Shown here in pieces: positions 1 through 64,000 of a stretch of DNA of 64,000 nt. The stretch's first letter is position 1. Each line of letters begins with the position of its first letter. Under the pieces are notes generated by a model that worked only from the letters and a program-made list of their open reading frames with translations, had not been told where the DNA came from and ran no database searches. Source of the DNA: Saccharicrinis aurantiacus (GTDB lineage Bacteria; Bacteroidota; Bacteroidia; Bacteroidales; Marinilabiliaceae); assembly GCF_001660705.2 (NCBI RefSeq), contig NZ_LYBV02000013.1, positions 1-64,000 of the forward strand, read 5' to 3'. The position numbers were made by a program, and so were the translations under genes.

Positions 1-110
1 CCACTAAAGCTATCCCAACCCGGTATGTGAACCGTTTTGGTATCGCTGCATGATGAAAATAGAGCGGCTGCAATAACAGCTCCTGAGTAAATATATTTTT
101 TAATTGTCAT
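1..110 (-). CDS. Partial lipoprotein gene, downstream member of the SusC/SusD operon
   Basis: Only the first 36 codons are inside the window; the gene continues beyond base 1. The visible N-terminus begins MTIKKYIYSGAVIAAALFSS and is followed by a Cys, a clear lipoprotein signal peptide with a lipobox ending in SSC. It starts 44 bases after the SusD stop on the same strand, so it is very likely the next gene of the operon. Genes in this position are often SusE/SusF-like glycan-binding lipoproteins or surface glycosidases, but the mature protein seen here is too short to choose. The start is the ATG read on the minus strand from base 110. Confidence 0.7.
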   Translation of the reverse strand, partial: MTIKKYIYSGAVIAAALFSSCSDTKTVHIPGWDSFS

Positions 111-153
111 ATTTCTTAATTTTTGAGGGGGAGAAAGACTCTCCCCTTTGTAA

Positions 154-1641
154 TTAGTCAACTGCTGGTTCAGCTAAGTTTGGATTTAAATCCTCTTGAG
201 CTAATGGTATTGGTAAATACTCGTGCTCACCAGCAACAAAACCTTCAAGCTTGCCAGCTTTTCCTGTTCTTACTAAATCGAAGAAACGGTTACCCCATTC
301 TACTGAAAGTTCAGCACGACGCTCATCAAGGATATCATCTTGTGTTGGACTATTGATTGGATCTAAACCAGCTCTTGTGCGTACTTCATTTAATGGGCCT
401 GCAGCATTACCTCCAACCATTACTTTAGCTTCAGCATTCATTAACAGAACATCGGCATAACGCAGTACTTTTATATTGTTGTTTGAGCCATAGTCGTTAC
501 GTCCGGGAGTAATTTGATCAGATGGCACATAAGGCTTTCCGTTGTAATAAGCTTTTATGTCTTGGTAATCTGGCTCAAACAAAGGAATAGAATCTCCTGC
601 AGGTGTAAATTCGCCTGATGATAAAATAGAAACCTCCCAACGAAGATCTTCGTTACGATCTTTCATAAAATCTAAATGTTCTTTCTCAAACATGATGAAA
701 CCCCAACCAGCTATTGGCGCTTCTCCTTGAGCCGGACCTTGATGACCGAACCATGAGCCACCGTATATTTGGTCGCCACTACCGTTATCAAAATCAGTAA
801 ACTGAAGTTCATATAGTGATTCCGGTGCTAATTTTCCAGGTATTTTAAAGTAATTGTAATATGCATCACCCTCACTTAAACTGATACCAGCTTCAAGAAT
901 AATTTGATCTGTAATAGATTCAACTAAACTGAAATCACCTTCCATCAAGGCAACTTTTGCTTTTAAAGCCATTGCTGTATATTTGGTTACAGCACCAGGG
1001 TGCGATGTTTGAGTTTCTGGTAAATGTTGAATACAGAAATCTAATTCTTCTTTAATGTACTCTCTAACTTTAGCTAAAGAATTACGGTAAGGTTGGTAAG
1101 GGATACCGTAAGTAATATCTTCTGGATTAATGATAGGTACATCACCCCAAAGGTTACTAATAAGGTAGTATGCTAAAGCTCTGTGGAAGATGATTTCAGC
1201 TTCGTAAGAATTGATTAATGCAATATCTTCATCACTAGTTAAATGCTCACGGAAGTTATCCATTAGCACTTGATTATCGTGTGTATTAAAAACCAATTTG
1301 TAAAACGATACCCATGTGTTGTTTAAAGCCCAAAATCCTTTAGCCAGTGGATAGTTGAAGTTTTCAACGTTTAAGTATTCGCCCTGATCGTTTAATGAGC
1401 CACCACCTTTAGTAACTTCGTCTCCACGTACGTTTAATAAAGGCCAAATTTCCCATTGCGATAAACGTGCACGTGCTTGTGAGTATACCCCAGATACTGG
1501 TGCATACATCAGGCTTTTATCAGTATAGTCGATATCCTCAGAAGGGATAGTTCCTTCTTGAACAATATCTAACCAATCGGTGCAGGATGACATTAAAACT
1601 GACATGATCAGCATTAATGCTATTTTATTTAATTTTTTCAT
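154..1641 (-). CDS. susD-like: SusD/RagB-family outer-membrane glycan-binding lipoprotein
   Basis: This 495-residue protein has a lipoprotein signal peptide with lipobox MSSC (Cys20), followed by the TPR-rich SusD fold. Typical SusD features include an N-terminal segment around residues 30-60, the helical region with the motif SYEAEIIFHRALAYYLISNL near residue 145, and a C-terminal half with LRYADVLLMNAEA and the closing motif ERRAELSVEWGNRFFDLVRTG. SusD proteins sit on the cell surface as a lid on their SusC channel and bind the oligosaccharide. It lies 97 bases downstream of the SusC gene on the same strand. The family is certain; the substrate is not visible and can only be inferred from the GH2 enzyme upstream (probably a beta-galactoside). 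Confidence 0.95.
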   Translation of the reverse strand: MKKLNKIALMLIMSVLMSSCTDWLDIVQEGTIPSEDIDYTDKSLMYAPVSGVYSQARARLSQWEIWPLLNVRGDEVTKGGGSLNDQGEYLNVENFNYPLAKGFWALNNTWVSFYKLVFNTHDNQVLMDNFREHLTSDEDIALINSYEAEIIFHRALAYYLISNLWGDVPIINPEDITYGIPYQPYRNSLAKVREYIKEELDFCIQHLPETQTSHPGAVTKYTAMALKAKVALMEGDFSLVESITDQIILEAGISLSEGDAYYNYFKIPGKLAPESLYELQFTDFDNGSGDQIYGGSWFGHQGPAQGEAPIAGWGFIMFEKEHLDFMKDRNEDLRWEVSILSSGEFTPAGDSIPLFEPDYQDIKAYYNGKPYVPSDQITPGRNDYGSNNNIKVLRYADVLLMNAEAKVMVGGNAAGPLNEVRTRAGLDPINSPTQDDILDERRAELSVEWGNRFFDLVRTGKAGKLEGFVAGEHEYLPIPLAQEDLNPNLAEPAVD

Positions 1642-1738
1642 TGAATTGCTATTTTATGTCATTTAAAAGAAACGCCAAATGGATGTTAAATTGGAGTACA
1701 GAACAAGTTCATCTGGCTGTTTCAAATAAAATGTATTG

Positions 1739-4700
1739 TTAAAAATTAATGCGTGCTCCTAAAGAGAAGATTGCAGGTACAGGATATACTGAATAATCAA
1801 TTCCGTTTGGTACTTCAGGAGTAAAACCATTTGAATTAAAGAAAGTAAATGGTCTGTCCATATTTACAAATACTTGTGCAGCCTGTAAACCAATTTTCTC
1901 CATAGCCGTGCGTGGGATATCATACGATAAACGTACGTTTTGAATACGGAAATACGATCCATCTTCAATTAAGGCATCACTCAAACGACCGTTATTCCAT
2001 GAGCGGTATAAACCTTCTGCTGAAGGAGCGCTATTTGTTGATTCAGGTCCTGTCCACAAGCTATGGTATAGGTTTGCATCAACATTATTTTCAGGATGTT
2101 TGTTAATATCGGCACGTCGGGCATTTAATATTGATACACCTTGGACACCTTGGAAGTTAGCAGCTAAAGTCCAACCTTTGTAACCAACAGCTACATTAAT
2201 ACCGTATGTGAAATCCGGATTTGGATCGCCTAATGTAGTACGATCATTATCATCTATTTGGCCATCGCCATTTAAATCTTTATATCTAAAATCACCTACT
2301 TGTAGGTTGTTATCTTGCGCAATAGGGCAGGCATCTATTTCTGCTTGTGTTTGATACACACCATCTGTTTGCCATCCATAGAATGAGTATAATGAGCCTC
2401 CTACATAAGAACGCTGAGGTAACTCTGCAGTTCCTGTTTGAAGATATGGCTCACCACTTAAATCGGTTACTACATTTTTAATAGTTGTGATGTTACCGCC
2501 AATTGAATAATGGAAATTGTCACCAATTTTATCCGACCAGTTTACCATTACTTCAACACCCGAGTTGCGAACAGAACCTGCATTTTGTAATAAGTGACCA
2601 TTACCCATAGGAAGCGTGGTTAAAATAACCATGTTGCGTGTTTCTCTATTGTAGTAATCTACTTCAGTACTTAATCTATAATCGAACATTTTGGCTTCAA
2701 TACCAATGTTTTTCTCATCAACCATTTCCCACTCTAGATCAGTGAAAATTGGATTGTTTACCATACCCGGAACTAAGTTTGTTCCTCCAAAAATACCTGA
2801 ATCACCTAGGCCACCATTTGCAATAGAAGCAAAGCCATCGTTACCCGGAACTCTATCGTTACCCAATAGACCCCACGAAGCACGCATTTTTAAGAAATCA
2901 ACATTAGCATTTGATAATCCGCTAGCCCAATCTTCTTGAGAAATTACCCAACCAGCACCAAGTGATGGAAAGTAACCCCATTTTTGTTGATATTTCGATG
3001 ATCCATCAGCACGCATTGTAAGTGATAATAGATATTTGTGGTTGTAATCGTAAGAGAAACGTGTAAAGGCTGACATGCCTCTAAAGCGAGCTCCTCCATC
3101 GTCACTTCTTCTAGTATCGGCATCGCCAGAACTTAAATAATCTTTGTTCGTAACATTTTGAGCAGTACCATTTAACCAACGGTAATTTTCTTCACGTACT
3201 GAGAAACCAACCATCGAGGTTAAGCTATGACCACCCCAGTTATTACGTACTGTTGCGGTATTATCCCATACGTAATCGTAATTCCAATTGGTTGTTTTAC
3301 TTAAGTTATTAACCAGTTGTTGGTTGTTTCCTACTACATACTCTGGAGTATACAATGTTGCTGCTCCATATCTGAAATCCATGTTCATCGATGAACGTAA
3401 TGTAATATCCTTGTTATCCCACGGCTTTAACTCAGCATAAATATTTGGCATAAAGCGTGTGATGTCAGAACTATTATCTCCATGGTAATAGGCTCTTGAA
3501 ACTGGATTTGAATAATACGTTCCGTAACCTAAGTCATGAGGATTATCAAAAGGAACAGGGTAAGAGTTACCACTATTCTCTTGTTCGTATACCGGATACA
3601 TTGGATTGTTTACATAAGCTTGAAACCATGCTTGTTCATCATCAATCATGCGATGCTCTTGCGTTAAGATAGTACCAAAGCCTATTTTTAACTTTGAAGA
3701 AACCTCATAATCAACTTTACCACGTAGGTTAAAACGATCATATCCACCAGTGGCATCCATAATACCATCTTGGCTAAAGTAACCAACACTAAAGGCATAC
3801 GCAGATTTGTCATTACCACCTGTAATAGATAAGTTATGATTTTGAATTGGAGCAGTGCTTTTAATCAATTCATCATACCAATCGGTTGATACCCCTGGAA
3901 CACCATTAGCACCACCATATTTTGCAATGGCATTATCAACAAAACGTCCGTTACCAGAAGCTCTCATTAATTCTGCATATTGGGCAGAATTAGCCATTTC
4001 AACACGTTGAGTTACCGATTGAACACCATAGTATCCATCATAAGTAACCTGCATTTCGCGGTTTTTGCCACCACCTTTTGTGGTAATTAAAACAACACCA
4101 TTTGCAGCACGAACACCATATATTGCTGCAGCAGAAGCATCCTTAAGAATCGACATTGTTTCAATGTCGTTAGGATTAAGGAAATTGATATCATCTAAAA
4201 ACATTCCGTCTACTACGTAAAGCGGGTTTGAGTTTTGAATAGACCCAACACCACGTATACTTACAGATGGACCTTCTCCAGGAACACCTGAGTTTACAAT
4301 GTTTACACCTGCAACTTTACCCTGTACAGCAGTCATTGCCGAAGAAGAGTTCATTGAGGTAATTTCATCAGCAGAAACACTTGCAATAGGCGAAGTAAGG
4401 TCTTTTGATTTACTGGTACCATAACCTATTACTACCACCTCCTCAAGGTCACTGGCATCACTCTTAAGTACAACTCTAAGGTTTGTTTGGTTTCCAATAG
4501 TTACTTCCTGACTAATTAATCCGATGAAGGATACAACTAATACATCAGAAGCATTTACTCCCGGAAGTTCAAAGTAACCATCAAGGTTAGTTGAAGCCCC
4601 CGTAGTTGTGCCTTTAATAATAACACTTGCCCCAGGTAACTCAAAGCCAGAATCGTCAAAAACGTGCCCTGTTACAGTTACCGTTTCTTGCGCTAAAACC

Positions 4701-4744
4701 ACTTGGCTTAGCAGCAAAAACATAAATAGAAATTTTCTAATCAT
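1739..4744 (-). CDS. susC-like: SusC/RagA-family TonB-dependent outer-membrane oligosaccharide transporter
   Basis: The 1001-residue protein has a signal peptide (about residues 1-18), a carboxypeptidase-like regulatory domain (about 22-100), a plug domain starting with the EEVVVIGYG segment, and the SusC signature GVRAANGVVLITTKGG near residue 215. The rest is a beta-barrel ending ...GARINF, with the terminal aromatic residue typical of outer-membrane proteins. It imports oligosaccharides using TonB energy, with the SusD encoded downstream as lid. It is 12 bases after the GH2 gene and so is co-transcribed with it. Length is normal for the family (about 1000 residues). I see no N-terminal STN domain, so it is unlikely to signal to an anti-sigma factor, in agreement with the divergently encoded HTH sensor. 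Confidence 0.96.
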   Translation of the reverse strand: MIRKFLFMFLLLSQVVLAQETVTVTGHVFDDSGFELPGASVIIKGTTTGASTNLDGYFELPGVNASDVLVVSFIGLISQEVTIGNQTNLRVVLKSDASDLEEVVVIGYGTSKSKDLTSPIASVSADEITSMNSSSAMTAVQGKVAGVNIVNSGVPGEGPSVSIRGVGSIQNSNPLYVVDGMFLDDINFLNPNDIETMSILKDASAAAIYGVRAANGVVLITTKGGGKNREMQVTYDGYYGVQSVTQRVEMANSAQYAELMRASGNGRFVDNAIAKYGGANGVPGVSTDWYDELIKSTAPIQNHNLSITGGNDKSAYAFSVGYFSQDGIMDATGGYDRFNLRGKVDYEVSSKLKIGFGTILTQEHRMIDDEQAWFQAYVNNPMYPVYEQENSGNSYPVPFDNPHDLGYGTYYSNPVSRAYYHGDNSSDITRFMPNIYAELKPWDNKDITLRSSMNMDFRYGAATLYTPEYVVGNNQQLVNNLSKTTNWNYDYVWDNTATVRNNWGGHSLTSMVGFSVREENYRWLNGTAQNVTNKDYLSSGDADTRRSDDGGARFRGMSAFTRFSYDYNHKYLLSLTMRADGSSKYQQKWGYFPSLGAGWVISQEDWASGLSNANVDFLKMRASWGLLGNDRVPGNDGFASIANGGLGDSGIFGGTNLVPGMVNNPIFTDLEWEMVDEKNIGIEAKMFDYRLSTEVDYYNRETRNMVILTTLPMGNGHLLQNAGSVRNSGVEVMVNWSDKIGDNFHYSIGGNITTIKNVVTDLSGEPYLQTGTAELPQRSYVGGSLYSFYGWQTDGVYQTQAEIDACPIAQDNNLQVGDFRYKDLNGDGQIDDNDRTTLGDPNPDFTYGINVAVGYKGWTLAANFQGVQGVSILNARRADINKHPENNVDANLYHSLWTGPESTNSAPSAEGLYRSWNNGRLSDALIEDGSYFRIQNVRLSYDIPRTAMEKIGLQAAQVFVNMDRPFTFFNSNGFTPEVPNGIDYSVYPVPAIFSLGARINF

Positions 4745-4756
4745 TATAGATAATTA

Positions 4757-7351
4757 TTACTTAGTTATTAAAGAGATACCGTTGATAAATGGTAAGCTCT
4801 GTACTGAATTAAAATTTATTTCGATTGATTGTGAATCCGTTGTAATGAGGTAGGTTTTAGATAAGCTATGGCATCCGCCCACCAAATCAGAAGGAGAAAA
4901 GTTTTTCTCAATAACTGTGTTGTTCACAGTTATATCCATGCTAACATTTTCGGTATGCGTATTTTGCTGCGCGCCTAAATCATAAGCCAATGGAGCTCCA
5001 GAATGCTGTAAGTCGGCAAAGTGCAGTGTTAACTCATAAGTGCCAGGTTTTACATCAAATTTGTAAGTAAACTCTCCTTGGCGTTGCGTTTGAAATAAAG
5101 GATCATCGTTAGTACCTTTTATTTCAGCTGTAGTTCCTGGTCTGTCTCCTTTAATTAATGGCTCGCCTGAGATATATCCCCAGCTTCCTTTTTCATAAGC
5201 CACATCAGGCATAAAAACAATGGAAGAATTATCCTGATGAAAATATGCTTCACTACCAGCGTTGATATGTATAGCTACTTTATCGCTACCAGCAATTTGT
5301 TTTTCTTGCGTATTGATATTTATGTAAGTAATATCGTCGGCCTTTTTCCCATCATTAGAGATACTTGTAGCTTTTAATACATGTTTACCATCTTTAATGG
5401 CTAATGCCCATTTGGCAGAAAAGTTTTTGACAGCCTTTTGGCCGATGAATACATCATCCATATAAAGCTTAATGCTATCAGAATTAGAATAAACTTTTAT
5501 GAATTGTATACTATCGGTCTCCAATAGAGTTCTATTGTCCCAGTCACGCGTAGCAATATGCAATACAGGCTCATGGTCAGTTAGTAGTGCTTTCTGATAA
5601 TAAAATACATCCTTTGGTTCACGGTTTTTATAAACCATACCTTTGTTGTTGATGCGTGGCATTGATTCTTGTCGGGCAGCAGAACTGAAGTCAATAAGAT
5701 TCCACATGGCACCTCCCATAATGTAACTTGAATCTCTAATTACAGGCCAGTAATGCTCCATAAATTCTTGCTGATATTCAATTGAAAAATCAAATTTCTG
5801 AGGATTGAAACTATGAATACGCTTATCCGATCCAGCACCAAACTCAGAGATGATAAGAGGACGTGTTGGGTATTTTTGATGTTCGTTGACTACAAAATCT
5901 TCAAAATCATTTATGCTATTTCCGTACCACCCATCATACAGGTTCCAACCAGATATATCAGCAACTTCGGCTAAGCCAATTTCGTTATACAATTGTGTGC
6001 CATGATAGGCCATAACTGTATATCGAGAAGGATCAAGTTCTTTTGTTAAAGCTTCCAGCTCATAGGCTAAATCTACCGTAGCTTTATATTGCGCATCACA
6101 CTCTTTCTTATTTTTTATTCTATAAGGAACTTGAATGATAGCCTCATTCATATAACCCCACATAATTATTGATGGATGGTTAAAATGTTGCTGAATCATT
6201 TCTGATAAGGCTGATTTTGCATTTGCTTTAAACGCATTGTTGTTATTGACTAAATCCACTACTGGGATTTCTTCCCATACCAATAAACCCAACTCATCAC
6301 AAGCATCTAATACAGCTTTAGATTGCGGATAATGTGCTAGTCTAATGAAATTGTTACCCATTTCTTTAACTAGAGCTATATCGTCGTAATGTTGTTGATC
6401 TGTAAGGGCAATTCCTTGTGCATCTCTATCCTGATGGCGGCTAACACCCATTAGCTTTAGTGCTTCCCCATTTAAAACAAGAGCATTGTTATTATCTAAT
6501 TCGAGCCAACGCCAACCTATATTTTCTGTAAGTGCATCTACAACAACGCTCTTACTATTAATTATGTTAAGTTCTAGTTTGTATAAGTTTGGAGTGTCAG
6601 GACTCCAAAGCATAGGGTTTTTAATCTCAGGCATTGTGTAATCAATGCGTTTTACTCCATTGCTGATGTTTTGCTTAATACTTTTATTAAATACCTCTTT
6701 ACCATTTGGGTCAATACATTTAATTTGGATAGTTGACTTTAACTTTGTTTCAGTATTATTTTTAACATCTATAGTTAATGCTCCTCTTGCCTCAGTGTGT
6801 GAAATACTTTTGGTATAGAATTTAACTCCGGCTCCTCCAAGATCATCAATGGCGAACTGTAATTTGTTTTTTTGAATGAACCACACAGGGCGATATATTC
6901 CTCCAAAAATTGTGAAGTCACCCGAAAGGGGAGGTATGTCTTGATTGGTGTTATCAACAACTACACTAATAGTATTTAAACTATCATATTTTATGGCTTC
7001 ATTAATATTAACGTAAAAACCAGTGTAGCCCCCTTTATGAGTTTTGATGGTTTCTCCGTTTACAATTACAGTAGCTAAAGAGTTAACGCCTTCAAAGTAT
7101 AAGTAGCTATCTGCGTTTTTACTGATAGCATCAATAAAAAAATGTTTTGTATAAGTAGCTTCACCTCTATAATAATTTGCAGTTTGGTAAGCATCATTAT
7201 TATAATGGTGGGGCAATACAACTTGTGCTGCATCTTCCTTTTGATTTTTAAAACTAAAAAACCATCCATCATTAAATGATGTTTTAACTTGTGCCTCAGT
7301 AGTGCAAAAGTGGATGAATATTAAGACGACTATTACGAACCCTTTTTTCAT
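4757..7351 (-). CDS. Exported GH2 glycoside hydrolase (probable beta-galactosidase) with C-terminal malectin-like domain
   Basis: The 864-residue protein starts with a signal peptide (about 1-20). GH2 modules follow in order: sugar-binding jelly roll (about 25-165), Ig-like domain (about 170-275), TIM barrel (about 280-590). The acid/base is Glu403 in MNEA and the nucleophile Glu503 in ISEFGAG, both in the expected GH2 contexts. An Ig-like domain similar in position to DUF4982 (about 600-690) and a malectin-like carbohydrate-binding domain (about 700-864) complete it. GH2 enzymes are retaining; beta-galactosidase is the usual activity for this architecture, but beta-glucuronidase or beta-mannosidase cannot be excluded. 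It is the first gene of the operon with SusC, SusD and the lipoprotein, and probably acts in the periplasm or at the surface on products linked to that transporter. Confidence 0.92.
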   Translation of the reverse strand: MKKGFVIVVLIFIHFCTTEAQVKTSFNDGWFFSFKNQKEDAAQVVLPHHYNNDAYQTANYYRGEATYTKHFFIDAISKNADSYLYFEGVNSLATVIVNGETIKTHKGGYTGFYVNINEAIKYDSLNTISVVVDNTNQDIPPLSGDFTIFGGIYRPVWFIQKNKLQFAIDDLGGAGVKFYTKSISHTEARGALTIDVKNNTETKLKSTIQIKCIDPNGKEVFNKSIKQNISNGVKRIDYTMPEIKNPMLWSPDTPNLYKLELNIINSKSVVVDALTENIGWRWLELDNNNALVLNGEALKLMGVSRHQDRDAQGIALTDQQHYDDIALVKEMGNNFIRLAHYPQSKAVLDACDELGLLVWEEIPVVDLVNNNNAFKANAKSALSEMIQQHFNHPSIIMWGYMNEAIIQVPYRIKNKKECDAQYKATVDLAYELEALTKELDPSRYTVMAYHGTQLYNEIGLAEVADISGWNLYDGWYGNSINDFEDFVVNEHQKYPTRPLIISEFGAGSDKRIHSFNPQKFDFSIEYQQEFMEHYWPVIRDSSYIMGGAMWNLIDFSSAARQESMPRINNKGMVYKNREPKDVFYYQKALLTDHEPVLHIATRDWDNRTLLETDSIQFIKVYSNSDSIKLYMDDVFIGQKAVKNFSAKWALAIKDGKHVLKATSISNDGKKADDITYININTQEKQIAGSDKVAIHINAGSEAYFHQDNSSIVFMPDVAYEKGSWGYISGEPLIKGDRPGTTAEIKGTNDDPLFQTQRQGEFTYKFDVKPGTYELTLHFADLQHSGAPLAYDLGAQQNTHTENVSMDITVNNTVIEKNFSPSDLVGGCHSLSKTYLITTDSQSIEINFNSVQSLPFINGISLITK

Positions 7352-7431
7352 TTGTTTTCTGAAATTGCTTTGTTGTGATTGTGGAACAAATATTCAGAAA
7401 AAGCCTTGTTGTGCATGAATTATCCATACAT

Positions 7432-7439
7432 CAAAAGTA
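7432..7439 (-). promoter_or_regulatory. Candidate -7 promoter element for the GH2-susCD operon
   Basis: Read on the minus strand the sequence is TACTTTTG, matching the Bacteroidota -7 consensus TAnnTTTG, about 80 bases upstream of the GH2 start. No convincing -33 TTTG is seen at 19-21 bases, as might be expected for a promoter needing an activator such as the divergently encoded HTH sensor. Confidence 0.4.
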
Positions 7440-7526
7440 CATCACGTCTTGCTTTGTCTTTGTAAGATGCGGGTTATTAGTGTTTTGTAGGATTGTAAAC
7501 AAGCATTAAATTAAGGTTAAAAAATC

Positions 7527-7558
7527 TTTAGATATATATTAATACATCACTATATTTG
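7527..7558 (+). promoter_or_regulatory. Candidate promoter for the propeller/HTH sensor gene
   Basis: TATATTTG at 7551-7558 matches TAnnTTTG exactly. TTTA at 7527-7530 lies 20 bases upstream, one base from the TTTG -33 consensus with correct spacing. Transcription would begin near 7565 and the proposed ATG is at 7637. Confidence 0.5.
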
Positions 7559-7636
7559 GCAGGGAAATTGATATAAACATTGTTAGTTTATATAACGTTT
7601 TGTACATATACTACTACATATAATTTACGCACACAT

Positions 7637-10453
7637 ATGATAATAAAAATAGTTGGTAGGCCTGTGTTTACCGTATTAATATTTCATTTAGCATTATTAA
7701 AATTAAGTGCTCTTAATACTACAAATGTAAATCAACAAATGGTTGTTACACCTTCTGTGACTACATTTATGAAAGATGTTTACAATGCCGAGAATCAAAA
7801 TTGGGATGTAAGTAGTTCGGACAAAGGGGTGGTATATTTTGCCAATTCATTAGGGCTGTTAGCATATGATGGAGAGAATTGGGAACTACACAGCACTGAT
7901 AATATACTGCGATCAGTGCATTGCATTGGAGATACTATTTATGTGGGAGGCAATGGAATAATGGGCTACTATATTGAAAGTGAAAATTTATCTACATTCT
8001 ATTCTTTATCCAATATACAATCCGATATATGGAAGATTTATTCATTTGATGAGGATGTTGTATTTCAATCGTTTAATAGATACTTCTACCTCGATACCAA
8101 TGGTAGAATTAGTATTGAGCGTATAGCAGAGGGTAATACTAGTTATTCATATCCGCTTGAGAATGAAATCTTTTATCAGGTAAATTACGGTGCTTTATTT
8201 GCTTTAAAACCCAATAAATCTAGTCGACAAATAATTGATGATACTATATTGAGTAAGTATATGGTCAATTACATTTCTAAACTTGAGCAGAACAAGTATC
8301 TAATAGGAACTAGAAATAATGGGCTGTTTTTTATTGAAAATAATGAGTTGCGACCATTTAATGGGGAGTTAAATGAATTACTCAAACGATATAAGATTAA
8401 TAGAGCAATTCATTTGAAGGATGATACCTATGTTTTTGGAACTTTGGATGGAGGACTAATTGTTGCTAATTTATCCGGTGAAATTAAGTATGTTCTCAAC
8501 CAGAAAAATGGATTGGCCAATAATAGAGTACATAGTTTATACAAACAAGATGATTCTAATTTATGGGTTGGTACTGAAAATGGGATATCACATATCAATA
8601 TTGAAAACCCCTTGCGTTACCTAGAAAATAAGAATATTGAATTAGGAATTAATTACGACTTGGTAGAATACAATGGTTATTACTATTTATGTACAAATAA
8701 AGGCGTATACCGTAATAAAGTTAAACCCTTTCAATCCTATAAACACAACCTAGAATTGGTTGATGGAACAGAAGGACACGCATGGAGCTTGAATGTAATT
8801 GATAATAATCTGTTTATAGGACATAATGATGCAAGCTTTATTATAGAGGGAGATCAATTAAGGAAATTGTCACATATAGCTGGTGGTTATCAATTTTTAC
8901 GAAGTAAAATAGACCCAAGTATTATTTACCAAAGTTCTTTTTATGGATTGGCCGTTTATAAGAAGATAAACCAGCAATGGAATCTTTATTATACAATAAA
9001 TAATATTGATGGACCAACGCGCGATGTAATTGAACTTGAAGATGGTTCGTTGCTAGTTAGCTCGCAATACAAGGAAGCTTTTCATGTTTATCCAGATAAT
9101 GAATTGAAGAGTGCACAAATTAAAGATTTGAGTAAGCTCACTGCCTTCAAGAATTCAAAGTGGATTAGAGCTTTTAATGTTGGGGATGATCAACTTTTAG
9201 TTACCAATGATACCTCTGTTTATTATAAAAATGAGCAATTGTATAAAGCTCCTGCAGCAATGCAAAATATTAGTTATGTATCAGAGTCAATTAATAACTA
9301 TAATTTTATCTTAAAAAACGGCCGATTACGTTTGTACAATCCTAATACTAGCCAATTTGTAAATATTCCGTATGATCTGTCTAAAGTAGAGAGGAATCTT
9401 ATTTTTAAATATGAAAATATTAGAAAAGTAGGCGATGCTAGTTTTATTATTTGTTTATCAGATGGATTAGTTTATTCTAATATTGATAGTTTACTCCAAC
9501 ATCCTATTGCCAATAAAAAGACAGTCTTAACAAATGTTGAATTTAGTAATGATAGGTCAGCAGAAACCTTTACGGTAGATAGTATAAGTGTTATTCCGAA
9601 TGATTTTAATACGGTAACAATTACCTTCTCTGCCTTAAATTATAATAGCGATTCTAAATATGAAGTATTTCTAGAAGGCTATCATACAGAATGGAGATCC
9701 ATAAAAAATAGGAATTGGGTAAAATTTCAAAACCTTAGAGAAGGAGAATATAAATTAAAGGTTAGAGAATTGGGTAAGGCTGAAATTACGACTTATGCAT
9801 TTGTAATAGAACCTCCTATTTTTAGAACAAACATGGCCTATATGATCTATCTGCTCATTGTTATTGTATTAGCTTGGGGCATTCGATTTTCAATAGAAAA
9901 AAGAGCACGTTGGAGCCTGTATAAGCTGCGTGTAAAGGAGCGAAAGAAAAGAAATGAACAGTTACTTTTAAGAACAAAGGAGTTATTAAATACTGAGGTG
10001 AAAGAGCTGCAATCAGAGGTGTCGAGTAAAACCGATAAATTAACAAACTTGCTTTTACAGAATACCAAGAAAAAGGAAGTTATTGATAATATTAAGGAGG
10101 AATTGCACGGTATAAAAAAGGAACAGCGATATGTAAATGCTCGTCATATTGATAAGCTTTCGCGAATGATAAAAACCAATATTGACGAAACTAAAGATTG
10201 GTTGGTGTTTGAAGCGGCCTTTTCTGAGGCGCATCAGAATTTCTTTAAACGATTAAAAGAAAAACATCCAAAACTGAGCCCTGAGGATCTTAAATTGTGT
10301 GCTTACCTGAAGGTTAATCTTTCTTCAAAAGAATTGGCACCAATATTTAAAATTACTATTCGAAGTGTGGATTTAAAAATTTACCGCTTAAAGAAGAAGA
10401 TGGATTTGCAGAAGGATGTTAAGCTTAAAGAATACATTCAAAACTTTAATTGA
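7637..10453 (+). CDS. Membrane sensor-regulator: beta-propeller ligand sensor, Y_Y_Y domain, TM segment, coiled coil, LuxR-type HTH
   Basis: I place the start at the ATG at 7637, because it gives a direct signal peptide; an in-frame ATG at 7580 adds 19 unlikely residues. The 938-residue protein has an N-terminal two-component-regulator-like beta-propeller (motifs such as GLLAYDGENWELHS and NLWVGTENGISHI), a Y_Y_Y domain before the membrane, one transmembrane segment (about 735-755), a long charged coiled coil (about 760-860), and an HTH from about 880 with the segment LSSKELAPIFKITIRSVDLK. This resembles hybrid two-component sensors of glycan loci but has no histidine kinase or receiver: sensor and DNA-binding domain sit in one chain. 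It is divergent from the GH2-susCD operon and probably controls it. The cytoplasmic side probably signals by dimer rearrangement (inference). Confidence 0.88.
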   Translation: MIIKIVGRPVFTVLIFHLALLKLSALNTTNVNQQMVVTPSVTTFMKDVYNAENQNWDVSSSDKGVVYFANSLGLLAYDGENWELHSTDNILRSVHCIGDTIYVGGNGIMGYYIESENLSTFYSLSNIQSDIWKIYSFDEDVVFQSFNRYFYLDTNGRISIERIAEGNTSYSYPLENEIFYQVNYGALFALKPNKSSRQIIDDTILSKYMVNYISKLEQNKYLIGTRNNGLFFIENNELRPFNGELNELLKRYKINRAIHLKDDTYVFGTLDGGLIVANLSGEIKYVLNQKNGLANNRVHSLYKQDDSNLWVGTENGISHINIENPLRYLENKNIELGINYDLVEYNGYYYLCTNKGVYRNKVKPFQSYKHNLELVDGTEGHAWSLNVIDNNLFIGHNDASFIIEGDQLRKLSHIAGGYQFLRSKIDPSIIYQSSFYGLAVYKKINQQWNLYYTINNIDGPTRDVIELEDGSLLVSSQYKEAFHVYPDNELKSAQIKDLSKLTAFKNSKWIRAFNVGDDQLLVTNDTSVYYKNEQLYKAPAAMQNISYVSESINNYNFILKNGRLRLYNPNTSQFVNIPYDLSKVERNLIFKYENIRKVGDASFIICLSDGLVYSNIDSLLQHPIANKKTVLTNVEFSNDRSAETFTVDSISVIPNDFNTVTITFSALNYNSDSKYEVFLEGYHTEWRSIKNRNWVKFQNLREGEYKLKVRELGKAEITTYAFVIEPPIFRTNMAYMIYLLIVIVLAWGIRFSIEKRARWSLYKLRVKERKKRNEQLLLRTKELLNTEVKELQSEVSSKTDKLTNLLLQNTKKKEVIDNIKEELHGIKKEQRYVNARHIDKLSRMIKTNIDETKDWLVFEAAFSEAHQNFFKRLKEKHPKLSPEDLKLCAYLKVNLSSKELAPIFKITIRSVDLKIYRLKKKMDLQKDVKLKEYIQNFN

Positions 10454-10475
10454 TATAACCTACGCACTAAAATAA

Positions 10476-10505
10476 CAAAGGGCACCTTAATCGAGATGCC
10501 CTTTG
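10476..10505. terminator. Hairpin between convergent genes, possible bidirectional terminator
   Basis: CAAAGGGCA and TGCCCTTTG form a perfect 9-bp stem between the ends of the sensor gene (10453) and pepD (10528). No long T-run follows, so the terminator call is moderate. Confidence 0.5.
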
Positions 10506-10527
10506 CTGTATTAAATAAAATCGAAGT

Positions 10528-11988
10528 TTATTTGTTTGGAATATTCTTGAGCGTTTCTACTAGATATTCCCAAAACTTTTCAACTGAGTCAATATTTACT
10601 TTCTCGTCAGGTGAGTGAGGAAAACGAATTGTAGGACCAAAAGAAATCATATCCCAATTAGGATAAGCTGCTCCTAAAATTCCGCACTCTAAACCAGCAT
10701 GGATGCCTTTAATTTCAGGCGTTTCTCCGTGAAGCTTAAAGTACACTTCCTTCATAGTATTGAGTATTGCTGAATCAGGGTTCGGTTTCCAACCTGGATA
10801 CTGACCGCTAAATTCAATATCGGCACCCGCTAATCTGAATACACTTTCTAATGTTGATTCCACATCATCTTTCGCTGAATCTACCGACCCTCTAATAAGG
10901 CACATTACTTTGGTTACGCCATTCTCAGATTTTACAATAGCTAAGTTTAATGAAGTTTCAACAAGGCCTGGCATGCTATCACTCATTCTGATAACACCAT
11001 TGGGGCAAGCCTGTATTCCGTTCACTAAATCGTCTTGTGCCATTTCATCCATAACAAAAGCAGGCAATTCACATTTCTCAGCTACTAAAGATAAGTTTGG
11101 TTCAGTAACAGCCAATTCTGTTTTGAATATTTTAGCAAATTCCTCAACGGTTTCAACAAACTCAATTACATTATTTGAAGGTACTGTTACTGTAGCAAAA
11201 GCTTCGCGCGGAATGGCATTGCGTAAGCTACCACCATTAATGGATGATAAGCGTGCGCCATAACAAACAATAACCTCCTTCAATAAGCGGAACATTAATT
11301 TGTTAGCATTTCCACGGCCTAGGATAATATCCATACCAGAGTGGCCTCCTTTTAAGCCCGTAAGGGAAATGTTAAAAGCAACAGAATTAGTATCAGCCTC
11401 AACTTCGGTGTATTTAAAAGTTGCATTGGCATTTGAACCACCAGCACAGCCTACATATAATTCACCCTCATCTTCCGAGTCGAGGTTTAATAAAATATCA
11501 GCATCCAATAAACCAGGCTCCAAACCAAAAGCTCCTGTCATACCAGTTTCTTCATCAATGGTAATTAAGGCTTCAATCGGGCCGTGCTCTATATCGGTAG
11601 CTTGTAAAACAGCCATTGCTGCAGCTACACCAATACCATTATCAGCTCCTAAGGTTGTGCCATTGGCTTTAACCCATCCATCTTCAATAAATGTTTCAAT
11701 AGGGTCAGTTTCAAAGTTATGCACCTTATCGCTATTTTTTTGAGGAACCATATCAATATGGCCCTGCATTACAACGGTTTTAGCATTCTCCATGCCAGGA
11801 GTAGCAGGCTTTTTTATAATTATATTTCCAACTTTATCAACAATGGTTTCTAAACCTAGTTTTTGTCCGAAAGCAACTATAAAGTCTGCTGCTTTTTGCT
11901 CTTTTTTACTTGGTCGGGGAATCTGAGTTAAGGCATAAAAGCTTTCCCATAAACCTTTAGGTTCTAATTGGGCGATAGTATTTTCCAT
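10528..11988 (-). CDS. pepD: Cytosolic non-specific dipeptidase / aminoacyl-histidine dipeptidase (M20)
   Basis: The 486-residue protein matches the PepD branch of M20 metallopeptidases in length and motifs: GHIDMVPQ (first metal-binding His and Asp), GADNGIGVA (bridging Asp), TIDEETGMTGAFGL (catalytic and metal-binding Glu pair), and the late GIHAGLECG with the last metal-binding His. PepD hydrolyses dipeptides such as Xaa-His with two zinc ions in the cytoplasm; no signal peptide is present. It is downstream of the DUF4831 and NnrE/NnrD genes on the same strand, with a 75-base gap, so it may have its own promoter. Function is confident; physiological substrate range is not visible. Confidence 0.95.
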   Translation of the reverse strand: MENTIAQLEPKGLWESFYALTQIPRPSKKEQKAADFIVAFGQKLGLETIVDKVGNIIIKKPATPGMENAKTVVMQGHIDMVPQKNSDKVHNFETDPIETFIEDGWVKANGTTLGADNGIGVAAAMAVLQATDIEHGPIEALITIDEETGMTGAFGLEPGLLDADILLNLDSEDEGELYVGCAGGSNANATFKYTEVEADTNSVAFNISLTGLKGGHSGMDIILGRGNANKLMFRLLKEVIVCYGARLSSINGGSLRNAIPREAFATVTVPSNNVIEFVETVEEFAKIFKTELAVTEPNLSLVAEKCELPAFVMDEMAQDDLVNGIQACPNGVIRMSDSMPGLVETSLNLAIVKSENGVTKVMCLIRGSVDSAKDDVESTLESVFRLAGADIEFSGQYPGWKPNPDSAILNTMKEVYFKLHGETPEIKGIHAGLECGILGAAYPNWDMISFGPTIRFPHSPDEKVNIDSVEKFWEYLVETLKNIPNK

Positions 11989-12018
11989 TTATTGTGTTTT
12001 TGTTATTTATAAATAGTG

Positions 12019-12049
12019 AGGCATAAACCATTGGGTGAGGCTTATGCCT
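12019..12049 (-). terminator. Weak hairpin after the DUF4831 gene
   Basis: AGGCATAA and TTATGCCT form an 8-bp stem with a 15-base loop in the gap between the DUF4831 stop and the pepD start. There is no clear T-run on the minus strand, so this may be a processing site or nothing. Confidence 0.3.
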
Positions 12050-12063
12050 ATTTATTTTGATGA

Positions 12064-13173
12064 TTACTTATCCGAAATTTGAATGAGCGCACCTGTAGTT
12101 GGGCAAATCTTAACTACAGTACCTTCTTTCTCTAGTATGCTTGATGGCATAGAAACTACTTGTCCGTATTGAGCAATTTTAAGATCTTGGCTCAATAGCT
12201 CAATGTTTTTATCAACAATTTTAACGTTGGCAGATCCTGGTAAACAGTAATAAATACCGTTGCGAAGTACTACATCTTCTTTTTTAGGATCAACTACCTT
12301 ATTGTTTTCAAGTTTTTTAAAATCAGCTCTATCTATTTTAATATAGATTGGCGTACCACTTAAGTCCATGGCATCTACAATACCATTACTTTTTGAGAAT
12401 CGGCACAAAACTGCATTTCCTCCTTCTTGCGAAGGTGCAAAACTAAAAGACTGCGTTTTTGATGCTTTAATGGTTTTACCTGCAAACATAGAAACAAAGT
12501 CTTTCTCCATTTGATCAAACCTATTTAATACTTGCTGATAGGCAATACCATCAGCTGGAGTATTATCAATATTTCCTGATAAAATATCGAAGCGATTGGC
12601 TCTGATATTATAAATCATATTGGCAGTTTCTTGAGCCATTGCCGTTGAGGAGGTTTTTAATAAAATATCCTCGGTAAGCTCAACTTCATTAAAGGTGATA
12701 TCCTCTAAATGAGGAATTTCTTCTTGTTTCTTGCATGGAGCTGTAGTTTTTGGTTCTGCAGGGTTATTAAATCCTCTCAACACACCATCCTTTGTTAGGT
12801 TAATATGATCTGCAGAAGAGTTCCCTTCAGTAGTTATACTATACCTTTTGTTTTCATCAGCAATACCTTTGGTATAAACCTTAACACTTTTGATGTGCCA
12901 CTCTTCATTATCCTGGGTAATTACATTGTTCAAGTTTAAAAAACGTTGTGAATATCTGTAAAAAGGACCCGCTTTTTGAATCACTTTTTCAGTTACAATA
13001 TCTACCTGAATAATTGATTTTGGTAAGGTGTAGCTTAATGACTGACTGGTTGCATCATCAATAGAATTAGTTGACGTAATGTTAACTTTTGATACGACTT
13101 CTTGCGGTACTGAGCAACTCACAAAAAACGCAACGGAAGCTCCGATAAATAAGGTTTTAATGTACTTGTGCAT
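12064..13173 (-). CDS. DUF4831-family lipoprotein
   Basis: The 369-residue protein has a lipoprotein signal peptide with lipobox FVSC (Cys20). The body looks like the Bacteroidota DUF4831 family: an early segment YTLPKSIIQVDIVTEKVIQK followed by GPFYRYSQRFL, then EWHIKSVKVYTKGIADENKR. No enzymatic motif is visible and the function of the family is not known to me. It starts 21 bases after the NnrE/NnrD gene stop and is likely co-transcribed with it. It should be anchored in the cell envelope. The family call rests on motif memory, without a profile search. Confidence 0.8.
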   Translation of the reverse strand: MHKYIKTLFIGASVAFFVSCSVPQEVVSKVNITSTNSIDDATSQSLSYTLPKSIIQVDIVTEKVIQKAGPFYRYSQRFLNLNNVITQDNEEWHIKSVKVYTKGIADENKRYSITTEGNSSADHINLTKDGVLRGFNNPAEPKTTAPCKKQEEIPHLEDITFNEVELTEDILLKTSSTAMAQETANMIYNIRANRFDILSGNIDNTPADGIAYQQVLNRFDQMEKDFVSMFAGKTIKASKTQSFSFAPSQEGGNAVLCRFSKSNGIVDAMDLSGTPIYIKIDRADFKKLENNKVVDPKKEDVVLRNGIYYCLPGSANVKIVDKNIELLSQDLKIAQYGQVVSMPSSILEKEGTVVKICPTTGALIQISDK

Positions 13174-13194
13174 TTTACTGTTTTTGGTATAATA

Positions 13195-14703
13195 TTATTT
13201 GTTGTTTATCTCTTTAAACGCTGCTGCTAAATGATTTATTATATCACTAGCAATAAGCGATTCTTGCGATTCGGTATTTAGGGCTATGTCGGCAGACAAG
13301 CCATGCAAATATACACCTAATATTGATGCATCCTTACATGAATATCCTTGTGCGAGTAAAGATAAAATTATTCCGCTTAGCACATCACCACTTCCGGCAC
13401 TTGCCATGCCCGGATTTCCAGTACTGTTAAAGTAGCATGTACCATCAGCAAGGCATATAATGGTATACGCACCTTTTAAAATGGTGGTGCACTTATGTTG
13501 TTTACTAAACAATTTAAGCTTTTCTAATTTTTCAGTATCATTTTCCCATTCACCAACTAAGCGTTTAAATTCTCCCGGGTGCGGAGTTAAAACCGTATGT
13601 GAGCCAAGATGTTTTAATAAAGAGGGATTTTCTGCCAATAGGTTTAAAGCATCGGCATCTATTAACATGGGTTTTTGGTTATTTATTAATAATTGCTCAA
13701 AGGCTTTTGCACTGTTAGGTTTAGTATTTAAACCAGGCCCAATGCCTATGGCTGCATAGGTGTCGAGTGCTGGGAATTGCGTAAAATACATTTCCGACCT
13801 ATCGATATTTACCATGGCCTCGGGCACGCTAGTTTGCATTATTTGATAACCCCAATGCGGAATATGACAAGTTAATAAACCAAGGCCAGATTTTAAACAG
13901 GCCTTGCCCGATAGTACTGCAGCGCCCATTTTTCCGTAACTACCTGCAATTAATAGGGCATGACCAAAAGTACCTTTGTGGGCAAAGCGACTTCTTTTTT
14001 TCAATATTACTTTAGGTATTTCTTCATCCACAAAGTAATTGGTGGTTTTACTAGAGGCTATGCCCGAATTGGAGAGTCCAATATTTAATAAACTCCAGTT
14101 TCCAACGTAACAATCGCATTCAGGAAATAAGAAACTTAATTTAGGCATTTGAAAGCTTAAGGTTTCAGTGGCTTTAATTATCGGATGCTTGGGATGAGGA
14201 CTGTTTTCTGCCATTAATCCCGATGGAATATCGATGGAAATAACAGTTCTGTTTAGCATATTTAGTTGTGTAATTATTTCAGCAATTGGTCCTTCAATAG
14301 GTCGGTTTAAACCTGTGCCAAATAGCGCATCAATTATAATTCCATCTTCGGGGATATTATCAAGTTGAGCACTGTTCGAAATTAACTTTATTTTATCGGG
14401 GGCAAGTGCTTTAAAGCGCTCAAGGTTTATACTGGCATCTTCACTTATAGATTTACCCAAGTCTATAAAGTAGCAATGAATCGACTGTAAGGCATTGGTG
14501 AGTAGTCGCGCAATAGCCAAGCCATCACCACCATTATTTCCATTACCGCAAAAAATATAAAAAGGTTTATTAGGGTAGTAATGCAGTAGGTAATCTGCAG
14601 CATTGGAGGCTGCTCTTTCCATTAAATCAATTGAACTGATGGGTTCATTTTTAATGGTAAATGCATCTAAAGCTTTAATTTGAAGGGGAGGAAGAATCTT
14701 CAT
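13195..14703 (-). CDS. nnrED: Bifunctional NAD(P)H-hydrate epimerase / ADP-dependent NAD(P)H-hydrate dehydratase
   Basis: The 502-residue fusion repairs hydrated NAD(P)H in the cytoplasm. The N-terminal epimerase half (about 1-215, YjeF_N) contains GNGNNGGDGLAIAR, DALFGTGLNRP and ISIDIPSG. The C-terminal dehydratase half (about 235-500, ribokinase-like) contains GTFGHALLIAGSYGKMGAA, LTPHPGEFKRL and the nucleotide-binding loop NPGMASAGSGDVLSG. The epimerase interconverts R and S hydrates and the dehydratase removes water from the S form with ADP. Length is normal for the fused bacterial form. It is the first gene of a minus-strand pair with DUF4831 and is divergent from the peptide transporter. 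Confidence 0.96.
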   Translation of the reverse strand: MKILPPLQIKALDAFTIKNEPISSIDLMERAASNAADYLLHYYPNKPFYIFCGNGNNGGDGLAIARLLTNALQSIHCYFIDLGKSISEDASINLERFKALAPDKIKLISNSAQLDNIPEDGIIIDALFGTGLNRPIEGPIAEIITQLNMLNRTVISIDIPSGLMAENSPHPKHPIIKATETLSFQMPKLSFLFPECDCYVGNWSLLNIGLSNSGIASSKTTNYFVDEEIPKVILKKRSRFAHKGTFGHALLIAGSYGKMGAAVLSGKACLKSGLGLLTCHIPHWGYQIMQTSVPEAMVNIDRSEMYFTQFPALDTYAAIGIGPGLNTKPNSAKAFEQLLINNQKPMLIDADALNLLAENPSLLKHLGSHTVLTPHPGEFKRLVGEWENDTEKLEKLKLFSKQHKCTTILKGAYTIICLADGTCYFNSTGNPGMASAGSGDVLSGIILSLLAQGYSCKDASILGVYLHGLSADIALNTESQESLIASDIINHLAAAFKEINNK

Positions 14704-14874
14704 ACTCTCTATGATTTTGTTTGATGTTTACATGCCATATCATATGGTATAATACCTATGAGGCCTTATTTATATCAATCGGAAGATACAAATATCATTA
14801 CTTAATATTTTAAGTTTATGTGTATAACTCAGGTTTATATGAGAAAAAACACTTTTTAACTAGGGTAATTTGTC

Positions 14875-14882
14875 TATTTTTG
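14875..14882 (+). promoter_or_regulatory. Candidate -7 element for the POT transporter
   Basis: TATTTTTG matches TAnnTTTG 50 bases before the ATG at 14932. The region 18-20 bases upstream holds only TTTT, so the -33 element is weak. Confidence 0.4.
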
Positions 14883-14931
14883 CCGCGCTTATACAAATAT
14901 TAAACATCACAAAATATATAATTTCTATAAA

Positions 14932-16452
14932 ATGAGTAATCAGGATAAAGGATTTTTTGGACACCCAATGGGATTGTCTACACTTTTTGCCACAGAGATG
15001 TGGGAGCGATTTAGCTATTATGGTATGCGTGCTCTTTTAGTACTGTTTTTAACAGCTGAATTAGCAACAGGAGGTTTTGGATTAGATAGAGAAGCTGCCT
15101 TTACCATTTATGGTATTTTTACTGGTTTGGTTTACGTAACACCTCTTTTGGGTGGTGTTTTAGCCGATAAGGTATTAGGACAACGAATGACCATTTATAT
15201 TGGTGGTTTAACTATGGCTGTTGGTCAGTTTTTGTTATCTGCGGCTGCTATTGGTGGCGATGCCATGGAAACGCGTCAATTTTGGTTTTATGCTGGATTA
15301 GGTGTTCTTATTTTAGGTAATGGATTTTTCAAGCCTAATATTTCAACTATGGTTGGAGACCTATACGATAATAATGACCCGCGCAAAGATGGTGGTTTTA
15401 CTATCTTTTATATGGGTATTAACTTAGGTGCATTTTTATCGCCATTTGTAGCTGGGTATTTAGGCGAGCAAATTAGCTGGGAGTATGGATATTTAGCTTC
15501 TGGTTTAGGTATGTTAATTGGTGTAGTTTGGTTTTTAGTTCGTTCTGAAAAAACTTTAGGTCGTATTGGTTTACCTCCTAAAGCTGATGAATCAAGAACT
15601 AAATTAAACGCTGTTGATTGGACGAAAGTTGGTATTTACACTGCAGTATTAGTATTCGGTGTTATCGGTTTCATGCAAGGATGGAACGCTTTAAGCGAAG
15701 GTGCTCAAAGTACAATACCAAAAGTAGTTGGTGCAATTGGTGGAATTTATCTTACTATTTCAATTGTTCGCGGAGTTGAAAGTAAAGAGCAATGGGCTAG
15801 AGTTGCAGTTATATTAATACTAGCTTTCTTTAATATCTTTTTCTGGGTAGGTTTTGAGCAAGCAGGTACAACATTTAACCTTTTTGCAGCTGACAATACT
15901 AACCGTATGATTGGGAGTTTCGAAATTCCTGCCTCATGGTTTCAAGCTATTAACGCTATTTTTATTGTATTATTAGCTCCTGTGTTTTCTATACTTTGGT
16001 TAAAACTAGATAAGTTAAAACTAAACCCAAAAACGCCATTTAAGTTTGGATGGGGAATGTTGTTATTAGCTGTTGGTGCTGCTGTTATGGCTGTTGCCGA
16101 TGGGATTTCTAATGGAGGTGAGTCAATGCAGTTAGTATCTCCATTATGGTTAACAGCTGTATATTTAATCTTTACTATGGGAGAGCTTTGTATTTCACCA
16201 ATTGGATTATCTATGGTAACAAAATTAGCTCCACCAAAATTAGTTTCTACACTAATGGGTGTTTGGATGTTCTCTTTTGCAGCAGGTAACATGGGTGCAT
16301 CACAAATGGAGAAGTTTTCTGCATCAGTTGAAGCTTCAATAGGTCAGCCAGTAAATGTATTTTGGTTTGTAGCCGTAATTACTGGAGTTGCATCTGTTCT
16401 TTTATTCATTCTTTCTCCTTGGTTGAGTAAAATGATGAAAGGTATCAACTAG
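14932..16452 (+). CDS. dtpT-like: Proton-dependent oligopeptide transporter (POT/PTR2, MFS)
   Basis: The 506-residue inner-membrane protein carries the POT hallmark near its N-terminus: residues 20-36 read TEMWERFSYYGMRALLV, including the ExxER-type proton-coupling motif, preceded by GHPMGLSTLFA. Further family features are GNGFFKPNISTMVGDLY and, late, MGELCISPIGLSMVTKLAP. Around 12-14 hydrophobic segments are visible. POT proteins import di- and tripeptides with protons, which fits pepD encoded nearby, though the genes are not in one operon. It is monocistronic, with a strong terminator directly after it. Confidence 0.95.
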   Translation: MSNQDKGFFGHPMGLSTLFATEMWERFSYYGMRALLVLFLTAELATGGFGLDREAAFTIYGIFTGLVYVTPLLGGVLADKVLGQRMTIYIGGLTMAVGQFLLSAAAIGGDAMETRQFWFYAGLGVLILGNGFFKPNISTMVGDLYDNNDPRKDGGFTIFYMGINLGAFLSPFVAGYLGEQISWEYGYLASGLGMLIGVVWFLVRSEKTLGRIGLPPKADESRTKLNAVDWTKVGIYTAVLVFGVIGFMQGWNALSEGAQSTIPKVVGAIGGIYLTISIVRGVESKEQWARVAVILILAFFNIFFWVGFEQAGTTFNLFAADNTNRMIGSFEIPASWFQAINAIFIVLLAPVFSILWLKLDKLKLNPKTPFKFGWGMLLLAVGAAVMAVADGISNGGESMQLVSPLWLTAVYLIFTMGELCISPIGLSMVTKLAPPKLVSTLMGVWMFSFAAGNMGASQMEKFSASVEASIGQPVNVFWFVAVITGVASVLLFILSPWLSKMMKGIN

Positions 16453-16472
16453 AACCTTTTAAAAAATATAGT

Positions 16473-16507
16473 AAGCCCAATGGAATTATTTTCATTGGGC
16501 TTTTTTG
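16473..16507 (+). terminator. Rho-independent terminator of the POT gene
   Basis: AAGCCCAATG and CATTGGGCTT form a 10-bp stem with a 10-base loop, followed by a T-run to 16506. Confidence 0.9.
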
Positions 16508-16691
16508 TGTCTTATTATTTCGTATGTAAATTAGCATTTTAACTCAGTAGGCTGCATATGTAAGATTCGGTGTGTATTAGTAAAATGAAAAAACGTATCA
16601 TATATTTATAATAATACTTATGTTTGTGCGTTATTTCACCTGTTAATCTTGTGATTGGCAGTAATAATACCTAATAAATACCTAAACTTAA

Positions 16692-19010
16692 ATGAAAACA
16701 AACTTGTTGAGCATACTCTTCCTACTTATGGGAACGTATGCTTTCTCTCAAACTAAAAACTTCACCATATCAGGATATATTACTGATGCCGGAAGTGGAG
16801 AAAAACTCATTAACGCCAATATTTACGATCCCAACACCTATAAAGGTGCAGTGAGTAATGTATACGGTTTCTATAGTTTATCCTTACCCGAAGGAGATTA
16901 TAAAATTGTGTATTCCTATGTGGGCTTTGAGAACAAAATCGTAGAAATTAATTTAAAGGAAGATCAGGTGCTAAATATGGCACTAGATTATACCAAATCT
17001 ATTGATGAGGTAACCGTAGTAGGTGGTGCAGTTACCAATAAACTCGAGGACTCCCAGATGAGTAAAGAGGTGCTTACTATGGAAATGGTAAAATCGATGC
17101 CTGCTTTTATGGGAGAGGCTGATGTGATGAAGGCCTTACAATTGCTTCCTGGAGTACAATCGGGCTCAGAATCTACATCGGGTTTATATGTACGCGGAGG
17201 TGGTCCTGATCAGAACCTTATTTTACTAGATGGTGTGCCCGTTTACAATGCCAATCATTTGTTTGGTTTTTTCTCCGTATTTAATCCCGATGCTATTAAA
17301 AATGTATCGCTTTACAAAGCGGGTTTTCCCGCACGTTTTGGCGGTCGCCTTTCTTCGGTTGTTGATATTAGAATGAAAGAAGGAAATGAAAAGGAATTTC
17401 ATGGAGGCGTTCAAGTGGGCTTAGTTTCTTCTAAATTTCACTTAGAGGGGCCCATCAAAAAAGATAAAACCGCTTTTCATGTATCGGCTAGGCGTACATA
17501 CGTTGATGCTTTAATGCGCCCGTTTATGAATGAAGAAGATGGCGTTGTGGGCTATTACTTTTACGATTTAAATGCTAAGGTGAATCATAAATTCTCTGAA
17601 AAAGACCGTTTGTATTTGAGTGCTTACGCAGGTAGAGATAAAGCTAGTAGTGCTTGGAATGATGATTACGAATATGATCAGAATGGATATAGGTATAAAG
17701 ATGAAAGTAAATTACTTTGGGGTAATATAACCACAGCTTTAAGGTGGAATCACGTATTTAATAACAAGCTTTTTAGCAATACTACAGTTACTTATAGCGA
17801 ATACAATTTCAATGTGCAGAGTGAATCACAAACCTATAAGTATGATATTAAAACAGACGATGTTTTTTACAAATACAAATCAGGGATTGACGATATGAGT
17901 GCTAAAATAGAATTTGATTGGTACCCTAATTATACCAATAATATAAAGTTTGGATTAAACTATATATACCACACTTTTACACCAGGGGTTGAAGTTTTTA
18001 GGGCTAGTGGAGATTATGACAATATTGATCAATCTACGGGAGATGATCCTACAAATGCACAGGAGATTAATACTTTTATTGAAGATGATATCATCTTAAC
18101 GGATAAACTGAAAGCCAATGTAGGGCTGCACTATTCAATGTTTAGTGTAGATAATTCTTTCTACTCTTCTATTGAGCCTCGCTTGAGTATGCGTTATATG
18201 GCAACTGATAAACTCACATTTAAAGTTGCTTATTCAAAAATGCAACAATACTTACACCTTTTAAGTAATTCAACCATAGGTTTACCTACTGATTTATGGT
18301 TGCCTGTAACTGATAAAGTAAAACCTCAAATATCTCACCAAGTGGCTGGTGGAGTGGTGTATAATATATTTCCAGGTTATACATTTTCAACCGAAGGCTT
18401 TTATAAGGAGATGCAAAATATTATTGAATATAAAGAAGGTGCTTCTTTTTTTGGATCTTCTATTAATTGGGAAGAGAAAGTAGAATCGGGTGATGGTAAG
18501 GCCTATGGTGTAGAGTTTCTGCTAAAAAAAGAACGAGGTAAAAGTACAGGTTGGCTTGGGTATACTTGGTCACGTTCTGAACGATTATTCGATAATTTAA
18601 ATAACGGAGAATGGTTTCCTGCTCGATATGATAGAACCCACGATATTAGTGCAGTATACAGTTGCAAGGTATCTGATAAGTTTGATTTTGGTGCCACTTG
18701 GGTATTTGGTACTGGTAATGCAGTTACTTTGCCAACGCATTATATTCAACCATTGCCGTCCTCTAATGGTTACTCTGACTTACCATATTTTGAAAATAGA
18801 AACAACTATAGAATGCCTAACTATCATCGTTTAGATATTGGATGTAATTTTCACAAAAAGAAGAAGAATGGAACACGAACATGGAATTTGAGTATTTATA
18901 ATTTATATAACAGGCAAAATCCATTTTATCTTTATCACGATGGGTTCTCATTAAAACAAGTATCGCTGTTTCCTATTTTACCATCTGTATCTTATACCTT
19001 TAATTTCTAA
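16692..19010 (+). CDS. TonB-dependent receptor with carboxypeptidase-like N-terminal domain
   Basis: The 772-residue outer-membrane protein has a signal peptide (about 1-19), a carboxypeptidase-like regulatory domain (about 25-108, from ISGYITDAGSGEKLINANIY), and a plug with SGLYVRGGGPDQNLILLDGV near residue 160 and KAGFPARFGGRLSSVVDIRM near 215. The barrel ends ...SVSYTFNF with terminal Phe. It is shorter than SusC proteins and belongs to the receptor type that pairs with DUF4249 lipoproteins; the DUF4249 gene follows after 5 bases. The substrate is unknown. A decayed piece of a closely related receptor lies 1.3 kb downstream, so this locus probably once had a second copy. A TATGTTTG element at 16619-16626 is a possible -7 box. 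Confidence 0.92.
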   Translation: MKTNLLSILFLLMGTYAFSQTKNFTISGYITDAGSGEKLINANIYDPNTYKGAVSNVYGFYSLSLPEGDYKIVYSYVGFENKIVEINLKEDQVLNMALDYTKSIDEVTVVGGAVTNKLEDSQMSKEVLTMEMVKSMPAFMGEADVMKALQLLPGVQSGSESTSGLYVRGGGPDQNLILLDGVPVYNANHLFGFFSVFNPDAIKNVSLYKAGFPARFGGRLSSVVDIRMKEGNEKEFHGGVQVGLVSSKFHLEGPIKKDKTAFHVSARRTYVDALMRPFMNEEDGVVGYYFYDLNAKVNHKFSEKDRLYLSAYAGRDKASSAWNDDYEYDQNGYRYKDESKLLWGNITTALRWNHVFNNKLFSNTTVTYSEYNFNVQSESQTYKYDIKTDDVFYKYKSGIDDMSAKIEFDWYPNYTNNIKFGLNYIYHTFTPGVEVFRASGDYDNIDQSTGDDPTNAQEINTFIEDDIILTDKLKANVGLHYSMFSVDNSFYSSIEPRLSMRYMATDKLTFKVAYSKMQQYLHLLSNSTIGLPTDLWLPVTDKVKPQISHQVAGGVVYNIFPGYTFSTEGFYKEMQNIIEYKEGASFFGSSINWEEKVESGDGKAYGVEFLLKKERGKSTGWLGYTWSRSERLFDNLNNGEWFPARYDRTHDISAVYSCKVSDKFDFGATWVFGTGNAVTLPTHYIQPLPSSNGYSDLPYFENRNNYRMPNYHRLDIGCNFHKKKKNGTRTWNLSIYNLYNRQNPFYLYHDGFSLKQVSLFPILPSVSYTFNF

Positions 19011-19015
19011 CTATT

Positions 19016-20032
19016 ATGAATATTATTAAAAAGTTAATAGTCATTATTTTTGTAATTGCTTTCCTATCATGTGAAAAGACTATAGATTATGATGGGAGTC
19101 AATTTGGGAACTTTATGGTGCTAAATGCCAATCTAAATGCCGATTCGCTAATATCATGTGGCATTAGTAGTAGCACCAACTTATCAGAACCTTATAAGTT
19201 TATAGTAATACAGAATGCAGAAGTAAAACTTTATAAAGATAAAGAGTTTGTCACTAACATGGTATTTGTTGATGAATCAGAATATGTACCTGATGGGAAT
19301 GAAGGTGCCCAAGATTATTATGGTGTAGATTATAGTGTAAGCAAATATATACCAGAAGATGAGGTGTATGCAATTAAGGGCGCCGAATATACAATAGAGG
19401 TTCAGGATAAATCTTTTGCTCCTATTTCGGCAAGTACACATATTCTAGAGCCTGCAAATGCTGAGATTGTATCTGTTGATATATCGGAGGATGAAGACTA
19501 TTATGGTTGGAGTAGTTCTTATTTAAAAATGAAGATTAAAGTACATGACTTTTCGGGAGAGGATTATTATAGGATCGTAATTAATTCCCCTGTTATAATA
19601 TATAATTACGAAACAGGAGAAACTTTATTGAGCTTACAAAAGCGACCTTATTCCGGATACCTTGAATCTGACGACCCTGTACTAAATTTTAATAAAATTA
19701 GCGAGAATGAATTTGAAGATGTCCCTTACAATTCTTACGGTATATTTAATGATTTTTTATTTGATGGAGATAGTTATATTTTAAGTCTTCAACTTTATAA
19801 TGAAAGTTCTGGACTTTCAGAAGTGGATAAACAAATGTATTTAGAAGGCATTGAGGTAGATATTCAGAAAATTACCAAGGGATTATATCGATATTATAAA
19901 TCAGTTGATGAATCGACTTATTACGGCGATAATCCCTTTTCAGAACCCGTTAAAATATATTCAAATGTAGAGGGAGGAGCAGGTATATTGGGTGCTTCTA
20001 CATCAAACATCTTAAAATTAGTGCGAGAATAG
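19016..20032 (+). CDS. DUF4249-family lipoprotein, partner of the upstream TonB receptor
   Basis: The 338-residue protein has a lipoprotein signal peptide with lipobox LSC (Cys19). It follows the receptor by 5 bases, the usual arrangement for DUF4249. The body is beta-rich, with an Ig-like N-terminal part (ending in repeated acidic segments such as EDEDYYGWSSSYLK near 160) and a C-terminal domain containing DGDSYILSLQLYNES. DUF4249 proteins are thought to be surface partners of their receptor, by analogy with SusD, but this has not to my knowledge been shown in detail. No catalytic motif is visible. Confidence 0.85.
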   Translation: MNIIKKLIVIIFVIAFLSCEKTIDYDGSQFGNFMVLNANLNADSLISCGISSSTNLSEPYKFIVIQNAEVKLYKDKEFVTNMVFVDESEYVPDGNEGAQDYYGVDYSVSKYIPEDEVYAIKGAEYTIEVQDKSFAPISASTHILEPANAEIVSVDISEDEDYYGWSSSYLKMKIKVHDFSGEDYYRIVINSPVIIYNYETGETLLSLQKRPYSGYLESDDPVLNFNKISENEFEDVPYNSYGIFNDFLFDGDSYILSLQLYNESSGLSEVDKQMYLEGIEVDIQKITKGLYRYYKSVDESTYYGDNPFSEPVKIYSNVEGGAGILGASTSNILKLVRE

Positions 20033-20229
20033 TAACTTGTTAGATCTTCAAATAATTAATTTTATCTACTAGGCAAGTAGTAAAAATAGGCGCCTTGTTA
20101 TAGCGAGTTGTCATCCCAATTAAAATTGGGTCATAACGAATGTATGATAGTACAAAACTTTTTTTTACCACAAAATCTCAAATAAAAACTTGGTAAACTT
20201 TGTGCCTCTTTGGTGAAATAAATAGGCCC

Positions 20230-20406
20230 TGTCACTGGTAGGCATGTAGAACCTATGTTGATGTTTGGTAAGGCCATTAATGAACGAAGAAGATAGCGAA
20301 GTAGGTTATTATTTTTACGGTTTAAATACTAAGTTCAATCATAAATTTTCAGAGGTGGATAGGTTTTTTAACGCACATTGTGGGTATAACGAACAACGCT
20401 TAGTGA
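20230..20406 (+). pseudogene. Decayed fragment of a TonB-dependent receptor paralogous to the gene at 16692-19010
   Basis: From the ATG at 20280 the frame reads MNEEDSEVGYYFYGLNTKFN then HKFSEVDRFF before diverging to a stop. This matches the intact receptor at 17525-17611 at 22 of 29 residues. Upstream, 20232-20265 still resembles the DNA at 17479-17511 (the receptor's ARRTYVDAL segment) but with small insertions that break the frame. No signal peptide, plug start or barrel remains. This is therefore a remnant of a duplicated receptor gene, mostly deleted. The flanking 20033-20229 holds no gene; it contains a short perfect hairpin (CCCAAT/ATTGGG near 20113-20130). Confidence 0.8.
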
Positions 20407-20420
20407 GGTAATGAAAATCA

Positions 20421-20455
20421 AAATCCCACTGAAACATTTTCAGTGGGATTTTTTG
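20421..20455. terminator. Rho-independent terminator, probably bidirectional
   Basis: AAATCCCACTGAAA and TTTCAGTGGGATTT form a long perfect stem with a short loop, followed by T-rich sequence on both strands. It ends the remnant receptor region on the plus strand and the MBL hydrolase gene on the minus strand. Confidence 0.85.
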
Positions 20456-20504
20456 TTATTTATTAAACCAATAATGCTAAAAAGTAATTCTGCTTGTTAA
20501 TATA

Positions 20505-21656
20505 CTAATTTTTATTGTTTACAAGCTCTACTTTTGGTTCATCTTCGTTTTTTTCTCCATTCCACCAAAAAGTATACGTTTTGTCAGAATTGCTTATTGG
20601 TACTTTTTCACCAATGAGGGGAGTAATAATATGAAAAGTTGTATCCTTATGTAATTTTGTAATTTCTGATAATGGGGTATCCCAATCGTGGTTGGCTAAA
20701 CTAAATTTTCCTGAGTGTCCGGGTAAAATGGCCTTTGCATTGAGGTCTTTGGCAGCTTGTAGTACTTCGTTAGGCATCATGTGTATATACTTCCAAGCCT
20801 CGTTATATTGGCCATTCTCCATAAGTGCTAAATCAAAAGAACCAAACTGTTTGCCTATTTCAAGTAAGTGCGTATCATAACCGCCATCGCCCCCAAAAAA
20901 TAATTGAGTACTTGGGCTCTGAAAAACAAAGGCTACCCATAAACTTTGGTTGCGCTTGAATCCTCGTCCTGAAAAATGACGGGTAGGGGTAGTGTGAACC
21001 ACAAACCCTTTATCGAGTGTGGTTTTATCATTCCAATCCATTTCAATAATGGCTTCCTTTTTAAATCCCCATCTATCAAAATGAGAACCAACTCCTAATC
21101 CGCATACAATTTGCTTAAGTTTTGGTTTCAGGGCCATAATTGTTTCATAATCTAGGTGATCCCAATGGTCGTGGGTAATAAACAAATAATCAATTTCAGG
21201 AATGTCGCTATAGGCATATACATCAGTACCTTCAAATGCTTTTGTAGTTATCGGAATTGGCGAAGCTGCGCCACTAAGCACAGGGTCGATTAATATTCTT
21301 TTACCATCAACTTGTAAAAAGTAAGAAGAGTGTCCAAACCAAACCAAAATATTCTCTTCAGGACTCAAATTGTGCAAGTCAATTTTCTCAGAGGGTATTA
21401 TATCAGAAGGTTTTCTTTTTGATTTATCAGAGAAGATGGCCTCTTTAAGAACGCCCCATATGCTGTGCCCTTCGGCTAAACTAGGCGTATGACTTAGATT
21501 TTTAAACTCACCATCTCGATAGTTGGGAGATGCTTTAATGCGCTCTAAGCGTTCGCCACTCGGAAGCTTTCCAAACTTTTTTTGCTGCATAAATAGGTAA
21601 GTAGCCGCTGCAAAACTCACTATTATTATAAGAATAATCATCATTGCCTTTTTCAT
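20505..21656 (-). CDS. Membrane-anchored MBL-fold metallohydrolase (UlaG / NAPE-PLD-like)
   Basis: The 383-residue protein starts with one hydrophobic segment (about 4-23), probably a signal anchor. The metallo-beta-lactamase metal motif HDHWDHLD begins at His162, preceded by NILVWFGHSSYFLQVDGKRI and LIDPVLSG. Later come TPTRHFSGRG, FFGGDGGYDTH and ILPGHSGKFSL, which carry the remaining ligands. This is the COG2220-type layout shared with N-acyl-phosphatidylethanolamine phospholipase D and UlaG. A phosphodiesterase or lactonase activity in or near the membrane is plausible; the substrate is not known. The gene is single and divergent from the AbgT transporter. Confidence 0.88.
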   Translation of the reverse strand: MKKAMMIILIIIVSFAAATYLFMQQKKFGKLPSGERLERIKASPNYRDGEFKNLSHTPSLAEGHSIWGVLKEAIFSDKSKRKPSDIIPSEKIDLHNLSPEENILVWFGHSSYFLQVDGKRILIDPVLSGAASPIPITTKAFEGTDVYAYSDIPEIDYLFITHDHWDHLDYETIMALKPKLKQIVCGLGVGSHFDRWGFKKEAIIEMDWNDKTTLDKGFVVHTTPTRHFSGRGFKRNQSLWVAFVFQSPSTQLFFGGDGGYDTHLLEIGKQFGSFDLALMENGQYNEAWKYIHMMPNEVLQAAKDLNAKAILPGHSGKFSLANHDWDTPLSEITKLHKDTTFHIITPLIGEKVPISNSDKTYTFWWNGEKNEDEPKVELVNNKN

Positions 21657-22064
21657 TTGAATATATTTCTATTGCTTTTTTATGGAGAGGGTTGACTTCA
21701 ATAAAATGCAATGTTAAAATCATAAATACTATCTGTATCTATAAAAACTGCATAAAACTATTATAAAATATTATATGCTTTAGGTATTATTATACTGGAA
21801 TAAGGATATTGAGCTCTGTAATGTTCAAATTGATTTACGAAAAGACTTATTTACCACTAAACTGCTTCTTTATTAGTTAAGGATAATGAAACCTAGTGCA
21901 TTATTTTACTATTTGTATTGCCCCGTATTCAGCATCCATCTCATTTACAGGTGCGACATGATTTTATACAGTTTAGAGAAACCGTTTTTTTCTCTTATTT
22001 TCGCAAACAGCATAACAAAAACTTACTAGGTAAGTATACCTGAATATTAAGAAAAACACAACAT
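21657..22064. other. Divergent intergenic region, 408 bases, no gene seen
   Basis: This AT-rich stretch separates the divergent MBL hydrolase and AbgT genes and should hold both promoters. TATTTTCG at 21989-21996 is one base from the TAnnTTTG element and about 70 bases before the AbgT start. I see no hairpin, repeat or small reading frame I can support. Confidence 0.4.
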
Positions 22065-23621
22065 ATGTCTGTAAAAGAAACCAAGGCCGAAAATGGCGGA
22101 ATGATTAATAAATTCTTAAATATAGTTGAGCGAGCAGGAAATGCTTTACCACATCCTGCAACCTTATTTGCCATTTTATCGGCTACTATTTTAGTACTTA
22201 GCTTTGTAATGAGTTTGTTCGATCCGCAGGTAATCCATCCGGGTACGAAAGAAACCATAAAGGTGGTGAACTTGCTTTCTAAGGAAGGTTTAGATTTAAT
22301 ATTAACTAGAACAGTAACTAATTTTACAGGTTTTGCACCTCTGGGTACCGTATTGGTGGCCTTATTAGGTATTGGTATAGCTGAAAGCTCGGGCCTTATA
22401 GGAACCATGTTACGCTTGGTAGTATTGAAATCGCCTGCTAAAATATTAACCTTTGTGGTTGTTTTTGCAGGGGTTATTTCAAATACAGCTAGCGAAGTAG
22501 GTTATGTGTTATTAGTGCCTTTGGCTGCAGTAATATTTTTAGCTGCTGGGCGCCATCCTTTAGCAGGATTGGCAGCGGCTTTTGCTGGGGTATCTGGAGG
22601 ATATAGTGCCAACTTACTTTTGGGTACTGTTGATCCACTCTTGGCTGGGCTTTCGCAAGAAGCAGCACAAATTATGAATGAAACTTATACGGTTAGTGCG
22701 GCTAGTAACTACTACTTTATGTTTGTATCTACCTTCTTAATTTCGGGATTAGGGACTTTAGTCACTGAAAAAATTGTAATTCCTAAGCTAGGATTGTATA
22801 CCGGTGATGCCGAAGCTGAAGATATTCATCCGCTAAATGCCGCAGAAAAGAAAGGACTTTTTTATGCTACCATTGCCACGCTGATTATGGTGCTTGTAAT
22901 GGTATGGGGATTATTACCTGAGGATAGTTTTATTGCTTTTAGTGGGTTTTTAAGAGAAGCAGGAACAGGCAGTATTTTAAAATCGCCCTTCCTAAAAGGT
23001 ATTGTAACTATAATATTTGTTGTGGCTGCTGTTGCGGGTATTGCTTATGGAGTAGGAGCCAAAACCATTAAAAGCGATGCGGATGTAATGAAGGGCATGG
23101 GTAAATCAATGGAAACCCTTGGCTCGTATATTGTTTTGGTGTTCTTTGCAGCTCAGTTTGTAGAATATTTTAAGTGGACAAATATTGGTTTGATTTCAGC
23201 CATATCGGGAGCCGAGTTTTTACAAAGCATTAAACTAACCGGCATACCACTTATGATAGGCTTTATATTAATAGCCGCCTTAATTAACATCATCATGGGA
23301 TCTGCTTCGGCTAAATGGGCCATAATGGCGCCTGTGTTTATTCCTATGTTTATGATATTGGGTTACTCACCTGAGTTTACACAATTGGTATATCGTATTG
23401 GCGATTCGGTAACCAATATTATATCCCCAATGCTGAGTTACTTTGCCCTAATTGTTGCATTTATTAATCAGTACGATAAAAAAGCAGGTATCGGAACCGT
23501 TATTTCCATTATGCTCCCTTATTCAATTGTGTTCTTTATAGGATGGAGTATTATGCTAGCCATTTGGATGGTTTTAGGCTTACCAATTGGCCCAGGAGCA
23601 CCTTTGCATTACGGAGGATAG
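22065..23621 (+). CDS. abgT-like: AbgT-family transporter
   Basis: The 518-residue inner-membrane protein has about 11-13 hydrophobic segments and typical AbgT sequence: an N-terminal [18 protein letters not shown], an internal [18 protein letters not shown], and a C-terminal [20 protein letters not shown] with [14 protein letters not shown]. AbgT proteins were described as p-aminobenzoyl-glutamate importers and, for some members, as exporters of sulfonamides or antimetabolites driven by the proton gradient. Which direction applies here cannot be read from sequence. No peptidase partner gene (abgA/abgB) lies next to it. It is monocistronic with a strong terminator. Confidence 0.94.
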
Positions 23622-23664
23622 TTTTTATAGAGTTATAGAATGTTCTCTCAATAATAAAAAAAAG

Positions 23665-23707
23665 AGGCTGTATGGTAAGTGTATTATACTTATCATACAG
23701 CCTTTTT
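23665..23707. terminator. Strong bidirectional terminator between convergent genes
   Basis: AGGCTGTATGGTAAGT pairs with ACTTATCATACAGCCT (one wobble or mismatch) around a 7-base loop, with a T-run after it on the plus strand and a run of Ts on the minus strand. It ends both abgT and the small Cys-rich gene. Confidence 0.92.
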
Positions 23708-23745
23708 AGTGTTTTGTAATAGTCTATTATCTAAAGTCTAAAAAT

Positions 23746-23895
23746 CTAATCGTTTAACTTATTCTTTTTAGGTTTACACAACCTTCCCTCTTTATTTGAA
23801 GTAGCATCGCATTTTTTGCACATGTATTTCTTTGGTTTCGGAAGCTCCTCACATTTTTTCTTCAAGCCCTTTTCTTTGCACTTCTTATTACCCAT
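23746..23895 (-). CDS. Small Lys/Cys-rich protein (49 residues), putative metal-binding
   Basis: This short gene reads MGNKKCKEKGLKKKCEELPK from the ATG at 23895 and ends KNKLND before a TAG. It has Cys at 6, 15, 26, 29 and 40; Cys26 and Cys29 form a CxxC in the context YMCKKCDA. About a third of the residues are Lys. The pattern suggests a small zinc-ribbon-like or nucleic-acid-binding protein, but I recognise no named family. It faces a strong bidirectional terminator, which supports real transcription, and stands 72 bases downstream of the RapZ-fusion gene on the same strand, so they may share a transcript. Confidence 0.65.
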   Translation of the reverse strand: MGNKKCKEKGLKKKCEELPKPKKYMCKKCDATSNKEGRLCKPKKNKLND

Positions 23896-23967
23896 AACTT
23901 ATCAATCAATAGGCATTCATTTAAAGTTTCACATCTCTCTTCTGCCTGAAAACTTGTAAACTTAAAG

Positions 23968-25392
23968 TTACCCCTTCTTAATTTCTTGTTCAACGTGTTT
24001 TAATTTAATACTCACAGCATATTTCTCCTTAAGGTATTTTGCTAAATTTTCGGCAGAATATACCGAGCGATGCTGTCCACCTGTACAACCAAAATTGACC
24101 ATTAAATGTTTAAAACCACGCGAAATATATTTTTCAACCGATTTAGATACCATGTTATACACGCCATCTAAAAATTCGTGCATTTCGGGTTCTTTTTCAA
24201 AGAAGTCTATTACAGGCTGATCTTTACCCGTAATTTGTTTATAAGCTTCATATCTACCAGGGTTATGGATGGCTCTACAATCAAAAACAAAACCTCCGCC
24301 ATTACCGCTCATATCAAACGGAATACCTCTTTTATACGAGAAACTATTGATAGTTACCGTTAGGGAATTAATTTGCTTTAGTTTTTCGTTTTGCGTTAGT
24401 GAGCGTAACACTTTTGTAAGCTCAGGTATTTCTAATGGAAGCGGGTTGTTTTGTAATAGTTTAGTGATGTTTTTTAATGCATACGGTATACTCTTTAAAA
24501 AATGCTCTTTTTTCTCGTAAAAACCTCTAAAACCATAGGCACCCATTGCTTGCATAATACGAATGTATACATGCGCATAAAACAAGTGGCTAAACTCAGT
24601 TTCATCAACCTTGTGGTATTTTTTTAGTTCGGTAAGATAAGTTTGAAGTAATCCCTCACGCACATCGTTGGGTAAATCGGCTTTGCCATCGTAAAGTAGC
24701 GAGGCTAAATCGTATTGCAGTGCACCTTTGCGTCCGCCTTGGAAATCGATAAACCAAGGTTCGCCATCCTTAAGCATAATGTTTCTGCTTTGGAAATCGC
24801 GATACAAAAAGAAATTTTGTTCTGCTGATAATAGGTAATCCATCAGCGTATTAAAATCGTCCTCAAGCTTTTGTTCATCAAAAGATATCTGCGCAAGCTT
24901 TAAAAAGTAATATTTAAAATAGGATAAATCCCAGTGCATCGATTGTCTATCAAAAGCCTTACGGGGGTAGCATAAATCGTAATTTAAGCCCTTGCCACCC
25001 TTCAGTTGAAATTGCACCAACTCGCGAACCGTTTTTTGATATACCTCAATCAACTCATCAGGAAAAACCTCTTCAATACGTGTTTTTTGCAGATAATCGA
25101 AAAGGGTAATGGTGCCTAAATCCTCTATTAAATAGATGTTTTCAGCATTCATACGCGTATAAACCTTGGGCACGCGCAAGCCTTGTTCTATAAAGTGATC
25201 GGTAAAACCCAGATAAGCATCATTCTCTTTGGTATCGGCATTGTAAACGCCCAAAGCACTTTTGCTACTTCCGCTTATGCGGATGTACTCGCGGTACGAA
25301 CCCGATGGTGGTTGGGTGCTAATACTTTCCACTTCTTGCCCCGACCATTTGGTAAATAGTTCCATTAGGAGGTGTTGCTTATCTAATTGCAT
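23968..25392 (-). CDS. AmgK-like sugar/aminoglycoside-type kinase fused to RapZ C-terminal domain
   Basis: I choose the ATG at 25392 (MQLDKQ, 474 residues); an upstream in-frame ATG at 25452 adds 20 atypical residues. The N-terminal part (about 1-310) is an APH-type kinase with catalytic loop LYRDFQSRNIML and metal-binding WFIDFQGG, closely resembling AmgK, the MurNAc/GlcNAc anomeric kinase of cell-wall recycling. The C-terminal part (about 345-470) is the RapZ C-terminal domain with FVFDCRAIHNPGRY and NFGCTGGQHRSVY; in Escherichia coli this domain binds glucosamine-6-phosphate and controls the sRNA GlmZ. The fusion suggests amino-sugar phosphorylation linked to amino-sugar sensing; this is inference. 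The RapZ N-terminal P-loop domain is absent. Confidence 0.88.
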   Translation of the reverse strand: MQLDKQHLLMELFTKWSGQEVESISTQPPSGSYREYIRISGSSKSALGVYNADTKENDAYLGFTDHFIEQGLRVPKVYTRMNAENIYLIEDLGTITLFDYLQKTRIEEVFPDELIEVYQKTVRELVQFQLKGGKGLNYDLCYPRKAFDRQSMHWDLSYFKYYFLKLAQISFDEQKLEDDFNTLMDYLLSAEQNFFLYRDFQSRNIMLKDGEPWFIDFQGGRKGALQYDLASLLYDGKADLPNDVREGLLQTYLTELKKYHKVDETEFSHLFYAHVYIRIMQAMGAYGFRGFYEKKEHFLKSIPYALKNITKLLQNNPLPLEIPELTKVLRSLTQNEKLKQINSLTVTINSFSYKRGIPFDMSGNGGGFVFDCRAIHNPGRYEAYKQITGKDQPVIDFFEKEPEMHEFLDGVYNMVSKSVEKYISRGFKHLMVNFGCTGGQHRSVYSAENLAKYLKEKYAVSIKLKHVEQEIKKG

Positions 25393-25733
25393 ATACTTGT
25401 TTTTTATTCCGCTTAAAAAAGCGAAGATAGAATCTAGTATATAGATCCGCAAAAAAAGCTTGCACTATTTGATATTGTAGGTACTGTTTTCTAGCGCTAC
25501 TTTATATAGTTGCGGTGAAAATAAACTTGGTTCCACATTTTGGCGCATTTTTTATACTCACTTATTATTTCTGTGAGTTTGATTAGCAGATTGTCTAGTA
25601 TGCATTAGTGTATAGTTGTTTATATGGTAATTAATGTAATTAGCGTAAATTAATTGGCACTTAGTGTAAATGGAAAAACTATATGCAAACGTTAGGGTTT
25701 ATTATAAATAACCTAAAATAATTATATAAAATT

Positions 25734-26090
25734 ATGATCATTAATATTTTTATGAAGGCTGTTAAAGAAGACGGCACAATTAATCTTTACCTAGCCGACA
25801 ATGAGGGCGATATGGGTAAAAATAACTTAACAACTAAAGCTAAAGATGGCGATCAAATTGTATGGAAACTAGCTAATGAAAGTTCCATAAAAGAAATCAC
25901 AGGTATTTCTAAAAAAGAAGGCAGTAAATCTGTTTTTAGTGAGGGACCTGCAGCCAAGAGTAGTACCGAATGGACCGCTACGGTTGCTGATGATGCTGTA
26001 GGTGTAGAATCTTACAATATTGATTTTGTCTATGAGGATGGAACGCCTGTTCATGTGGATCCATTGGTTGATGTTCCACCTGCAGGATAG
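25734..26090 (+). CDS. Small beta-rich protein, paralogue A of the kinase cassette
   Basis: The 118-residue protein has no signal peptide and I do not recognise its family. It aligns end to end with the proteins at 28317 and 28818: shared positions include (M/L)KAV at the start, DNEG near residue 23, W(K/E)LA near 45, YNIDF.YEDG near 95, and a closing DP...VPP. The spacing suggests an all-beta sandwich of about 110 residues. It is immediately upstream of a TPR histidine kinase gene, with its stop codon inside a hairpin that leads to the kinase start. The start at 25734 is supported by alignment with paralogue C. Function is unknown; a ligand or modulator of the kinase is possible. Confidence 0.8.
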   Translation: MIINIFMKAVKEDGTINLYLADNEGDMGKNNLTTKAKDGDQIVWKLANESSIKEITGISKKEGSKSVFSEGPAAKSSTEWTATVADDAVGVESYNIDFVYEDGTPVHVDPLVDVPPAG

Positions 26091-26113
26091 TATTTTAACA
26101 AATGAAATACTAT
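26087..26113 (+). promoter_or_regulatory. Intercistronic hairpin overlapping the stop codon of paralogue A and abutting the kinase GTG start
   Basis: ATAGTATTT (26087-26095) pairs perfectly with AAATACTAT (26105-26113) around a 9-base loop. The TAG stop of the small protein lies in the left arm and the GTG start of the kinase begins at 26115. A ribosome finishing the first gene would open the stem, so translational coupling is a reasonable inference. Confidence 0.6.
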
Positions 26114-26114
26114 T

Positions 26115-27977
26115 GTGGTTAGATTTATAAAAATATGGATATTCTCTTTGATAGTATTTCATTTTTTTTCTGTTAATGCAAATATTGATAGTTTAATTTA
26201 TTTTTGTAATAAAGACTCAGGCCAAGTGTCTTGGAAATTGTTATATTCTCGATATAAAGAAATATCTTTTTATTCAAATGAAGTAGCAATTAAAATTTCA
26301 TATGCCAATAAAGCTCATTTATTGGCACAGCACTACGGAGATCATGTGCTGGAGGGATCTGCCTTAGTGTTGTTGAGCCGAGGATATCAATTAGCTGGGA
26401 ATAATATAAACGCATTATTAGCTTTAGATAAAGCACAAGTTAAACACGAAATAGTTGGATTTAGGGAGGGTGTGGCTGATTGCTTATTTCGTAAGGCTGG
26501 AGTTTATCAAAAGATTAACGGTTTCGCTAAATCGGAAGAAACTTATTTAGTCGCCATTGATGAACTTTTGGAGCTTGATTCTTTGAGATGTGCGGCCGCA
26601 ATATGTAATCTCGGTGAGTTATATCGAGAATGGGGAAAACCGAATAAAGCACTTTCTAAACTACAAAAAGCAGATAGTTTATTTACTCAACTGAATAATA
26701 TATCATCAACAGCCTACACCAAAGGAAATATTGGTCTAGTTTACATAGACCTCAATAAACCAGATAGTGCCAAAGTTAATTTACACAAAGCCATTGCAAT
26801 ATTAGAACCTACGGGAGATAATTACGCGGTGTCTGCCTACTTAGAAGGCTTAGCACGCTTAGTCATTGCCGATGGTGATTTGGAAAAAGCAGAACAATTG
26901 GCTCAGAGGAGTTTACGCTTGGCTAACGAGTACGGATTAAAAGAACAAATACGCGATGCCAGTTTGTGTTTATCGAGTATATATAGTAGCACCCAAAACT
27001 ATAAAGAAGCTTACCATCATCATAATAACTATGTAATTTATCGCGATAGCCTAGTAAACGAAGATACCATACGCGAAATTGCCAACTTACGTACTAAATA
27101 CGAGGTGGCACAAAAACAGAAAGAAGTAGATGATTTACAAAATAAAAAGAGCAAGCACCAATTGTTGCTTGTGGCGTTACTTATAATACTTGTTTTATTA
27201 GGCATACATATATTTCTTTTATACAAAAATCGTAAGCAGCGTAATCGCGATAAATTATTACTTGAGGAGCAACGTAATGCCTTATTAAAATCAAACGATA
27301 CCAAAAATAAGTTCTTCTCAATACTCTCGCACGATTTACGCAGCCCCATTGCTACCTTTAATAGCTATGCCGAATTACTTAATTATTATATTAATACCAA
27401 TGAAATTGAACAATTACCCAAATTGGTGCAAGAACTAGAGCGTTCATCGAGCAGTGTTATGCATTTGCTTGATAACCTACTACAGTGGGGTATGGTTCAA
27501 ATGCAAAACATAAAAATAGAACGACAGCAAATTAAGGTTATACAAGTTTTTAAAGAAGAATTGCATCACCTGAACTCCATTGCTTTGGCAAAAGATATTC
27601 AGATACAATTCAATATAGCCACCGATATTGAACTTTTTGTAGATAAGGCCTATTTTGCCATGACGCTTCGAAACCTTATTAGCAATGCCATTAAATTTAC
27701 CCCAAAGGGAGGCTTTGTTTGTGTGAGTACTTACCGCGAAAACAATAGTGTTATTATTAAGGTGGCCGATTCTGGTGTTGGTTTAGATGAGGATGCTTTT
27801 AAATTGCGTCTTAAAAGCGGTGAAATTTTAAGTACCTACGGCACCAATAACGAAAAAGGACTTGGTTTAGGGATGCAATTGGTTTGTAGCTTTATTAATT
27901 CGCATAATGGTAGCATTGATGTGGAAAGTAAGTTAGGAAAAGGTGCTACGTTTATTTTGCATTTGCCTATGGTTTAA
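26115..27977 (+). CDS. TPR-sensor transmembrane histidine kinase 1
   Basis: The 620-residue protein starts at a GTG. It has a signal peptide (about 1-22), a TPR region on the outer side (about 60-330, with repeats such as CNLGELYREWGKPNKALSKL and YTKGNIGLVYIDLNKPDSAK), a coiled segment, one transmembrane helix (about 350-370), a HisKA domain with phospho-acceptor His406 in SHDLRSP, and an HATPase domain with N-box NLISNAIKF, VADSGVGL and GLGLGMQLV. No receiver domain is attached and no response regulator gene is adjacent. It would autophosphorylate in the cytoplasm in response to a periplasmic signal. It is closely similar to the kinase at 29217, especially from residue 320 on. Confidence 0.92.
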   Translation: MVRFIKIWIFSLIVFHFFSVNANIDSLIYFCNKDSGQVSWKLLYSRYKEISFYSNEVAIKISYANKAHLLAQHYGDHVLEGSALVLLSRGYQLAGNNINALLALDKAQVKHEIVGFREGVADCLFRKAGVYQKINGFAKSEETYLVAIDELLELDSLRCAAAICNLGELYREWGKPNKALSKLQKADSLFTQLNNISSTAYTKGNIGLVYIDLNKPDSAKVNLHKAIAILEPTGDNYAVSAYLEGLARLVIADGDLEKAEQLAQRSLRLANEYGLKEQIRDASLCLSSIYSSTQNYKEAYHHHNNYVIYRDSLVNEDTIREIANLRTKYEVAQKQKEVDDLQNKKSKHQLLLVALLIILVLLGIHIFLLYKNRKQRNRDKLLLEEQRNALLKSNDTKNKFFSILSHDLRSPIATFNSYAELLNYYINTNEIEQLPKLVQELERSSSSVMHLLDNLLQWGMVQMQNIKIERQQIKVIQVFKEELHHLNSIALAKDIQIQFNIATDIELFVDKAYFAMTLRNLISNAIKFTPKGGFVCVSTYRENNSVIIKVADSGVGLDEDAFKLRLKSGEILSTYGTNNEKGLGLGMQLVCSFINSHNGSIDVESKLGKGATFILHLPMV

Positions 27978-28316
27978 AGGTAGGTTCCCTAGTTGTAATA
28001 AAAAGATATACAACCAGTCATTTGTTTATAGTAAGCCTAGCTGTTCAATTTTAATTGTATTCTGTTTTGTAGTTATATAAAGAAGGGTGTTTGTAGTCTA
28101 TTCTGTAGCGCGTAAAAATTTGTAATTTATTTACTGTATAATAACGGAGCTATAACTCCTGTGCAGCCCGTTATATGGGCATAGTTGCATGTATTTACTA
28201 CATAGGCTCAATGTTAAATATTCAGACTGCAGTGTGTTTTTTTTAACAATAGGTTTTCTGTAAACATAAAATTACTATTTTTAGCCTCGTTTTTAATAAT
28301 TAAAACCTAAAACCAT
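27978..28316. other. Intergenic region, 339 bases, no gene seen
   Basis: Lies between the first kinase and the second cassette. TATTTTTA at 28276-28283 is one base from the TAnnTTTG promoter element, 34 bases before the lipoprotein start. I see no terminator with a T-run, repeat or small reading frame I can support. Confidence 0.35.
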
Positions 28317-28784
28317 ATGAAACGGAACCTATTATTAAGCGCTATAGCAATACTAATATGTATATCCTGTAGCAAAGAAGATTTAAAAGAAACTCATAGC
28401 AATGAGGATTTAGAAGAAACACCAACAGCAGATGTTACCATTAGCATGCGTGCTGTAGATACAGGCACAGAAATTACCCTTGATCTTTGGGATACACAAG
28501 GTAACACGGGTACTCCAATGATTGAAACTAAAGCAGAACCCAACTTTATTATCAGATGGGAGTTGGCCGAGGATAGCAAAATAAATAAAATACTCAATAT
28601 TTATAAAAAGGAGCATAGTGCTGATATTTTTGAGGTGCAACCTTACCGTGTATCGCATGGTATTTGGGAAGCTAAAGTAGCCCCCTGGGCAGCTAACAGC
28701 ATTGAGTACAATATCGATTTTGAATATGAGGATGGGAGTATAGTTATCATTGATCCTATTATTGAGATTCCTCCGAAAGACTAA
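28317..28784 (+). CDS. Lipoprotein form of the small beta-rich protein, paralogue B
   Basis: The 155-residue protein has a lipoprotein signal peptide ending ISC (Cys18), then an acidic linker with a short internal duplication (EDLKETHSN and EDLEETPT), then the same 110-residue domain as the proteins at 25734 and 28818. Shared positions include RAV at its start, WELAED, KILNIYKKE, YNIDFEYEDG and DPIIEIPPKD. It is thus an envelope-anchored version of a domain whose two paralogues have no signal peptide. The next gene, paralogue C, follows after 33 bases. Family and function are not recognised. Confidence 0.82.
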   Translation: MKRNLLLSAIAILICISCSKEDLKETHSNEDLEETPTADVTISMRAVDTGTEITLDLWDTQGNTGTPMIETKAEPNFIIRWELAEDSKINKILNIYKKEHSADIFEVQPYRVSHGIWEAKVAPWAANSIEYNIDFEYEDGSIVIIDPIIEIPPKD

Positions 28785-28817
28785 AACAATAAGTGTAAAC
28801 AATTTAAAATTTAATTT

Positions 28818-29174
28818 ATGTCATTGAAAATTCTTTTGAAAGCCGTAGAAAAGGACGGAAAAATAGACCTTTGGTTGAGTGATAATGAAGGTAATATAGG
28901 AGTAGATGATCTTAGATCAGTAGGAGGTCGTGGTCAAAAGGTTAAATGGAAATTAGCTAAGGATAGTAATATTAATAAGATTCTAAATATTTATAAGAAG
29001 GAAGATAGCGAAGAAGTCTTTAGTGTAAAACCGCATAAAGTGACTGATAAGAAATGGAAAGGGGTTATTGATAAGGATGTTGAGGGAGATGAAGCATATA
29101 ATATTGACTTCGAATATAAGGATGGGTCAAAGGTAAGTATTGATCCAGTTATAAGTGTGCCACCTAAAGATTAA
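28818..29174 (+). CDS. Small beta-rich protein, paralogue C of the kinase cassette
   Basis: The 118-residue protein has no signal peptide and matches paralogue A over its whole length (start MSLKILLKAVEKDGKIDLWL, end IDPVISVPPKD). It shares the stretch KILNIYKKE with lipoprotein B, so B and C are the closest pair in the middle of the domain. It lies between lipoprotein B (33 bases upstream) and kinase 2 (42 bases downstream, across a perfect hairpin). The order small protein, hairpin, GTG-started kinase repeats the arrangement at 25734-27977. Function unknown. Confidence 0.8.
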   Translation: MSLKILLKAVEKDGKIDLWLSDNEGNIGVDDLRSVGGRGQKVKWKLAKDSNINKILNIYKKEDSEEVFSVKPHKVTDKKWKGVIDKDVEGDEAYNIDFEYKDGSKVSIDPVISVPPKD

Positions 29175-29184
29175 TAATTTTGAA

Positions 29185-29205
29185 AGGAGAGATTTGGTCT
29201 CTCCT
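29185..29205 (+). promoter_or_regulatory. Intercistronic hairpin between paralogue C and kinase 2
   Basis: AGGAGAGA (29185-29192) and TCTCTCCT (29198-29205) form a perfect 8-bp stem with loop TTTGG, 11 bases before the kinase GTG at 29217. There is no T-run, so it is more likely a translational or processing element than a terminator. Confidence 0.6.
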
Positions 29206-29216
29206 ATAGTTTACTT

Positions 29217-31079
29217 GTGAAGTTACTTTTAAAGATATATTTCGGGTTAACACTCCTTTTCTGCGGAGGAATTGGTGAATTTAGTTTTGCCAATACTAAA
29301 GAGTTATATTCTGTTTCTGAATTATTAATCAAGTATAGAACATATTATGACACCTTTTACAAAATAGAAAACCCTAGCCAAAGATATTTGTATGCGGATT
29401 CAGCTTTAATTATTGCGGTTAAGTTAGATGACAAGGAAAGAGTGGCTAGGGCTATGCTTTTAAAGGCCTTAACGCATAGAGTGCGAGGAGATTTTTTTAA
29501 GGCAATGGATTGTGCACAAGAAGGTCTATTTATATATGATAAACTCAACGATTCAAAAGGAATAGCTGCATCTTATCTTGAAACTGGTAATATATATTAC
29601 CAAAGTAAAGAAAAGAGGAAAGCAGAAGAATGGTATAAAAAGGCCTTAAATGCATTTAAGTATATTAACGACTCTCTTAGATGTGCTGCTGTAAACCTCA
29701 ATTTAGGAGAATGTAAAAGAGATTGGGATGAGCCAGATTCTGCCATATATTTTAATAAGAGAGCAAGCAAATTATTCCAAAAAGCTAAATATAGTCAGGG
29801 CGTTGCATACGCAAAAGGAAATATGGGATTGGCATTTATTGACTTAATAGAGTTGGATAGTGCAAAAAAATATCTTGATGAAGGGGTGAAGCTTTTAGAG
29901 CCTTATAAGGATAATTATGCTATCTCATCTTATAAAGAAGGGTTGGCAAGAATTTATTTAGAAGAGAAACATTACTCAGATGCTATTAACGCTGTTATTA
30001 GTAGTTTCCTTTTGGCTAAAGAACATGGTCTAAAAGAACAAATGCGAGATGCTAGTTTGACCCTAGCTAATATTTACAATGCACAAAAACAATACGATAA
30101 AGCTTACCAAAAACATTGTGAATATGTAGCTTACCGCGATAGTATTAATAATGAAGAAACGGTGCGTAAAATTGCAAATCTCCGCACCAAATACGAAGTT
30201 GCTCAAAAACAGAAAGAAGTAGATGACTTGGTAAATCAAAAAGAGCGTTACACTATAATTGGTATTTCATTATTTGTTGTTTTGTTTTTGTTATTAGCAC
30301 ATGTGGCGCATTTGTACCGTAACCGCAGATTACGTAAGCACGATGCCATTATTTTAGCTAAGCAGCATAAAGAACTAGAGATTGCCAACGATACAAAAAA
30401 TAAGTTTTTCTCCATACTCTCCCACGATTTACGTAGTCCCATAGCAACCTTTAACAGTTATTCAGAAGTACTCAACTATTATTTGGAGACCAACGATTAT
30501 GAGCAAATACCCGAATTAGCCAAAGAGTTAGAGCGTTCTTCGGCAAGTGTAGTGCAATTGTTAGATAACCTATTGCAGTGGGGGGTTATTCAAATGAAAA
30601 ACATAAAGATAAACAAGGTTAATGTGCCTATTCTGCAAGTGTTTCAAGAAGAATTGATTCACATACAACCCATTGCCAACTCTAAAGACATACAAATACA
30701 ATCGAATATAGCCAGCGACCTAGACTTGCACGTAGATAAGCCATTTTTTGCAATGACTATGCGTAACCTTATTAGTAACTCCCTAAAGTTTACCAAAGTT
30801 GGCGGTTTTATAACCGTAAGTGCCTATCGCGAAAAAGACCATATTATTGTTAAAGTAGCTGATACAGGTATTGGTTTAGAAGTAGCCGATTTTAAAAAGC
30901 GCCTATGCTCAGGTGATATTGCAAGTACCTACGGCACAAACAACGAAAAAGGTTTAGGTTTAGGCCTTCAATTGGTATGTAGCTTTATAGAGTCTCATGG
31001 TGCCGAAATAGATGTTGAAAGCATCATAGGTAAAGGCACTACCTTTATCTTAAAATTTAAGAATACTATTCTTTCCTAA
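29217..31079 (+). CDS. TPR-sensor transmembrane histidine kinase 2
   Basis: The 620-residue protein has the same length and layout as kinase 1: GTG start, signal peptide (about 1-25), TPR region (about 60-330, e.g. AASYLETGNIYYQSKEKRKA), transmembrane helix (about 344-364), HisKA with His403 in SHDLRSP, and HATPase with NLISNSLKF, VADTGIGL and GLGLGLQLV. The segment IANLRTKYEVAQKQKEVDDL is identical in both kinases, and most of the catalytic half is very similar, while the N-terminal TPR halves differ more. That pattern fits duplication followed by sensor divergence. No response regulator is adjacent. Confidence 0.92.
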   Translation: MKLLLKIYFGLTLLFCGGIGEFSFANTKELYSVSELLIKYRTYYDTFYKIENPSQRYLYADSALIIAVKLDDKERVARAMLLKALTHRVRGDFFKAMDCAQEGLFIYDKLNDSKGIAASYLETGNIYYQSKEKRKAEEWYKKALNAFKYINDSLRCAAVNLNLGECKRDWDEPDSAIYFNKRASKLFQKAKYSQGVAYAKGNMGLAFIDLIELDSAKKYLDEGVKLLEPYKDNYAISSYKEGLARIYLEEKHYSDAINAVISSFLLAKEHGLKEQMRDASLTLANIYNAQKQYDKAYQKHCEYVAYRDSINNEETVRKIANLRTKYEVAQKQKEVDDLVNQKERYTIIGISLFVVLFLLLAHVAHLYRNRRLRKHDAIILAKQHKELEIANDTKNKFFSILSHDLRSPIATFNSYSEVLNYYLETNDYEQIPELAKELERSSASVVQLLDNLLQWGVIQMKNIKINKVNVPILQVFQEELIHIQPIANSKDIQIQSNIASDLDLHVDKPFFAMTMRNLISNSLKFTKVGGFITVSAYREKDHIIVKVADTGIGLEVADFKKRLCSGDIASTYGTNNEKGLGLGLQLVCSFIESHGAEIDVESIIGKGTTFILKFKNTILS

Positions 31080-31080
31080 T

Positions 31081-31228
31081 TTTCCCCCTTGGCGAAGGGG
31101 GTTATCTTCAAAGTCTTCGTGTATTAATAATTTAGGGGGATTGACTCTAAATATCCAAAATCCCCCAAAGCCTGTAATGCGATAAAATCCTTTTCAAGCC
31201 AGCCCCCTTTTTCTAAGGGGGAATGAAA
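31081..31228 (+). repeat. TIR-bounded 147-bp repeat element, copy 1
   Basis: The element opens with TTTCCCCCTTGGCGAAGGGG and closes with CCCCCTTTTTCTAAGGGGGA; each end is a hairpin and the two ends are inverted copies of each other (about 24 bp). An inner pair AGGGGGATT/AAATCCCCC forms a third possible stem. This copy lies right after kinase 2 and before the DUF559 gene. Confidence 0.85.
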
Positions 31229-31274
31229 GTTATATTCTTTGCGATATATAATTGCTATTGCTAAATTTATAAAC

Positions 31275-31646
31275 ATGACCCTAAGTAAAAAACAACTTAA
31301 ACTCTTTGCCAGAGACCTTAGGAATGATTCAACACCAGGTGAGATTATTCTTTGGAAGAATGCACTTCGAGCAAAACAGATGTACGGTTACCAGTTTAAC
31401 CGACAATTTTGTATACAAAACTATATCGTGGATTTTATAAGTAGAAAACTGAAGTTAATTATCGAGGTAGATGGTTACTCTCATCAATTTAAGATAGAGG
31501 AAGATCTTGCTAGGGATAATTTGCTAAATGATTTGGGGTATGTAGTATTAAGAATTCAGGAATACGATATTAAAACTGATTTCCCAAATGTATTAAGGCT
31601 TATTGAGTCGGTAGTTTTAGATCAGAAGCAGAACTTAGGTTTGTAG
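31275..31646 (+). CDS. DUF559-family protein, Vsr/restriction-endonuclease-like fold
   Basis: I place the start at the ATG at 31275 (MTLSKKQ, 123 residues); an in-frame upstream ATG at 31239 reads through repeat-flanking DNA. The protein has the DUF559 pattern: STPGEIILWKNALRAKQMYG, FNRQFCIQNYIVDFISRKLK, LIIEVDGYSHQF and a closing GYVVLRIQEYDI. Asp in VDF and the Glu and Asp of IEVDG are the likely nuclease residues, as in Vsr-like and other PD-(D/E)xK enzymes. No methyltransferase or mismatch-repair gene is next to it; instead it is flanked by copies of a TIR-bounded repeat. DNA cleavage or nicking at those repeats is a hypothesis only. Confidence 0.85.
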   Translation: MTLSKKQLKLFARDLRNDSTPGEIILWKNALRAKQMYGYQFNRQFCIQNYIVDFISRKLKLIIEVDGYSHQFKIEEDLARDNLLNDLGYVVLRIQEYDIKTDFPNVLRLIESVVLDQKQNLGL

Positions 31647-31665
31647 TATTAATGACTGTTCCTCT

Positions 31666-31812
31666 TTTCCCCCTTCGCGAAGGGGGTTGTCTTCAAGTTC
31701 TCATAGTTTAATATTTTAGGGGGATTGACTTTATGAGATCAAAAATCCCCCAAACCCTGCAATGCCATAAAACCTTTTTCAAGCCAACCCCCTTTTTCTA
31801 AAGGGGAATGAA
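31666..31812 (+). repeat. TIR-bounded 147-bp repeat element, copy 2
   Basis: Same orientation and layout as copy 1, but the first hairpin loop reads TCGCGA and the last arm has one C/G pair lost (AAAGGGGAA). It begins 19 bases after the DUF559 stop and is followed by a linker ending ATATATAACAC. Confidence 0.85.
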
Positions 31813-31830
31813 TTCTTAATATATAACACT

Positions 31831-31979
31831 TTTCCCCCTTGGCGAAGGGGGTTGTCTTCAAAGTCTTCGTGTATTAATAATTTAGGGGGATTGACTCTAC
31901 AATATCCAAAATTCCCCAAAGCCTGCAATGCTATAAAACCTTTTTCAAGCCAACCCCCTTTTTCTAAGGGGGAATGAAA
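31831..31979 (+). repeat. TIR-bounded 147-bp repeat element, copy 3
   Basis: Nearly identical to copy 1. It starts 165 bases after copy 2, and the linker with AATATATAACAC is conserved between copies 2-3 and 3-4, so copies 2 to 4 look like a tandem array with a unit of about 166 bases. Confidence 0.85.
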
Positions 31980-31996
31980 TCTCAATATATAACACT

Positions 31997-32143
31997 TTTC
32001 AACCTTGGCGAAGGGGATGTCTTCAAGTTCTCGTGTATTAATATTTAAGGAGGATTGGCTCTACAATAACCAAAATCCCCCTAACTCTGTAATGCTATAA
32101 AACCTTTTTCAAGCCAACCCCCTTTTTTTTAAGGGGGAAGAAA
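31997..32143 (+). repeat. TIR-bounded 147-bp repeat element, copy 4 (most diverged)
   Basis: The first arm has decayed (TTTTCAACCTTGGCGAAGGG) and the inner stem is altered (AAGGAGGATT), but the closing hairpin is intact. The 191 bases from here to the superoxide dismutase start hold no gene. Confidence 0.8.
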
Positions 32144-32334
32144 TATGTAAAATAGGTAAGCTGTAATGGCCTTATTTATAGGGGTGTTTGGAGCATGGTT
32201 GAAAAATATTGTATTTTTTTTTAATCCTTTTTGAACCTTTTATAATACATCCTGTTTAACCTATGAAATTTAATAAAGATATAGAGGTCTTAAATACCTC
32301 TACAAAAATATAACTAAACAAATACAACTTAATT

Positions 32335-32934
32335 ATGGCATTCGAATTACCAAAATTAGATTACGCATACGATGCTTTAGAACCACACTTTGATGCACGC
32401 ACAATGGAAATCCACCACAGCAAGCATCATGCAGGATATACAAATAATTTAAATGCTGCTATTGCAGGTACAGATTTAGAAGGTAAATCAGTTGAAGATA
32501 TTTTAGCTTCAATTTCGTCTCAATCAGCAGCTGTTCGTAATAACGGAGGTGGCTTTTATAACCACGAGTTATTTTGGAAAGTACTTAGTCCAAACGGAGG
32601 CGGTCTTCCAACAGGAGATGTTTTAGCAGCTATTGAAAAGAGCTTTGGTTCTTTCGATGCTTTTAAAGATGAATTCTCGAAAGCAGCAGCTACACGTTTC
32701 GGATCAGGTTGGGCTTGGTTAGTGCAAAAGGAGGATGGTAGTTTAGCCATTACATCAACAGCAAATCAAGACAATCCACTAATGGATATAGCAGAAGTGA
32801 AAGGTACTCCTGTTTTGGCTTTAGATGTTTGGGAGCACGCGTATTATTTAAAATACCAAAATTTACGTCCAGATTATATTTCAGCATTTTGGAATATTAT
32901 TAATTGGGATGAGGTTGCAAAAAGATTAAAGTAA
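32335..32934 (+). CDS. sodB: Superoxide dismutase (Fe/Mn type)
   Basis: The 199-residue protein has all four metal ligands: His27, His77, Asp164 (in DVWEHAYY) and His168. Typical stretches are [23 protein letters not shown] and FGSGWAWLV. The second-sphere Gln lies in the position typical of manganese enzymes (ANQDNP) and not at the iron-type site before the NH of the second ligand, so manganese or cambialistic use is likely, as known for Bacteroidota. It converts superoxide to hydrogen peroxide and oxygen in the cytoplasm; there is no signal peptide. It is monocistronic with a strong terminator. Confidence 0.96.
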
Positions 32935-33019
32935 AATATAAAGATATGTTGAGCATTACCTATTGCTCAATGTTGTTCATAGAATTAATAGGTTAGTTTG
33001 TTTATTTTGTCTGGGTAAT

Positions 33020-33058
33020 GTGGGGCTTTCGAATAATGATTCGAAGCCCCATTTTTTT
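33020..33058 (+). terminator. Rho-independent terminator of the superoxide dismutase gene
   Basis: TGGGGCTTTCGAA and TTCGAAGCCCCA form a near-perfect stem around 33021-33051, followed by seven Ts. It lies 86 bases after the stop. Confidence 0.9.
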
Positions 33059-33188
33059 GTTTATAAGACTCAGGTATACATAGAGTCATTGATAAATTTT
33101 TATCTGCAATATCCGCTAATAGCATTTACTAATGCTTACTTACTAAAAACTAAAGAACTATTGATGAATTACCAATAGATATAATATT

Positions 33189-33196
33189 TATATTTG
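33189..33196 (+). promoter_or_regulatory. Candidate -7 element for the MATE gene
   Basis: TATATTTG matches TAnnTTTG, 39 bases before the ATG at 33236. No good -33 element is seen at the usual spacing. Confidence 0.4.
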
Positions 33197-33235
33197 CACC
33201 CAAATTGGGAATAAACACCAATAGCTTCAGAACAT

Positions 33236-34537
33236 ATGCATAAGAAAATACTAAAACTAGCCATCCCTAATATTCTATCTAACCTTACAGTTCCACTGTT
33301 GGGTATGGTTGATTTACATTTGATGGGATACTTAGATTCTGATGTATATATGGGAGCAATAGCTCTTGGAGGTGTTATATTTAACTTTGTGTATTGGGGC
33401 TTTGCTTTCTTGCGTATGAGTATCAGTGGTATCTCTGCCCAAGCAAACGGAAGAAAGAACAAAAACGAAATGGCCATGGTTCTTTTTCGAGGTTTGTTTA
33501 TTGCCCTTAGTGGAGGTCTATTTCTTCTGATTTTTCAAAAATACATCGGTAATTTCAGTTTCTGGCTTCTCGATGGATCGCCTGAAGTAAAAGAGCTTGC
33601 ATCTAATTACTTTTATGTTCGTATTTGGGCTGCTCCTGCCGCCATTGCTCTAATGGTTATCAATGGGTGGTTTATTGGAATGCAAAATTCAATTTATCCA
33701 ATGCTCATATCCATTATCATTAATGTGATTAATATAGGCAGTAGTTTTTTATTGGTAAAGTTGGGTGGTTTTGAAGAAAGGGGTGTTGCCATGGGCTCGG
33801 TAATAGCTCAGTATAGTGGCTTGCTGTTGTCGGTGTTTCTATTTTTAAAGAAGTATAAGCATGTACTCCATTATTTTAAAGTTAAAGAGATATTGCGTTT
33901 AAACGAATTGAAAGAATTTTTAAACGTAAGCAACGATATTTTTATCAGAACCATATGTGTAATTGCTGTATTTACGTTTTTTACTAGTCAGTCAGCTGGT
34001 TTTGGTAATATTCAGTTGGCGGCCAATAGTGCTTTATTGCAATTCTTCTTTTTGTTTTCTTATTTCTTAGATGGTTTTGCCTATGCCGCAGAGGCTATCG
34101 TAGGTCATTATTTTGGTGCTAAAAACAAACTCAAGCTAAAGGAATCGGTATTTAAGTTGTTTATTTGGGGTGGAGGATTTGCTTTGTTTTTCACCCTAAT
34201 ATATTGGGTGTTTGGCAGGGAGTTATTGCAAATCTTTACCAATCAGGAAACGGTATTAGATGAGGCTTCAAAATATTTAATATGGCTTGTGTTTATACCC
34301 ATAGCTAGTTTTGCTTCCTTTATTTGGGATGGTATTTATATCGGTTGCACTTCGTCACGTGCCATGCGAAATTCAATGTTAATATCATCTGTAATATTCT
34401 TCTTTATTCCTTTTTATCTCTTGCGAGGGCATATTGGAACTCAGGCTATTTGGCTATCGATGAATTTGTTTATGTTGGCTCGTAGCATCAGTCAGACTAT
34501 ATTGGCAAAGAGGGCTGTTTATGTTAAGTTATCTTAG
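33236..34537 (+). CDS. MATE-family multidrug/metabolite exporter
   Basis: The 433-residue protein has about 12 hydrophobic helices in two similar halves. The start KLAIPNILSNLTVPLLGMVD followed by LHLMGYL is characteristic of the DinF-like MATE branch, and the second half has the matching FSYFLDGFAYAAEAIVGHYF segment with acidic residues in a membrane helix. MATE proteins export organic cations or metabolites in exchange for protons or sodium. Substrate is unknown. It is a single gene with no regulator next to it. Confidence 0.93.
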   Translation: MHKKILKLAIPNILSNLTVPLLGMVDLHLMGYLDSDVYMGAIALGGVIFNFVYWGFAFLRMSISGISAQANGRKNKNEMAMVLFRGLFIALSGGLFLLIFQKYIGNFSFWLLDGSPEVKELASNYFYVRIWAAPAAIALMVINGWFIGMQNSIYPMLISIIINVINIGSSFLLVKLGGFEERGVAMGSVIAQYSGLLLSVFLFLKKYKHVLHYFKVKEILRLNELKEFLNVSNDIFIRTICVIAVFTFFTSQSAGFGNIQLAANSALLQFFFLFSYFLDGFAYAAEAIVGHYFGAKNKLKLKESVFKLFIWGGGFALFFTLIYWVFGRELLQIFTNQETVLDEASKYLIWLVFIPIASFASFIWDGIYIGCTSSRAMRNSMLISSVIFFFIPFYLLRGHIGTQAIWLSMNLFMLARSISQTILAKRAVYVKLS

Positions 34538-34786
34538 TCCAATACCTTATGCTCTAAAGCCATTATTCTCGGTTATCACTTTATAAGCTCTACATCTGAA
34601 GTGCTGTATTTGTCAATAATAATGCACTAAGCTTTGTTGAGTAAATACTTCAGCAATTACTATCCCTTAAAAAAAGACATTCATCAAAGTAATCGTGCTC
34701 ATTAACAAATAACTAACTTAATACCTTATTATTATAAGGTCAATTGTTTACTTTTAACAAATACTGATTTTATTATATAGCGTGAA

Positions 34787-36358
34787 ATGAAGCACTTTAT
34801 CTTGGTTGTGTGTATGCTTATTACCATAGGCGTAAATGCACAACAAAAAACATACAGAAAGCAAGTTCAGCAGGCAAGCAATTTAGTAGCCACCGAAAAC
34901 TATAGCGAGGCAATGGCTATATACGAGGGTTTATTAAGTGCTTACCCTGATGATATTTATCTGGAATTAAAGGCTGGAGAGTGTTTTTTGTTTGCAGAAG
35001 CAAAAATACCGCTTGCAATAAAACTGTTAGAATCTGCAGCAGGGTATTATTTATCAATTGATAGTACTGATGAACAGTCATTAATAGCCTCGTATTACTT
35101 AGCACAGTGTTATCACCTTGGAGAGTCTTTTAATAAAAGCATTGACGAATATAAATCTCTACTATCAAGGATTTCCGAAAAAGAGTTAGAGGCCATTTCT
35201 AAAATTAATAGAGGGATTTCATATTGTAATAATGCGATAGAGTTAACTAAGGATACTTTATACTTTAAGATCACAAACATGGGCTCAAATATTAATACAG
35301 CCCTTGATGAGCATAGCCCAGTTATTAGTTACGATGAAAACTTGCTGCTTTTTACTTCTCGAAAGTCTGATTCTTTGGGTATTAATGATGATGAGAGGAT
35401 TTATTCAACGGTTTGGAGAGATCGTAAATGGAAAAAACCAGAACCTATTTATTTAAATGATAAAAGTAATACGGCCACAGTTAGTTTAGCATCAGATGGT
35501 AAAACGCTGGTATTGTATAGGAGCAATGGAGGAGTTGGCGATTTATATTATAGCAATTACAAAAATAGAAAGTGGCAAGAGCCAATTAAATTTCCAGCTC
35601 CAATAAATTCTCTTTATGCCGAAACGCATGCTGCATTTTCATTTAATGGCGATACAATTTATTATACAAGCGATCGACCTGGAGGTTTTGGCGGAATGGA
35701 TATTTATATGTCGATTAAGTTGCCCGATGGTAGTTGGGGTAAAGCAATAAATTTGGGACCTCGCATTAATACAGCTTATGATGAGAGCAGTCCTTTTATT
35801 GATGATACCAATCATACCTTGTATTTCAGTTCTGAAGGTCATAATAGTATGGGTGGGTACGATATATTTAAAGCGCATTCAGATGATGACAACAAGTGGG
35901 TGTCAGTAGAAAATATTGGTTATCCTATAAACACTCCTTATGATGATCTTTTTTATTGTCCAACCGCTGATGAGCATAGAGTGTATTATGCATCAAAGCG
36001 TAAAGAAGGCTTTGGCGGAAGTGATATTTATTTAATTGAGTATCCCGATAAGCATACGAATTCACTTACAACGGTGGGTGGTTTTATTTATACAGATAAG
36101 AAAAAGCCTGCAGAACAAGCAAATATAATTTTGGTGGATAACAGTGATGAAGAAAAGGAAGAACCCTATAGAGTGAATCCGAATACAGGAAAGTATGTTT
36201 TGATTCTACCAGCCAATAAGGAGTACACAATGTATGTGGAGTGTGATGGTTTTAAACCTGTGGAGAAACAAGTGATAGTGCCAGGAGGCAAGGCTTTTAA
36301 GAGTAAAGGATTTACTTTTTATTTAGATCCTATTGTGTTAGAACCCATTGGTAAATAA
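34787..36358 (+). CDS. Exported TPR / PD40-propeller / carboxypeptidase-regulatory-like protein
   Basis: The 523-residue protein has a signal peptide (about 1-19), an N-terminal TPR region (about 20-155, ELKAGECFLFAEAKIPLAIK), a WD40-like PD40 beta-propeller (about 160-425, with repeats such as DTIYYTSDRPGGFGGMDIYM and TLYFSSEGHNSMGGYDIF), and a C-terminal carboxypeptidase-regulatory-like beta domain (about 430-515). This is the order found in Bacteroidota envelope proteins like PorE of the type IX secretion system, but the C-terminal OmpA peptidoglycan-binding domain of PorE is absent. A structural or adaptor role in the periplasm is likely. The next gene is its paralogue, 106 bases downstream. 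Confidence 0.85.
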   Translation: MKHFILVVCMLITIGVNAQQKTYRKQVQQASNLVATENYSEAMAIYEGLLSAYPDDIYLELKAGECFLFAEAKIPLAIKLLESAAGYYLSIDSTDEQSLIASYYLAQCYHLGESFNKSIDEYKSLLSRISEKELEAISKINRGISYCNNAIELTKDTLYFKITNMGSNINTALDEHSPVISYDENLLLFTSRKSDSLGINDDERIYSTVWRDRKWKKPEPIYLNDKSNTATVSLASDGKTLVLYRSNGGVGDLYYSNYKNRKWQEPIKFPAPINSLYAETHAAFSFNGDTIYYTSDRPGGFGGMDIYMSIKLPDGSWGKAINLGPRINTAYDESSPFIDDTNHTLYFSSEGHNSMGGYDIFKAHSDDDNKWVSVENIGYPINTPYDDLFYCPTADEHRVYYASKRKEGFGGSDIYLIEYPDKHTNSLTTVGGFIYTDKKKPAEQANIILVDNSDEEKEEPYRVNPNTGKYVLILPANKEYTMYVECDGFKPVEKQVIVPGGKAFKSKGFTFYLDPIVLEPIGK

Positions 36359-36464
36359 GTAAAGAATAGTTTAATATAAGGCCATCTTAAATAATTATAT
36401 TACTACTAAAGTATGTAATTAAGTTAGGTAGCTACAATATAAAAATGTAGATAAAAAGTAATAT

Positions 36465-38396
36465 ATGAAACTACTAACTACCCTTTTAGCGCTAGTATGT
36501 CTTTTTCAAATTTCACAACCCGTTTCAGGTCAGAATGATGGGTTTGATAAAATGTACAAAAAGAGTCTTGATTTTATTAAAGACGGTGATTATAAAGCTG
36601 CAATTCCTCTTTTAAAAAGAGTAGAAGCAAATGATCCTGAAAATATTGATGTACAATATCAATTGGCACATTGTTACCTTAATACAGCACATGGGCCCGA
36701 TTCTGCAGTAATACATTTTATTGCAGCCGAGGAGCTACTAAAGCCAGAAATGCGGAATACCGACTTTGGTATAGATGTGAATATGTCTTTGGCTAAATCC
36801 TATCAGCGTACTTATAATTATGAAAAAGCCATCGAAACATATTCAAATATTCTAAGTTTTATACCAGAGGATTTTGTGGATTTAAAAGAGGTTATTAAAC
36901 GCGAAATAGAAACTTCACAGAACGGAATTGAGTTAATGAAGAATCCTGTTGAGTTAGACGTTTACAATTTAGGGGCAGTAATAAACTCAAAATACGATGA
37001 CCATACGCCTGTTGTTAGTGCTGATGAGTCGGAGCTGTTTTTTACCTCCAAAAGGAAATCATCTTATTCTCAGAAAATACCTAATGGACAGTTTTCTGAG
37101 AAGATTTATCACTCAAAGTATATTAATGGAGAGTGGAAAGAATCAGAGATTATTACTTCCATTCTTGATGAAAATAGCCACGAATCTGTTTTATCTATTT
37201 CTCCTGATGGTTCTGAAATGTATTTGTTAAGGAGTAATATTGATGGTAGTTTAATATATGTGAGTAACTACGATGGGGAAACTTGGAGTGAGCCATATAA
37301 ATTGCCTAAAGGAATTAACAGTAGATTTAATGAAACGCATGCATCTATCAGTGCTGATAAATCTATTTTGCTTTTCACGAGTGATCGCCCTGGAGGTTAT
37401 GGAGGTTTAGATATTTATTACGTTAGAAAGATACCTAATGGAGAATGGGGAGTGCCTGTAAATCTTGGCCCAAAAATTAATACTGAGTTTGATGAAGAAA
37501 CACCAATGCTTCATCCAGGCGGTAGAACTTTATATTTTAGCTCTGAGGGACATAATAGTATGGGAGGTTTTGATATTTTTTACTCTTCAATATTACCGGA
37601 TAGTACATTTACCAACCCAATAAATATGGGTTACCCGATTAATACTCCTGATGATGATATTTTTTTCGTACCTACAGCATCAACCAATAAAGCCTATATG
37701 GCATCGTCTCGTTTTGATTCTAACATTGGGGGAATAGATATTTACCAAGTTGAGTACGAAGAGCCAGAGATTGAAAGAATGGCTGTTTTAAAAGGAGCAA
37801 TTAGTAATGATGCGGATTTGCCAATGGCGGAGTTGAAAATATTGGTTAAAAATGAAGAAACTGTTGTTGGTAAGTATAAAGTAAACCCTGAAGATAATAC
37901 TTACCTAATGATTTTAGAGGCTGACAAGAGTTACGATATTGTTTATTCAGGAGATGAATTTGAGACTTATACAAAAGAGATTGAAGTGAATAGGGAAATG
38001 ACCTATCATAATAGAGAGAATCTTGTAAATATAGATCCTGTTCAATTAGTTACACTTAAAGCTCCAGAAGAAAGCAATACTATAGTCGGGGATGCTGCAA
38101 CTCATAAAGAAGCCACAAAGACCAGTGGAACTAGTAATATTTCTGGTGCAGATGCAAAGTATACGATTCAATTTTTAACCCTTAAAAAGGAAGTTGATTT
38201 AACAACGTACTTTAATAATCTTGATATGACTCAAGTAGATATTGTGAAATGTAAAGATGGTAATGTTAGATATTTATATGGTGCATACAATTCTTATAGT
38301 GAAGCTAAAAAGGCCAAATCAGAATTATTAAAAATAGTTAGTTATAAAGATCCATTTGTTCGCTATATTTACCAAATAGAAGAAATGAGAGAATAA
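36465..38396 (+). CDS. Exported TPR / PD40-propeller protein with C-terminal SPOR-like domain
   Basis: The 643-residue protein has a signal peptide (about 1-22) and repeats the layout of its neighbour: TPR region (about 25-165), PD40 propeller (about 170-435, with ILLFTSDRPGGYGGLDIYYV and TLYFSSEGHNSMGGFDIF), carboxypeptidase-regulatory-like domain (about 440-530). It then adds a linker and a C-terminal domain (about 562-640, starting YTIQFLTLKKEVDL, with GNVRYLYGAYNSYSEAKKAK) that reads like a SPOR domain, which binds denuded peptidoglycan. This may replace the OmpA domain of PorE-like proteins. The stop overlaps the start of the acetyltransferase gene by one base. Confidence 0.85.
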   Translation: MKLLTTLLALVCLFQISQPVSGQNDGFDKMYKKSLDFIKDGDYKAAIPLLKRVEANDPENIDVQYQLAHCYLNTAHGPDSAVIHFIAAEELLKPEMRNTDFGIDVNMSLAKSYQRTYNYEKAIETYSNILSFIPEDFVDLKEVIKREIETSQNGIELMKNPVELDVYNLGAVINSKYDDHTPVVSADESELFFTSKRKSSYSQKIPNGQFSEKIYHSKYINGEWKESEIITSILDENSHESVLSISPDGSEMYLLRSNIDGSLIYVSNYDGETWSEPYKLPKGINSRFNETHASISADKSILLFTSDRPGGYGGLDIYYVRKIPNGEWGVPVNLGPKINTEFDEETPMLHPGGRTLYFSSEGHNSMGGFDIFYSSILPDSTFTNPINMGYPINTPDDDIFFVPTASTNKAYMASSRFDSNIGGIDIYQVEYEEPEIERMAVLKGAISNDADLPMAELKILVKNEETVVGKYKVNPEDNTYLMILEADKSYDIVYSGDEFETYTKEIEVNREMTYHNRENLVNIDPVQLVTLKAPEESNTIVGDAATHKEATKTSGTSNISGADAKYTIQFLTLKKEVDLTTYFNNLDMTQVDIVKCKDGNVRYLYGAYNSYSEAKKAKSELLKIVSYKDPFVRYIYQIEEMRE

Positions 38397-38920
38397 TGCT
38401 AGATCAAAATATACGTTTAAGAGCTGTTGAACCTGAGGATATCAATACGCTTTATGAATTAGAAAATAAAATGGAACTATGGGTCGCATCTGAGACCCTA
38501 GTTCCATTTTCGCGTTTTCAGCTGAAGCAGTATATTGCTTCAATGAATAATGATATCTATGAAAATAAAGAACTTAGGTTAATTGTTGAGATAGATCATA
38601 ACGACCAAAAAGCAGTGGCAGGGATCATTGATTTATTTGATTTCGATCCATTTCATAATAGAGCAGGAGTGGGGATAATTGTTAATAAAAAATTTCAGAA
38701 TAGAGGTGTTGCAAGTAAGGCGTTAGAACTATTAATCAAATATTCATTTCAACACCTTGGCATTCATCAATTATATTGTTCTGTTATTACTTCTAATAAA
38801 GCCTCTGTAAAGTTGTTTGAAAATAAGGGTTTTACATTAATGGGTACGCGCAAAGAGTGGCGCAAAGTAGCCAATAAATACGAGGATGAATTTATGTATC
38901 AATTGATCAACAATCAGTAA
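38396..38920 (+). CDS. GNAT-family N-acetyltransferase (RimJ/RimL/SpeG-like)
   Basis: The 174-residue protein has the GNAT fold: N-terminal IRLRAVEPEDINTLYELENK, the acetyl-CoA pyrophosphate-binding loop NKKFQNRGVASKALELL near residue 100, and C-terminal NKASVKLFENKGFTLMGTRK. Its start overlaps the previous stop in TAATG, so translation is probably coupled to the SPOR-domain protein gene. Members of this branch acetylate ribosomal proteins, polyamines or small molecules. The substrate here is not known. Confidence 0.9.
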   Translation: MLDQNIRLRAVEPEDINTLYELENKMELWVASETLVPFSRFQLKQYIASMNNDIYENKELRLIVEIDHNDQKAVAGIIDLFDFDPFHNRAGVGIIVNKKFQNRGVASKALELLIKYSFQHLGIHQLYCSVITSNKASVKLFENKGFTLMGTRKEWRKVANKYEDEFMYQLINNQ

Positions 38921-38921
38921 G

Positions 38922-39365
38922 TTATTTGTAGGCTGGTATTTGCTCTAAAAATTGATAGTTCCTGCCATCATCCGCAATAGAAGCGCAATAATGATTCAAA
39001 CCATTTGTAACCACAAGTAGTTTGGTTCTAAGTTTAATGTTATATCGGGCAGCTTGGTCAAATACAGCTTGCGTTATTTTTACTTTTGGAGCTTTACATT
39101 CAACTATCAGCAAAGGTTTACGCATGGTGTTGTAAACTACTATATCGGCTCTTTGCGAAAGTCCATTGATGTTAACTTTGGCTTCAATAGCCATTAAGGA
39201 TGAAGGGTAATTCAACTGTTCTATTAAAAAAGATACAAAATTCTGCCGAACCCATTCTTCCGGGGTAAGAACAACATACTTGCGCCTTATCTTATCAAAT
39301 ATCTTTTTTTTGCCGAGCACTTCTTTAATTGTGAAATTATATTGTGGCAAATTCAGTGGATCCAT
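38922..39365 (-). CDS. Stand-alone type I restriction HsdR N-terminal-like nuclease domain protein
   Basis: I choose the ATG at 39365 (MDPLNLPQ, 147 residues); the longer frame would need a TTG three codons earlier. The sequence resembles the HsdR N-terminal nuclease domain: LTPEEWVRQNFVSFLIEQLN, then the PD-(D/E)xK core with RADIVVY (Asp) and LLIVECKAPK (Glu-x-Lys). The helicase and specificity parts of a restriction system are absent, and no hsdM or hsdS gene is nearby. Orphans of this type are common in Bacteroidota near holA; their function is not known to me. It is convergent with the acetyltransferase gene, one base apart. Confidence 0.88.
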   Translation of the reverse strand: MDPLNLPQYNFTIKEVLGKKKIFDKIRRKYVVLTPEEWVRQNFVSFLIEQLNYPSSLMAIEAKVNINGLSQRADIVVYNTMRKPLLIVECKAPKVKITQAVFDQAARYNIKLRTKLLVVTNGLNHYCASIADDGRNYQFLEQIPAYK

Positions 39366-39472
39366 TCGTATCAATTTTTATACAAATATAACTTTTTTAC
39401 TAAAGTCGTTATTGCGAAATAAGGTATATTAGGGCCTCAAATAAAAAGTCAAATCAACTAAAAAATACAGCC

Positions 39473-40249
39473 ATGAAAACAAAAAAAGATATCATAGACA
39501 ATTGGTTGCCTCGATATACAGGTAGGAAATTAGAAGACTTCACTCAACATATATTGCTAACAAACTTTCAGCATTATGTTGATTTATTTGCCAAATGGTA
39601 CGATGTACCTATTGTTGGTGAAGATGCGAATATGCCCAATGCAAGTGCCAATGGAATTACCATAATCAATTTTGGAATGGGTAGTCCTAATGCTGCTACT
39701 ATTATCGACCTACTAGGAGCCATCAAACCAAAGGCTGTTCTATTTTTAGGGAAATGTGGTGGTTTAAAAAAGAAGAATCAGCTGGGTGATTTAATTATTC
39801 CAATTGCGGCTATCAGAAATGAGGGTACATCAAATGATTATTTGCCTGCAGAAGTGCCTGCTTTGCCTGCCTTTAATTTACAGCGTGCGGTTTCGTCAAC
39901 TATAGTTAGTTACGAAAGAGATTATTATACGGGTACTGTTTTTACAACCAATAGAAGGGTATGGGAGTATGATTCTAATTTTAAAAAATACCTAGAGGAA
40001 ACTCGTGCCATGGCAATTGACATGGAAACGGCTACAATTTTTGTGGTTGGTTTTGCAAATGAAATTCCAGTGGGTGCCTTGTTGTTAGTGTCAGATCAGC
40101 CCATGATTTCTACAGGCATAAAAACGGATTCAAGCGATAAGAAAGTAACAGAAGAGTTTGTTGAGCAACATCTTAAAATAGGAATTGATTCAATACGCGA
40201 AATTATTGATGAAGGCTTATCTGTGAAACACCTACATTTTGAAGGATAA
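39473..40249 (+). CDS. amn: AMP nucleosidase
   Basis: The 258-residue protein belongs to the nucleoside phosphorylase/nucleosidase fold: INFGMGSPNAATIIDLLGAI and VLFLGKCGGLKKKNQLGDLI early, and the nucleobase and ribose site AMAIDMETATIFVVGFANEI late, with SDQPMISTGIKTD after it. AMP nucleosidase splits AMP into adenine and ribose 5-phosphate in the cytoplasm. It is the short Bacteroidota form, without the N-terminal regulatory domain of the E. coli enzyme (about 480 residues). It heads a run of five closely spaced genes on this strand. Confidence 0.92.
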   Translation: MKTKKDIIDNWLPRYTGRKLEDFTQHILLTNFQHYVDLFAKWYDVPIVGEDANMPNASANGITIINFGMGSPNAATIIDLLGAIKPKAVLFLGKCGGLKKKNQLGDLIIPIAAIRNEGTSNDYLPAEVPALPAFNLQRAVSSTIVSYERDYYTGTVFTTNRRVWEYDSNFKKYLEETRAMAIDMETATIFVVGFANEIPVGALLLVSDQPMISTGIKTDSSDKKVTEEFVEQHLKIGIDSIREIIDEGLSVKHLHFEG

Positions 40250-40289
40250 TTGTACTTTTGTATTATACTAAAAGAGAACAACTACAAGC

Positions 40290-41294
40290 GTGAACGATTT
40301 TAAGCAGATAATGGCCGATTTAAAAAATCGGCAGTTTAAGCCTATTTATTTCTTAATGGGTGAAGAAACGTATTACATTGATCAAATTACCAATTATATA
40401 ACAGATAATTGTTTGACTGAAGAGGAAAAAGGCTTCAATCAAACAATTCTGTATGGTAAAGATACCGATGTTAATACGGTTATTCTTACTGCTCGACGCT
40501 ACCCAATGATGTCGCAATATCAAGTGGTAGTGGTAAAGGAAGCGCAGAATTTAGATAAGATTGAAGAATTAGTACACTACGCTGAAAATCCACTGAATTC
40601 AACCATATTAGTTGTTAACTATAAATACAAAACCTTTGATAGTAGAAAGAAGCTATCTAAAACCTTAAAAAAGAGTAAGAGTATATTTGAGTTTAAAAAG
40701 CTTTATGATAATCAGGTAGCACCGTGGATAACAGGTTATTTAAAAGAAAATGGCTTAAGTATTGACCTAAAAGCTTCGTCATTATTGTCGGATTCACTGG
40801 GTTCTGATCTATCAAAAATAGTAAAGGAACTTGATAAACTTAAGGTTGCCTTAGGTAACAATGTGCAGCAAATAACAGCTGATGATGTAGAAAAGAATAT
40901 AGGGCTAAGTAAGGATTACAATAGTTTTGAATTACAAAAAGCCATTGTTAATAAGGAAGTGCTAAAAGCCAATAGAATAATTAAGGTTTTTGCCAACAAT
41001 CCTAAAGATCATCCTATCCAGGCAACAATATCAGTATTGTTTAATTACTTTTCAAAGTTAATGATATACTATTACCTAAAGGATAAAGGTAAAGCAAATG
41101 TGGCGAAGGAGTTATCTATTAATCCATTTTTTGTACAGGGTTATGCATTAGGAGCTCGTAATTATTCAGGTAGAAAAGTTGTTGATATCATCTCAATACT
41201 TAGAGATTACGATATGAAGAGTAAAGGTTTTAACAATGTTTCTGCCAATACCGGAGACTTGTTAAAAGAGATGATTTTTAAAATATTACATTAA
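40290..41294 (+). CDS. holA: DNA polymerase III subunit delta
   Basis: The 334-residue protein starts at a GTG and has the usual length for HolA. It contains the N-terminal AAA-like segment FKPIYFLMGEETYYIDQITN and the domain-III helical part near the end (LQKAIVNKEVLKANRIIKVF). Delta is the wrench of the clamp loader that opens the sliding clamp. It is 40 bases after amn and 13 before the rhomboid gene. A TACTTTTG at 40253-40260 could serve as an internal -7 promoter element. Confidence 0.93.
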   Translation: MNDFKQIMADLKNRQFKPIYFLMGEETYYIDQITNYITDNCLTEEEKGFNQTILYGKDTDVNTVILTARRYPMMSQYQVVVVKEAQNLDKIEELVHYAENPLNSTILVVNYKYKTFDSRKKLSKTLKKSKSIFEFKKLYDNQVAPWITGYLKENGLSIDLKASSLLSDSLGSDLSKIVKELDKLKVALGNNVQQITADDVEKNIGLSKDYNSFELQKAIVNKEVLKANRIIKVFANNPKDHPIQATISVLFNYFSKLMIYYYLKDKGKANVAKELSINPFFVQGYALGARNYSGRKVVDIISILRDYDMKSKGFNNVSANTGDLLKEMIFKILH

Positions 41295-41307
41295 AATAGA
41301 ACTTATA

Positions 41308-41922
41308 ATGAACGCATTATTTATATTGATTGCAGTTATCGTAGTCATTAGTGTTACCGCATTTAGTCAGCCGCACCTTATTGAAAAATACCAGTTTAAC
41401 GCCTATAGAATTATTAAGCATAAGGAATATGTTCGACTAATTTCACATGGTTTTTTACATGGTAGTTGGTCGCACTTACTAATTAATATGTTTGTATTGT
41501 ACTCTTTTGGTAGAGCCGTGATTTACTATTTTAATCAAGCTTTTCCAGGCAGAGGTTTATTAATGTTCTTTATTCTTTTTTTTGCAGCACTAATCTTCTC
41601 AAGTTTATATTCGCTAGTAAAAGAAAAGGAGAACCCATATTATAATGCTATTGGTGCTTCAGGTGCTGTTTCAGCAGTAGTTTTTACAAGTATATTTTTT
41701 AGTCCTTATAGCATGCTCTACTTATTTGCTATTGTACCTATTCCTGGAATTGTTTTCGGTGTTGGATACTTGGTTTATTCTAGGGTTATGGCCCAAAAGG
41801 GTATGGATAATATTGGCCATGATGCGCATTTCTGGGGTGCAGTATTTGGATTAATTTTCCCAATTCTTTACAAGCCCTCGTTATTTATCGATTTCATTTA
41901 TAGATTATTTCCATTTTTATAA
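41308..41922 (+). CDS. Rhomboid-family intramembrane serine protease
   Basis: The 204-residue protein has about six membrane helices. The catalytic Ser is in the GASGAVSAVVF motif (about residue 118) and the His in GHDAHFWGAVFG (about residue 172). The RLISHGFLHGSWSHLLINM segment before them is the conserved loop of rhomboids. The enzyme cleaves transmembrane substrates within the lipid bilayer. Its substrate is unknown. The stop overlaps the gmhB start by one base. Confidence 0.92.
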   Translation: MNALFILIAVIVVISVTAFSQPHLIEKYQFNAYRIIKHKEYVRLISHGFLHGSWSHLLINMFVLYSFGRAVIYYFNQAFPGRGLLMFFILFFAALIFSSLYSLVKEKENPYYNAIGASGAVSAVVFTSIFFSPYSMLYLFAIVPIPGIVFGVGYLVYSRVMAQKGMDNIGHDAHFWGAVFGLIFPILYKPSLFIDFIYRLFPFL

Positions 41923-42416
41923 TGAAAAAAGCAGTTTTTATTGATAGAGATGGGGTTGTAAATAGTGATGAAGGACATTACTACATCTATAAAATAGAAG
42001 ATTTTGTTTTAAACCCTGATCTTCCAAGTGCACTTGCTTTGCTAAAAGAGGCCGGTTTTATGCTTGTGTTAATAACCAACCAAGGAGGAGTTGCCAAAGG
42101 TATTTATACTGTTGATGATGTGAATGCAATTCATCAAAAGATGCAAGGTATTTTGCAAGCTTATAATGCTAATTTTGATGCAATTTATTGTTGTCCTCAT
42201 CACAATGAAGTATCTAATTGTGAATGCAGAAAACCAAAGCCAGGTATGCTATTACAGGCTGCAGAAGAATATGATATAGATTTGTCTGAATCTTTTTTGA
42301 TAGGCGATTCTTTACGAGATATTCAGGCAGGTGAAGCAGCAGGAGTGAAGCAAAGTTATAGAGTTGAAAAGAATACTTCAATTCTTGGTATATGTGAAAG
42401 TATAGTAAAGCAATAA
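41922..42416 (+). CDS. gmhB: D-glycero-beta-D-manno-heptose-1,7-bisphosphate 7-phosphatase (HAD IIIA)
   Basis: The 164-residue protein has the HAD nucleophile and acid in FIDRDGVVN (Asp8 and Asp10), motif II Thr in LVLITNQGGVAKG, the zinc-binding Cys/His loop CCPHHNEVSNCECRKPKPG, and motif IV in FLIGDSLRDIQAG. These identify GmhB, which removes the 7-phosphate in ADP-heptose synthesis for lipopolysaccharide. A histidinol-phosphatase role is less likely, since no his genes are near. The start overlaps the rhomboid stop (TAATG), which suggests coupled translation. Confidence 0.9.
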   Translation: MKKAVFIDRDGVVNSDEGHYYIYKIEDFVLNPDLPSALALLKEAGFMLVLITNQGGVAKGIYTVDDVNAIHQKMQGILQAYNANFDAIYCCPHHNEVSNCECRKPKPGMLLQAAEEYDIDLSESFLIGDSLRDIQAGEAAGVKQSYRVEKNTSILGICESIVKQ

Positions 42417-42418
42417 TT

Positions 42419-43279
42419 ATGAATGCTTCCATCGTTTGTTATAATAAAAGGTTTTATCATGAGGATGAGGTTCCAATAAGGTTTAACAATAGGGCTTTTA
42501 AGTTTGGAGATTCTTTCTTCGAAACCATCCGATGTAATGGTAACGAAGCGCTTCATTTTAACCTGCACTACAAAAGGATGATTAAGGCTTTGATGAGTCT
42601 TAAAATGGAAATAGCTAGTTTGCCACCGCAGCATGAGTTAGAGCATTTAATATCTAGTTTATTAAAACAGAATAAGTGTTTTGGTGCCAGTCGTGTTCGA
42701 ATAGAAGTTCTTCGTTCAGGCATGGGTTTATATACACCCGAAACAAATAGCGTTGATTTTGTAATTGAATGTAGTAAGCTTGTAAGCACAAACTACGAGC
42801 TGAATAAAAAAGGGCTCTTATTGGGAGATTTTACTGAGGTAAAGAAAGGTTATAATCCTATCTCATTTTTTAAAAGTGGAAATGCATTACCTTATATATT
42901 GGCTTCTTTCGAAAAAGTAAATAGTAATGTTGATGATTGTTTTATTTATAATAATGAAGGTAAAATTATTGAGGCCATCAGCTCTAATTTATTTTGGATT
43001 AAGGATGGTGTTTTTTATACGCCTTCTGTTTTTGCAGGTTGCGTAGGTGGTATAATGCGTCAGGTACTTATTCAAATTATCAAAAGTTCTAAATGGCCAA
43101 ATGTAATAGAAGTAAGTGGTGTGCAAAAGGAGGAACTTGTAAATGTTGAAGAGATGTTTTTATGCAATGCTATTCAAGGTATTCAGTGGATAGTAGGGTA
43201 TAATGATAAGCGTTATTTTAATCAAATGACTCGACAACTACAGCAATTGTTAAATGAGTTTACTTATGAATCTATTTAA
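42419..43279 (+). CDS. Aminotransferase class IV (IlvE/PabC-like)
   Basis: The 286-residue protein has the fold-type IV PLP pattern: YHEDEVPIRFNNRAFKFGDS followed by FFETIR, the likely PLP Lys in SFFKSGNALPYILA (about residue 152), and the phosphate-binding region EAISSNLFWIKDGVFYTPSV followed by GIMRQ. Family members are branched-chain aminotransferases, D-amino-acid transaminases or aminodeoxychorismate lyases; sequence alone does not separate them here. It begins 2 bases after gmhB and overlaps the convergent YqgE gene by 4 bases. Confidence 0.9.
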   Translation: MNASIVCYNKRFYHEDEVPIRFNNRAFKFGDSFFETIRCNGNEALHFNLHYKRMIKALMSLKMEIASLPPQHELEHLISSLLKQNKCFGASRVRIEVLRSGMGLYTPETNSVDFVIECSKLVSTNYELNKKGLLLGDFTEVKKGYNPISFFKSGNALPYILASFEKVNSNVDDCFIYNNEGKIIEAISSNLFWIKDGVFYTPSVFAGCVGGIMRQVLIQIIKSSKWPNVIEVSGVQKEELVNVEEMFLCNAIQGIQWIVGYNDKRYFNQMTRQLQQLLNEFTYESI

Positions 43280-43869
43280 TTACTGCTTGGATCTTCTGGG
43301 AACTTTGACCAAGTTTCATATTTACCGCCAAGCTTCGAAAGGCTATCGCGCCAAATACTAGCTACACCTCTTTCCATAATAAATTCTTCGTTCATTTCTG
43401 TTGGAATCCATGAGTTCTCCTTGATTTCTTTCTCAAGTTGACCAGATGCCCATCCTGAGTATCCTGCAAAGAATTTTACATTGCTTGAATCAGCTTTACC
43501 TTTGTTTATTAACTCTTTGAGTACTTCAAATTCACCTCCCCAATAAAGGGTATCTGATATTTTTAAAGCACCAGGAATTTTGTCTCCTAATTTATGTATA
43601 AAGTGCAGAGTATCTGATGAAACTGGGCCTCCGATATATAATTCACCTTTAAAGCTTAATAAATCATCAATAATTTCATCAGGAAAAATATGACTTGTTT
43701 TATTTAGTACAAAACCTACAGCACCATGCGCTCCATATTCGGTTAATAAAACAATAGACCTACTAAAATAAGGCCCTTTTAAAAAAGGGTCTGCAATCAA
43801 GATTGTGCCTTTATCAGGTTTTATCTTGGGTCTGTCAACCTTAAATATGTTAAAATTTTTTTTGCTCAT
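43276..43869 (-). CDS. yqgE: YqgE/AlgH family protein
   Basis: The 197-residue protein matches the family: GTILIADPFLKGPYFSRSIV near the start, GAVGFVLNKTSH, LYIGGPVSSDTLHFIHKLGD, and VKFFAGYSGWASGQLEKEIK. YqgE proteins are conserved but have no firmly known biochemical role; AlgH was linked to alginate regulation in Pseudomonas. It is cytoplasmic by sequence. It is convergent with and overlaps the aminotransferase gene by 4 bases. Confidence 0.93.
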   Translation of the reverse strand: MSKKNFNIFKVDRPKIKPDKGTILIADPFLKGPYFSRSIVLLTEYGAHGAVGFVLNKTSHIFPDEIIDDLLSFKGELYIGGPVSSDTLHFIHKLGDKIPGALKISDTLYWGGEFEVLKELINKGKADSSNVKFFAGYSGWASGQLEKEIKENSWIPTEMNEEFIMERGVASIWRDSLSKLGGKYETWSKFPEDPSSN

Positions 43870-44027
43870 TTTGTTAAATCTATTGTTTTAAATTAACAAT
43901 TATTTGCTTGTTATAAAAAAATATTGGCCCTTATTTTGTATGTCAGTATCAACTCATTGTATAAAGTATAACATAAAAATTCAGTTTTTAGTACCTTTAT
44001 ACTTCAATCAGTTTATAAATTTCCAGT

Positions 44028-45926
44028 ATGCGGTTTATTGTTTTTTTATGTTTGTTAATTGGATTAAACACAATTAATGCACAACCTAAAGTTATTGATC
44101 TAAAAACTCCTGATGTATTTGTATCCTCTGTACCCTCAGATTTGGAGTTAAATATATCTAATTTAGATGCCAATTCATACGATAATATTTGGTTCGAAAT
44201 AAATGGGAATAAAGTTCAAGCTTCTTGGGAAGATGAGGTAGCAACTATACATGCTGAAGTTGAGACCAGAAGTGAATTAAAGGTATATGAAAATGATAAG
44301 TTATTATATGAAAAAGAATTAACGCCCATTCCTTTATGGATGTCGATACTTCCCCCATTAATCGCCATCATTATGGCGCTTTTAACCAAAGAAGTTTTTT
44401 CTTCTTTATTTGTAGGTTTACTTGTTGGAACTACAATAATATGGCGTTATAAAGGGTTCTCGTTATTTATAAGTTTATTTAAAGGGATGTTCAGCGTTGT
44501 TGATACTTATGCTTTAGAAGCCATTAACGATAGCGGACATATTTCTATTATTATATTTTCGATGTTAATTGGGGGTATGGTAGCACTTATTACCCTTAAC
44601 GGAGGTATGAAAGGGGTAGTTAATAAATTATCGCGTTATGCCAATAGCCCACGTTCGGGTCAGTTTATTACTTGGCTAATGGGCTTGTTAATATTTTTTG
44701 ATGATTATGCCAATACTTTGGTTGTAGGTAATACAATGCGTCCGGTTACTGATAAACTTAAAGTTTCAAGAGAGAAGCTTGCGTACATTGTAGATTCTAC
44801 TTCAGCACCTATTGCAGCCATTGCATTTATTACTACCTGGATTGGAGCCGAGTTAAGTTACATCACCGAGGGAATTGATCAGTTGGGGCTCAACCAATCT
44901 GCATACCAAGTATTCTTGCATTCCTTAAAGTATTCGTTTTATCCTATATTCACCTTAGGTTTTGTTCTACTTTTAATAGTGAAGAAGAAAGATTTCGGCC
45001 CTATGTATCATAGTGAAATAGAGGCACGAAATAGTTCTGGCATCAATACTAATGCAGTTAAAAGTGCCCATGGAGCTAACGAGTTTGATGTGCCAGATAG
45101 TGTGAAAGGACGATGGTACAATGCTTTTATCCCAGTTTTTGTGGTTGTTGTTGGAACAATATCAGGCTTGGTTTACACAGGTTGGGACTCGGCAGTTTGG
45201 AATGATACTTCATTGCCTATAACCACAAAACTTTCTGAAATTATCGGTAATGCCGATAGCTTTGTAGCTCTATTATGGTCTTCGCTTTTGGGTGTTGTTG
45301 CAGCGTTAACATTAACTCTTGCCCAGCGAATATCCAACTTAAGAGAGGCAATGGAAGGAATGGTTAGTGGATTTAAAACCATGTTTAATGCCGTTCTAAT
45401 ACTTGTACTAGCTTGGAGTGTGGCACTTATTACCGAACATATGCATACTGCAATTTTTATCACAGATTTGCTGAAGTTTCTAAAGATGAGTCCTTATTGG
45501 GTACCTGTTTTAACATTTGTATTCTCGGCTTTAATTGCTTTTAGCACCGGATCGTCGTGGGGAACTATGGCAATTATATACCCACTTATTTTACCAGCTT
45601 GTTGGAAAATATCAATGGAATATGGCTTTACGCCCGAAATGGCTTTACCAATATTCTACAATGTTGTTTCAACAGTTTTGGCAGGTTCTGTTCTTGGCGA
45701 TCATTGTTCGCCAATATCAGATACTACTATCTTAAGTTCATTGGCGAGTTCATGTAATCACCTATCACACGTGCGTACTCAAATGCCGTATGCACTATTA
45801 GTAGGTGGTGTTTCAATAGCTGTAGGAACGATACCCGCAGCATTTGGTATTTCCTCAATATGGTTGTTTATAGCTGGTTTTGCGATACTTTACTTGGCTG
45901 TAATTAAGTTAGGGAAGAGTACTTAA
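44028..45926 (+). CDS. nhaC-like: NhaC-type Na+/H+ antiporter with exported N-terminal domain
   Basis: The 632-residue protein starts with a signal peptide (about 1-18) and a beta-rich domain of about 85 residues (about 20-105), followed by an NhaC-type transporter beginning PLWMSILPPLIAIIMALLTK. Conserved segments include GLLIFFDDYANTLVVGNTMR, STSAPIAAIAFITTWIGAEL, STGSSWGTMAIIYPL and LGDHCSPISDTTILSS. The transporter exchanges sodium for protons or carries small organic solutes, as some family members do. The N-terminal domain is outside the usual NhaC length (about 460-520 residues) and would face the periplasm; its role is unknown. Confidence 0.9.
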   Translation: MRFIVFLCLLIGLNTINAQPKVIDLKTPDVFVSSVPSDLELNISNLDANSYDNIWFEINGNKVQASWEDEVATIHAEVETRSELKVYENDKLLYEKELTPIPLWMSILPPLIAIIMALLTKEVFSSLFVGLLVGTTIIWRYKGFSLFISLFKGMFSVVDTYALEAINDSGHISIIIFSMLIGGMVALITLNGGMKGVVNKLSRYANSPRSGQFITWLMGLLIFFDDYANTLVVGNTMRPVTDKLKVSREKLAYIVDSTSAPIAAIAFITTWIGAELSYITEGIDQLGLNQSAYQVFLHSLKYSFYPIFTLGFVLLLIVKKKDFGPMYHSEIEARNSSGINTNAVKSAHGANEFDVPDSVKGRWYNAFIPVFVVVVGTISGLVYTGWDSAVWNDTSLPITTKLSEIIGNADSFVALLWSSLLGVVAALTLTLAQRISNLREAMEGMVSGFKTMFNAVLILVLAWSVALITEHMHTAIFITDLLKFLKMSPYWVPVLTFVFSALIAFSTGSSWGTMAIIYPLILPACWKISMEYGFTPEMALPIFYNVVSTVLAGSVLGDHCSPISDTTILSSLASSCNHLSHVRTQMPYALLVGGVSIAVGTIPAAFGISSIWLFIAGFAILYLAVIKLGKST

Positions 45927-46096
45927 CTCTATTACTCCGTAAACATCTTGGGTAAGCATTAGGTAAGAAACGAGCTGAATAAAAGCGTGCACTTTAAAAT
46001 TTGAAGTTATTCTTAACTCGTACAATAAACAAATTCATAGTTTATGAGTTGTTTTATGTATTGATTAATCAGTTTAGGAAACTAAAAATTTAGAAG

Positions 46097-46516
46097 ATGA
46101 GAGACGTAATGTTAATAATACATTTTATATCGATAGCCATATTTGTTGGGAGTGGTTTTGCCGCATTTGTGGTAACAAAAATTGCAAACAAAAAAGAAGA
46201 CCAATTGGCACTTGAAATCAAAAAGGCAGTGCTTCCATTGGTTTATGTATTGAAACTAGGGATTACTTTATTGATTCTTTCAGGCGGATACCTAATGACA
46301 CCATATTGGTCGGTACTAGGAGTAATGCCATTGTTAACTACTAAATTAGTCCTAGTTGTATTAAGTTTGATACTAATTATTTTAGGTAGTATTTATGTGA
46401 AAAAGATAAAGAAGGGTAACGATACTTCTTATCTTCCAAAATACGATAAACTTCAAAATTTAATTTTAATAATTGGTATTGTTATAGTAGTTTTAGCAAC
46501 GCTTACTTTTCATTAA
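46097..46516 (+). CDS. Small four-helix membrane protein of unknown function
   Basis: The 139-residue protein has four predicted membrane helices (about 5-27, 46-66, 75-97 and 117-137) joined by short charged loops. The first helix holds a His in LIIHFISIAIFVGSG. The layout recalls small CopD- or DUF2269-like membrane proteins, but I do not recognise a family with certainty. It has its own terminator and no close neighbours on the strand. Confidence 0.75.
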   Translation: MRDVMLIIHFISIAIFVGSGFAAFVVTKIANKKEDQLALEIKKAVLPLVYVLKLGITLLILSGGYLMTPYWSVLGVMPLLTTKLVLVVLSLILIILGSIYVKKIKKGNDTSYLPKYDKLQNLILIIGIVIVVLATLTFH

Positions 46517-46541
46517 AGAATAGAATAACATCTTATTATAT

Positions 46542-46574
46542 ATCCCATCTCATTTTCGAGGTGGGATTTTTTTT
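46542..46574 (+). terminator. Rho-independent terminator of the small membrane protein gene
   Basis: ATCCCATCTC and GAGGTGGGAT form a 10-bp stem with loop ATTTTC (one G-T pair), followed by a T-run. Confidence 0.9.
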
Positions 46575-46774
46575 GTCTGCAATCCTCTTCTTGATGATGT
46601 AATTATAAGGTGTGTAATGACCATATAGATTGGTATTTAAGTATGTGCGAGAATTAGTTATATTTTAAATATAATTAATAAGTACAAAACAATTACTGAT
46701 GAATACGCTATCTGTTTAAAAAAGTTAAATGTTTGTATTGTAAATCAAAGTACACACAATTAACAGAGCTTTAA

Positions 46775-48661
46775 ATGAGAAGAATAGTTATTCATTTTGC
46801 ATTATTATTAATTACCTTATTCTACGTAGTGGGATGTGCACCAACAATTAAACCAGGTGAGCAAGTAATGTTTACAACAAGCATATCTGATGATGCAACA
46901 CCTTCTGTAGTTAGTAGAATTTTAGATGCTACTAATAATCCAATTTCAGAAATTAAGTTTGAAAAGGGTACTTATCACTTTTATCCTGATAAAGGATTAG
47001 AGCAGTATTGCCATATTTCAAACCATTGTGATGTAATGGTTAGTACCGCATTTCCTTTACAGAATTTTGAAAATCTAACTATCGATGGCCAAGGTTCTAC
47101 TTTCATATTTCATGGTATTATGATTCCTTTTTTAATGGATGAGTCGAAGAATATCAATATTAAAAATTTGAGTATTGATTGGGAAACTCCGTTTCATAGT
47201 GAGGGTTTAATTGTTGCCAATAATGCAAAAGACAAAACTTTTGATGTACAGTTTAGTGATGACTACCCATATGAAATACGTAACGGTCAGTTATGGTTTG
47301 TGAAACCATATTATGAGCATAGTTTAGGACAAACTATTTTATACGATCCTGCCCGAGAGGCAATTACTTTTGATACGGAATCTTATACAAATCTTACTGC
47401 AGTAAAAGGAATTAAGACCAAGCGCAATATAGGTAAGGTAAAGTATAAGTACGAAGTTGATAAGCGTGCTGTTGAGTATAAAAACTTAGGTAGAGAAAAT
47501 AAGTTAGTTTGTAAAGAAATTAAGCCAGGCGTGGTGCGTATTTTTAACCACACTAAAAAATTACCTCAAGTAGGAATGGTTCTTACAGCCAAAGGATCTC
47601 AGGGGTTAAATCGCGTAGCACCAGCCTTTCGTTTAACACACGTATATGGATTTAAAGGGACAAATGTAAATATTCATCATGCTGGCGGTATGGGAATTAT
47701 TGCCGAGAATTCAGCGGATATTATTTTGGATAATTTTAATGTTACTCCTTCTCATGGCAGAATGGTATCAACCACAGCAGATGCTACACACTTTGTAGGA
47801 TGTAGAGGAAAAGTGGTATTGAAAAACTGTACGTTCAATAATCAATTAGATGATGCTTCTAATATTCACGGTACTTATCAGAAAATTGTTGATGTATTAG
47901 ATGATTACCGTTTAGGGGTTAGGATGGGGCACGACCAGCAGAAGGGTTTTACCATTGGTATTGCTAATGATACCATAGGTTTGGTAAGATTAAGTGATTC
48001 TTTTTATCCATATGATGAATTAACCATTAAGGATATTCAGTATTTAAACGGGCGATATCAAATTATCACTTTTAATGAAAAAATTCCTGCTTCAGTGAAA
48101 GCCGGAGACCTAGTTGAAAACTTAAGCGCTTATCCTGAAGCCTATATTAGCAATTGTAATATTAGTAAAAATAGAGCCCGTGGATTGTTGTTATCAACAC
48201 CTAAGAAAACAGTGGTTGAGAATTGCTTTTTCCATACTGAGATGGAAGCTATTTTAGTTCCTGTAGAGAGCGGACATTGGTACGAGTCAGGAAATGCAGC
48301 CAATGTATTTATTAACAATAATACTTTTCAGGATTGCCAACATAGCGGATTCGATAGAGGTGTTATACGATTTGATACCGATGATGACAATGATAATATT
48401 GCTTTCCGTAATGTAGAAATTACCAACAATATATTTAATCAGTTTGATAATTTGATACTGCAAATTTCAAATGCTGATGGTGTTAAAGTAAGCGGTAATA
48501 AAATTACCAACTCAGGTACCTTCCCACAGCTTAACGCGCAAAACCCGGTAGTTATAATCAATCATTCTGAGAATGTAATTTTTAGTAATAATAGTTACGA
48601 TGGCAAAGCATCTGAAATGATTGTGAGCGATGGTGTTGCTAACGAAATACAATTCAAATAG
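46775..48661 (+). CDS. GH110 alpha-1,3-galactosidase lipoprotein
   Basis: The 628-residue protein has a lipoprotein signal peptide with lipobox VVGC (Cys21) and a right-handed beta-helix of the GH110 type. Diagnostic segments are ENLTIDGQGSTFIFHGIMIP, TTADATHFVGCRGKVVLKNC and TFNNQLDDASNIHGTYQKIV; Asp359 and Asp360 of the DD pair are likely catalytic-site residues. GH110 enzymes are inverting alpha-1,3-galactosidases, first known for removing blood-group B galactose and later, in marine bacteria, for acting on lambda-carrageenan oligosaccharides. The next gene is a sulfatase, so a sulfated galactan is a sensible substrate guess. The site is extracellular or periplasmic. Confidence 0.85.
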   Translation: MRRIVIHFALLLITLFYVVGCAPTIKPGEQVMFTTSISDDATPSVVSRILDATNNPISEIKFEKGTYHFYPDKGLEQYCHISNHCDVMVSTAFPLQNFENLTIDGQGSTFIFHGIMIPFLMDESKNINIKNLSIDWETPFHSEGLIVANNAKDKTFDVQFSDDYPYEIRNGQLWFVKPYYEHSLGQTILYDPAREAITFDTESYTNLTAVKGIKTKRNIGKVKYKYEVDKRAVEYKNLGRENKLVCKEIKPGVVRIFNHTKKLPQVGMVLTAKGSQGLNRVAPAFRLTHVYGFKGTNVNIHHAGGMGIIAENSADIILDNFNVTPSHGRMVSTTADATHFVGCRGKVVLKNCTFNNQLDDASNIHGTYQKIVDVLDDYRLGVRMGHDQQKGFTIGIANDTIGLVRLSDSFYPYDELTIKDIQYLNGRYQIITFNEKIPASVKAGDLVENLSAYPEAYISNCNISKNRARGLLLSTPKKTVVENCFFHTEMEAILVPVESGHWYESGNAANVFINNNTFQDCQHSGFDRGVIRFDTDDDNDNIAFRNVEITNNIFNQFDNLILQISNADGVKVSGNKITNSGTFPQLNAQNPVVIINHSENVIFSNNSYDGKASEMIVSDGVANEIQFK

Positions 48662-48693
48662 ATCTGAATGAGCTTAAAATATTTTTGATTTAT

Positions 48694-48727
48694 AAAAGCT
48701 GTCATATTTTAATGGCAGCTTTTTTTG
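48694..48727 (+). terminator. Terminator after the GH110 gene
   Basis: AAAAGCTGTCAT pairs with ATGGCAGCTTTT around a short loop (one G-T pair), followed by Ts. It indicates that the GH110 and sulfatase genes are separate transcripts or that readthrough is limited. Confidence 0.85.
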
Positions 48728-48920
48728 TGCGTATCCATTTTAAAAACTGTACAAATGTACAGTTGAGTACTTTTTTAATAAGGTGTGTTTAATTATTTGG
48801 GGGGGCAAACACTCAAGAACATGTCAATTGTACTTACAAGAACAATGTTACAATCTATTATTTTGTACATTGCGCATCGTTATTTAAAATAAACTTTTAT
48901 ACATAATAATTTATTTGAAG

Positions 48921-50474
48921 ATGAACAGAACATATTTATCATTATCCCTTGTGTTCGCTTTAGTATTAACGCTTTTCTCATCATGCGGAACAAGCACAAC
49001 TAAAGAGACAAAAAAAGAAACTAAGCCTAATGTAGTTGTTATTTATTTAGATGACTTAGGATATGGCGATTTAAGTGCTTACGGAGCTACTGAAATTCAA
49101 ACTCCTAATATTGATGCTATTGCTAATGGTGGCGTTAAATTTACCAATGGTTACGCTTCTTCTGCTACATGTACACCATCTCGTTATGCATTATTAACAG
49201 GTACATATCCTTGGAGAAATAAAGATGCTCGTATCCTACCTGGTACAGCTCCTTTGTTGATTAAAACAGATCAGTTTACATTCCCAAAAATGATGAAAGA
49301 GCATGGCTACCAAACTGCAGTTGTTGGTAAGTGGCACTTAGGTTTAGGAACTGGTGTGGTGAATTGGAACGAGCATGTTACTCCTGGACCAAACGAAGTT
49401 GGTTTTGATGAGGCATATATTATGGCAGCAACACAAGATCGTGTTCCTACGGTATATATTGATAATGGAAATGTTGTTGGTTTAGATCCTAACGATCCTA
49501 TCGAAGTAGATTATAAAAACAACTTTGAAGGTCAGCCTACAGGTAAAGATAATCCTGAATTATGTGAAATGATGTGGCATCACGGTCATAACAGCACTAT
49601 CATCAATGGTATTCCCCGTATTGGATTCATGAAAGGTGGAGAGAAAGCACGTTGGAACGATGTTGATATGGCAGATCACTTCTTAGCTAAAGCTCAAGAT
49701 TATGTGAAGAATCATAAAGACGCACCATTCTTTTTATACTATGCAATGCAACAACCTCACGTACCACGTACACCACATCCTCGTTTTGTTGGTAAATCAG
49801 GTATGGGACCAAGAGGTGATGTAATTTTAGAAGCTGATTGGGTAATTGGTGAGTTTATGAAAACTTTAGAGGAAGAAGGTATTTTAGAAAATACTTTAGT
49901 GGTTTTCTCTAGTGATAACGGACCAGTATTAAACGATGGTTATAATGATGATGCTGTTGAGTTATTAGGAAATCATAAGCCTACAGGTCCTTTAAAAGGT
50001 GGAAAGTATAGCTTATTTGAAGCGGGTACACGTGTGCCATTAATGACTTATTGGAAAGGTACTATTAAGCCACAAGTATCTGATGCTTTAGTATGCCAAA
50101 TGGATTTAATGACTTCGATTGGTGCTATGTTAGGTTCTGATAAAACTTATTCGGATAGTAAAAATGTATTGGATGCATTTTTAGGAACTTCAGTTAAAGG
50201 AAGAGAAAGCTTAGTAATTGAAGCAAATACAAAAACTGCTTTCCGTAAAGGAGATTGGATTTTAATTCCTCCTTACAAAGGAAAGCCAGTTAACACTCAA
50301 GTTAATATTGAAATGGGAATTAGCACAGACTTTATGCTATTCAACTTAAAAGAAGATATTAGCCAAGAGAATAATTTAGCAAAAGCACAGCCTGAGAAAT
50401 TAGAGGAAATGTTAGCTGAATTTACAGCGATACGCGGTGAATATGGTAATACAAAAAAGTTAGAGCTTAGATAA
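48921..50474 (+). CDS. S1-family sulfatase (formylglycine-dependent) lipoprotein
   Basis: I choose the ATG at 48921 (MNRTYLS, 517 residues); the longer frame would start at a TTG. A lipoprotein signal peptide ends SSC (Cys22). The sulfatase signature CTPSRYALLTG begins at Cys84, which is matured to formylglycine by an anaerobic-type maturase or FGE encoded elsewhere. Metal-binding Asp residues are in VIYLDDLGYGD; VVGKWHLG and FSSDNGP complete the active site. The enzyme removes sulfate esters, probably from a galactan given the GH110 gene upstream. I do not assign an S1 subfamily. Confidence 0.93.
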   Translation: MNRTYLSLSLVFALVLTLFSSCGTSTTKETKKETKPNVVVIYLDDLGYGDLSAYGATEIQTPNIDAIANGGVKFTNGYASSATCTPSRYALLTGTYPWRNKDARILPGTAPLLIKTDQFTFPKMMKEHGYQTAVVGKWHLGLGTGVVNWNEHVTPGPNEVGFDEAYIMAATQDRVPTVYIDNGNVVGLDPNDPIEVDYKNNFEGQPTGKDNPELCEMMWHHGHNSTIINGIPRIGFMKGGEKARWNDVDMADHFLAKAQDYVKNHKDAPFFLYYAMQQPHVPRTPHPRFVGKSGMGPRGDVILEADWVIGEFMKTLEEEGILENTLVVFSSDNGPVLNDGYNDDAVELLGNHKPTGPLKGGKYSLFEAGTRVPLMTYWKGTIKPQVSDALVCQMDLMTSIGAMLGSDKTYSDSKNVLDAFLGTSVKGRESLVIEANTKTAFRKGDWILIPPYKGKPVNTQVNIEMGISTDFMLFNLKEDISQENNLAKAQPEKLEEMLAEFTAIRGEYGNTKKLELR

Positions 50475-50493
50475 GCGATAATTGATAATATAG

Positions 50494-50530
50494 AAAAGGC
50501 TATAAAACAGATGTTTTATAGCCTTTTTTT
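50494..50530. terminator. Strong terminator between convergent sulfatase and arginine deiminase genes
   Basis: AAAAGGCTATAAAAC and GTTTTATAGCCTTTT form a perfect 15-bp stem with loop AGAT and a T-run on the plus strand. It could work in both directions. Confidence 0.9.
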
Positions 50531-50578
50531 ATGTGTTAGTATTTGTCAATACTCAACAGTTGCAATAATACTTATTGC

Positions 50579-51844
50579 TTACCAAGTAACCGTTTTTCTG
50601 CGGATAGGCATTGTCATACATCGTGCACCACCACCACCTCGGGCTAATTCAGAACCCTGAATAGTTACAACACACTTGTTGTAGTTGTTAATATCAACTT
50701 TGTTGTTAATTACATCACTTGCCGATATTATTTCATAGCCATTGTTATTCATATCCTCAAGGGTATAAACATTTCGGGCATAGCCCATAACTTTACCCGG
50801 AGCAATAGCAAAAAAGTTAGCCCCACTATGCCATTGTTCTCTCTCTTGAATCCAAAGGTCTTTTCTGCCCCCACAAAATATTGGTTTAAGATCCATACCT
50901 AAACCTTTTAAGCAATTTAGCAGGTTATCTTTCTTTTCAATTTTCTGAACCTCTTCATTATCTATCGTAATTAAAATGGTTTGATACCTATTGGGTTGCA
51001 TAATTACCGGATCGTATACCATGCAATTGTCTTTATCCAAAAAGGTAAAAACCATGTCTAAATGAATGAATGATTCGGGTTTCGATGGCAGTTGTTGCAC
51101 CACTATATAGTGTTTGCCTTTATGTCTTTGTTGTATCGATTTTGCTATAAAATCAATCCCTTGTGTTGTGGTTCTTTCGCCGGTACCAATTACTAAAATA
51201 TCTTCACGTGCAATTTGTACATCACCACCTTCGATAGAAATCAGGTTTTGATCGCCCGAGCTTTCAGTAGGATTAATGGTAGATGATTTGATTGATGGAG
51301 CATTGTTAAATATGGTTTCCATAACCAACGATTCTCTTTCACGCACTTTATTCGCCATCTTACCAATCAGCACCTTATCGTGCACTGTTATTGAAGCATC
51401 GCGTGTAAAAAAGAAATTATGCAAAGGTCGTAAAGCATAGCGTTCATCAGATAAAAATGCACTTAAAGTATTGTTCTCTAAGGGCACACCTTCAATAATT
51501 TGTTGGGCTAATTCAGCTGAAGGCAAATCCAATAGCTTATCTTTTAAAAATAATACGTTCTCGCTGGTACAGATATCTGTAACTAAGTTATTTTTTACCG
51601 AGTTATTATTAAGGCAGCTTTCCAATAAATCTTTAACCTGAAAAGTTTTTGTCACCTTATTTAAAACACCGGCATGCTGCTGGTATTCTTCATCAGCTAC
51701 TGATAAGTTTAGGATATCACTGTACAAGGCTCTTTCTGCATTACCCGGAGTCATATTTTCAACCTCGCTACCTGGCGTGTGTAATATTACTCCTTCTAAT
51801 TCTCCAATTTCTGAATCAACTGAAGTTTCTATAATTTGGCTCAT
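50579..51844 (-). CDS. arcA: Arginine deiminase
   Basis: The 421-residue protein has the guanidino-modifying fold: LEGVILHTPGSEVENMTP near the start, NFFFTRDASITV, SIEGGDVQIA (substrate-binding Asp), HLDMVFTFLD (catalytic His and Asp), and the nucleophile Cys409 in GGGGARCMTMPI close to the C-terminus. It hydrolyses arginine to citrulline and ammonia. The usual partners arcB (ornithine carbamoyltransferase) and arcC (carbamate kinase) are not in this window, so whether it yields ATP or serves acid/nitrogen metabolism cannot be told. Its upstream DNA holds a long tandem array. Confidence 0.94.
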   Translation of the reverse strand: MSQIIETSVDSEIGELEGVILHTPGSEVENMTPGNAERALYSDILNLSVADEEYQQHAGVLNKVTKTFQVKDLLESCLNNNSVKNNLVTDICTSENVLFLKDKLLDLPSAELAQQIIEGVPLENNTLSAFLSDERYALRPLHNFFFTRDASITVHDKVLIGKMANKVRERESLVMETIFNNAPSIKSSTINPTESSGDQNLISIEGGDVQIAREDILVIGTGERTTTQGIDFIAKSIQQRHKGKHYIVVQQLPSKPESFIHLDMVFTFLDKDNCMVYDPVIMQPNRYQTILITIDNEEVQKIEKKDNLLNCLKGLGMDLKPIFCGGRKDLWIQEREQWHSGANFFAIAPGKVMGYARNVYTLEDMNNNGYEIISASDVINNKVDINNYNKCVVTIQGSELARGGGGARCMTMPIRRKTVTW

Positions 51845-51869
51845 ACTTATTGTTTGTGATTGTTTAGGG

Positions 51870-51877
51870 CAAAATTA
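51870..51877 (-). promoter_or_regulatory. Candidate -7 element for arginine deiminase
   Basis: Read on the minus strand the sequence is TAATTTTG, a TAnnTTTG match 26 bases from the start codon. A TTTG at 51893-51896 (minus) has only 15-base spacing, shorter than usual. Confidence 0.35.
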
Positions 51878-51937
51878 CGTAAAGCATCTCACCAAAAGGA
51901 TGATAATTATTATGGATGGTAGGCAAAATGAATAGGA

Positions 51938-52298
51938 AGAAAATTTACTTATTCATAAGAGCAAAATACACTTCCAGAAGAAAATAACCTTGTTCATAAG
52001 AACGATATTTACTTTCGCAAGAACAAAATATACTTCCAGAAGAAAATAATCTCGTTCACAAGAACGATATGCATTTTCATAAGAGTAAAATACACGTCCA
52101 GAAGAAAATAACCTTGTTCATAAGAACGATATTTACTTTCGCAAGAACAAAATATACTTCCAGAAGAAAATTATCTTGTTCACAAGAGCGATATACACTT
52201 TCATAAGAGCAAAATACATTTCCAGAAGAAAATGATCTTGTTCATAAGAATGATATGCACTTTCGCAAGAGTAAAATATACTTCCAGAAGAAAACAGC
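51938..52298. repeat. 62-bp tandem repeat array with about 20.7-bp internal period
   Basis: Five full units begin at 51989, 52051, 52113, 52175 and 52237, each exactly 62 bases; a partial unit precedes them. Each unit has three sub-units, each with an inverted TTC...GAA pair, such as GTTCATAAGAAC, TTTCGCAAGAAC and CTTCCAGAAG. Units 1 and 3 are nearly identical and units 2 and 4 share other variants, giving an A-B-A-B order with a 124-base period. The array fills the space between the oxidoreductase stop (52304) and the upstream region of arcA. There are no unique spacers, and the 62-base period shifts frame, so it is neither CRISPR nor coding. Confidence 0.92.
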
Positions 52299-52303
52299 TA
52301 ACC

Positions 52304-53461
52304 CTATAAGGCTAGTTTTTCAATTACTTGCTTTTTATCCCATCCTTCCAATAATGCTTTCTGATACAATTTGGCTCTAGTAGCATCATCTTTTACCAGT
52401 GCAGCTTCTAATTTATTATCATAAAAGTAGAGTTCTCTGGTGATGGTGTCATTCGAATCGTCGATAATCTCATATGCTTTATCTTTCGGAGGAACAGAAA
52501 AATAGAACGATTCAAACACCTGAGTTTTCATTCTAAACGGAGGAAGTTCGTTATTTAAAGAACCACCACACGCATTTTTGCCAGCAATATACCCCTGCTG
52601 TTCGGCTGCGTGCCAAAGCCCTGTGGTTTGTCCATTTGGATGTTGGGCCACATCGCCAGCTGCAAAAATATCATTAACAGAGGTTCTAAGATTTTCATCC
52701 ACAATAATCCCTCGTTTGCAAGCTATACCGCTATCCATAGCCAATTGAATATTTGGTTCGTATCCAATGGTACTAATATGCATGTCAAAAGGGTAATTTT
52801 TGCCATCGATGGAAGTTATTTCCGAATCAGAATTGTAAGAAATATGCTTACAATATAGTTGTAATTCAACTCCTGCCTCAGCAAGGGAATTTGCCATTAG
52901 CTCACTAAAACGCTTATTGAAGAACTGTTTTAAAAGCATATCACTTCTATCAATTAAAACCACTTTTTTGCCCATAGCCACCAATTGTGAGGCCGTTTCA
53001 ACGCCCTCAACTCCAGCTCCTACAATTAAAATATTAGTGGCATGTTCTGCTTTTTTAATGATATCTTCTACTTGCTGAGCTGTATAAACATGCGCAATGT
53101 GCTCTAGGTTTTCGATGCTTAGTTTCTTAGGTAATTGACCCACCGCAATAATAAGTTTCTCAAAACGTAAACTATCATTATTTGCGAATATGAGGTTCTT
53201 ATTTGGGCCGTCAATTTTAGTTACATGCGCATAACGTAACTCAATGTTCTGCTCACTGAGCCATTCATTGCTAACCATAGCAAAGGCTTCTCGCTTAAAA
53301 CCCGATTTTATATTTTTATTGATATGAGTTCGTTTATAGGGTAGACGATCTTCATCGGTAATCCACAATATACTTGCACTCTTCTGTTCTTCCCTAATGG
53401 CTTTTATGGCGCTATAACCAGCACTTCCGCCGCCAATAATAACAAATTCATATGCTCTCAT
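52304..53461 (-). CDS. FAD-dependent NAD(P) oxidoreductase (NorW/rubredoxin reductase-like)
   Basis: The 385-residue protein has an FAD-binding FVIIGGGSAGYSAIKAI at its start, a second Rossmann motif NILIVGAGVEGVETASQLVA near residue 145, and the FAD-closing motif DIFAAGDVAQHPNGQTTGLW near 270. The layout fits the pyridine nucleotide-disulfide oxidoreductase class without redox-active Cys pair, as in rubredoxin, ferredoxin or nitric-oxide-reductase reductases. The electron acceptor is unknown and no rubredoxin gene is adjacent. Its stop is 6 bases from the end of the 62-bp repeat array. Confidence 0.9.
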   Translation of the reverse strand: MRAYEFVIIGGGSAGYSAIKAIREEQKSASILWITDEDRLPYKRTHINKNIKSGFKREAFAMVSNEWLSEQNIELRYAHVTKIDGPNKNLIFANNDSLRFEKLIIAVGQLPKKLSIENLEHIAHVYTAQQVEDIIKKAEHATNILIVGAGVEGVETASQLVAMGKKVVLIDRSDMLLKQFFNKRFSELMANSLAEAGVELQLYCKHISYNSDSEITSIDGKNYPFDMHISTIGYEPNIQLAMDSGIACKRGIIVDENLRTSVNDIFAAGDVAQHPNGQTTGLWHAAEQQGYIAGKNACGGSLNNELPPFRMKTQVFESFYFSVPPKDKAYEIIDDSNDTITRELYFYDNKLEAALVKDDATRAKLYQKALLEGWDKKQVIEKLAL

Positions 53462-53634
53462 AGTCTAGTAAATTTTGGTGATACTCTATAAAGATGATAG
53501 GCTACATAATGTTCAGGAATTATTTTGTAGCTAAAATGGCTTTTGCGGAGATTAGAATAGTTATTCCTTAAAAATTATATAGATTTGCGCTCTCATTTAA
53601 ACAAAACAAACCATTTCGAGTTATAGAGTCGAAT

Positions 53635-53991
53635 ATGTTTTTTATGAAGAGTTGGTTTAAAATATTGGCGTTTGTAGTGTTGGGAGCTTTCGCGTTTCCT
53701 AACATGGCTAAGTTGCTACATCATTGTGAAGCTACGCACCAGTATTGCGATCATCACCATGCCGATGAAAAGCAGAGCGATGGATTTGCTAGTAACATAA
53801 CAGAGGTTTCAAACCACAATTGTTATATCTGTAATTTCCATTATGCAGGTTTTGAAGTTGAAACGCAGCTTTTTTTAAATCACATTACAAATACTTATCA
53901 AAGGGAATTTGCAGCTCGTTTGCAACGAGGCTATAATTCCATTCTATTTTCATCCAATCCCCATCGCGGACCTCCAAATAATCTGGTTTAG
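53635..53991 (+). CDS. Small exported His/Cys-rich protein preceding a TonB receptor
   Basis: The 118-residue protein has an N-terminal hydrophobic segment (about 6-22; the fourth codon ATG at 53644 is an alternative start). After it come many potential metal ligands: HHCEATHQYCDHHHADE near 29-45 and HNCYICNFHYAG near 60-72, including a CxxC. No family name is known to me. Small proteins of this type occur before TonB receptors for zinc or copper in Bacteroidota, so a periplasmic metal-binding or metal-sensing role is a reasonable inference. The TonB receptor gene begins 181 bases downstream. TAGATTTG at 53580-53587 is a possible -7 promoter element. Confidence 0.8.
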   Translation: MFFMKSWFKILAFVVLGAFAFPNMAKLLHHCEATHQYCDHHHADEKQSDGFASNITEVSNHNCYICNFHYAGFEVETQLFLNHITNTYQREFAARLQRGYNSILFSSNPHRGPPNNLV

Positions 53992-54172
53992 TTAAGTGTC
54001 AGTTATAATGCCTTACCGTTTTATGCGGTAAAGTGCATCAATATATCTGAGCTTATACAATAGTTTATTGGCGTTTATTAAAAACTTGCATAGTTTTTAA
54101 GGATGCCCGGGATACCTATTTCTTAAGAATATTAAGAGACATAGGTTGTATAAATTTGTTGATCAGATTACG

Positions 54173-56539
54173 ATGAATAAGAATATTGTTATTACAATAA
54201 TTGTTCTATTTCTATCTGTAAGTTATGTTTCTGCACAGTTTACTGTTCAGGGTGTTGTTTCTGATGAAACAGGTATGCCTTTGCCAGGATGCCATGTTCA
54301 TTACGGGAAAACATGTAACATAACTAATGGTGATGGAGCATTTACAATTGAGGCTAAGGCCTTAACAGCAAATCTTACCTTTACTTTTATGGGCTATAAT
54401 AGTTTGGACACTTTAGTTCGTTCAAACTCAAGCTTGGATATTCACATGATTCCGTCGCACGAAATGGTTCAGGAAATCTCTGTTAAAGGAAATAGGATTG
54501 ATACCATGAAATCGCGTAAAAACGAAGTTGTAACAGCGGAGTTCATGGCTCAAAACTTGTCGAGCACTTTTATTAAAAGTTTAGAAAGATTACCAGGCGT
54601 AAATGCTATGGATATTGGTGCCAATGCCTCAAAGCCTATTATTAGAGGAATGGGATTTAATAGGGTAGTTGTAAGTGAAAATGGCGTAAAACAAGAAGGT
54701 CAGCAATGGGGAGCAGATCACGGACTAGAGATTGATCCTTTCAATATTGAAACTGCCGAAATAGTTAAAGGTGCATCGGGTATTGAGTATGGTAGCGATG
54801 CCATTGGTGGATATATTAATATTAGTAACGATAAGGTTCCTCTGCCTAATACGGTTTCTGGCGAAGCAAGTTTTTTAACCAAGAGTGTAAATGCCACTTT
54901 TGGTGCATCGGGCGCTGTTGAAGCAAGAGGGGATAAGCATTATGTGAAAGTGAGGGCAAGTGCCATTGATTATGGCGATTATAAAGTGCCAACAGATCAA
55001 ATAATATATTTAGATAGGATTGTGCCCATTTATAATGGCCGACTTAAAAATACGGCAGGTAAAGAGTATGATGCCTATCTTCAATATGGGTATTTGCACG
55101 AAGCGTTTAAATCGTCGATAACCATTAGTAATGTTTACCAGAAATCCGGATTTTTTCCGGGAGCCCACGGTGTGCCGGATGCTGATCGTGTGAAACATGA
55201 TGGTGATTATCGCAATATTGATTTTCCTTATCAAGTGGCCAATCATACCAAGGTGATGAGTAATAACAAATTCTATTTCAACTCAGGTGAGTTAATAGCT
55301 GATCTTGCTTATCAATTTAATAATAGGCAAGAGTTAAGTGAGTTTCATACACACTATGGCAATCAATCGCCCCCAGAAATAGATCCTGATTTAGAGTTAG
55401 CATTTCGATTGAGTACCTATACAGCTAATGTTAAGTATGTTTTTAAGGAAACAGAAAAGCATGCTATTTCCATAGGTTCGCAATCGCAGTATCGCGATAA
55501 TAAAGTAGGGGGTTATAGCTTTTTAATGCCCCAATATCAGAGTTTATCAACAGGCTTATTTGCTAAAGATACCTATACAATAAACGATAAGTTTAAAATG
55601 AACGTAGGGCTGCGGTTTGATTATTCAAATATTGATACCGAGGCTTATTTTGATCCTATTTTATACGATTATTTTATTGCGAAAGGTAGTAGCGCAGAAG
55701 AAGCCAGTTTTTATGCCCAACGAAGCACTGAACTGCATAAAGATTATGGTGATTACAGTTGGTTAGTTGGTTTTGTTTACGAACCAGCTAATAATTGGAT
55801 TACGCGTTTTAATGTTGGCAAAGCTTTTCGAACGCCCACTGCAGTTGAGTTATCTTCTAACGGAATTCATCACGGTTCGTTCAGGCATGAGTTAGGCAAT
55901 GGCGAACTCGATTCGGAAAAGGGGTATTATACCGATGCTAATCTTGAATTCAACAATAGTTTGTGGAGTTTTTCGGTAAGTCCGTATTTGTATTATTTCA
56001 CCAACTTTTTGTATTTGCGCCCAACAGGAGAATGGAGTAGTTTACCGCATGCAGGTCAGATTTATGCTTATGATCAAACAGCCGCAATTGTATCAGGTTT
56101 AGAGTTGAGTGCACGCAGGCAATTGGGTAAATTCAGTGCAGATTTTACGCTTGAGTATGTTTATAATCAACAAGTATCTGATGATCCTTCACAGCGTTAT
56201 CCTTTACCATTTACACCACCGTTAAACGGATTTATAGAAATAGATTATGCTGCTTTTGCCCATTCAAAAGTATTGAAGCAAAGTCGATTTTTTGTGAATA
56301 CCCGCTTTGCGTCAAAACAAGAAAATGTGGCCCGAAACGAAGAAGTTACGGATGGTTACTTCTCGTTAGGAGCTGGTTTTTCAACAAAAGTTAGATTAAG
56401 TAATAAGGAGGTGGATTTAGTATTGCAGGGGTTCAATTTATTGGATGCCAAGTATTACAACCACATGAGCTTTTACCGACAGATAGAAATTCCTGAGCAA
56501 GGAAGGAATATTCAATTACTGGTTAAAGTTCCATTTTAA
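54173..56539 (+). CDS. TonB-dependent outer-membrane receptor, probable metal uptake
   Basis: I use the ATG at 54173 (MNKNIVITI, 788 residues), which gives a direct signal peptide; the frame also has an ATG 9 codons upstream. A carboxypeptidase-like domain (about 25-105) comes before the plug, which contains NRVVVSENGVKQEGQQWGAD and VKGASGIEYGSDAIGGYINI. The barrel ends ...LLVKVPF. The genes on both sides encode His-rich proteins (small exported protein, DUF4625 lipoprotein), which suggests transport of a metal ion or metal complex such as zinc or copper. Substrate is inferred only from context. Confidence 0.9.
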   Translation: MNKNIVITIIVLFLSVSYVSAQFTVQGVVSDETGMPLPGCHVHYGKTCNITNGDGAFTIEAKALTANLTFTFMGYNSLDTLVRSNSSLDIHMIPSHEMVQEISVKGNRIDTMKSRKNEVVTAEFMAQNLSSTFIKSLERLPGVNAMDIGANASKPIIRGMGFNRVVVSENGVKQEGQQWGADHGLEIDPFNIETAEIVKGASGIEYGSDAIGGYINISNDKVPLPNTVSGEASFLTKSVNATFGASGAVEARGDKHYVKVRASAIDYGDYKVPTDQIIYLDRIVPIYNGRLKNTAGKEYDAYLQYGYLHEAFKSSITISNVYQKSGFFPGAHGVPDADRVKHDGDYRNIDFPYQVANHTKVMSNNKFYFNSGELIADLAYQFNNRQELSEFHTHYGNQSPPEIDPDLELAFRLSTYTANVKYVFKETEKHAISIGSQSQYRDNKVGGYSFLMPQYQSLSTGLFAKDTYTINDKFKMNVGLRFDYSNIDTEAYFDPILYDYFIAKGSSAEEASFYAQRSTELHKDYGDYSWLVGFVYEPANNWITRFNVGKAFRTPTAVELSSNGIHHGSFRHELGNGELDSEKGYYTDANLEFNNSLWSFSVSPYLYYFTNFLYLRPTGEWSSLPHAGQIYAYDQTAAIVSGLELSARRQLGKFSADFTLEYVYNQQVSDDPSQRYPLPFTPPLNGFIEIDYAAFAHSKVLKQSRFFVNTRFASKQENVARNEEVTDGYFSLGAGFSTKVRLSNKEVDLVLQGFNLLDAKYYNHMSFYRQIEIPEQGRNIQLLVKVPF

Positions 56540-56611
56540 TTATCACAAATGAAATGCGACAACATAGTGTCGCACAATTATCTATTAAAAAACAATCAAA
56601 CATTTTATATT

Positions 56612-57082
56612 ATGAAGAAGTATTTTTTATTTGCAGTAGCAGCAATGTTTTTGGTGGCATGTAACAACGATAATGACGACGTTGATACAACAAAGCCCGT
56701 TATTGAAATAATAAAACCAGTTGCAGATGCAGGTGAGGATCATATTGAATTTCATCAGGGTGATGAATTCGAATTTGAAGCGAAGTTTACAGATAATGTC
56801 GCTCTTAAGTCTTATAAAGTTGCCATTCATTATAATGGTGATGGACATGAGCATAGTGCCGTAGTTAAATCTGCTACTGAAGAGGATCATGTTGAATGGG
56901 ATCAAGAATGGTCTGGAGATCTTAAAGAAGAACAAGAAGATAGAGTAGCCTTTTTAATTGAAGTTCCTGAAAACGCTGAACCGGGTGAGTACCACTTAGG
57001 GGTTTATTGCTTTGATGTTGCTGGTAACGAATCAACGACGTGGATGGAAATTGTAGTTGAAGAAGAAGGTCACGATCATTAA
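56612..57082 (+). CDS. DUF4625-family lipoprotein with His-rich tail
   Basis: I place the start at the ATG at 56612 (MKKYFLFAV, 156 residues), which gives a lipoprotein signal peptide ending VAC (Cys17); an upstream in-frame ATG at 56549 adds 21 atypical residues. The mature part is one Ig-like beta domain of DUF4625 type (starting KPVIEIIKPVADAGEDHIEF, ending GVYCFDVAGNESTTWMEIVV). It is acidic, holds several HxH or DH(I/V)E sites, and ends EEEGHDH. It is 72 bases after the receptor stop and likely co-transcribed, probably a surface or periplasmic metal-binding partner. Confidence 0.85.
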   Translation: MKKYFLFAVAAMFLVACNNDNDDVDTTKPVIEIIKPVADAGEDHIEFHQGDEFEFEAKFTDNVALKSYKVAIHYNGDGHEHSAVVKSATEEDHVEWDQEWSGDLKEEQEDRVAFLIEVPENAEPGEYHLGVYCFDVAGNESTTWMEIVVEEEGHDH

Positions 57083-57104
57083 TCTTATTATTTAATACCA
57101 ATAG

Positions 57105-57138
57105 CGCCAAGTACAATAATATGTGCTTGGCGTTTTTT
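57105..57138 (+). terminator. Rho-independent terminator of the metal-uptake locus
   Basis: CGCCAAGTAC and GTGCTTGGCG form a 10-bp stem (one mismatch or wobble) with an 8-base loop, followed by six Ts. The 330 bases from here to the next start hold no gene. Confidence 0.9.
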
Positions 57139-57427
57139 GTTATAGGTCATATATTATAAGCCACTATTTATTACTGATCAGTATGGTTTTGATTCAAACT
57201 AGAGAAGTAGCTTATTTGGATAAGATTAATCCTCTAAGGCCAATGTCAGTTATGTAACTATTGAGCTAGTATCAGTTTAGTATACCTTACTTTGGCCGAA
57301 CTCAATATAACTTATTATTATAAATCAATATTGTAAATGAATGCATGCCTTTTGTAATAGATCGTAAATTAAATTGTTTTATTAATTACAATTATCATTT
57401 CTTATAGGGTGAATTTCTTATAATTAT

Positions 57428-57435
57428 TATATTTG
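57428..57435 (+). promoter_or_regulatory. Candidate -7 element for the PAS protein gene
   Basis: TATATTTG matches TAnnTTTG, 29 bases before the ATG at 57465. No -33 element is clear at the usual distance. Confidence 0.4.
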
Positions 57436-57464
57436 CACTGGGAGACTATAAAAATACACCACCT

Positions 57465-58445
57465 ATGATCTATTTTATTTGCTTTTGTGGCATAGCTATG
57501 TCTTGTTATATAGTATGGCTTCAAAAAAAATGTAAAGGCTTAAAGCAACACATTAATACACCAATACGTGAAGAGGCAGAAAAATCAAGTGACTCTTTTG
57601 AAGAAAAGGACGATGAGCGTTTAGCTGAATTAAAACTACTCTCTATTGTTGCCAAGCAAACCGATAATGCCATCATGGTAATGGATATTGAGGGCAATAT
57701 TCAATGGATTAATGATGGTTTTACTCGTATGTATGAGTATACCTTCGAAGCTTTTATAAAGCAACGAGGCACCAATATTTTACAAACGAGTTTTAACCCT
57801 TTAGTGAGACAATGTATTAACGAAACTCTTAGTACAAAACAACCCACGTCATACGAAGCAATTAATGTTACACCTTCAGGAAACGAAATATGGACTCATA
57901 CTTCTTTGTCGCCAGTACTTGATGATAATGGCGAAATAATCCACTTAGTAACGGTTGATTCTGATATTAGTAAGCGTAAAAATGCCGGTGATAAACTGAT
58001 TGAACGTGTTGACCAATTAACAATGAGAATAGGTCGCTTGGCAAAGCAACAATCCGAGATGATGACCTTTACCAATGAGCTATTTGATAAGGTTAGCAGC
58101 ACAAGTAAGAAGATTGGCGAAACAAGCCAAATTGTGAAGTATATTCACGAAATGTCTGATAAGATTAAGATAATGGGATTGAATGCATCTATTGAATCTC
58201 AGTATGTTGGTGATTTAGGTAGTGGTTTTCGTGTAATTTCTGGTGAGATTGTTCAAATGTCAGAAGAAACGAAGAAGTATTCGCGTGATATATCAACCAT
58301 TGTAGATTCTATTCAAGTTGCATCAGATCAATTGAATAAAGGAAAAGACTTGGTGGAACAAGCTTCAGGTGATTACGTTAAATCTGTCGATGATTTAAAA
58401 GAAGAAGTATTACTTGTAGAGGAAGTTGTGGCTGAGCTTCATTAA
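57465..58445 (+). CDS. PAS-domain protein with MCP-like signalling hairpin
   Basis: The 326-residue protein has an N-terminal membrane segment (about 1-19), a PAS domain (about 60-175, with NAIMVMDIEGNIQWINDGFT and the PAC-like end VTVDSDISKRKNA), and a C-terminal helical part (about 180-326). The tip sequence IMGLNASIESQYVGDLGSGF followed by RVISGEIVQMSEETKKYSRD closely follows the signalling hairpin of methyl-accepting chemotaxis proteins, but the helical bundle is short and there are no obvious methylation helices. No che genes lie nearby. It is convergent with the SpoIIE-type phosphatase, overlapping by 4 bases, so a shared pathway is possible. Confidence 0.85.
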   Translation: MIYFICFCGIAMSCYIVWLQKKCKGLKQHINTPIREEAEKSSDSFEEKDDERLAELKLLSIVAKQTDNAIMVMDIEGNIQWINDGFTRMYEYTFEAFIKQRGTNILQTSFNPLVRQCINETLSTKQPTSYEAINVTPSGNEIWTHTSLSPVLDDNGEIIHLVTVDSDISKRKNAGDKLIERVDQLTMRIGRLAKQQSEMMTFTNELFDKVSSTSKKIGETSQIVKYIHEMSDKIKIMGLNASIESQYVGDLGSGFRVISGEIVQMSEETKKYSRDISTIVDSIQVASDQLNKGKDLVEQASGDYVKSVDDLKEEVLLVEEVVAELH

Positions 58446-59632
58446 GGCTGTGCATTAAATTTGTACCCCATAACTAATACATCATCAATTTGATCGTATA
58501 AGCCGCGCCATTTACTAAAGGCTTCTTCAAGCTTGTATTTTTGGCGCTCCATTTTTAGTTTATGATGCTCTAGTAGAATTTCCTTAAATCGTTTGGCCAT
58601 TAATTTCTTATTAAAGCTTCCTCCAAACTGATCTGCATAGCCATCCGAGAATTGGTAAATTAAATCATTATTGGTAATGTTAATTAAATGGTTGGTATAA
58701 GGTCGAATCTGAGGGTAAGGACCTACGGGTATTCTATCTCCTTTGTATTCTATTAATTCTCCATTACGTATGATGTAAACAGGTAAGTTAGCACCTGCAA
58801 ATTCCATTGTATTTTCCGAGTGATTGATACATACTACCGAGGCATCCATTCCATCCTGAACCTCATTTTCGGTATTGTTAGCTAGCGTGTTAATAATGGC
58901 ATTTCTTACCCTATCTAATATTACAGATGGAGTAGTAAGGTTTTCAAAACGAATGGCTTCTCTAAAAAACACCATACCTAGCATACTCATCAAGGCCCCG
59001 GGAACACCATGGCCTGTGCAATCAGCTGCAACAATTATTGTTTTGTCTTCGGTGCGGTGTGTAATATAAAAATCACCGCTAACAATATCACGAGGTTTAT
59101 ATACTATAAAAAAGTCCTCGCCTAAAGTTTCCTTTAAATGTAAATTACTAGGTAACGACGCTTCTTGAATCCTTTGGGCGTAAAATATACTATCTGTAAT
59201 GGTTGAATAGATCTCTTCGATAGATTTTAAATAACGTGTGTTATCATCCAGTGACTTTTTTAGGCGCAACTGCGTCGAAACTCTAATACGAAGTTCCTCA
59301 AAATTGAAGGGTTTAGTTATAAAATCTACTCCTCCAGAGCTAAATCCTTTTACAAGACTATTGGAGTCTGTAGCGGCACTTAAAAAGATAATAGGAATGT
59401 TTTTCGTTTCTTCATCAGCCTTTAATCTTCGGCATACTTCATAGCCATCTATACCAGGCATTACAACATCAAGCAAAATAAGGTCAGGTTTTTTTATTCC
59501 TTTGGCAATTCTAATACCATTTTCGCCTTTGGTTGCCGCAACACATTTGTAATCGCTCAGCGCCTCCCCAAGCATTAGGATATTAGCTTTTGAATCGTCA
59601 ATAATAAGAATTTTTTGAGGGGATAAGAGCAT
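58442..59632 (-). CDS. Response regulator with PP2C/SpoIIE-type serine phosphatase output
   Basis: The 396-residue protein has an N-terminal receiver domain (about 5-120) with acidic pocket IDDS, phospho-acceptor Asp in LLDVVMPGIDGYEV (about residue 55) and Lys in FITKPFNFEELR. A linker helix leads to the SpoIIE/PP2C-like domain (about 165-393): YKPRDIVSGDFYI, IVAADCTGHGVPGALMSMLG and LIYQFSDGYADQFGG carry the metal-binding Asp residues. Such RsbU-like proteins dephosphorylate anti-sigma-factor antagonists in partner-switching systems. No anti-sigma kinase or antagonist gene is next to it. The cognate histidine kinase is not known. Confidence 0.93.
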   Translation of the reverse strand: MLLSPQKILIIDDSKANILMLGEALSDYKCVAATKGENGIRIAKGIKKPDLILLDVVMPGIDGYEVCRRLKADEETKNIPIIFLSAATDSNSLVKGFSSGGVDFITKPFNFEELRIRVSTQLRLKKSLDDNTRYLKSIEEIYSTITDSIFYAQRIQEASLPSNLHLKETLGEDFFIVYKPRDIVSGDFYITHRTEDKTIIVAADCTGHGVPGALMSMLGMVFFREAIRFENLTTPSVILDRVRNAIINTLANNTENEVQDGMDASVVCINHSENTMEFAGANLPVYIIRNGELIEYKGDRIPVGPYPQIRPYTNHLINITNNDLIYQFSDGYADQFGGSFNKKLMAKRFKEILLEHHKLKMERQKYKLEEAFSKWRGLYDQIDDVLVMGYKFNAQP

Positions 59633-59749
59633 AAGTTATAGTTTACCAGTTATTGCATTCTGCTTATTAAGGAGTAAATCAAGTTACTTCTTTAAATATA
59701 AGCAAAATACAATTAAAATGGTAGGGTGTTATTTGGCTATAGTTTATGC

Positions 59750-60655
59750 TTAATTAAATAGGGATTTTAAGATATGAGATGTCATTGCTGGGTTTTCTTT
59801 TAAGCGTCGTATTGAATATTTAAGCCAATCCTTTCCGAAAGGAATATAAACGCGCATTTTTTTATTAGATTTCACAATCTGATCTCTCAAATGAGGGGTT
59901 ACGCCGTATAGCATTTGGTACTCAAACATATCGTTTGATACATTATGTTTTTGTATTAATTTCTTCGATTCTTTTATTAAGAAGTCATCATGCGTTGCAA
60001 TACCTACATATACTTTATTAATGAGGAGCTTTTCTAATAAAAGTAAATAGTTCTCATTTATCTTTTTAGGATCTTTAATGGCAATGCTTTCATCTTCAAT
60101 GTAAATTCCTTTACAGAGTCTGAAGTTTAAGGGAGATTCTGCACTATGTTCTTTGAGTAAATGATCAATGTCTTTTTCTGTTCTATATAAGTAGGCTTGT
60201 AATACCAGACCAACATTTTGCGGGAATTCAGCTTTTAATCGCTTATAAAGTTCTATTTCTAAATCAACACATGGTGAGTCCTCCATATCAATTCTAACAA
60301 AGGAATTGTAAGCACTAGCCAGAGCAACAATTTCATGAATATTTTTATAGCATTGTTCTCTATCAATTAGGAGTCCAAAACTGGTAGGTTTAAGCGAATA
60401 CGTTCCTTCTACATTCTTATTTTCGAAGGTATTAATTATATCAAGATATTGTCTTTTATAATAATCCGCTTGCGACATGTTTTCTATAAACTCACCAAGT
60501 AAATCAATGGTGACATTAATCCCTTGGTTGTTTAATTTTTGGGATACTTTAATAGCATCGGAGAGTGAATCACCAGCGATATACTTTTTAGAGAACATCC
60601 AAACAAATTTCTTTGGAAGATGCGGCAAAATGGCTGTTATTACTTTACTTATCAT
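59750..60655 (-). CDS. prodh: Proline dehydrogenase
   Basis: The 301-residue protein matches the monofunctional PRODH barrel: NNQGINVTIDLLGEF (about 45-59), FVRIDMEDSPCVDLEIELYK (about 118-137), VGLVLQAYLYRTEKDI, LNFRLCKGIYIE, and late FEYQMLYGV and VYIPFGKDWLKYSIRRL. It oxidises proline to pyrroline-5-carboxylate using FAD. The P5C dehydrogenase gene is not in this window. The gene stands alone, 96 bases before the carboxylase terminator region on the same strand. Confidence 0.93.
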   Translation of the reverse strand: MISKVITAILPHLPKKFVWMFSKKYIAGDSLSDAIKVSQKLNNQGINVTIDLLGEFIENMSQADYYKRQYLDIINTFENKNVEGTYSLKPTSFGLLIDREQCYKNIHEIVALASAYNSFVRIDMEDSPCVDLEIELYKRLKAEFPQNVGLVLQAYLYRTEKDIDHLLKEHSAESPLNFRLCKGIYIEDESIAIKDPKKINENYLLLLEKLLINKVYVGIATHDDFLIKESKKLIQKHNVSNDMFEYQMLYGVTPHLRDQIVKSNKKMRVYIPFGKDWLKYSIRRLKENPAMTSHILKSLFN

Positions 60656-60810
60656 GCAATATGTATTTGAGATTATTTATTAATTAGGTATGATCTCAAT
60701 TTCATTATTTTGCATAAAATAAAAAATGATAATTCTCACAAAGTGCTGAATGTTAGTTAAATGTGACTATTGTCATATTTGTGTTGACTGTGATTCTTTA
60801 ACGTATAAGC

Positions 60811-60842
60811 AAAAAAAAGGAGCCTGATAATCAGACTCCTTA
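60811..60842 (-). terminator. Rho-independent terminator of the acyl-CoA carboxylase operon
   Basis: On the minus strand AAGGAGTCTGA and TCAGGCTCCTT form an 11-bp stem (one G-U pair) with loop TTA, followed by a run of eight Ts. It lies 24 bases after the biotin carrier stop. Confidence 0.92.
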
Positions 60843-60865
60843 AATCAAAAAAAAGATTGATGTTA

Positions 60866-61387
60866 TTATTTTAAAGGCTCAATTTCAAACAATAATTGAT
60901 CTTTCATTACAGTTTCTTCAGCCTTAACATGAATTGATTTTACTTTACCATTAATCGGACTAGTAATTTCATTTTGCATCTTCATGGCTTCTAAAATCAT
61001 TACAGGTTCACCCTTATGAACTTCAGCGCCTTCGCCAACAAGAGCTACTACAATTTCGCCAGGCAATGGTGCATTTACTTTCTCAACTTTTGGTCCTGCT
61101 TTTTTACTTAATTTTGCCTTTCTTTTGCTAGCAATTTCAGTATCAATAGTAAACGTATAAGTGTTACCATTAATCATCACGCTTACCTCATTCTGCTTTA
61201 AGCTAACAATTTCGCCAACATGAGATTTCTTTTCACCTTTTATTAAAAATTCCTCTTCGTTTAAAGGTTCTATTTCAACGTGAGATTTTTTATTATTAAT
61301 TTTATTAATCTTCTTATCCTTAACCTGAACTGTAACTTTCTGTTCTCCAGTTAAAGTGTAATTTTTTGTATGATGTATAAGTCTCAT
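60866..61387 (-). CDS. Biotin carboxyl carrier subunit of acyl-CoA carboxylase
   Basis: The 173-residue protein ends in a biotinyl domain (about 100-172) with the biotin attachment Lys136 in EAMKMQNEI, preceded by VNAPLPGEIVVALVGEGAEV. The first 95 residues are a Lys-rich, beta-rich part without a name I recognise, as commonly seen in propionyl-CoA carboxylase or decarboxylase gamma-like carriers of Bacteroidota. It is the last gene of the operon with the biotin carboxylase (66 bases upstream) and the carboxyltransferase. Confidence 0.93.
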   Translation of the reverse strand: MRLIHHTKNYTLTGEQKVTVQVKDKKINKINNKKSHVEIEPLNEEEFLIKGEKKSHVGEIVSLKQNEVSVMINGNTYTFTIDTEIASKRKAKLSKKAGPKVEKVNAPLPGEIVVALVGEGAEVHKGEPVMILEAMKMQNEITSPINGKVKSIHVKAEETVMKDQLLFEIEPLK

Positions 61388-61453
61388 AATAAATGTAATT
61401 ACAAATTACTAAGTTTTTATTTGAGTATAAAACGAAGGTTATTAACCAACTAT

Positions 61454-62947
61454 TTAATTACCCTTAATTTTTTTACTCATTGCCCAGGCTGAAACAGATT
61501 TGTCAGATAATGTATCCGAATTAATCTTTTCCTGCTCATTAAGGTATGCTTGCATTGCTAATGCTGCAGCTGCCACAAGTTCATCATCTTCTTGATAAAA
61601 GCTCTGCTCTAAGTCAGTTTCAATAAATGATGTGTTATAATTACCCTTAACAAATGAAGGTGTTCTCATTACTTGCTTAAAGAATGGTAGCGTAGTTTTT
61701 ACTCCCTTAATTGTAGTGCTGTTTAACACAGATCTACAGTTTTTAATTGCCTCAGATCTGTTTTTGCCAGTTATAATTAATTTGGCAACCAAGGAATCAA
61801 AAGAAGAAATAACCACTTTGCCAACTTGGTAACCCGAATCAACACGTAAACATTTCTTGTTAGGGATATCCATTTGCTCAATTAAACCTGTTGAAGGAGC
61901 GAAACCCGATTGTACATCTTCAGCATTAACTCTTAACTCAATAGCCCATCCATTAATTTTGATATCTTCTTGCTTGATATCCATAGCTTCACCTTGAGCA
62001 ATTTTAATTTGCTGCTCAATAATATCGAAGCCAGTAATTTCTTCAGTAATTGGATGTTCTACTTGAACGCGTGTATTCATTTCCATGAAGTAATGGTTCA
62101 AGTCTTTGTCAAGTAAGAACTCAACAGTACCTGCACTGTAATATCCGGTAGCCTCACAAAGGCGCACTGCATCTGCTCCAATTTTGGCTCTCAACTCTTC
62201 AGTTAAAGCCGATGAGGGGGCTTCTTCAAGTAACTTTTGGTGCTTTCGCTGTATGCTACACTCTCTTTCAAAAAGATGAACTACATTCCCTTTTTTATCA
62301 GCTAAAACTTGAAATTCTACGTGACGTGGATTCTCAACAAACTTTTCGATAAGCATTGCATCGTTATCGAATAAAGATTTTGCCTCGTTGGTTGCGAGTT
62401 TATACATCAGCGCAAGCTCGCTTTTTTTACGAACAACACGCATTCCTTTTCCACCACCTCCAGCAACTGCTTTTAGCATAACTGGATATCCAATTTCTTC
62501 AGAGGTACGTTCTGCTTCTTCTAGAGTAGAGATTACGCCCTTACTTCCTAATAAAACAGGTACCTTATTTTTAATCGCCATATTTCTGGCCAGCCCTTTA
62601 TTACCCATCTGATTAATGGCTTTAGAAGAAGGTCCAATGAATATGATATTGTTACGTTCGCATTCTCTTGGTAAATATGGGTTTTCAGATAAGAAACCAT
62701 ATCCTGGATGTATGGCATCAATTTTATTTTCTAATGCCACTTCAATTAATTTATCAATATTAGTATAAACATTGATAAATGTATTATCTGATACATCAAT
62801 CACCTCATCCGCATGCTCAATATGTAATGCATTTGGCTCATGGTGAGATAAAAACATATAGGTTTTAATACCCATAGATTTTGCTGTGCGTGCAATTCTA
62901 ATGGCTATTTCGCCTCTATTTGCAATTAAAATCGATTTAATCTTCAT
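61454..62947 (-). CDS. accC/pccA: Biotin carboxylase subunit of acyl-CoA carboxylase
   Basis: The 497-residue protein has the biotin carboxylase layout: N-terminal SILIANRGEIAIRIARTAKS, IHPGYGFLSENPYLPRECER, the ATP-grasp glycine loop LKAVAGGGGKGMRVV (about 165), the catalytic EMNTRVQVEHPITEEITGFD (about 295-315), and the C-terminal B-domain. It carboxylates biotin on the carrier with ATP and bicarbonate. The C-terminal tail of about 45 residues beyond the core is slightly longer than in E. coli AccC. Together with the flanking genes it forms a three-subunit acyl-CoA carboxylase, probably for propionyl-CoA. Confidence 0.95.
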   Translation of the reverse strand: MKIKSILIANRGEIAIRIARTAKSMGIKTYMFLSHHEPNALHIEHADEVIDVSDNTFINVYTNIDKLIEVALENKIDAIHPGYGFLSENPYLPRECERNNIIFIGPSSKAINQMGNKGLARNMAIKNKVPVLLGSKGVISTLEEAERTSEEIGYPVMLKAVAGGGGKGMRVVRKKSELALMYKLATNEAKSLFDNDAMLIEKFVENPRHVEFQVLADKKGNVVHLFERECSIQRKHQKLLEEAPSSALTEELRAKIGADAVRLCEATGYYSAGTVEFLLDKDLNHYFMEMNTRVQVEHPITEEITGFDIIEQQIKIAQGEAMDIKQEDIKINGWAIELRVNAEDVQSGFAPSTGLIEQMDIPNKKCLRVDSGYQVGKVVISSFDSLVAKLIITGKNRSEAIKNCRSVLNSTTIKGVKTTLPFFKQVMRTPSFVKGNYNTSFIETDLEQSFYQEDDELVAAAALAMQAYLNEQEKINSDTLSDKSVSAWAMSKKIKGN

Positions 62948-63030
62948 TATAATTTTTTTTTACAGACGACTGATTGCTTAAAAGTTACATCAATCCTGTT
63001 GAAATTCAGTAAGTATGACCTTTAAATTTT

Positions 63031-64000
63031 TTATAAAGGCATATTTCCATGCTTACGTTGAGGATTTTGCTCAACTTTATTTTCTAACAATGCAAATGCA
63101 TTAATAATAATATCTCTTGTTTCAGAAGGGTCAATTACCTCATCTATATAACCTTTTTCATCAGCTACATATGGGTTAGCCACATTCTCTTTATAATCAG
63201 CAATTAATTTGCGTTTCAGTTCTTCAGGATCTTTGGCGCTTAGTAATTCCTTACGATTTAAGATTTTAACAGCTCCCTCAGGTCCCATAACTGCTACTTC
63301 AGCAGTAGGCCAAGCAAAGTTAAAGTCGCCACCCATATTTTTACTATTCATTACAATATAAGCACCTCCGTATGCTTTACGTAAAATTACAGTAATTTTT
63401 GGTACAGTAGCTTCGGCAAAGGCATAAAGTAATTTAGCACCATGCATAATTATGGCGTTGTGCTCTTGGCTTTTACCAGGCATAAAACCAGGAACATCTT
63501 CAAGTACCAATATTGGAATGTTAAAAGAATCGCAGAAACGAACAAAACGAGCAGCTTTTTTAGAGGCGTTAATGTCAAGTGTTCCGGCCATTACTTTTGG
63601 TTGGTTAGCAACAATACCCACTACTTGATTATTTAGGCGAGCCATGCCGATAACTATATTCTGAGCATGATTTTCGGCAATTTCGTAAAAGCTATCTTTA
63701 TCAGAAATCAACTTAATTACCTCAACAATGTCATAAGGCTTGTTGGGGTCATCAGGCAATAGCATAGATAACTTCTCGATTTTAGAACTTGCAGCATTCT
63801 CTACCGATGTTACAGGAGGATTTTCTACATTATTAGATGGTAAATAACTTAATAGCTTTTTTACACCCATTAAAGTATGTTCCTCATCACTATAAATTAA
63901 ATCGGCAACACCACTTTGGCTAGCGTGTACTTCGGCACCTCCTAATTCTTCAAAAGTTGTATCCTCATTAAGCACTTCTTTAACCACATCAGGACCAGTA
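63031..64000 (-). CDS. pccB-like: Acyl-CoA carboxylase carboxyltransferase subunit (propionyl-CoA carboxylase beta-like), partial
   Basis: The frame stays open to the right edge, so the 5' end is outside the window. The visible 323 residues are the C-terminal two-thirds of a carboxyltransferase of about 515 residues. TGPDVVKEVLNEDTTFEELG at the edge is the family's internal motif, not a start. Further markers are VDVARFV-type oxyanion region ARFVRFCDSFNIPILVLEDV followed by PGFMPG, and GGAYIVMNSKNMGGDFNFAW. The enzyme transfers carboxyl from biotin to propionyl-CoA (or another acyl-CoA); the reverse, as methylmalonyl-CoA decarboxylase in succinate-to-propionate fermentation, is possible. It is the first visible gene of the operon. 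Confidence 0.94.
   Translation of the reverse strand, partial: TGPDVVKEVLNEDTTFEELGGAEVHASQSGVADLIYSDEEHTLMGVKKLLSYLPSNNVENPPVTSVENAASSKIEKLSMLLPDDPNKPYDIVEVIKLISDKDSFYEIAENHAQNIVIGMARLNNQVVGIVANQPKVMAGTLDINASKKAARFVRFCDSFNIPILVLEDVPGFMPGKSQEHNAIIMHGAKLLYAFAEATVPKITVILRKAYGGAYIVMNSKNMGGDFNFAWPTAEVAVMGPEGAVKILNRKELLSAKDPEELKRKLIADYKENVANPYVADEKGYIDEVIDPSETRDIIINAFALLENKVEQNPQRKHGNMPL

Follow-up and report, generated by a model that had tools for sequence, protein, structure and literature searches.

Analysis of 64,000 nucleotides of Saccharicrinis aurantiacus (contig NZ_LYBV02000013.1, positions 1 to 64,000, referred to as the window) strongly supported a small all-beta protein (SP) and a TPR sensor histidine kinase as one conserved signalling module. 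The results suggest that SP and kinase form a peptide-sensing pair in a few Bacteroidota families. The proline-rich C-terminal tail of the SP is proposed as the candidate ligand of the peptide-binding-type TPR domain of the kinase, with a probability of about 0.5.

Gene content of the window

Three paralogous small proteins and two TPR kinases had been proposed in the preliminary description, and all five ORFs were recovered on the forward (+) strand. The order was SP1 (25734..26090, 118 aa), HK1 (26115..27977, 620 aa), SP2 (28317..28784, 155 aa), SP3 (28818..29174, 118 aa) and HK2 (29217..31079, 620 aa), with GTG start codons in both kinases and ATG in the small proteins. SP2 and SP3 shared 41% and 43% identity with SP1, respectively, and SP2 grouped with SP3 on the SP tree (94/88). 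The proposed division into one lipoprotein and two signal-less forms was borne out. SP2 starts with a hydrophobic segment followed by a lipobox-like Cys, while no hydrophobic segment was found in SP1 or SP3, in which stops limit any upstream in-frame extension to 4 residues and 1 residue, respectively. Searches of the own genome found no SP beyond these three (E<=0.01) and no further kinase of the HK1/HK2 kind (E<=1e-45).

HK1 and HK2 were 51% identical over 554 aa, and the alignment confirmed that both contain the identical stretch IANLRTKYEVAQKQKEVDDL. The TPR halves differ more than the catalytic halves (38% and 66% identity, respectively), as had been claimed; the description of the catalytic halves as nearly the same was too strong, since their identity is only 66%. 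Recent gene conversion between HK1 and HK2 was not supported, with low fractions of identical codons throughout (0.29-0.73). Gene conversion was clear in genome G050.

SP-kinase pairing across genomes

Profile searches detected the SP in 17 of 71 genomes of the own GTDB family, 9 of 23 genomes of a second family (f97) and the one genome searched of a third (f171), giving 35 SP places. Reading of the loci showed that 31 of the 35 SP genes are closely followed, on the same strand, by a homologous TPR kinase. These 31 include SP2 and one G001 copy (each with another SP before the kinase), three loci with a mini-lipoprotein between SP and kinase (G021, G022 and G023), a decayed module (G008), a frameshifted SP (G024) and L101, in which the kinase leaves the contig after 250 residues. 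The SPs of L103 and L105 are identical and may represent one strain in two assemblies. The other four SP genes were two at one contig end (G005) and two G047 lipoprotein SPs, one of them just downstream of a kinase and the other an orphan. The gap between SP and kinase in f97 and f171 ranged from -23 to 8 nt, with gene overlap in some loci. The suggestion that SP and kinase belong together as a module is upheld by this adjacency and by the single orphan, and the count of kinase neighbours showed that the pairing recurs far beyond chance.

Outside these families, the SP was found in at least 1 of 395 phylum genomes (the own genome) and at least 7 of 393 order genomes, both counts being lower bounds with at most 10 candidates scored per genome. 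One of the seven, in G666, was judged by eye to be a false match to a LutB-like protein. A wide spread of the SP in Bacteroidota was rejected on these counts.

Searching the 71 family genomes for the kinase gave 46 matches, and 20 were assigned to the HK1/HK2 clade by score and identity, without an outgroup tree. The SP gene lay directly upstream of 16 of the 20 (two of these modules being broken), three were SP-less (G045, the second kinase of G047 and the first kinase of G050), and the remaining one (G005) begins 307 bases from its contig start. No SP was seen at the loci of the family's other TPR kinases that were read. Some of these other kinases adjoin genes read by eye as xseA and xseB. 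Among the best 80 of 434 named kinase loci no intact SP was present; L117 holds the decayed one. Decay was also seen as a 75-aa SP remnant in G050 and as the fully decayed module of G008, in which both genes had decayed together.

Three other settings for the module were considered and rejected. No plasmid-borne match was found. No relative was present in viral contigs (57 stretches matched a pattern, none related), and there was no convincing fold match in BFVD. Comparison with defence systems gave weak TPR and kinase-region matches at most.

Fold and family of the small protein

The SP3 model, built from 20 sequences, was all beta, with a pLDDT of 94.7 and a pTM of 0.85. Foldseek against the PDB matched it to MakD (E 1.2e-6, TM 0.70), to the MakC/MakD entry 8rqy (E 2.7e-6, TM 0.72) and to mutants of SO1698 (from E 4.2e-6, TM up to 0.74). 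A weak co-linear sequence-profile match to 8rqy was obtained with three alignments, namely A1 (E 0.006), A2 (E 1) and A5 (E 0.019). None of the Pfam families matched any of the 30 SPs searched. The MakCD family NF049870 matched 1 of the 30, at 19.6 bits against a curated cut-off of 110. PF08985 (DP-EP) gave no match among the 30 SPs up to E 10 with the HMMER filters, nor did PF12306 (PixA). Neither family was found in the own genome, in which the search controls were likewise silent. The SP as a carbohydrate module (CBM_48, E 0.02) was rejected, since this match fell below the cut-off and was not repeated among members; the other sub-threshold Pfam matches were not repeated either.

Because the modelled fold resembles that of MakC/D and no Pfam family matched, the SP is, as modelled, a new branch of the MakC/D-like fold outside the named families. 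Given the resemblance to MakC/MakD and SO1698, the domain is not wholly new.

Kinase architecture and predicted topology

TPR_12, HisKA and HATPase_c were found above the Pfam cut-offs in HK1 and HK2. Each has a hydrophobic stretch at the N-terminus and a single TM-like segment, at about 342-373 (345-373 in HK1), with the TPR half N-terminal of that segment. One TM-like segment was present in all 24 kinases compared, and 19 of the 24 also had the N-terminal one at the threshold used. With this arrangement the TPR half should be periplasmic, and it is predicted as such. The predicted TPR, one TM segment, HisKA and HATPase_c are the general features of a TPR sensor histidine kinase. The best family for both was FimS (NF053520), matched over nearly the full length (TPR, HisKA and HATPase) with 167.2 and 177.2 bits against a cut-off of 600; HK1 and HK2 are like FimS-type kinases in domain layout, but far under the cut-off.

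The TPR half of HK2 was modelled as a superhelix (pLDDT 92.5). Its best PDB matches were peptide-bound LGN, followed by KLC and Rap-pheromone TPR structures. Resemblance to peptide binders is common among TPRs.

Among the signal-less SPs, 23 of 24 had no TM-like upstream extension. The exception was L026, which has such an extension; L029 has an upstream in-frame ATG. Lipoprotein SPs were scattered on the SP tree (four changes on the best tree, at least two of them forced). The preliminary description had proposed the small proteins as ligands, decoys or modulators matched to the outer TPR domain of their kinase. An export signal is missing from most SPs and the TPR half is predicted to be periplasmic, so the whole SP is unlikely as the outer ligand and its C-terminal tail is the better candidate.

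The proline-rich tail with and without the beta domain

The SP ends in a proline-rich C-terminal tail such as DPVISVPPKD. The tails in the window, all on the forward strand, are PLVDVPPAG in SP1 (26061..26087, after Asp109), PIIEIPPKD in SP2 (28755..28781) and PVISVPPKD in SP3 (29145..29171, after Asp109). A PP was present within the last 12 residues in 26 of 31 SP entries. Asp-Pro lay within the last 14 residues in 26 of 31 and was absent from five by our own count. Residues 111-114 of the tail form a beta strand in the SP3 model. The conservation rank of the tail within the SP was 5 of 109, 57 of 109 and 69 of 107 in three groups; in only one of them did the tail exceed most of the SP in conservation.

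Tails of this kind also occur without the beta domain at module loci, on double-glycine (GG)-leader peptides, mini-lipoproteins and tiny ORFs. When 11,909 ORF ends at 28 module loci were compared blindly with the local SP tail, six non-SP ends scored 35 or more, the maximum of the reversed-tail control being 35. These were two GG-leader peptides of L101 (48 and 42), a GG-leader peptide of L054 (40), a tiny ORF before an SP-less kinase of G047 (45), and mini-lipoproteins of L037 (37) and L033 (35). A third mini-lipoprotein with a tail was seen by eye in L041. The mini-lipoproteins lying in the SP-kinase gap of G021, G022 and G023 end in NPPLIRVP, KPPYIRIP and KLPNIRVP, respectively, resembling the SP ends there (RPPALRIP, NPPTLRIP and NPPLIRVP).

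The two GG-leader ORFs of L101 (f97) have the cores NDDPETPIIRIKP and NDDPEPPIIRVKL and stand, on the strand opposite to the module, beside an SP ending in NDPDGPVIRVKP. Their leaders gave two weak HMM matches (TIGR03893, E 0.02; PF16934, E 0.046). In L054, a GG-leader ORF with the core EGNYVDPPKIKVP lies 81 nt before an SP ending in IDPPIIKVP, and its leader gave no HMM match in the same search. Candidate genes for exported peptides were GG-leader ORFs beside two modules (L054 and L101) and mini-lipoproteins in three. When the 23 genomes of f97 were searched for GG peptides, no clear homologue turned up beyond G856, and no GG-leader or mini-lipoprotein form of the tail was found in the genus of the window.

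All three SP-less clade kinases are preceded by an ORF with a tail: 25 residues ending in PDVPVEPPKK in G047, the 11-residue MPEIQTDPPKK in G045 (by eye), and the SP remnant of G050, which ends in DIDPPKK and scored 25 in the tail scan. As a control, PP-ended ORFs preceded 6 of 91 other kinase genes, the decayed module among them, and 28 of 356 genes of other kinds. ORFs ending in PPK[KDGTNR] were upstream of 6 of 822 genes. Five of the six stood before clade kinases, and two of those five ORFs are SP genes. Both upstream tests were framed after the ORFs of the SP-less kinases had been seen.

Searches for tails elsewhere in the genomes gave none outside modules among the matches read. For type I tails, nine related genomes gave 13 pattern matches, five of them in SPs; the other eight were read, three could not be re-located, and none stood at an ORF end. 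The type I pattern itself missed SP3 and others. For type II tails, 13 genomes gave 63 matches against 63 control matches, and in the 30 of these 63 loci that were read, real tails were only at modules.

Co-variation of SP, tail and kinase halves

A tree of 28 TPR halves divided into two groups that correspond to the tail types with a single change (97/94). Both tail types occur in f1 and in f97, and in G856 each type is represented by one module. The kinase halves show a tendency to cluster taxonomically, f97 together with f171 (81/88). AU tests rejected none of the conflicting groupings (p 0.20-0.38), nor the alternatives to the kinase-half grouping (p 0.33 and 0.20). Conflicting histories of the two halves were therefore not accepted, and co-inheritance of a two-gene unit explains the split by tail type equally well.

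SP distances correlated with those of the TPR half (r 0.75) and of the kinase half (r 0.70), with partial correlations of 0.43 and 0.22, respectively, calculated without species control. SP distances followed the TPR half slightly better, with kinship ignored. The proposed matching of ligand and TPR half gained indirect support from the split of the TPR tree by tail type and from the recurrence of tails on export-type peptides.

The tail as candidate ligand and alternative explanations

According to the favoured explanation, the periplasmic TPR superhelix would hold the tail, as an extended peptide, in its groove, and this binding would set kinase activity. Exported carriers (GG-leader peptides and mini-lipoproteins) may deliver the tail from outside or from the envelope, and the hairpins described below may ensure that more ligand carrier than receptor kinase is made. 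The beta domain would be the carrier, perhaps freeing the tail at Asp-Pro in the manner of SO1698. The pairing in 31 of 35 places, the domain-free tails, the tracking of TPR type by tail type, the peptide-bound TPR matches and the repeated lipoprotein-SP changes speak for the tail as ligand. Against it stand the lack of an export route for most tail carriers (signal-less SPs and tiny ORFs), the partly strand-folded tail of the SP3 model, the unremarkable conservation of the tail in two groups out of three, and the genus of the window, in which no exported tail form was found.

A more specific version, argued by analogy, is considered unlikely. In this version the beta domain would cut itself at the conserved Asp-Pro to free a short proline-rich peptide (e.g. 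PVISVPPKD) that is read by the TPR histidine kinase, with GG-leader peptides, mini-lipoproteins and tiny ORFs as other sources of the same ligand. Once its Met is removed, MPEIQTDPPKK would begin with the Pro that also begins the cut tail of its relative (PEIIIKPPK).

A cytosolic accessory role is possible but rather unlikely: a signal-less SP dimer would bind the cytosolic half of the kinase or the response regulator, the tail being its last strand, the tiny ORFs decay remnants and the lipoprotein copies side products. The 23 signal-less SPs without a TM-like extension agree with this, as do the SP decay in G050 and G008 and the correlation of SP distances with the kinase half (r 0.70), although the TPR half is tracked slightly better (kinship ignored). 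MakC and MakD are described in PMC11484084 as cytosolic, dimeric and affecting expression or secretion of their operon partners. The repeated gain or loss of lipoprotein SPs argues against a cytosolic role, which also leaves the GG-leader peptides and mini-lipoproteins with a tail and without the domain unexplained.

The tail may instead be a cis element of a leader peptide, its proline-rich end slowing or stalling the ribosome before the stop and, with a hairpin in the gap, setting kinase expression; this is regarded as quite unlikely. PP is a ribosome-stalling motif, and the tails, with PP in 26 of 31 SPs, lie at the very end of the ORF that precedes the kinase gene. Hairpins were predicted on the + strand at both SP-kinase junctions of the window. 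The one between the SP1 stop and the HK1 start (26086..26114) had a z of -4.08 against dinucleotide shuffles, none of 200 folding as well, and the weak one between the SP3 stop and the HK2 start (29185..29205) had a z of -2.07, with 7 of 200 folding as well. Five other SP-kinase gaps had hairpins by one or both methods (L026, L031, the second of L027, L097 and L035), and terminator-like hairpins followed the 11-aa ORF of G045 (z -3.06) and the 25-aa ORF of G047 (z -3.05) before their SP-less kinases. The folded SP2-SP3 gap had no hairpin. Such hairpins would suit the production of more ligand than receptor, and equally a leader device. The leader explanation is countered by five further junctions folded without a hairpin (z -1.08 to 1.31), and by f97, in which the SP and kinase genes nearly touch and leave no room for one. 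Several tail ORFs do not stand directly before a kinase, namely SP2, three SPs followed by mini-lipoproteins, the SPs of L035 and L038 (which precede lipoprotein SPs) and the GG-leader ORFs (those of L101 being on the other strand). The G047 lipoprotein SPs, one downstream of its kinase and one orphan, also do not fit, and GG leaders and lipoboxes are export features.

Co-inheritance of the two genes without functional reason would suit the patchy presence of the module (17 of 71 family genomes), but is very unlikely in view of the 31 of 35 adjacency in differing gene neighbourhoods of three GTDB families, the overlap of SP and kinase genes in some loci and their joint decay in G008.

Relation to known systems and significance

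MakC/MakD of Vibrio cholerae (8rqy, 6tct; NF049870) resemble the SP in fold (Foldseek E 1e-6 to 3e-6, TM 0.70-0.72), and likewise are small, mostly without a signal peptide, and encoded as paralogues side by side in an operon. They adjoin pore-forming toxin genes, whereas the SPs adjoin TPR kinases (neighbours as read from the loci), and the PP tail is absent from the Mak stretches aligned. PMC11484084 gives the function of MakC and MakD as unknown and, with PMC9060813, reports DALI matches of MakC/D to the PixA/AidA inclusion-body protein group (PF12306). The SPs themselves have no PF12306 match.

SO1698 of Shewanella oneidensis (DUF1888, now PF08985 DP-EP) also resembles the SP in fold (E 4e-6, TM up to 0.74). 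It cuts itself at Asp116-Pro117, shedding a short C-terminal piece. SP tails often begin at an Asp-Pro near the C-terminus. The reactive lysine of SO1698 had no conserved counterpart by eye in the SPs. ComC-ComD type systems and Rap/RRNPP show a likeness in working, with GG-leader peptides, a kinase receptor and a TPR peptide site. They differ in that the TPR here is the periplasmic part of the kinase, a GG leader is absent from most tail carriers here, and a MakC/D-like domain serves as one of the carriers. No claim of membership in either system is made.

Literature searches found no published description of the SP-TPR kinase pairing. Most known examples of peptide signalling through kinases come from Gram-positive bacteria, and to our knowledge the input signals of Bacteroidota TPR histidine kinases are mostly unknown. 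With a defined kinase clade and a specific candidate ligand some nine residues long, this question can be tested directly with synthetic peptides. If the tail is indeed the ligand, the MakC/D-like fold would have a partner-linked role.

Genes adjoining the modules

Directly past HK2, the second TPR sensor histidine kinase of the window, a 135-aa ORF (window 31239-31646) was DUF559-type nuclease-like by eye. An ORF on the minus strand (window 31779-31985) carried a motif present twice (SPLEKGG / PFRKRGL) and is possibly a piece of a small repeat element. At locus L101, the two double-glycine-leader peptide ORFs that bear a tail like that of the small all-beta protein (SP) were adjoined by a putative LytTR-type response regulator and its kinase (2814-4504, resemblance by eye).

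Homogenisation and decay of the modules

The genome G050 contained two tandem kinases (L028:5938-7797 and 9173-11068), with identical codons at 0.25-0.71 over the first 400 residues and 0.82-0.95 past residue 440. The catalytic halves are homogenised, a sign of gene conversion sparing the TPR halves.

Beside rplS (gene identity by eye), only a lipoprotein SP was retained in genome G047 (L034), and at the equivalent site in G045 (L097) only the kinase was retained, with the 11-residue tail ORF (MPEIQTDPPKK) before it, as if one module had been halved in two different ways. A decayed module was located at about 8188-10425 of L032 in genome G008, with an in-frame stop in the SP and a stop dividing the kinase; since both genes are interrupted, the partners decay together.
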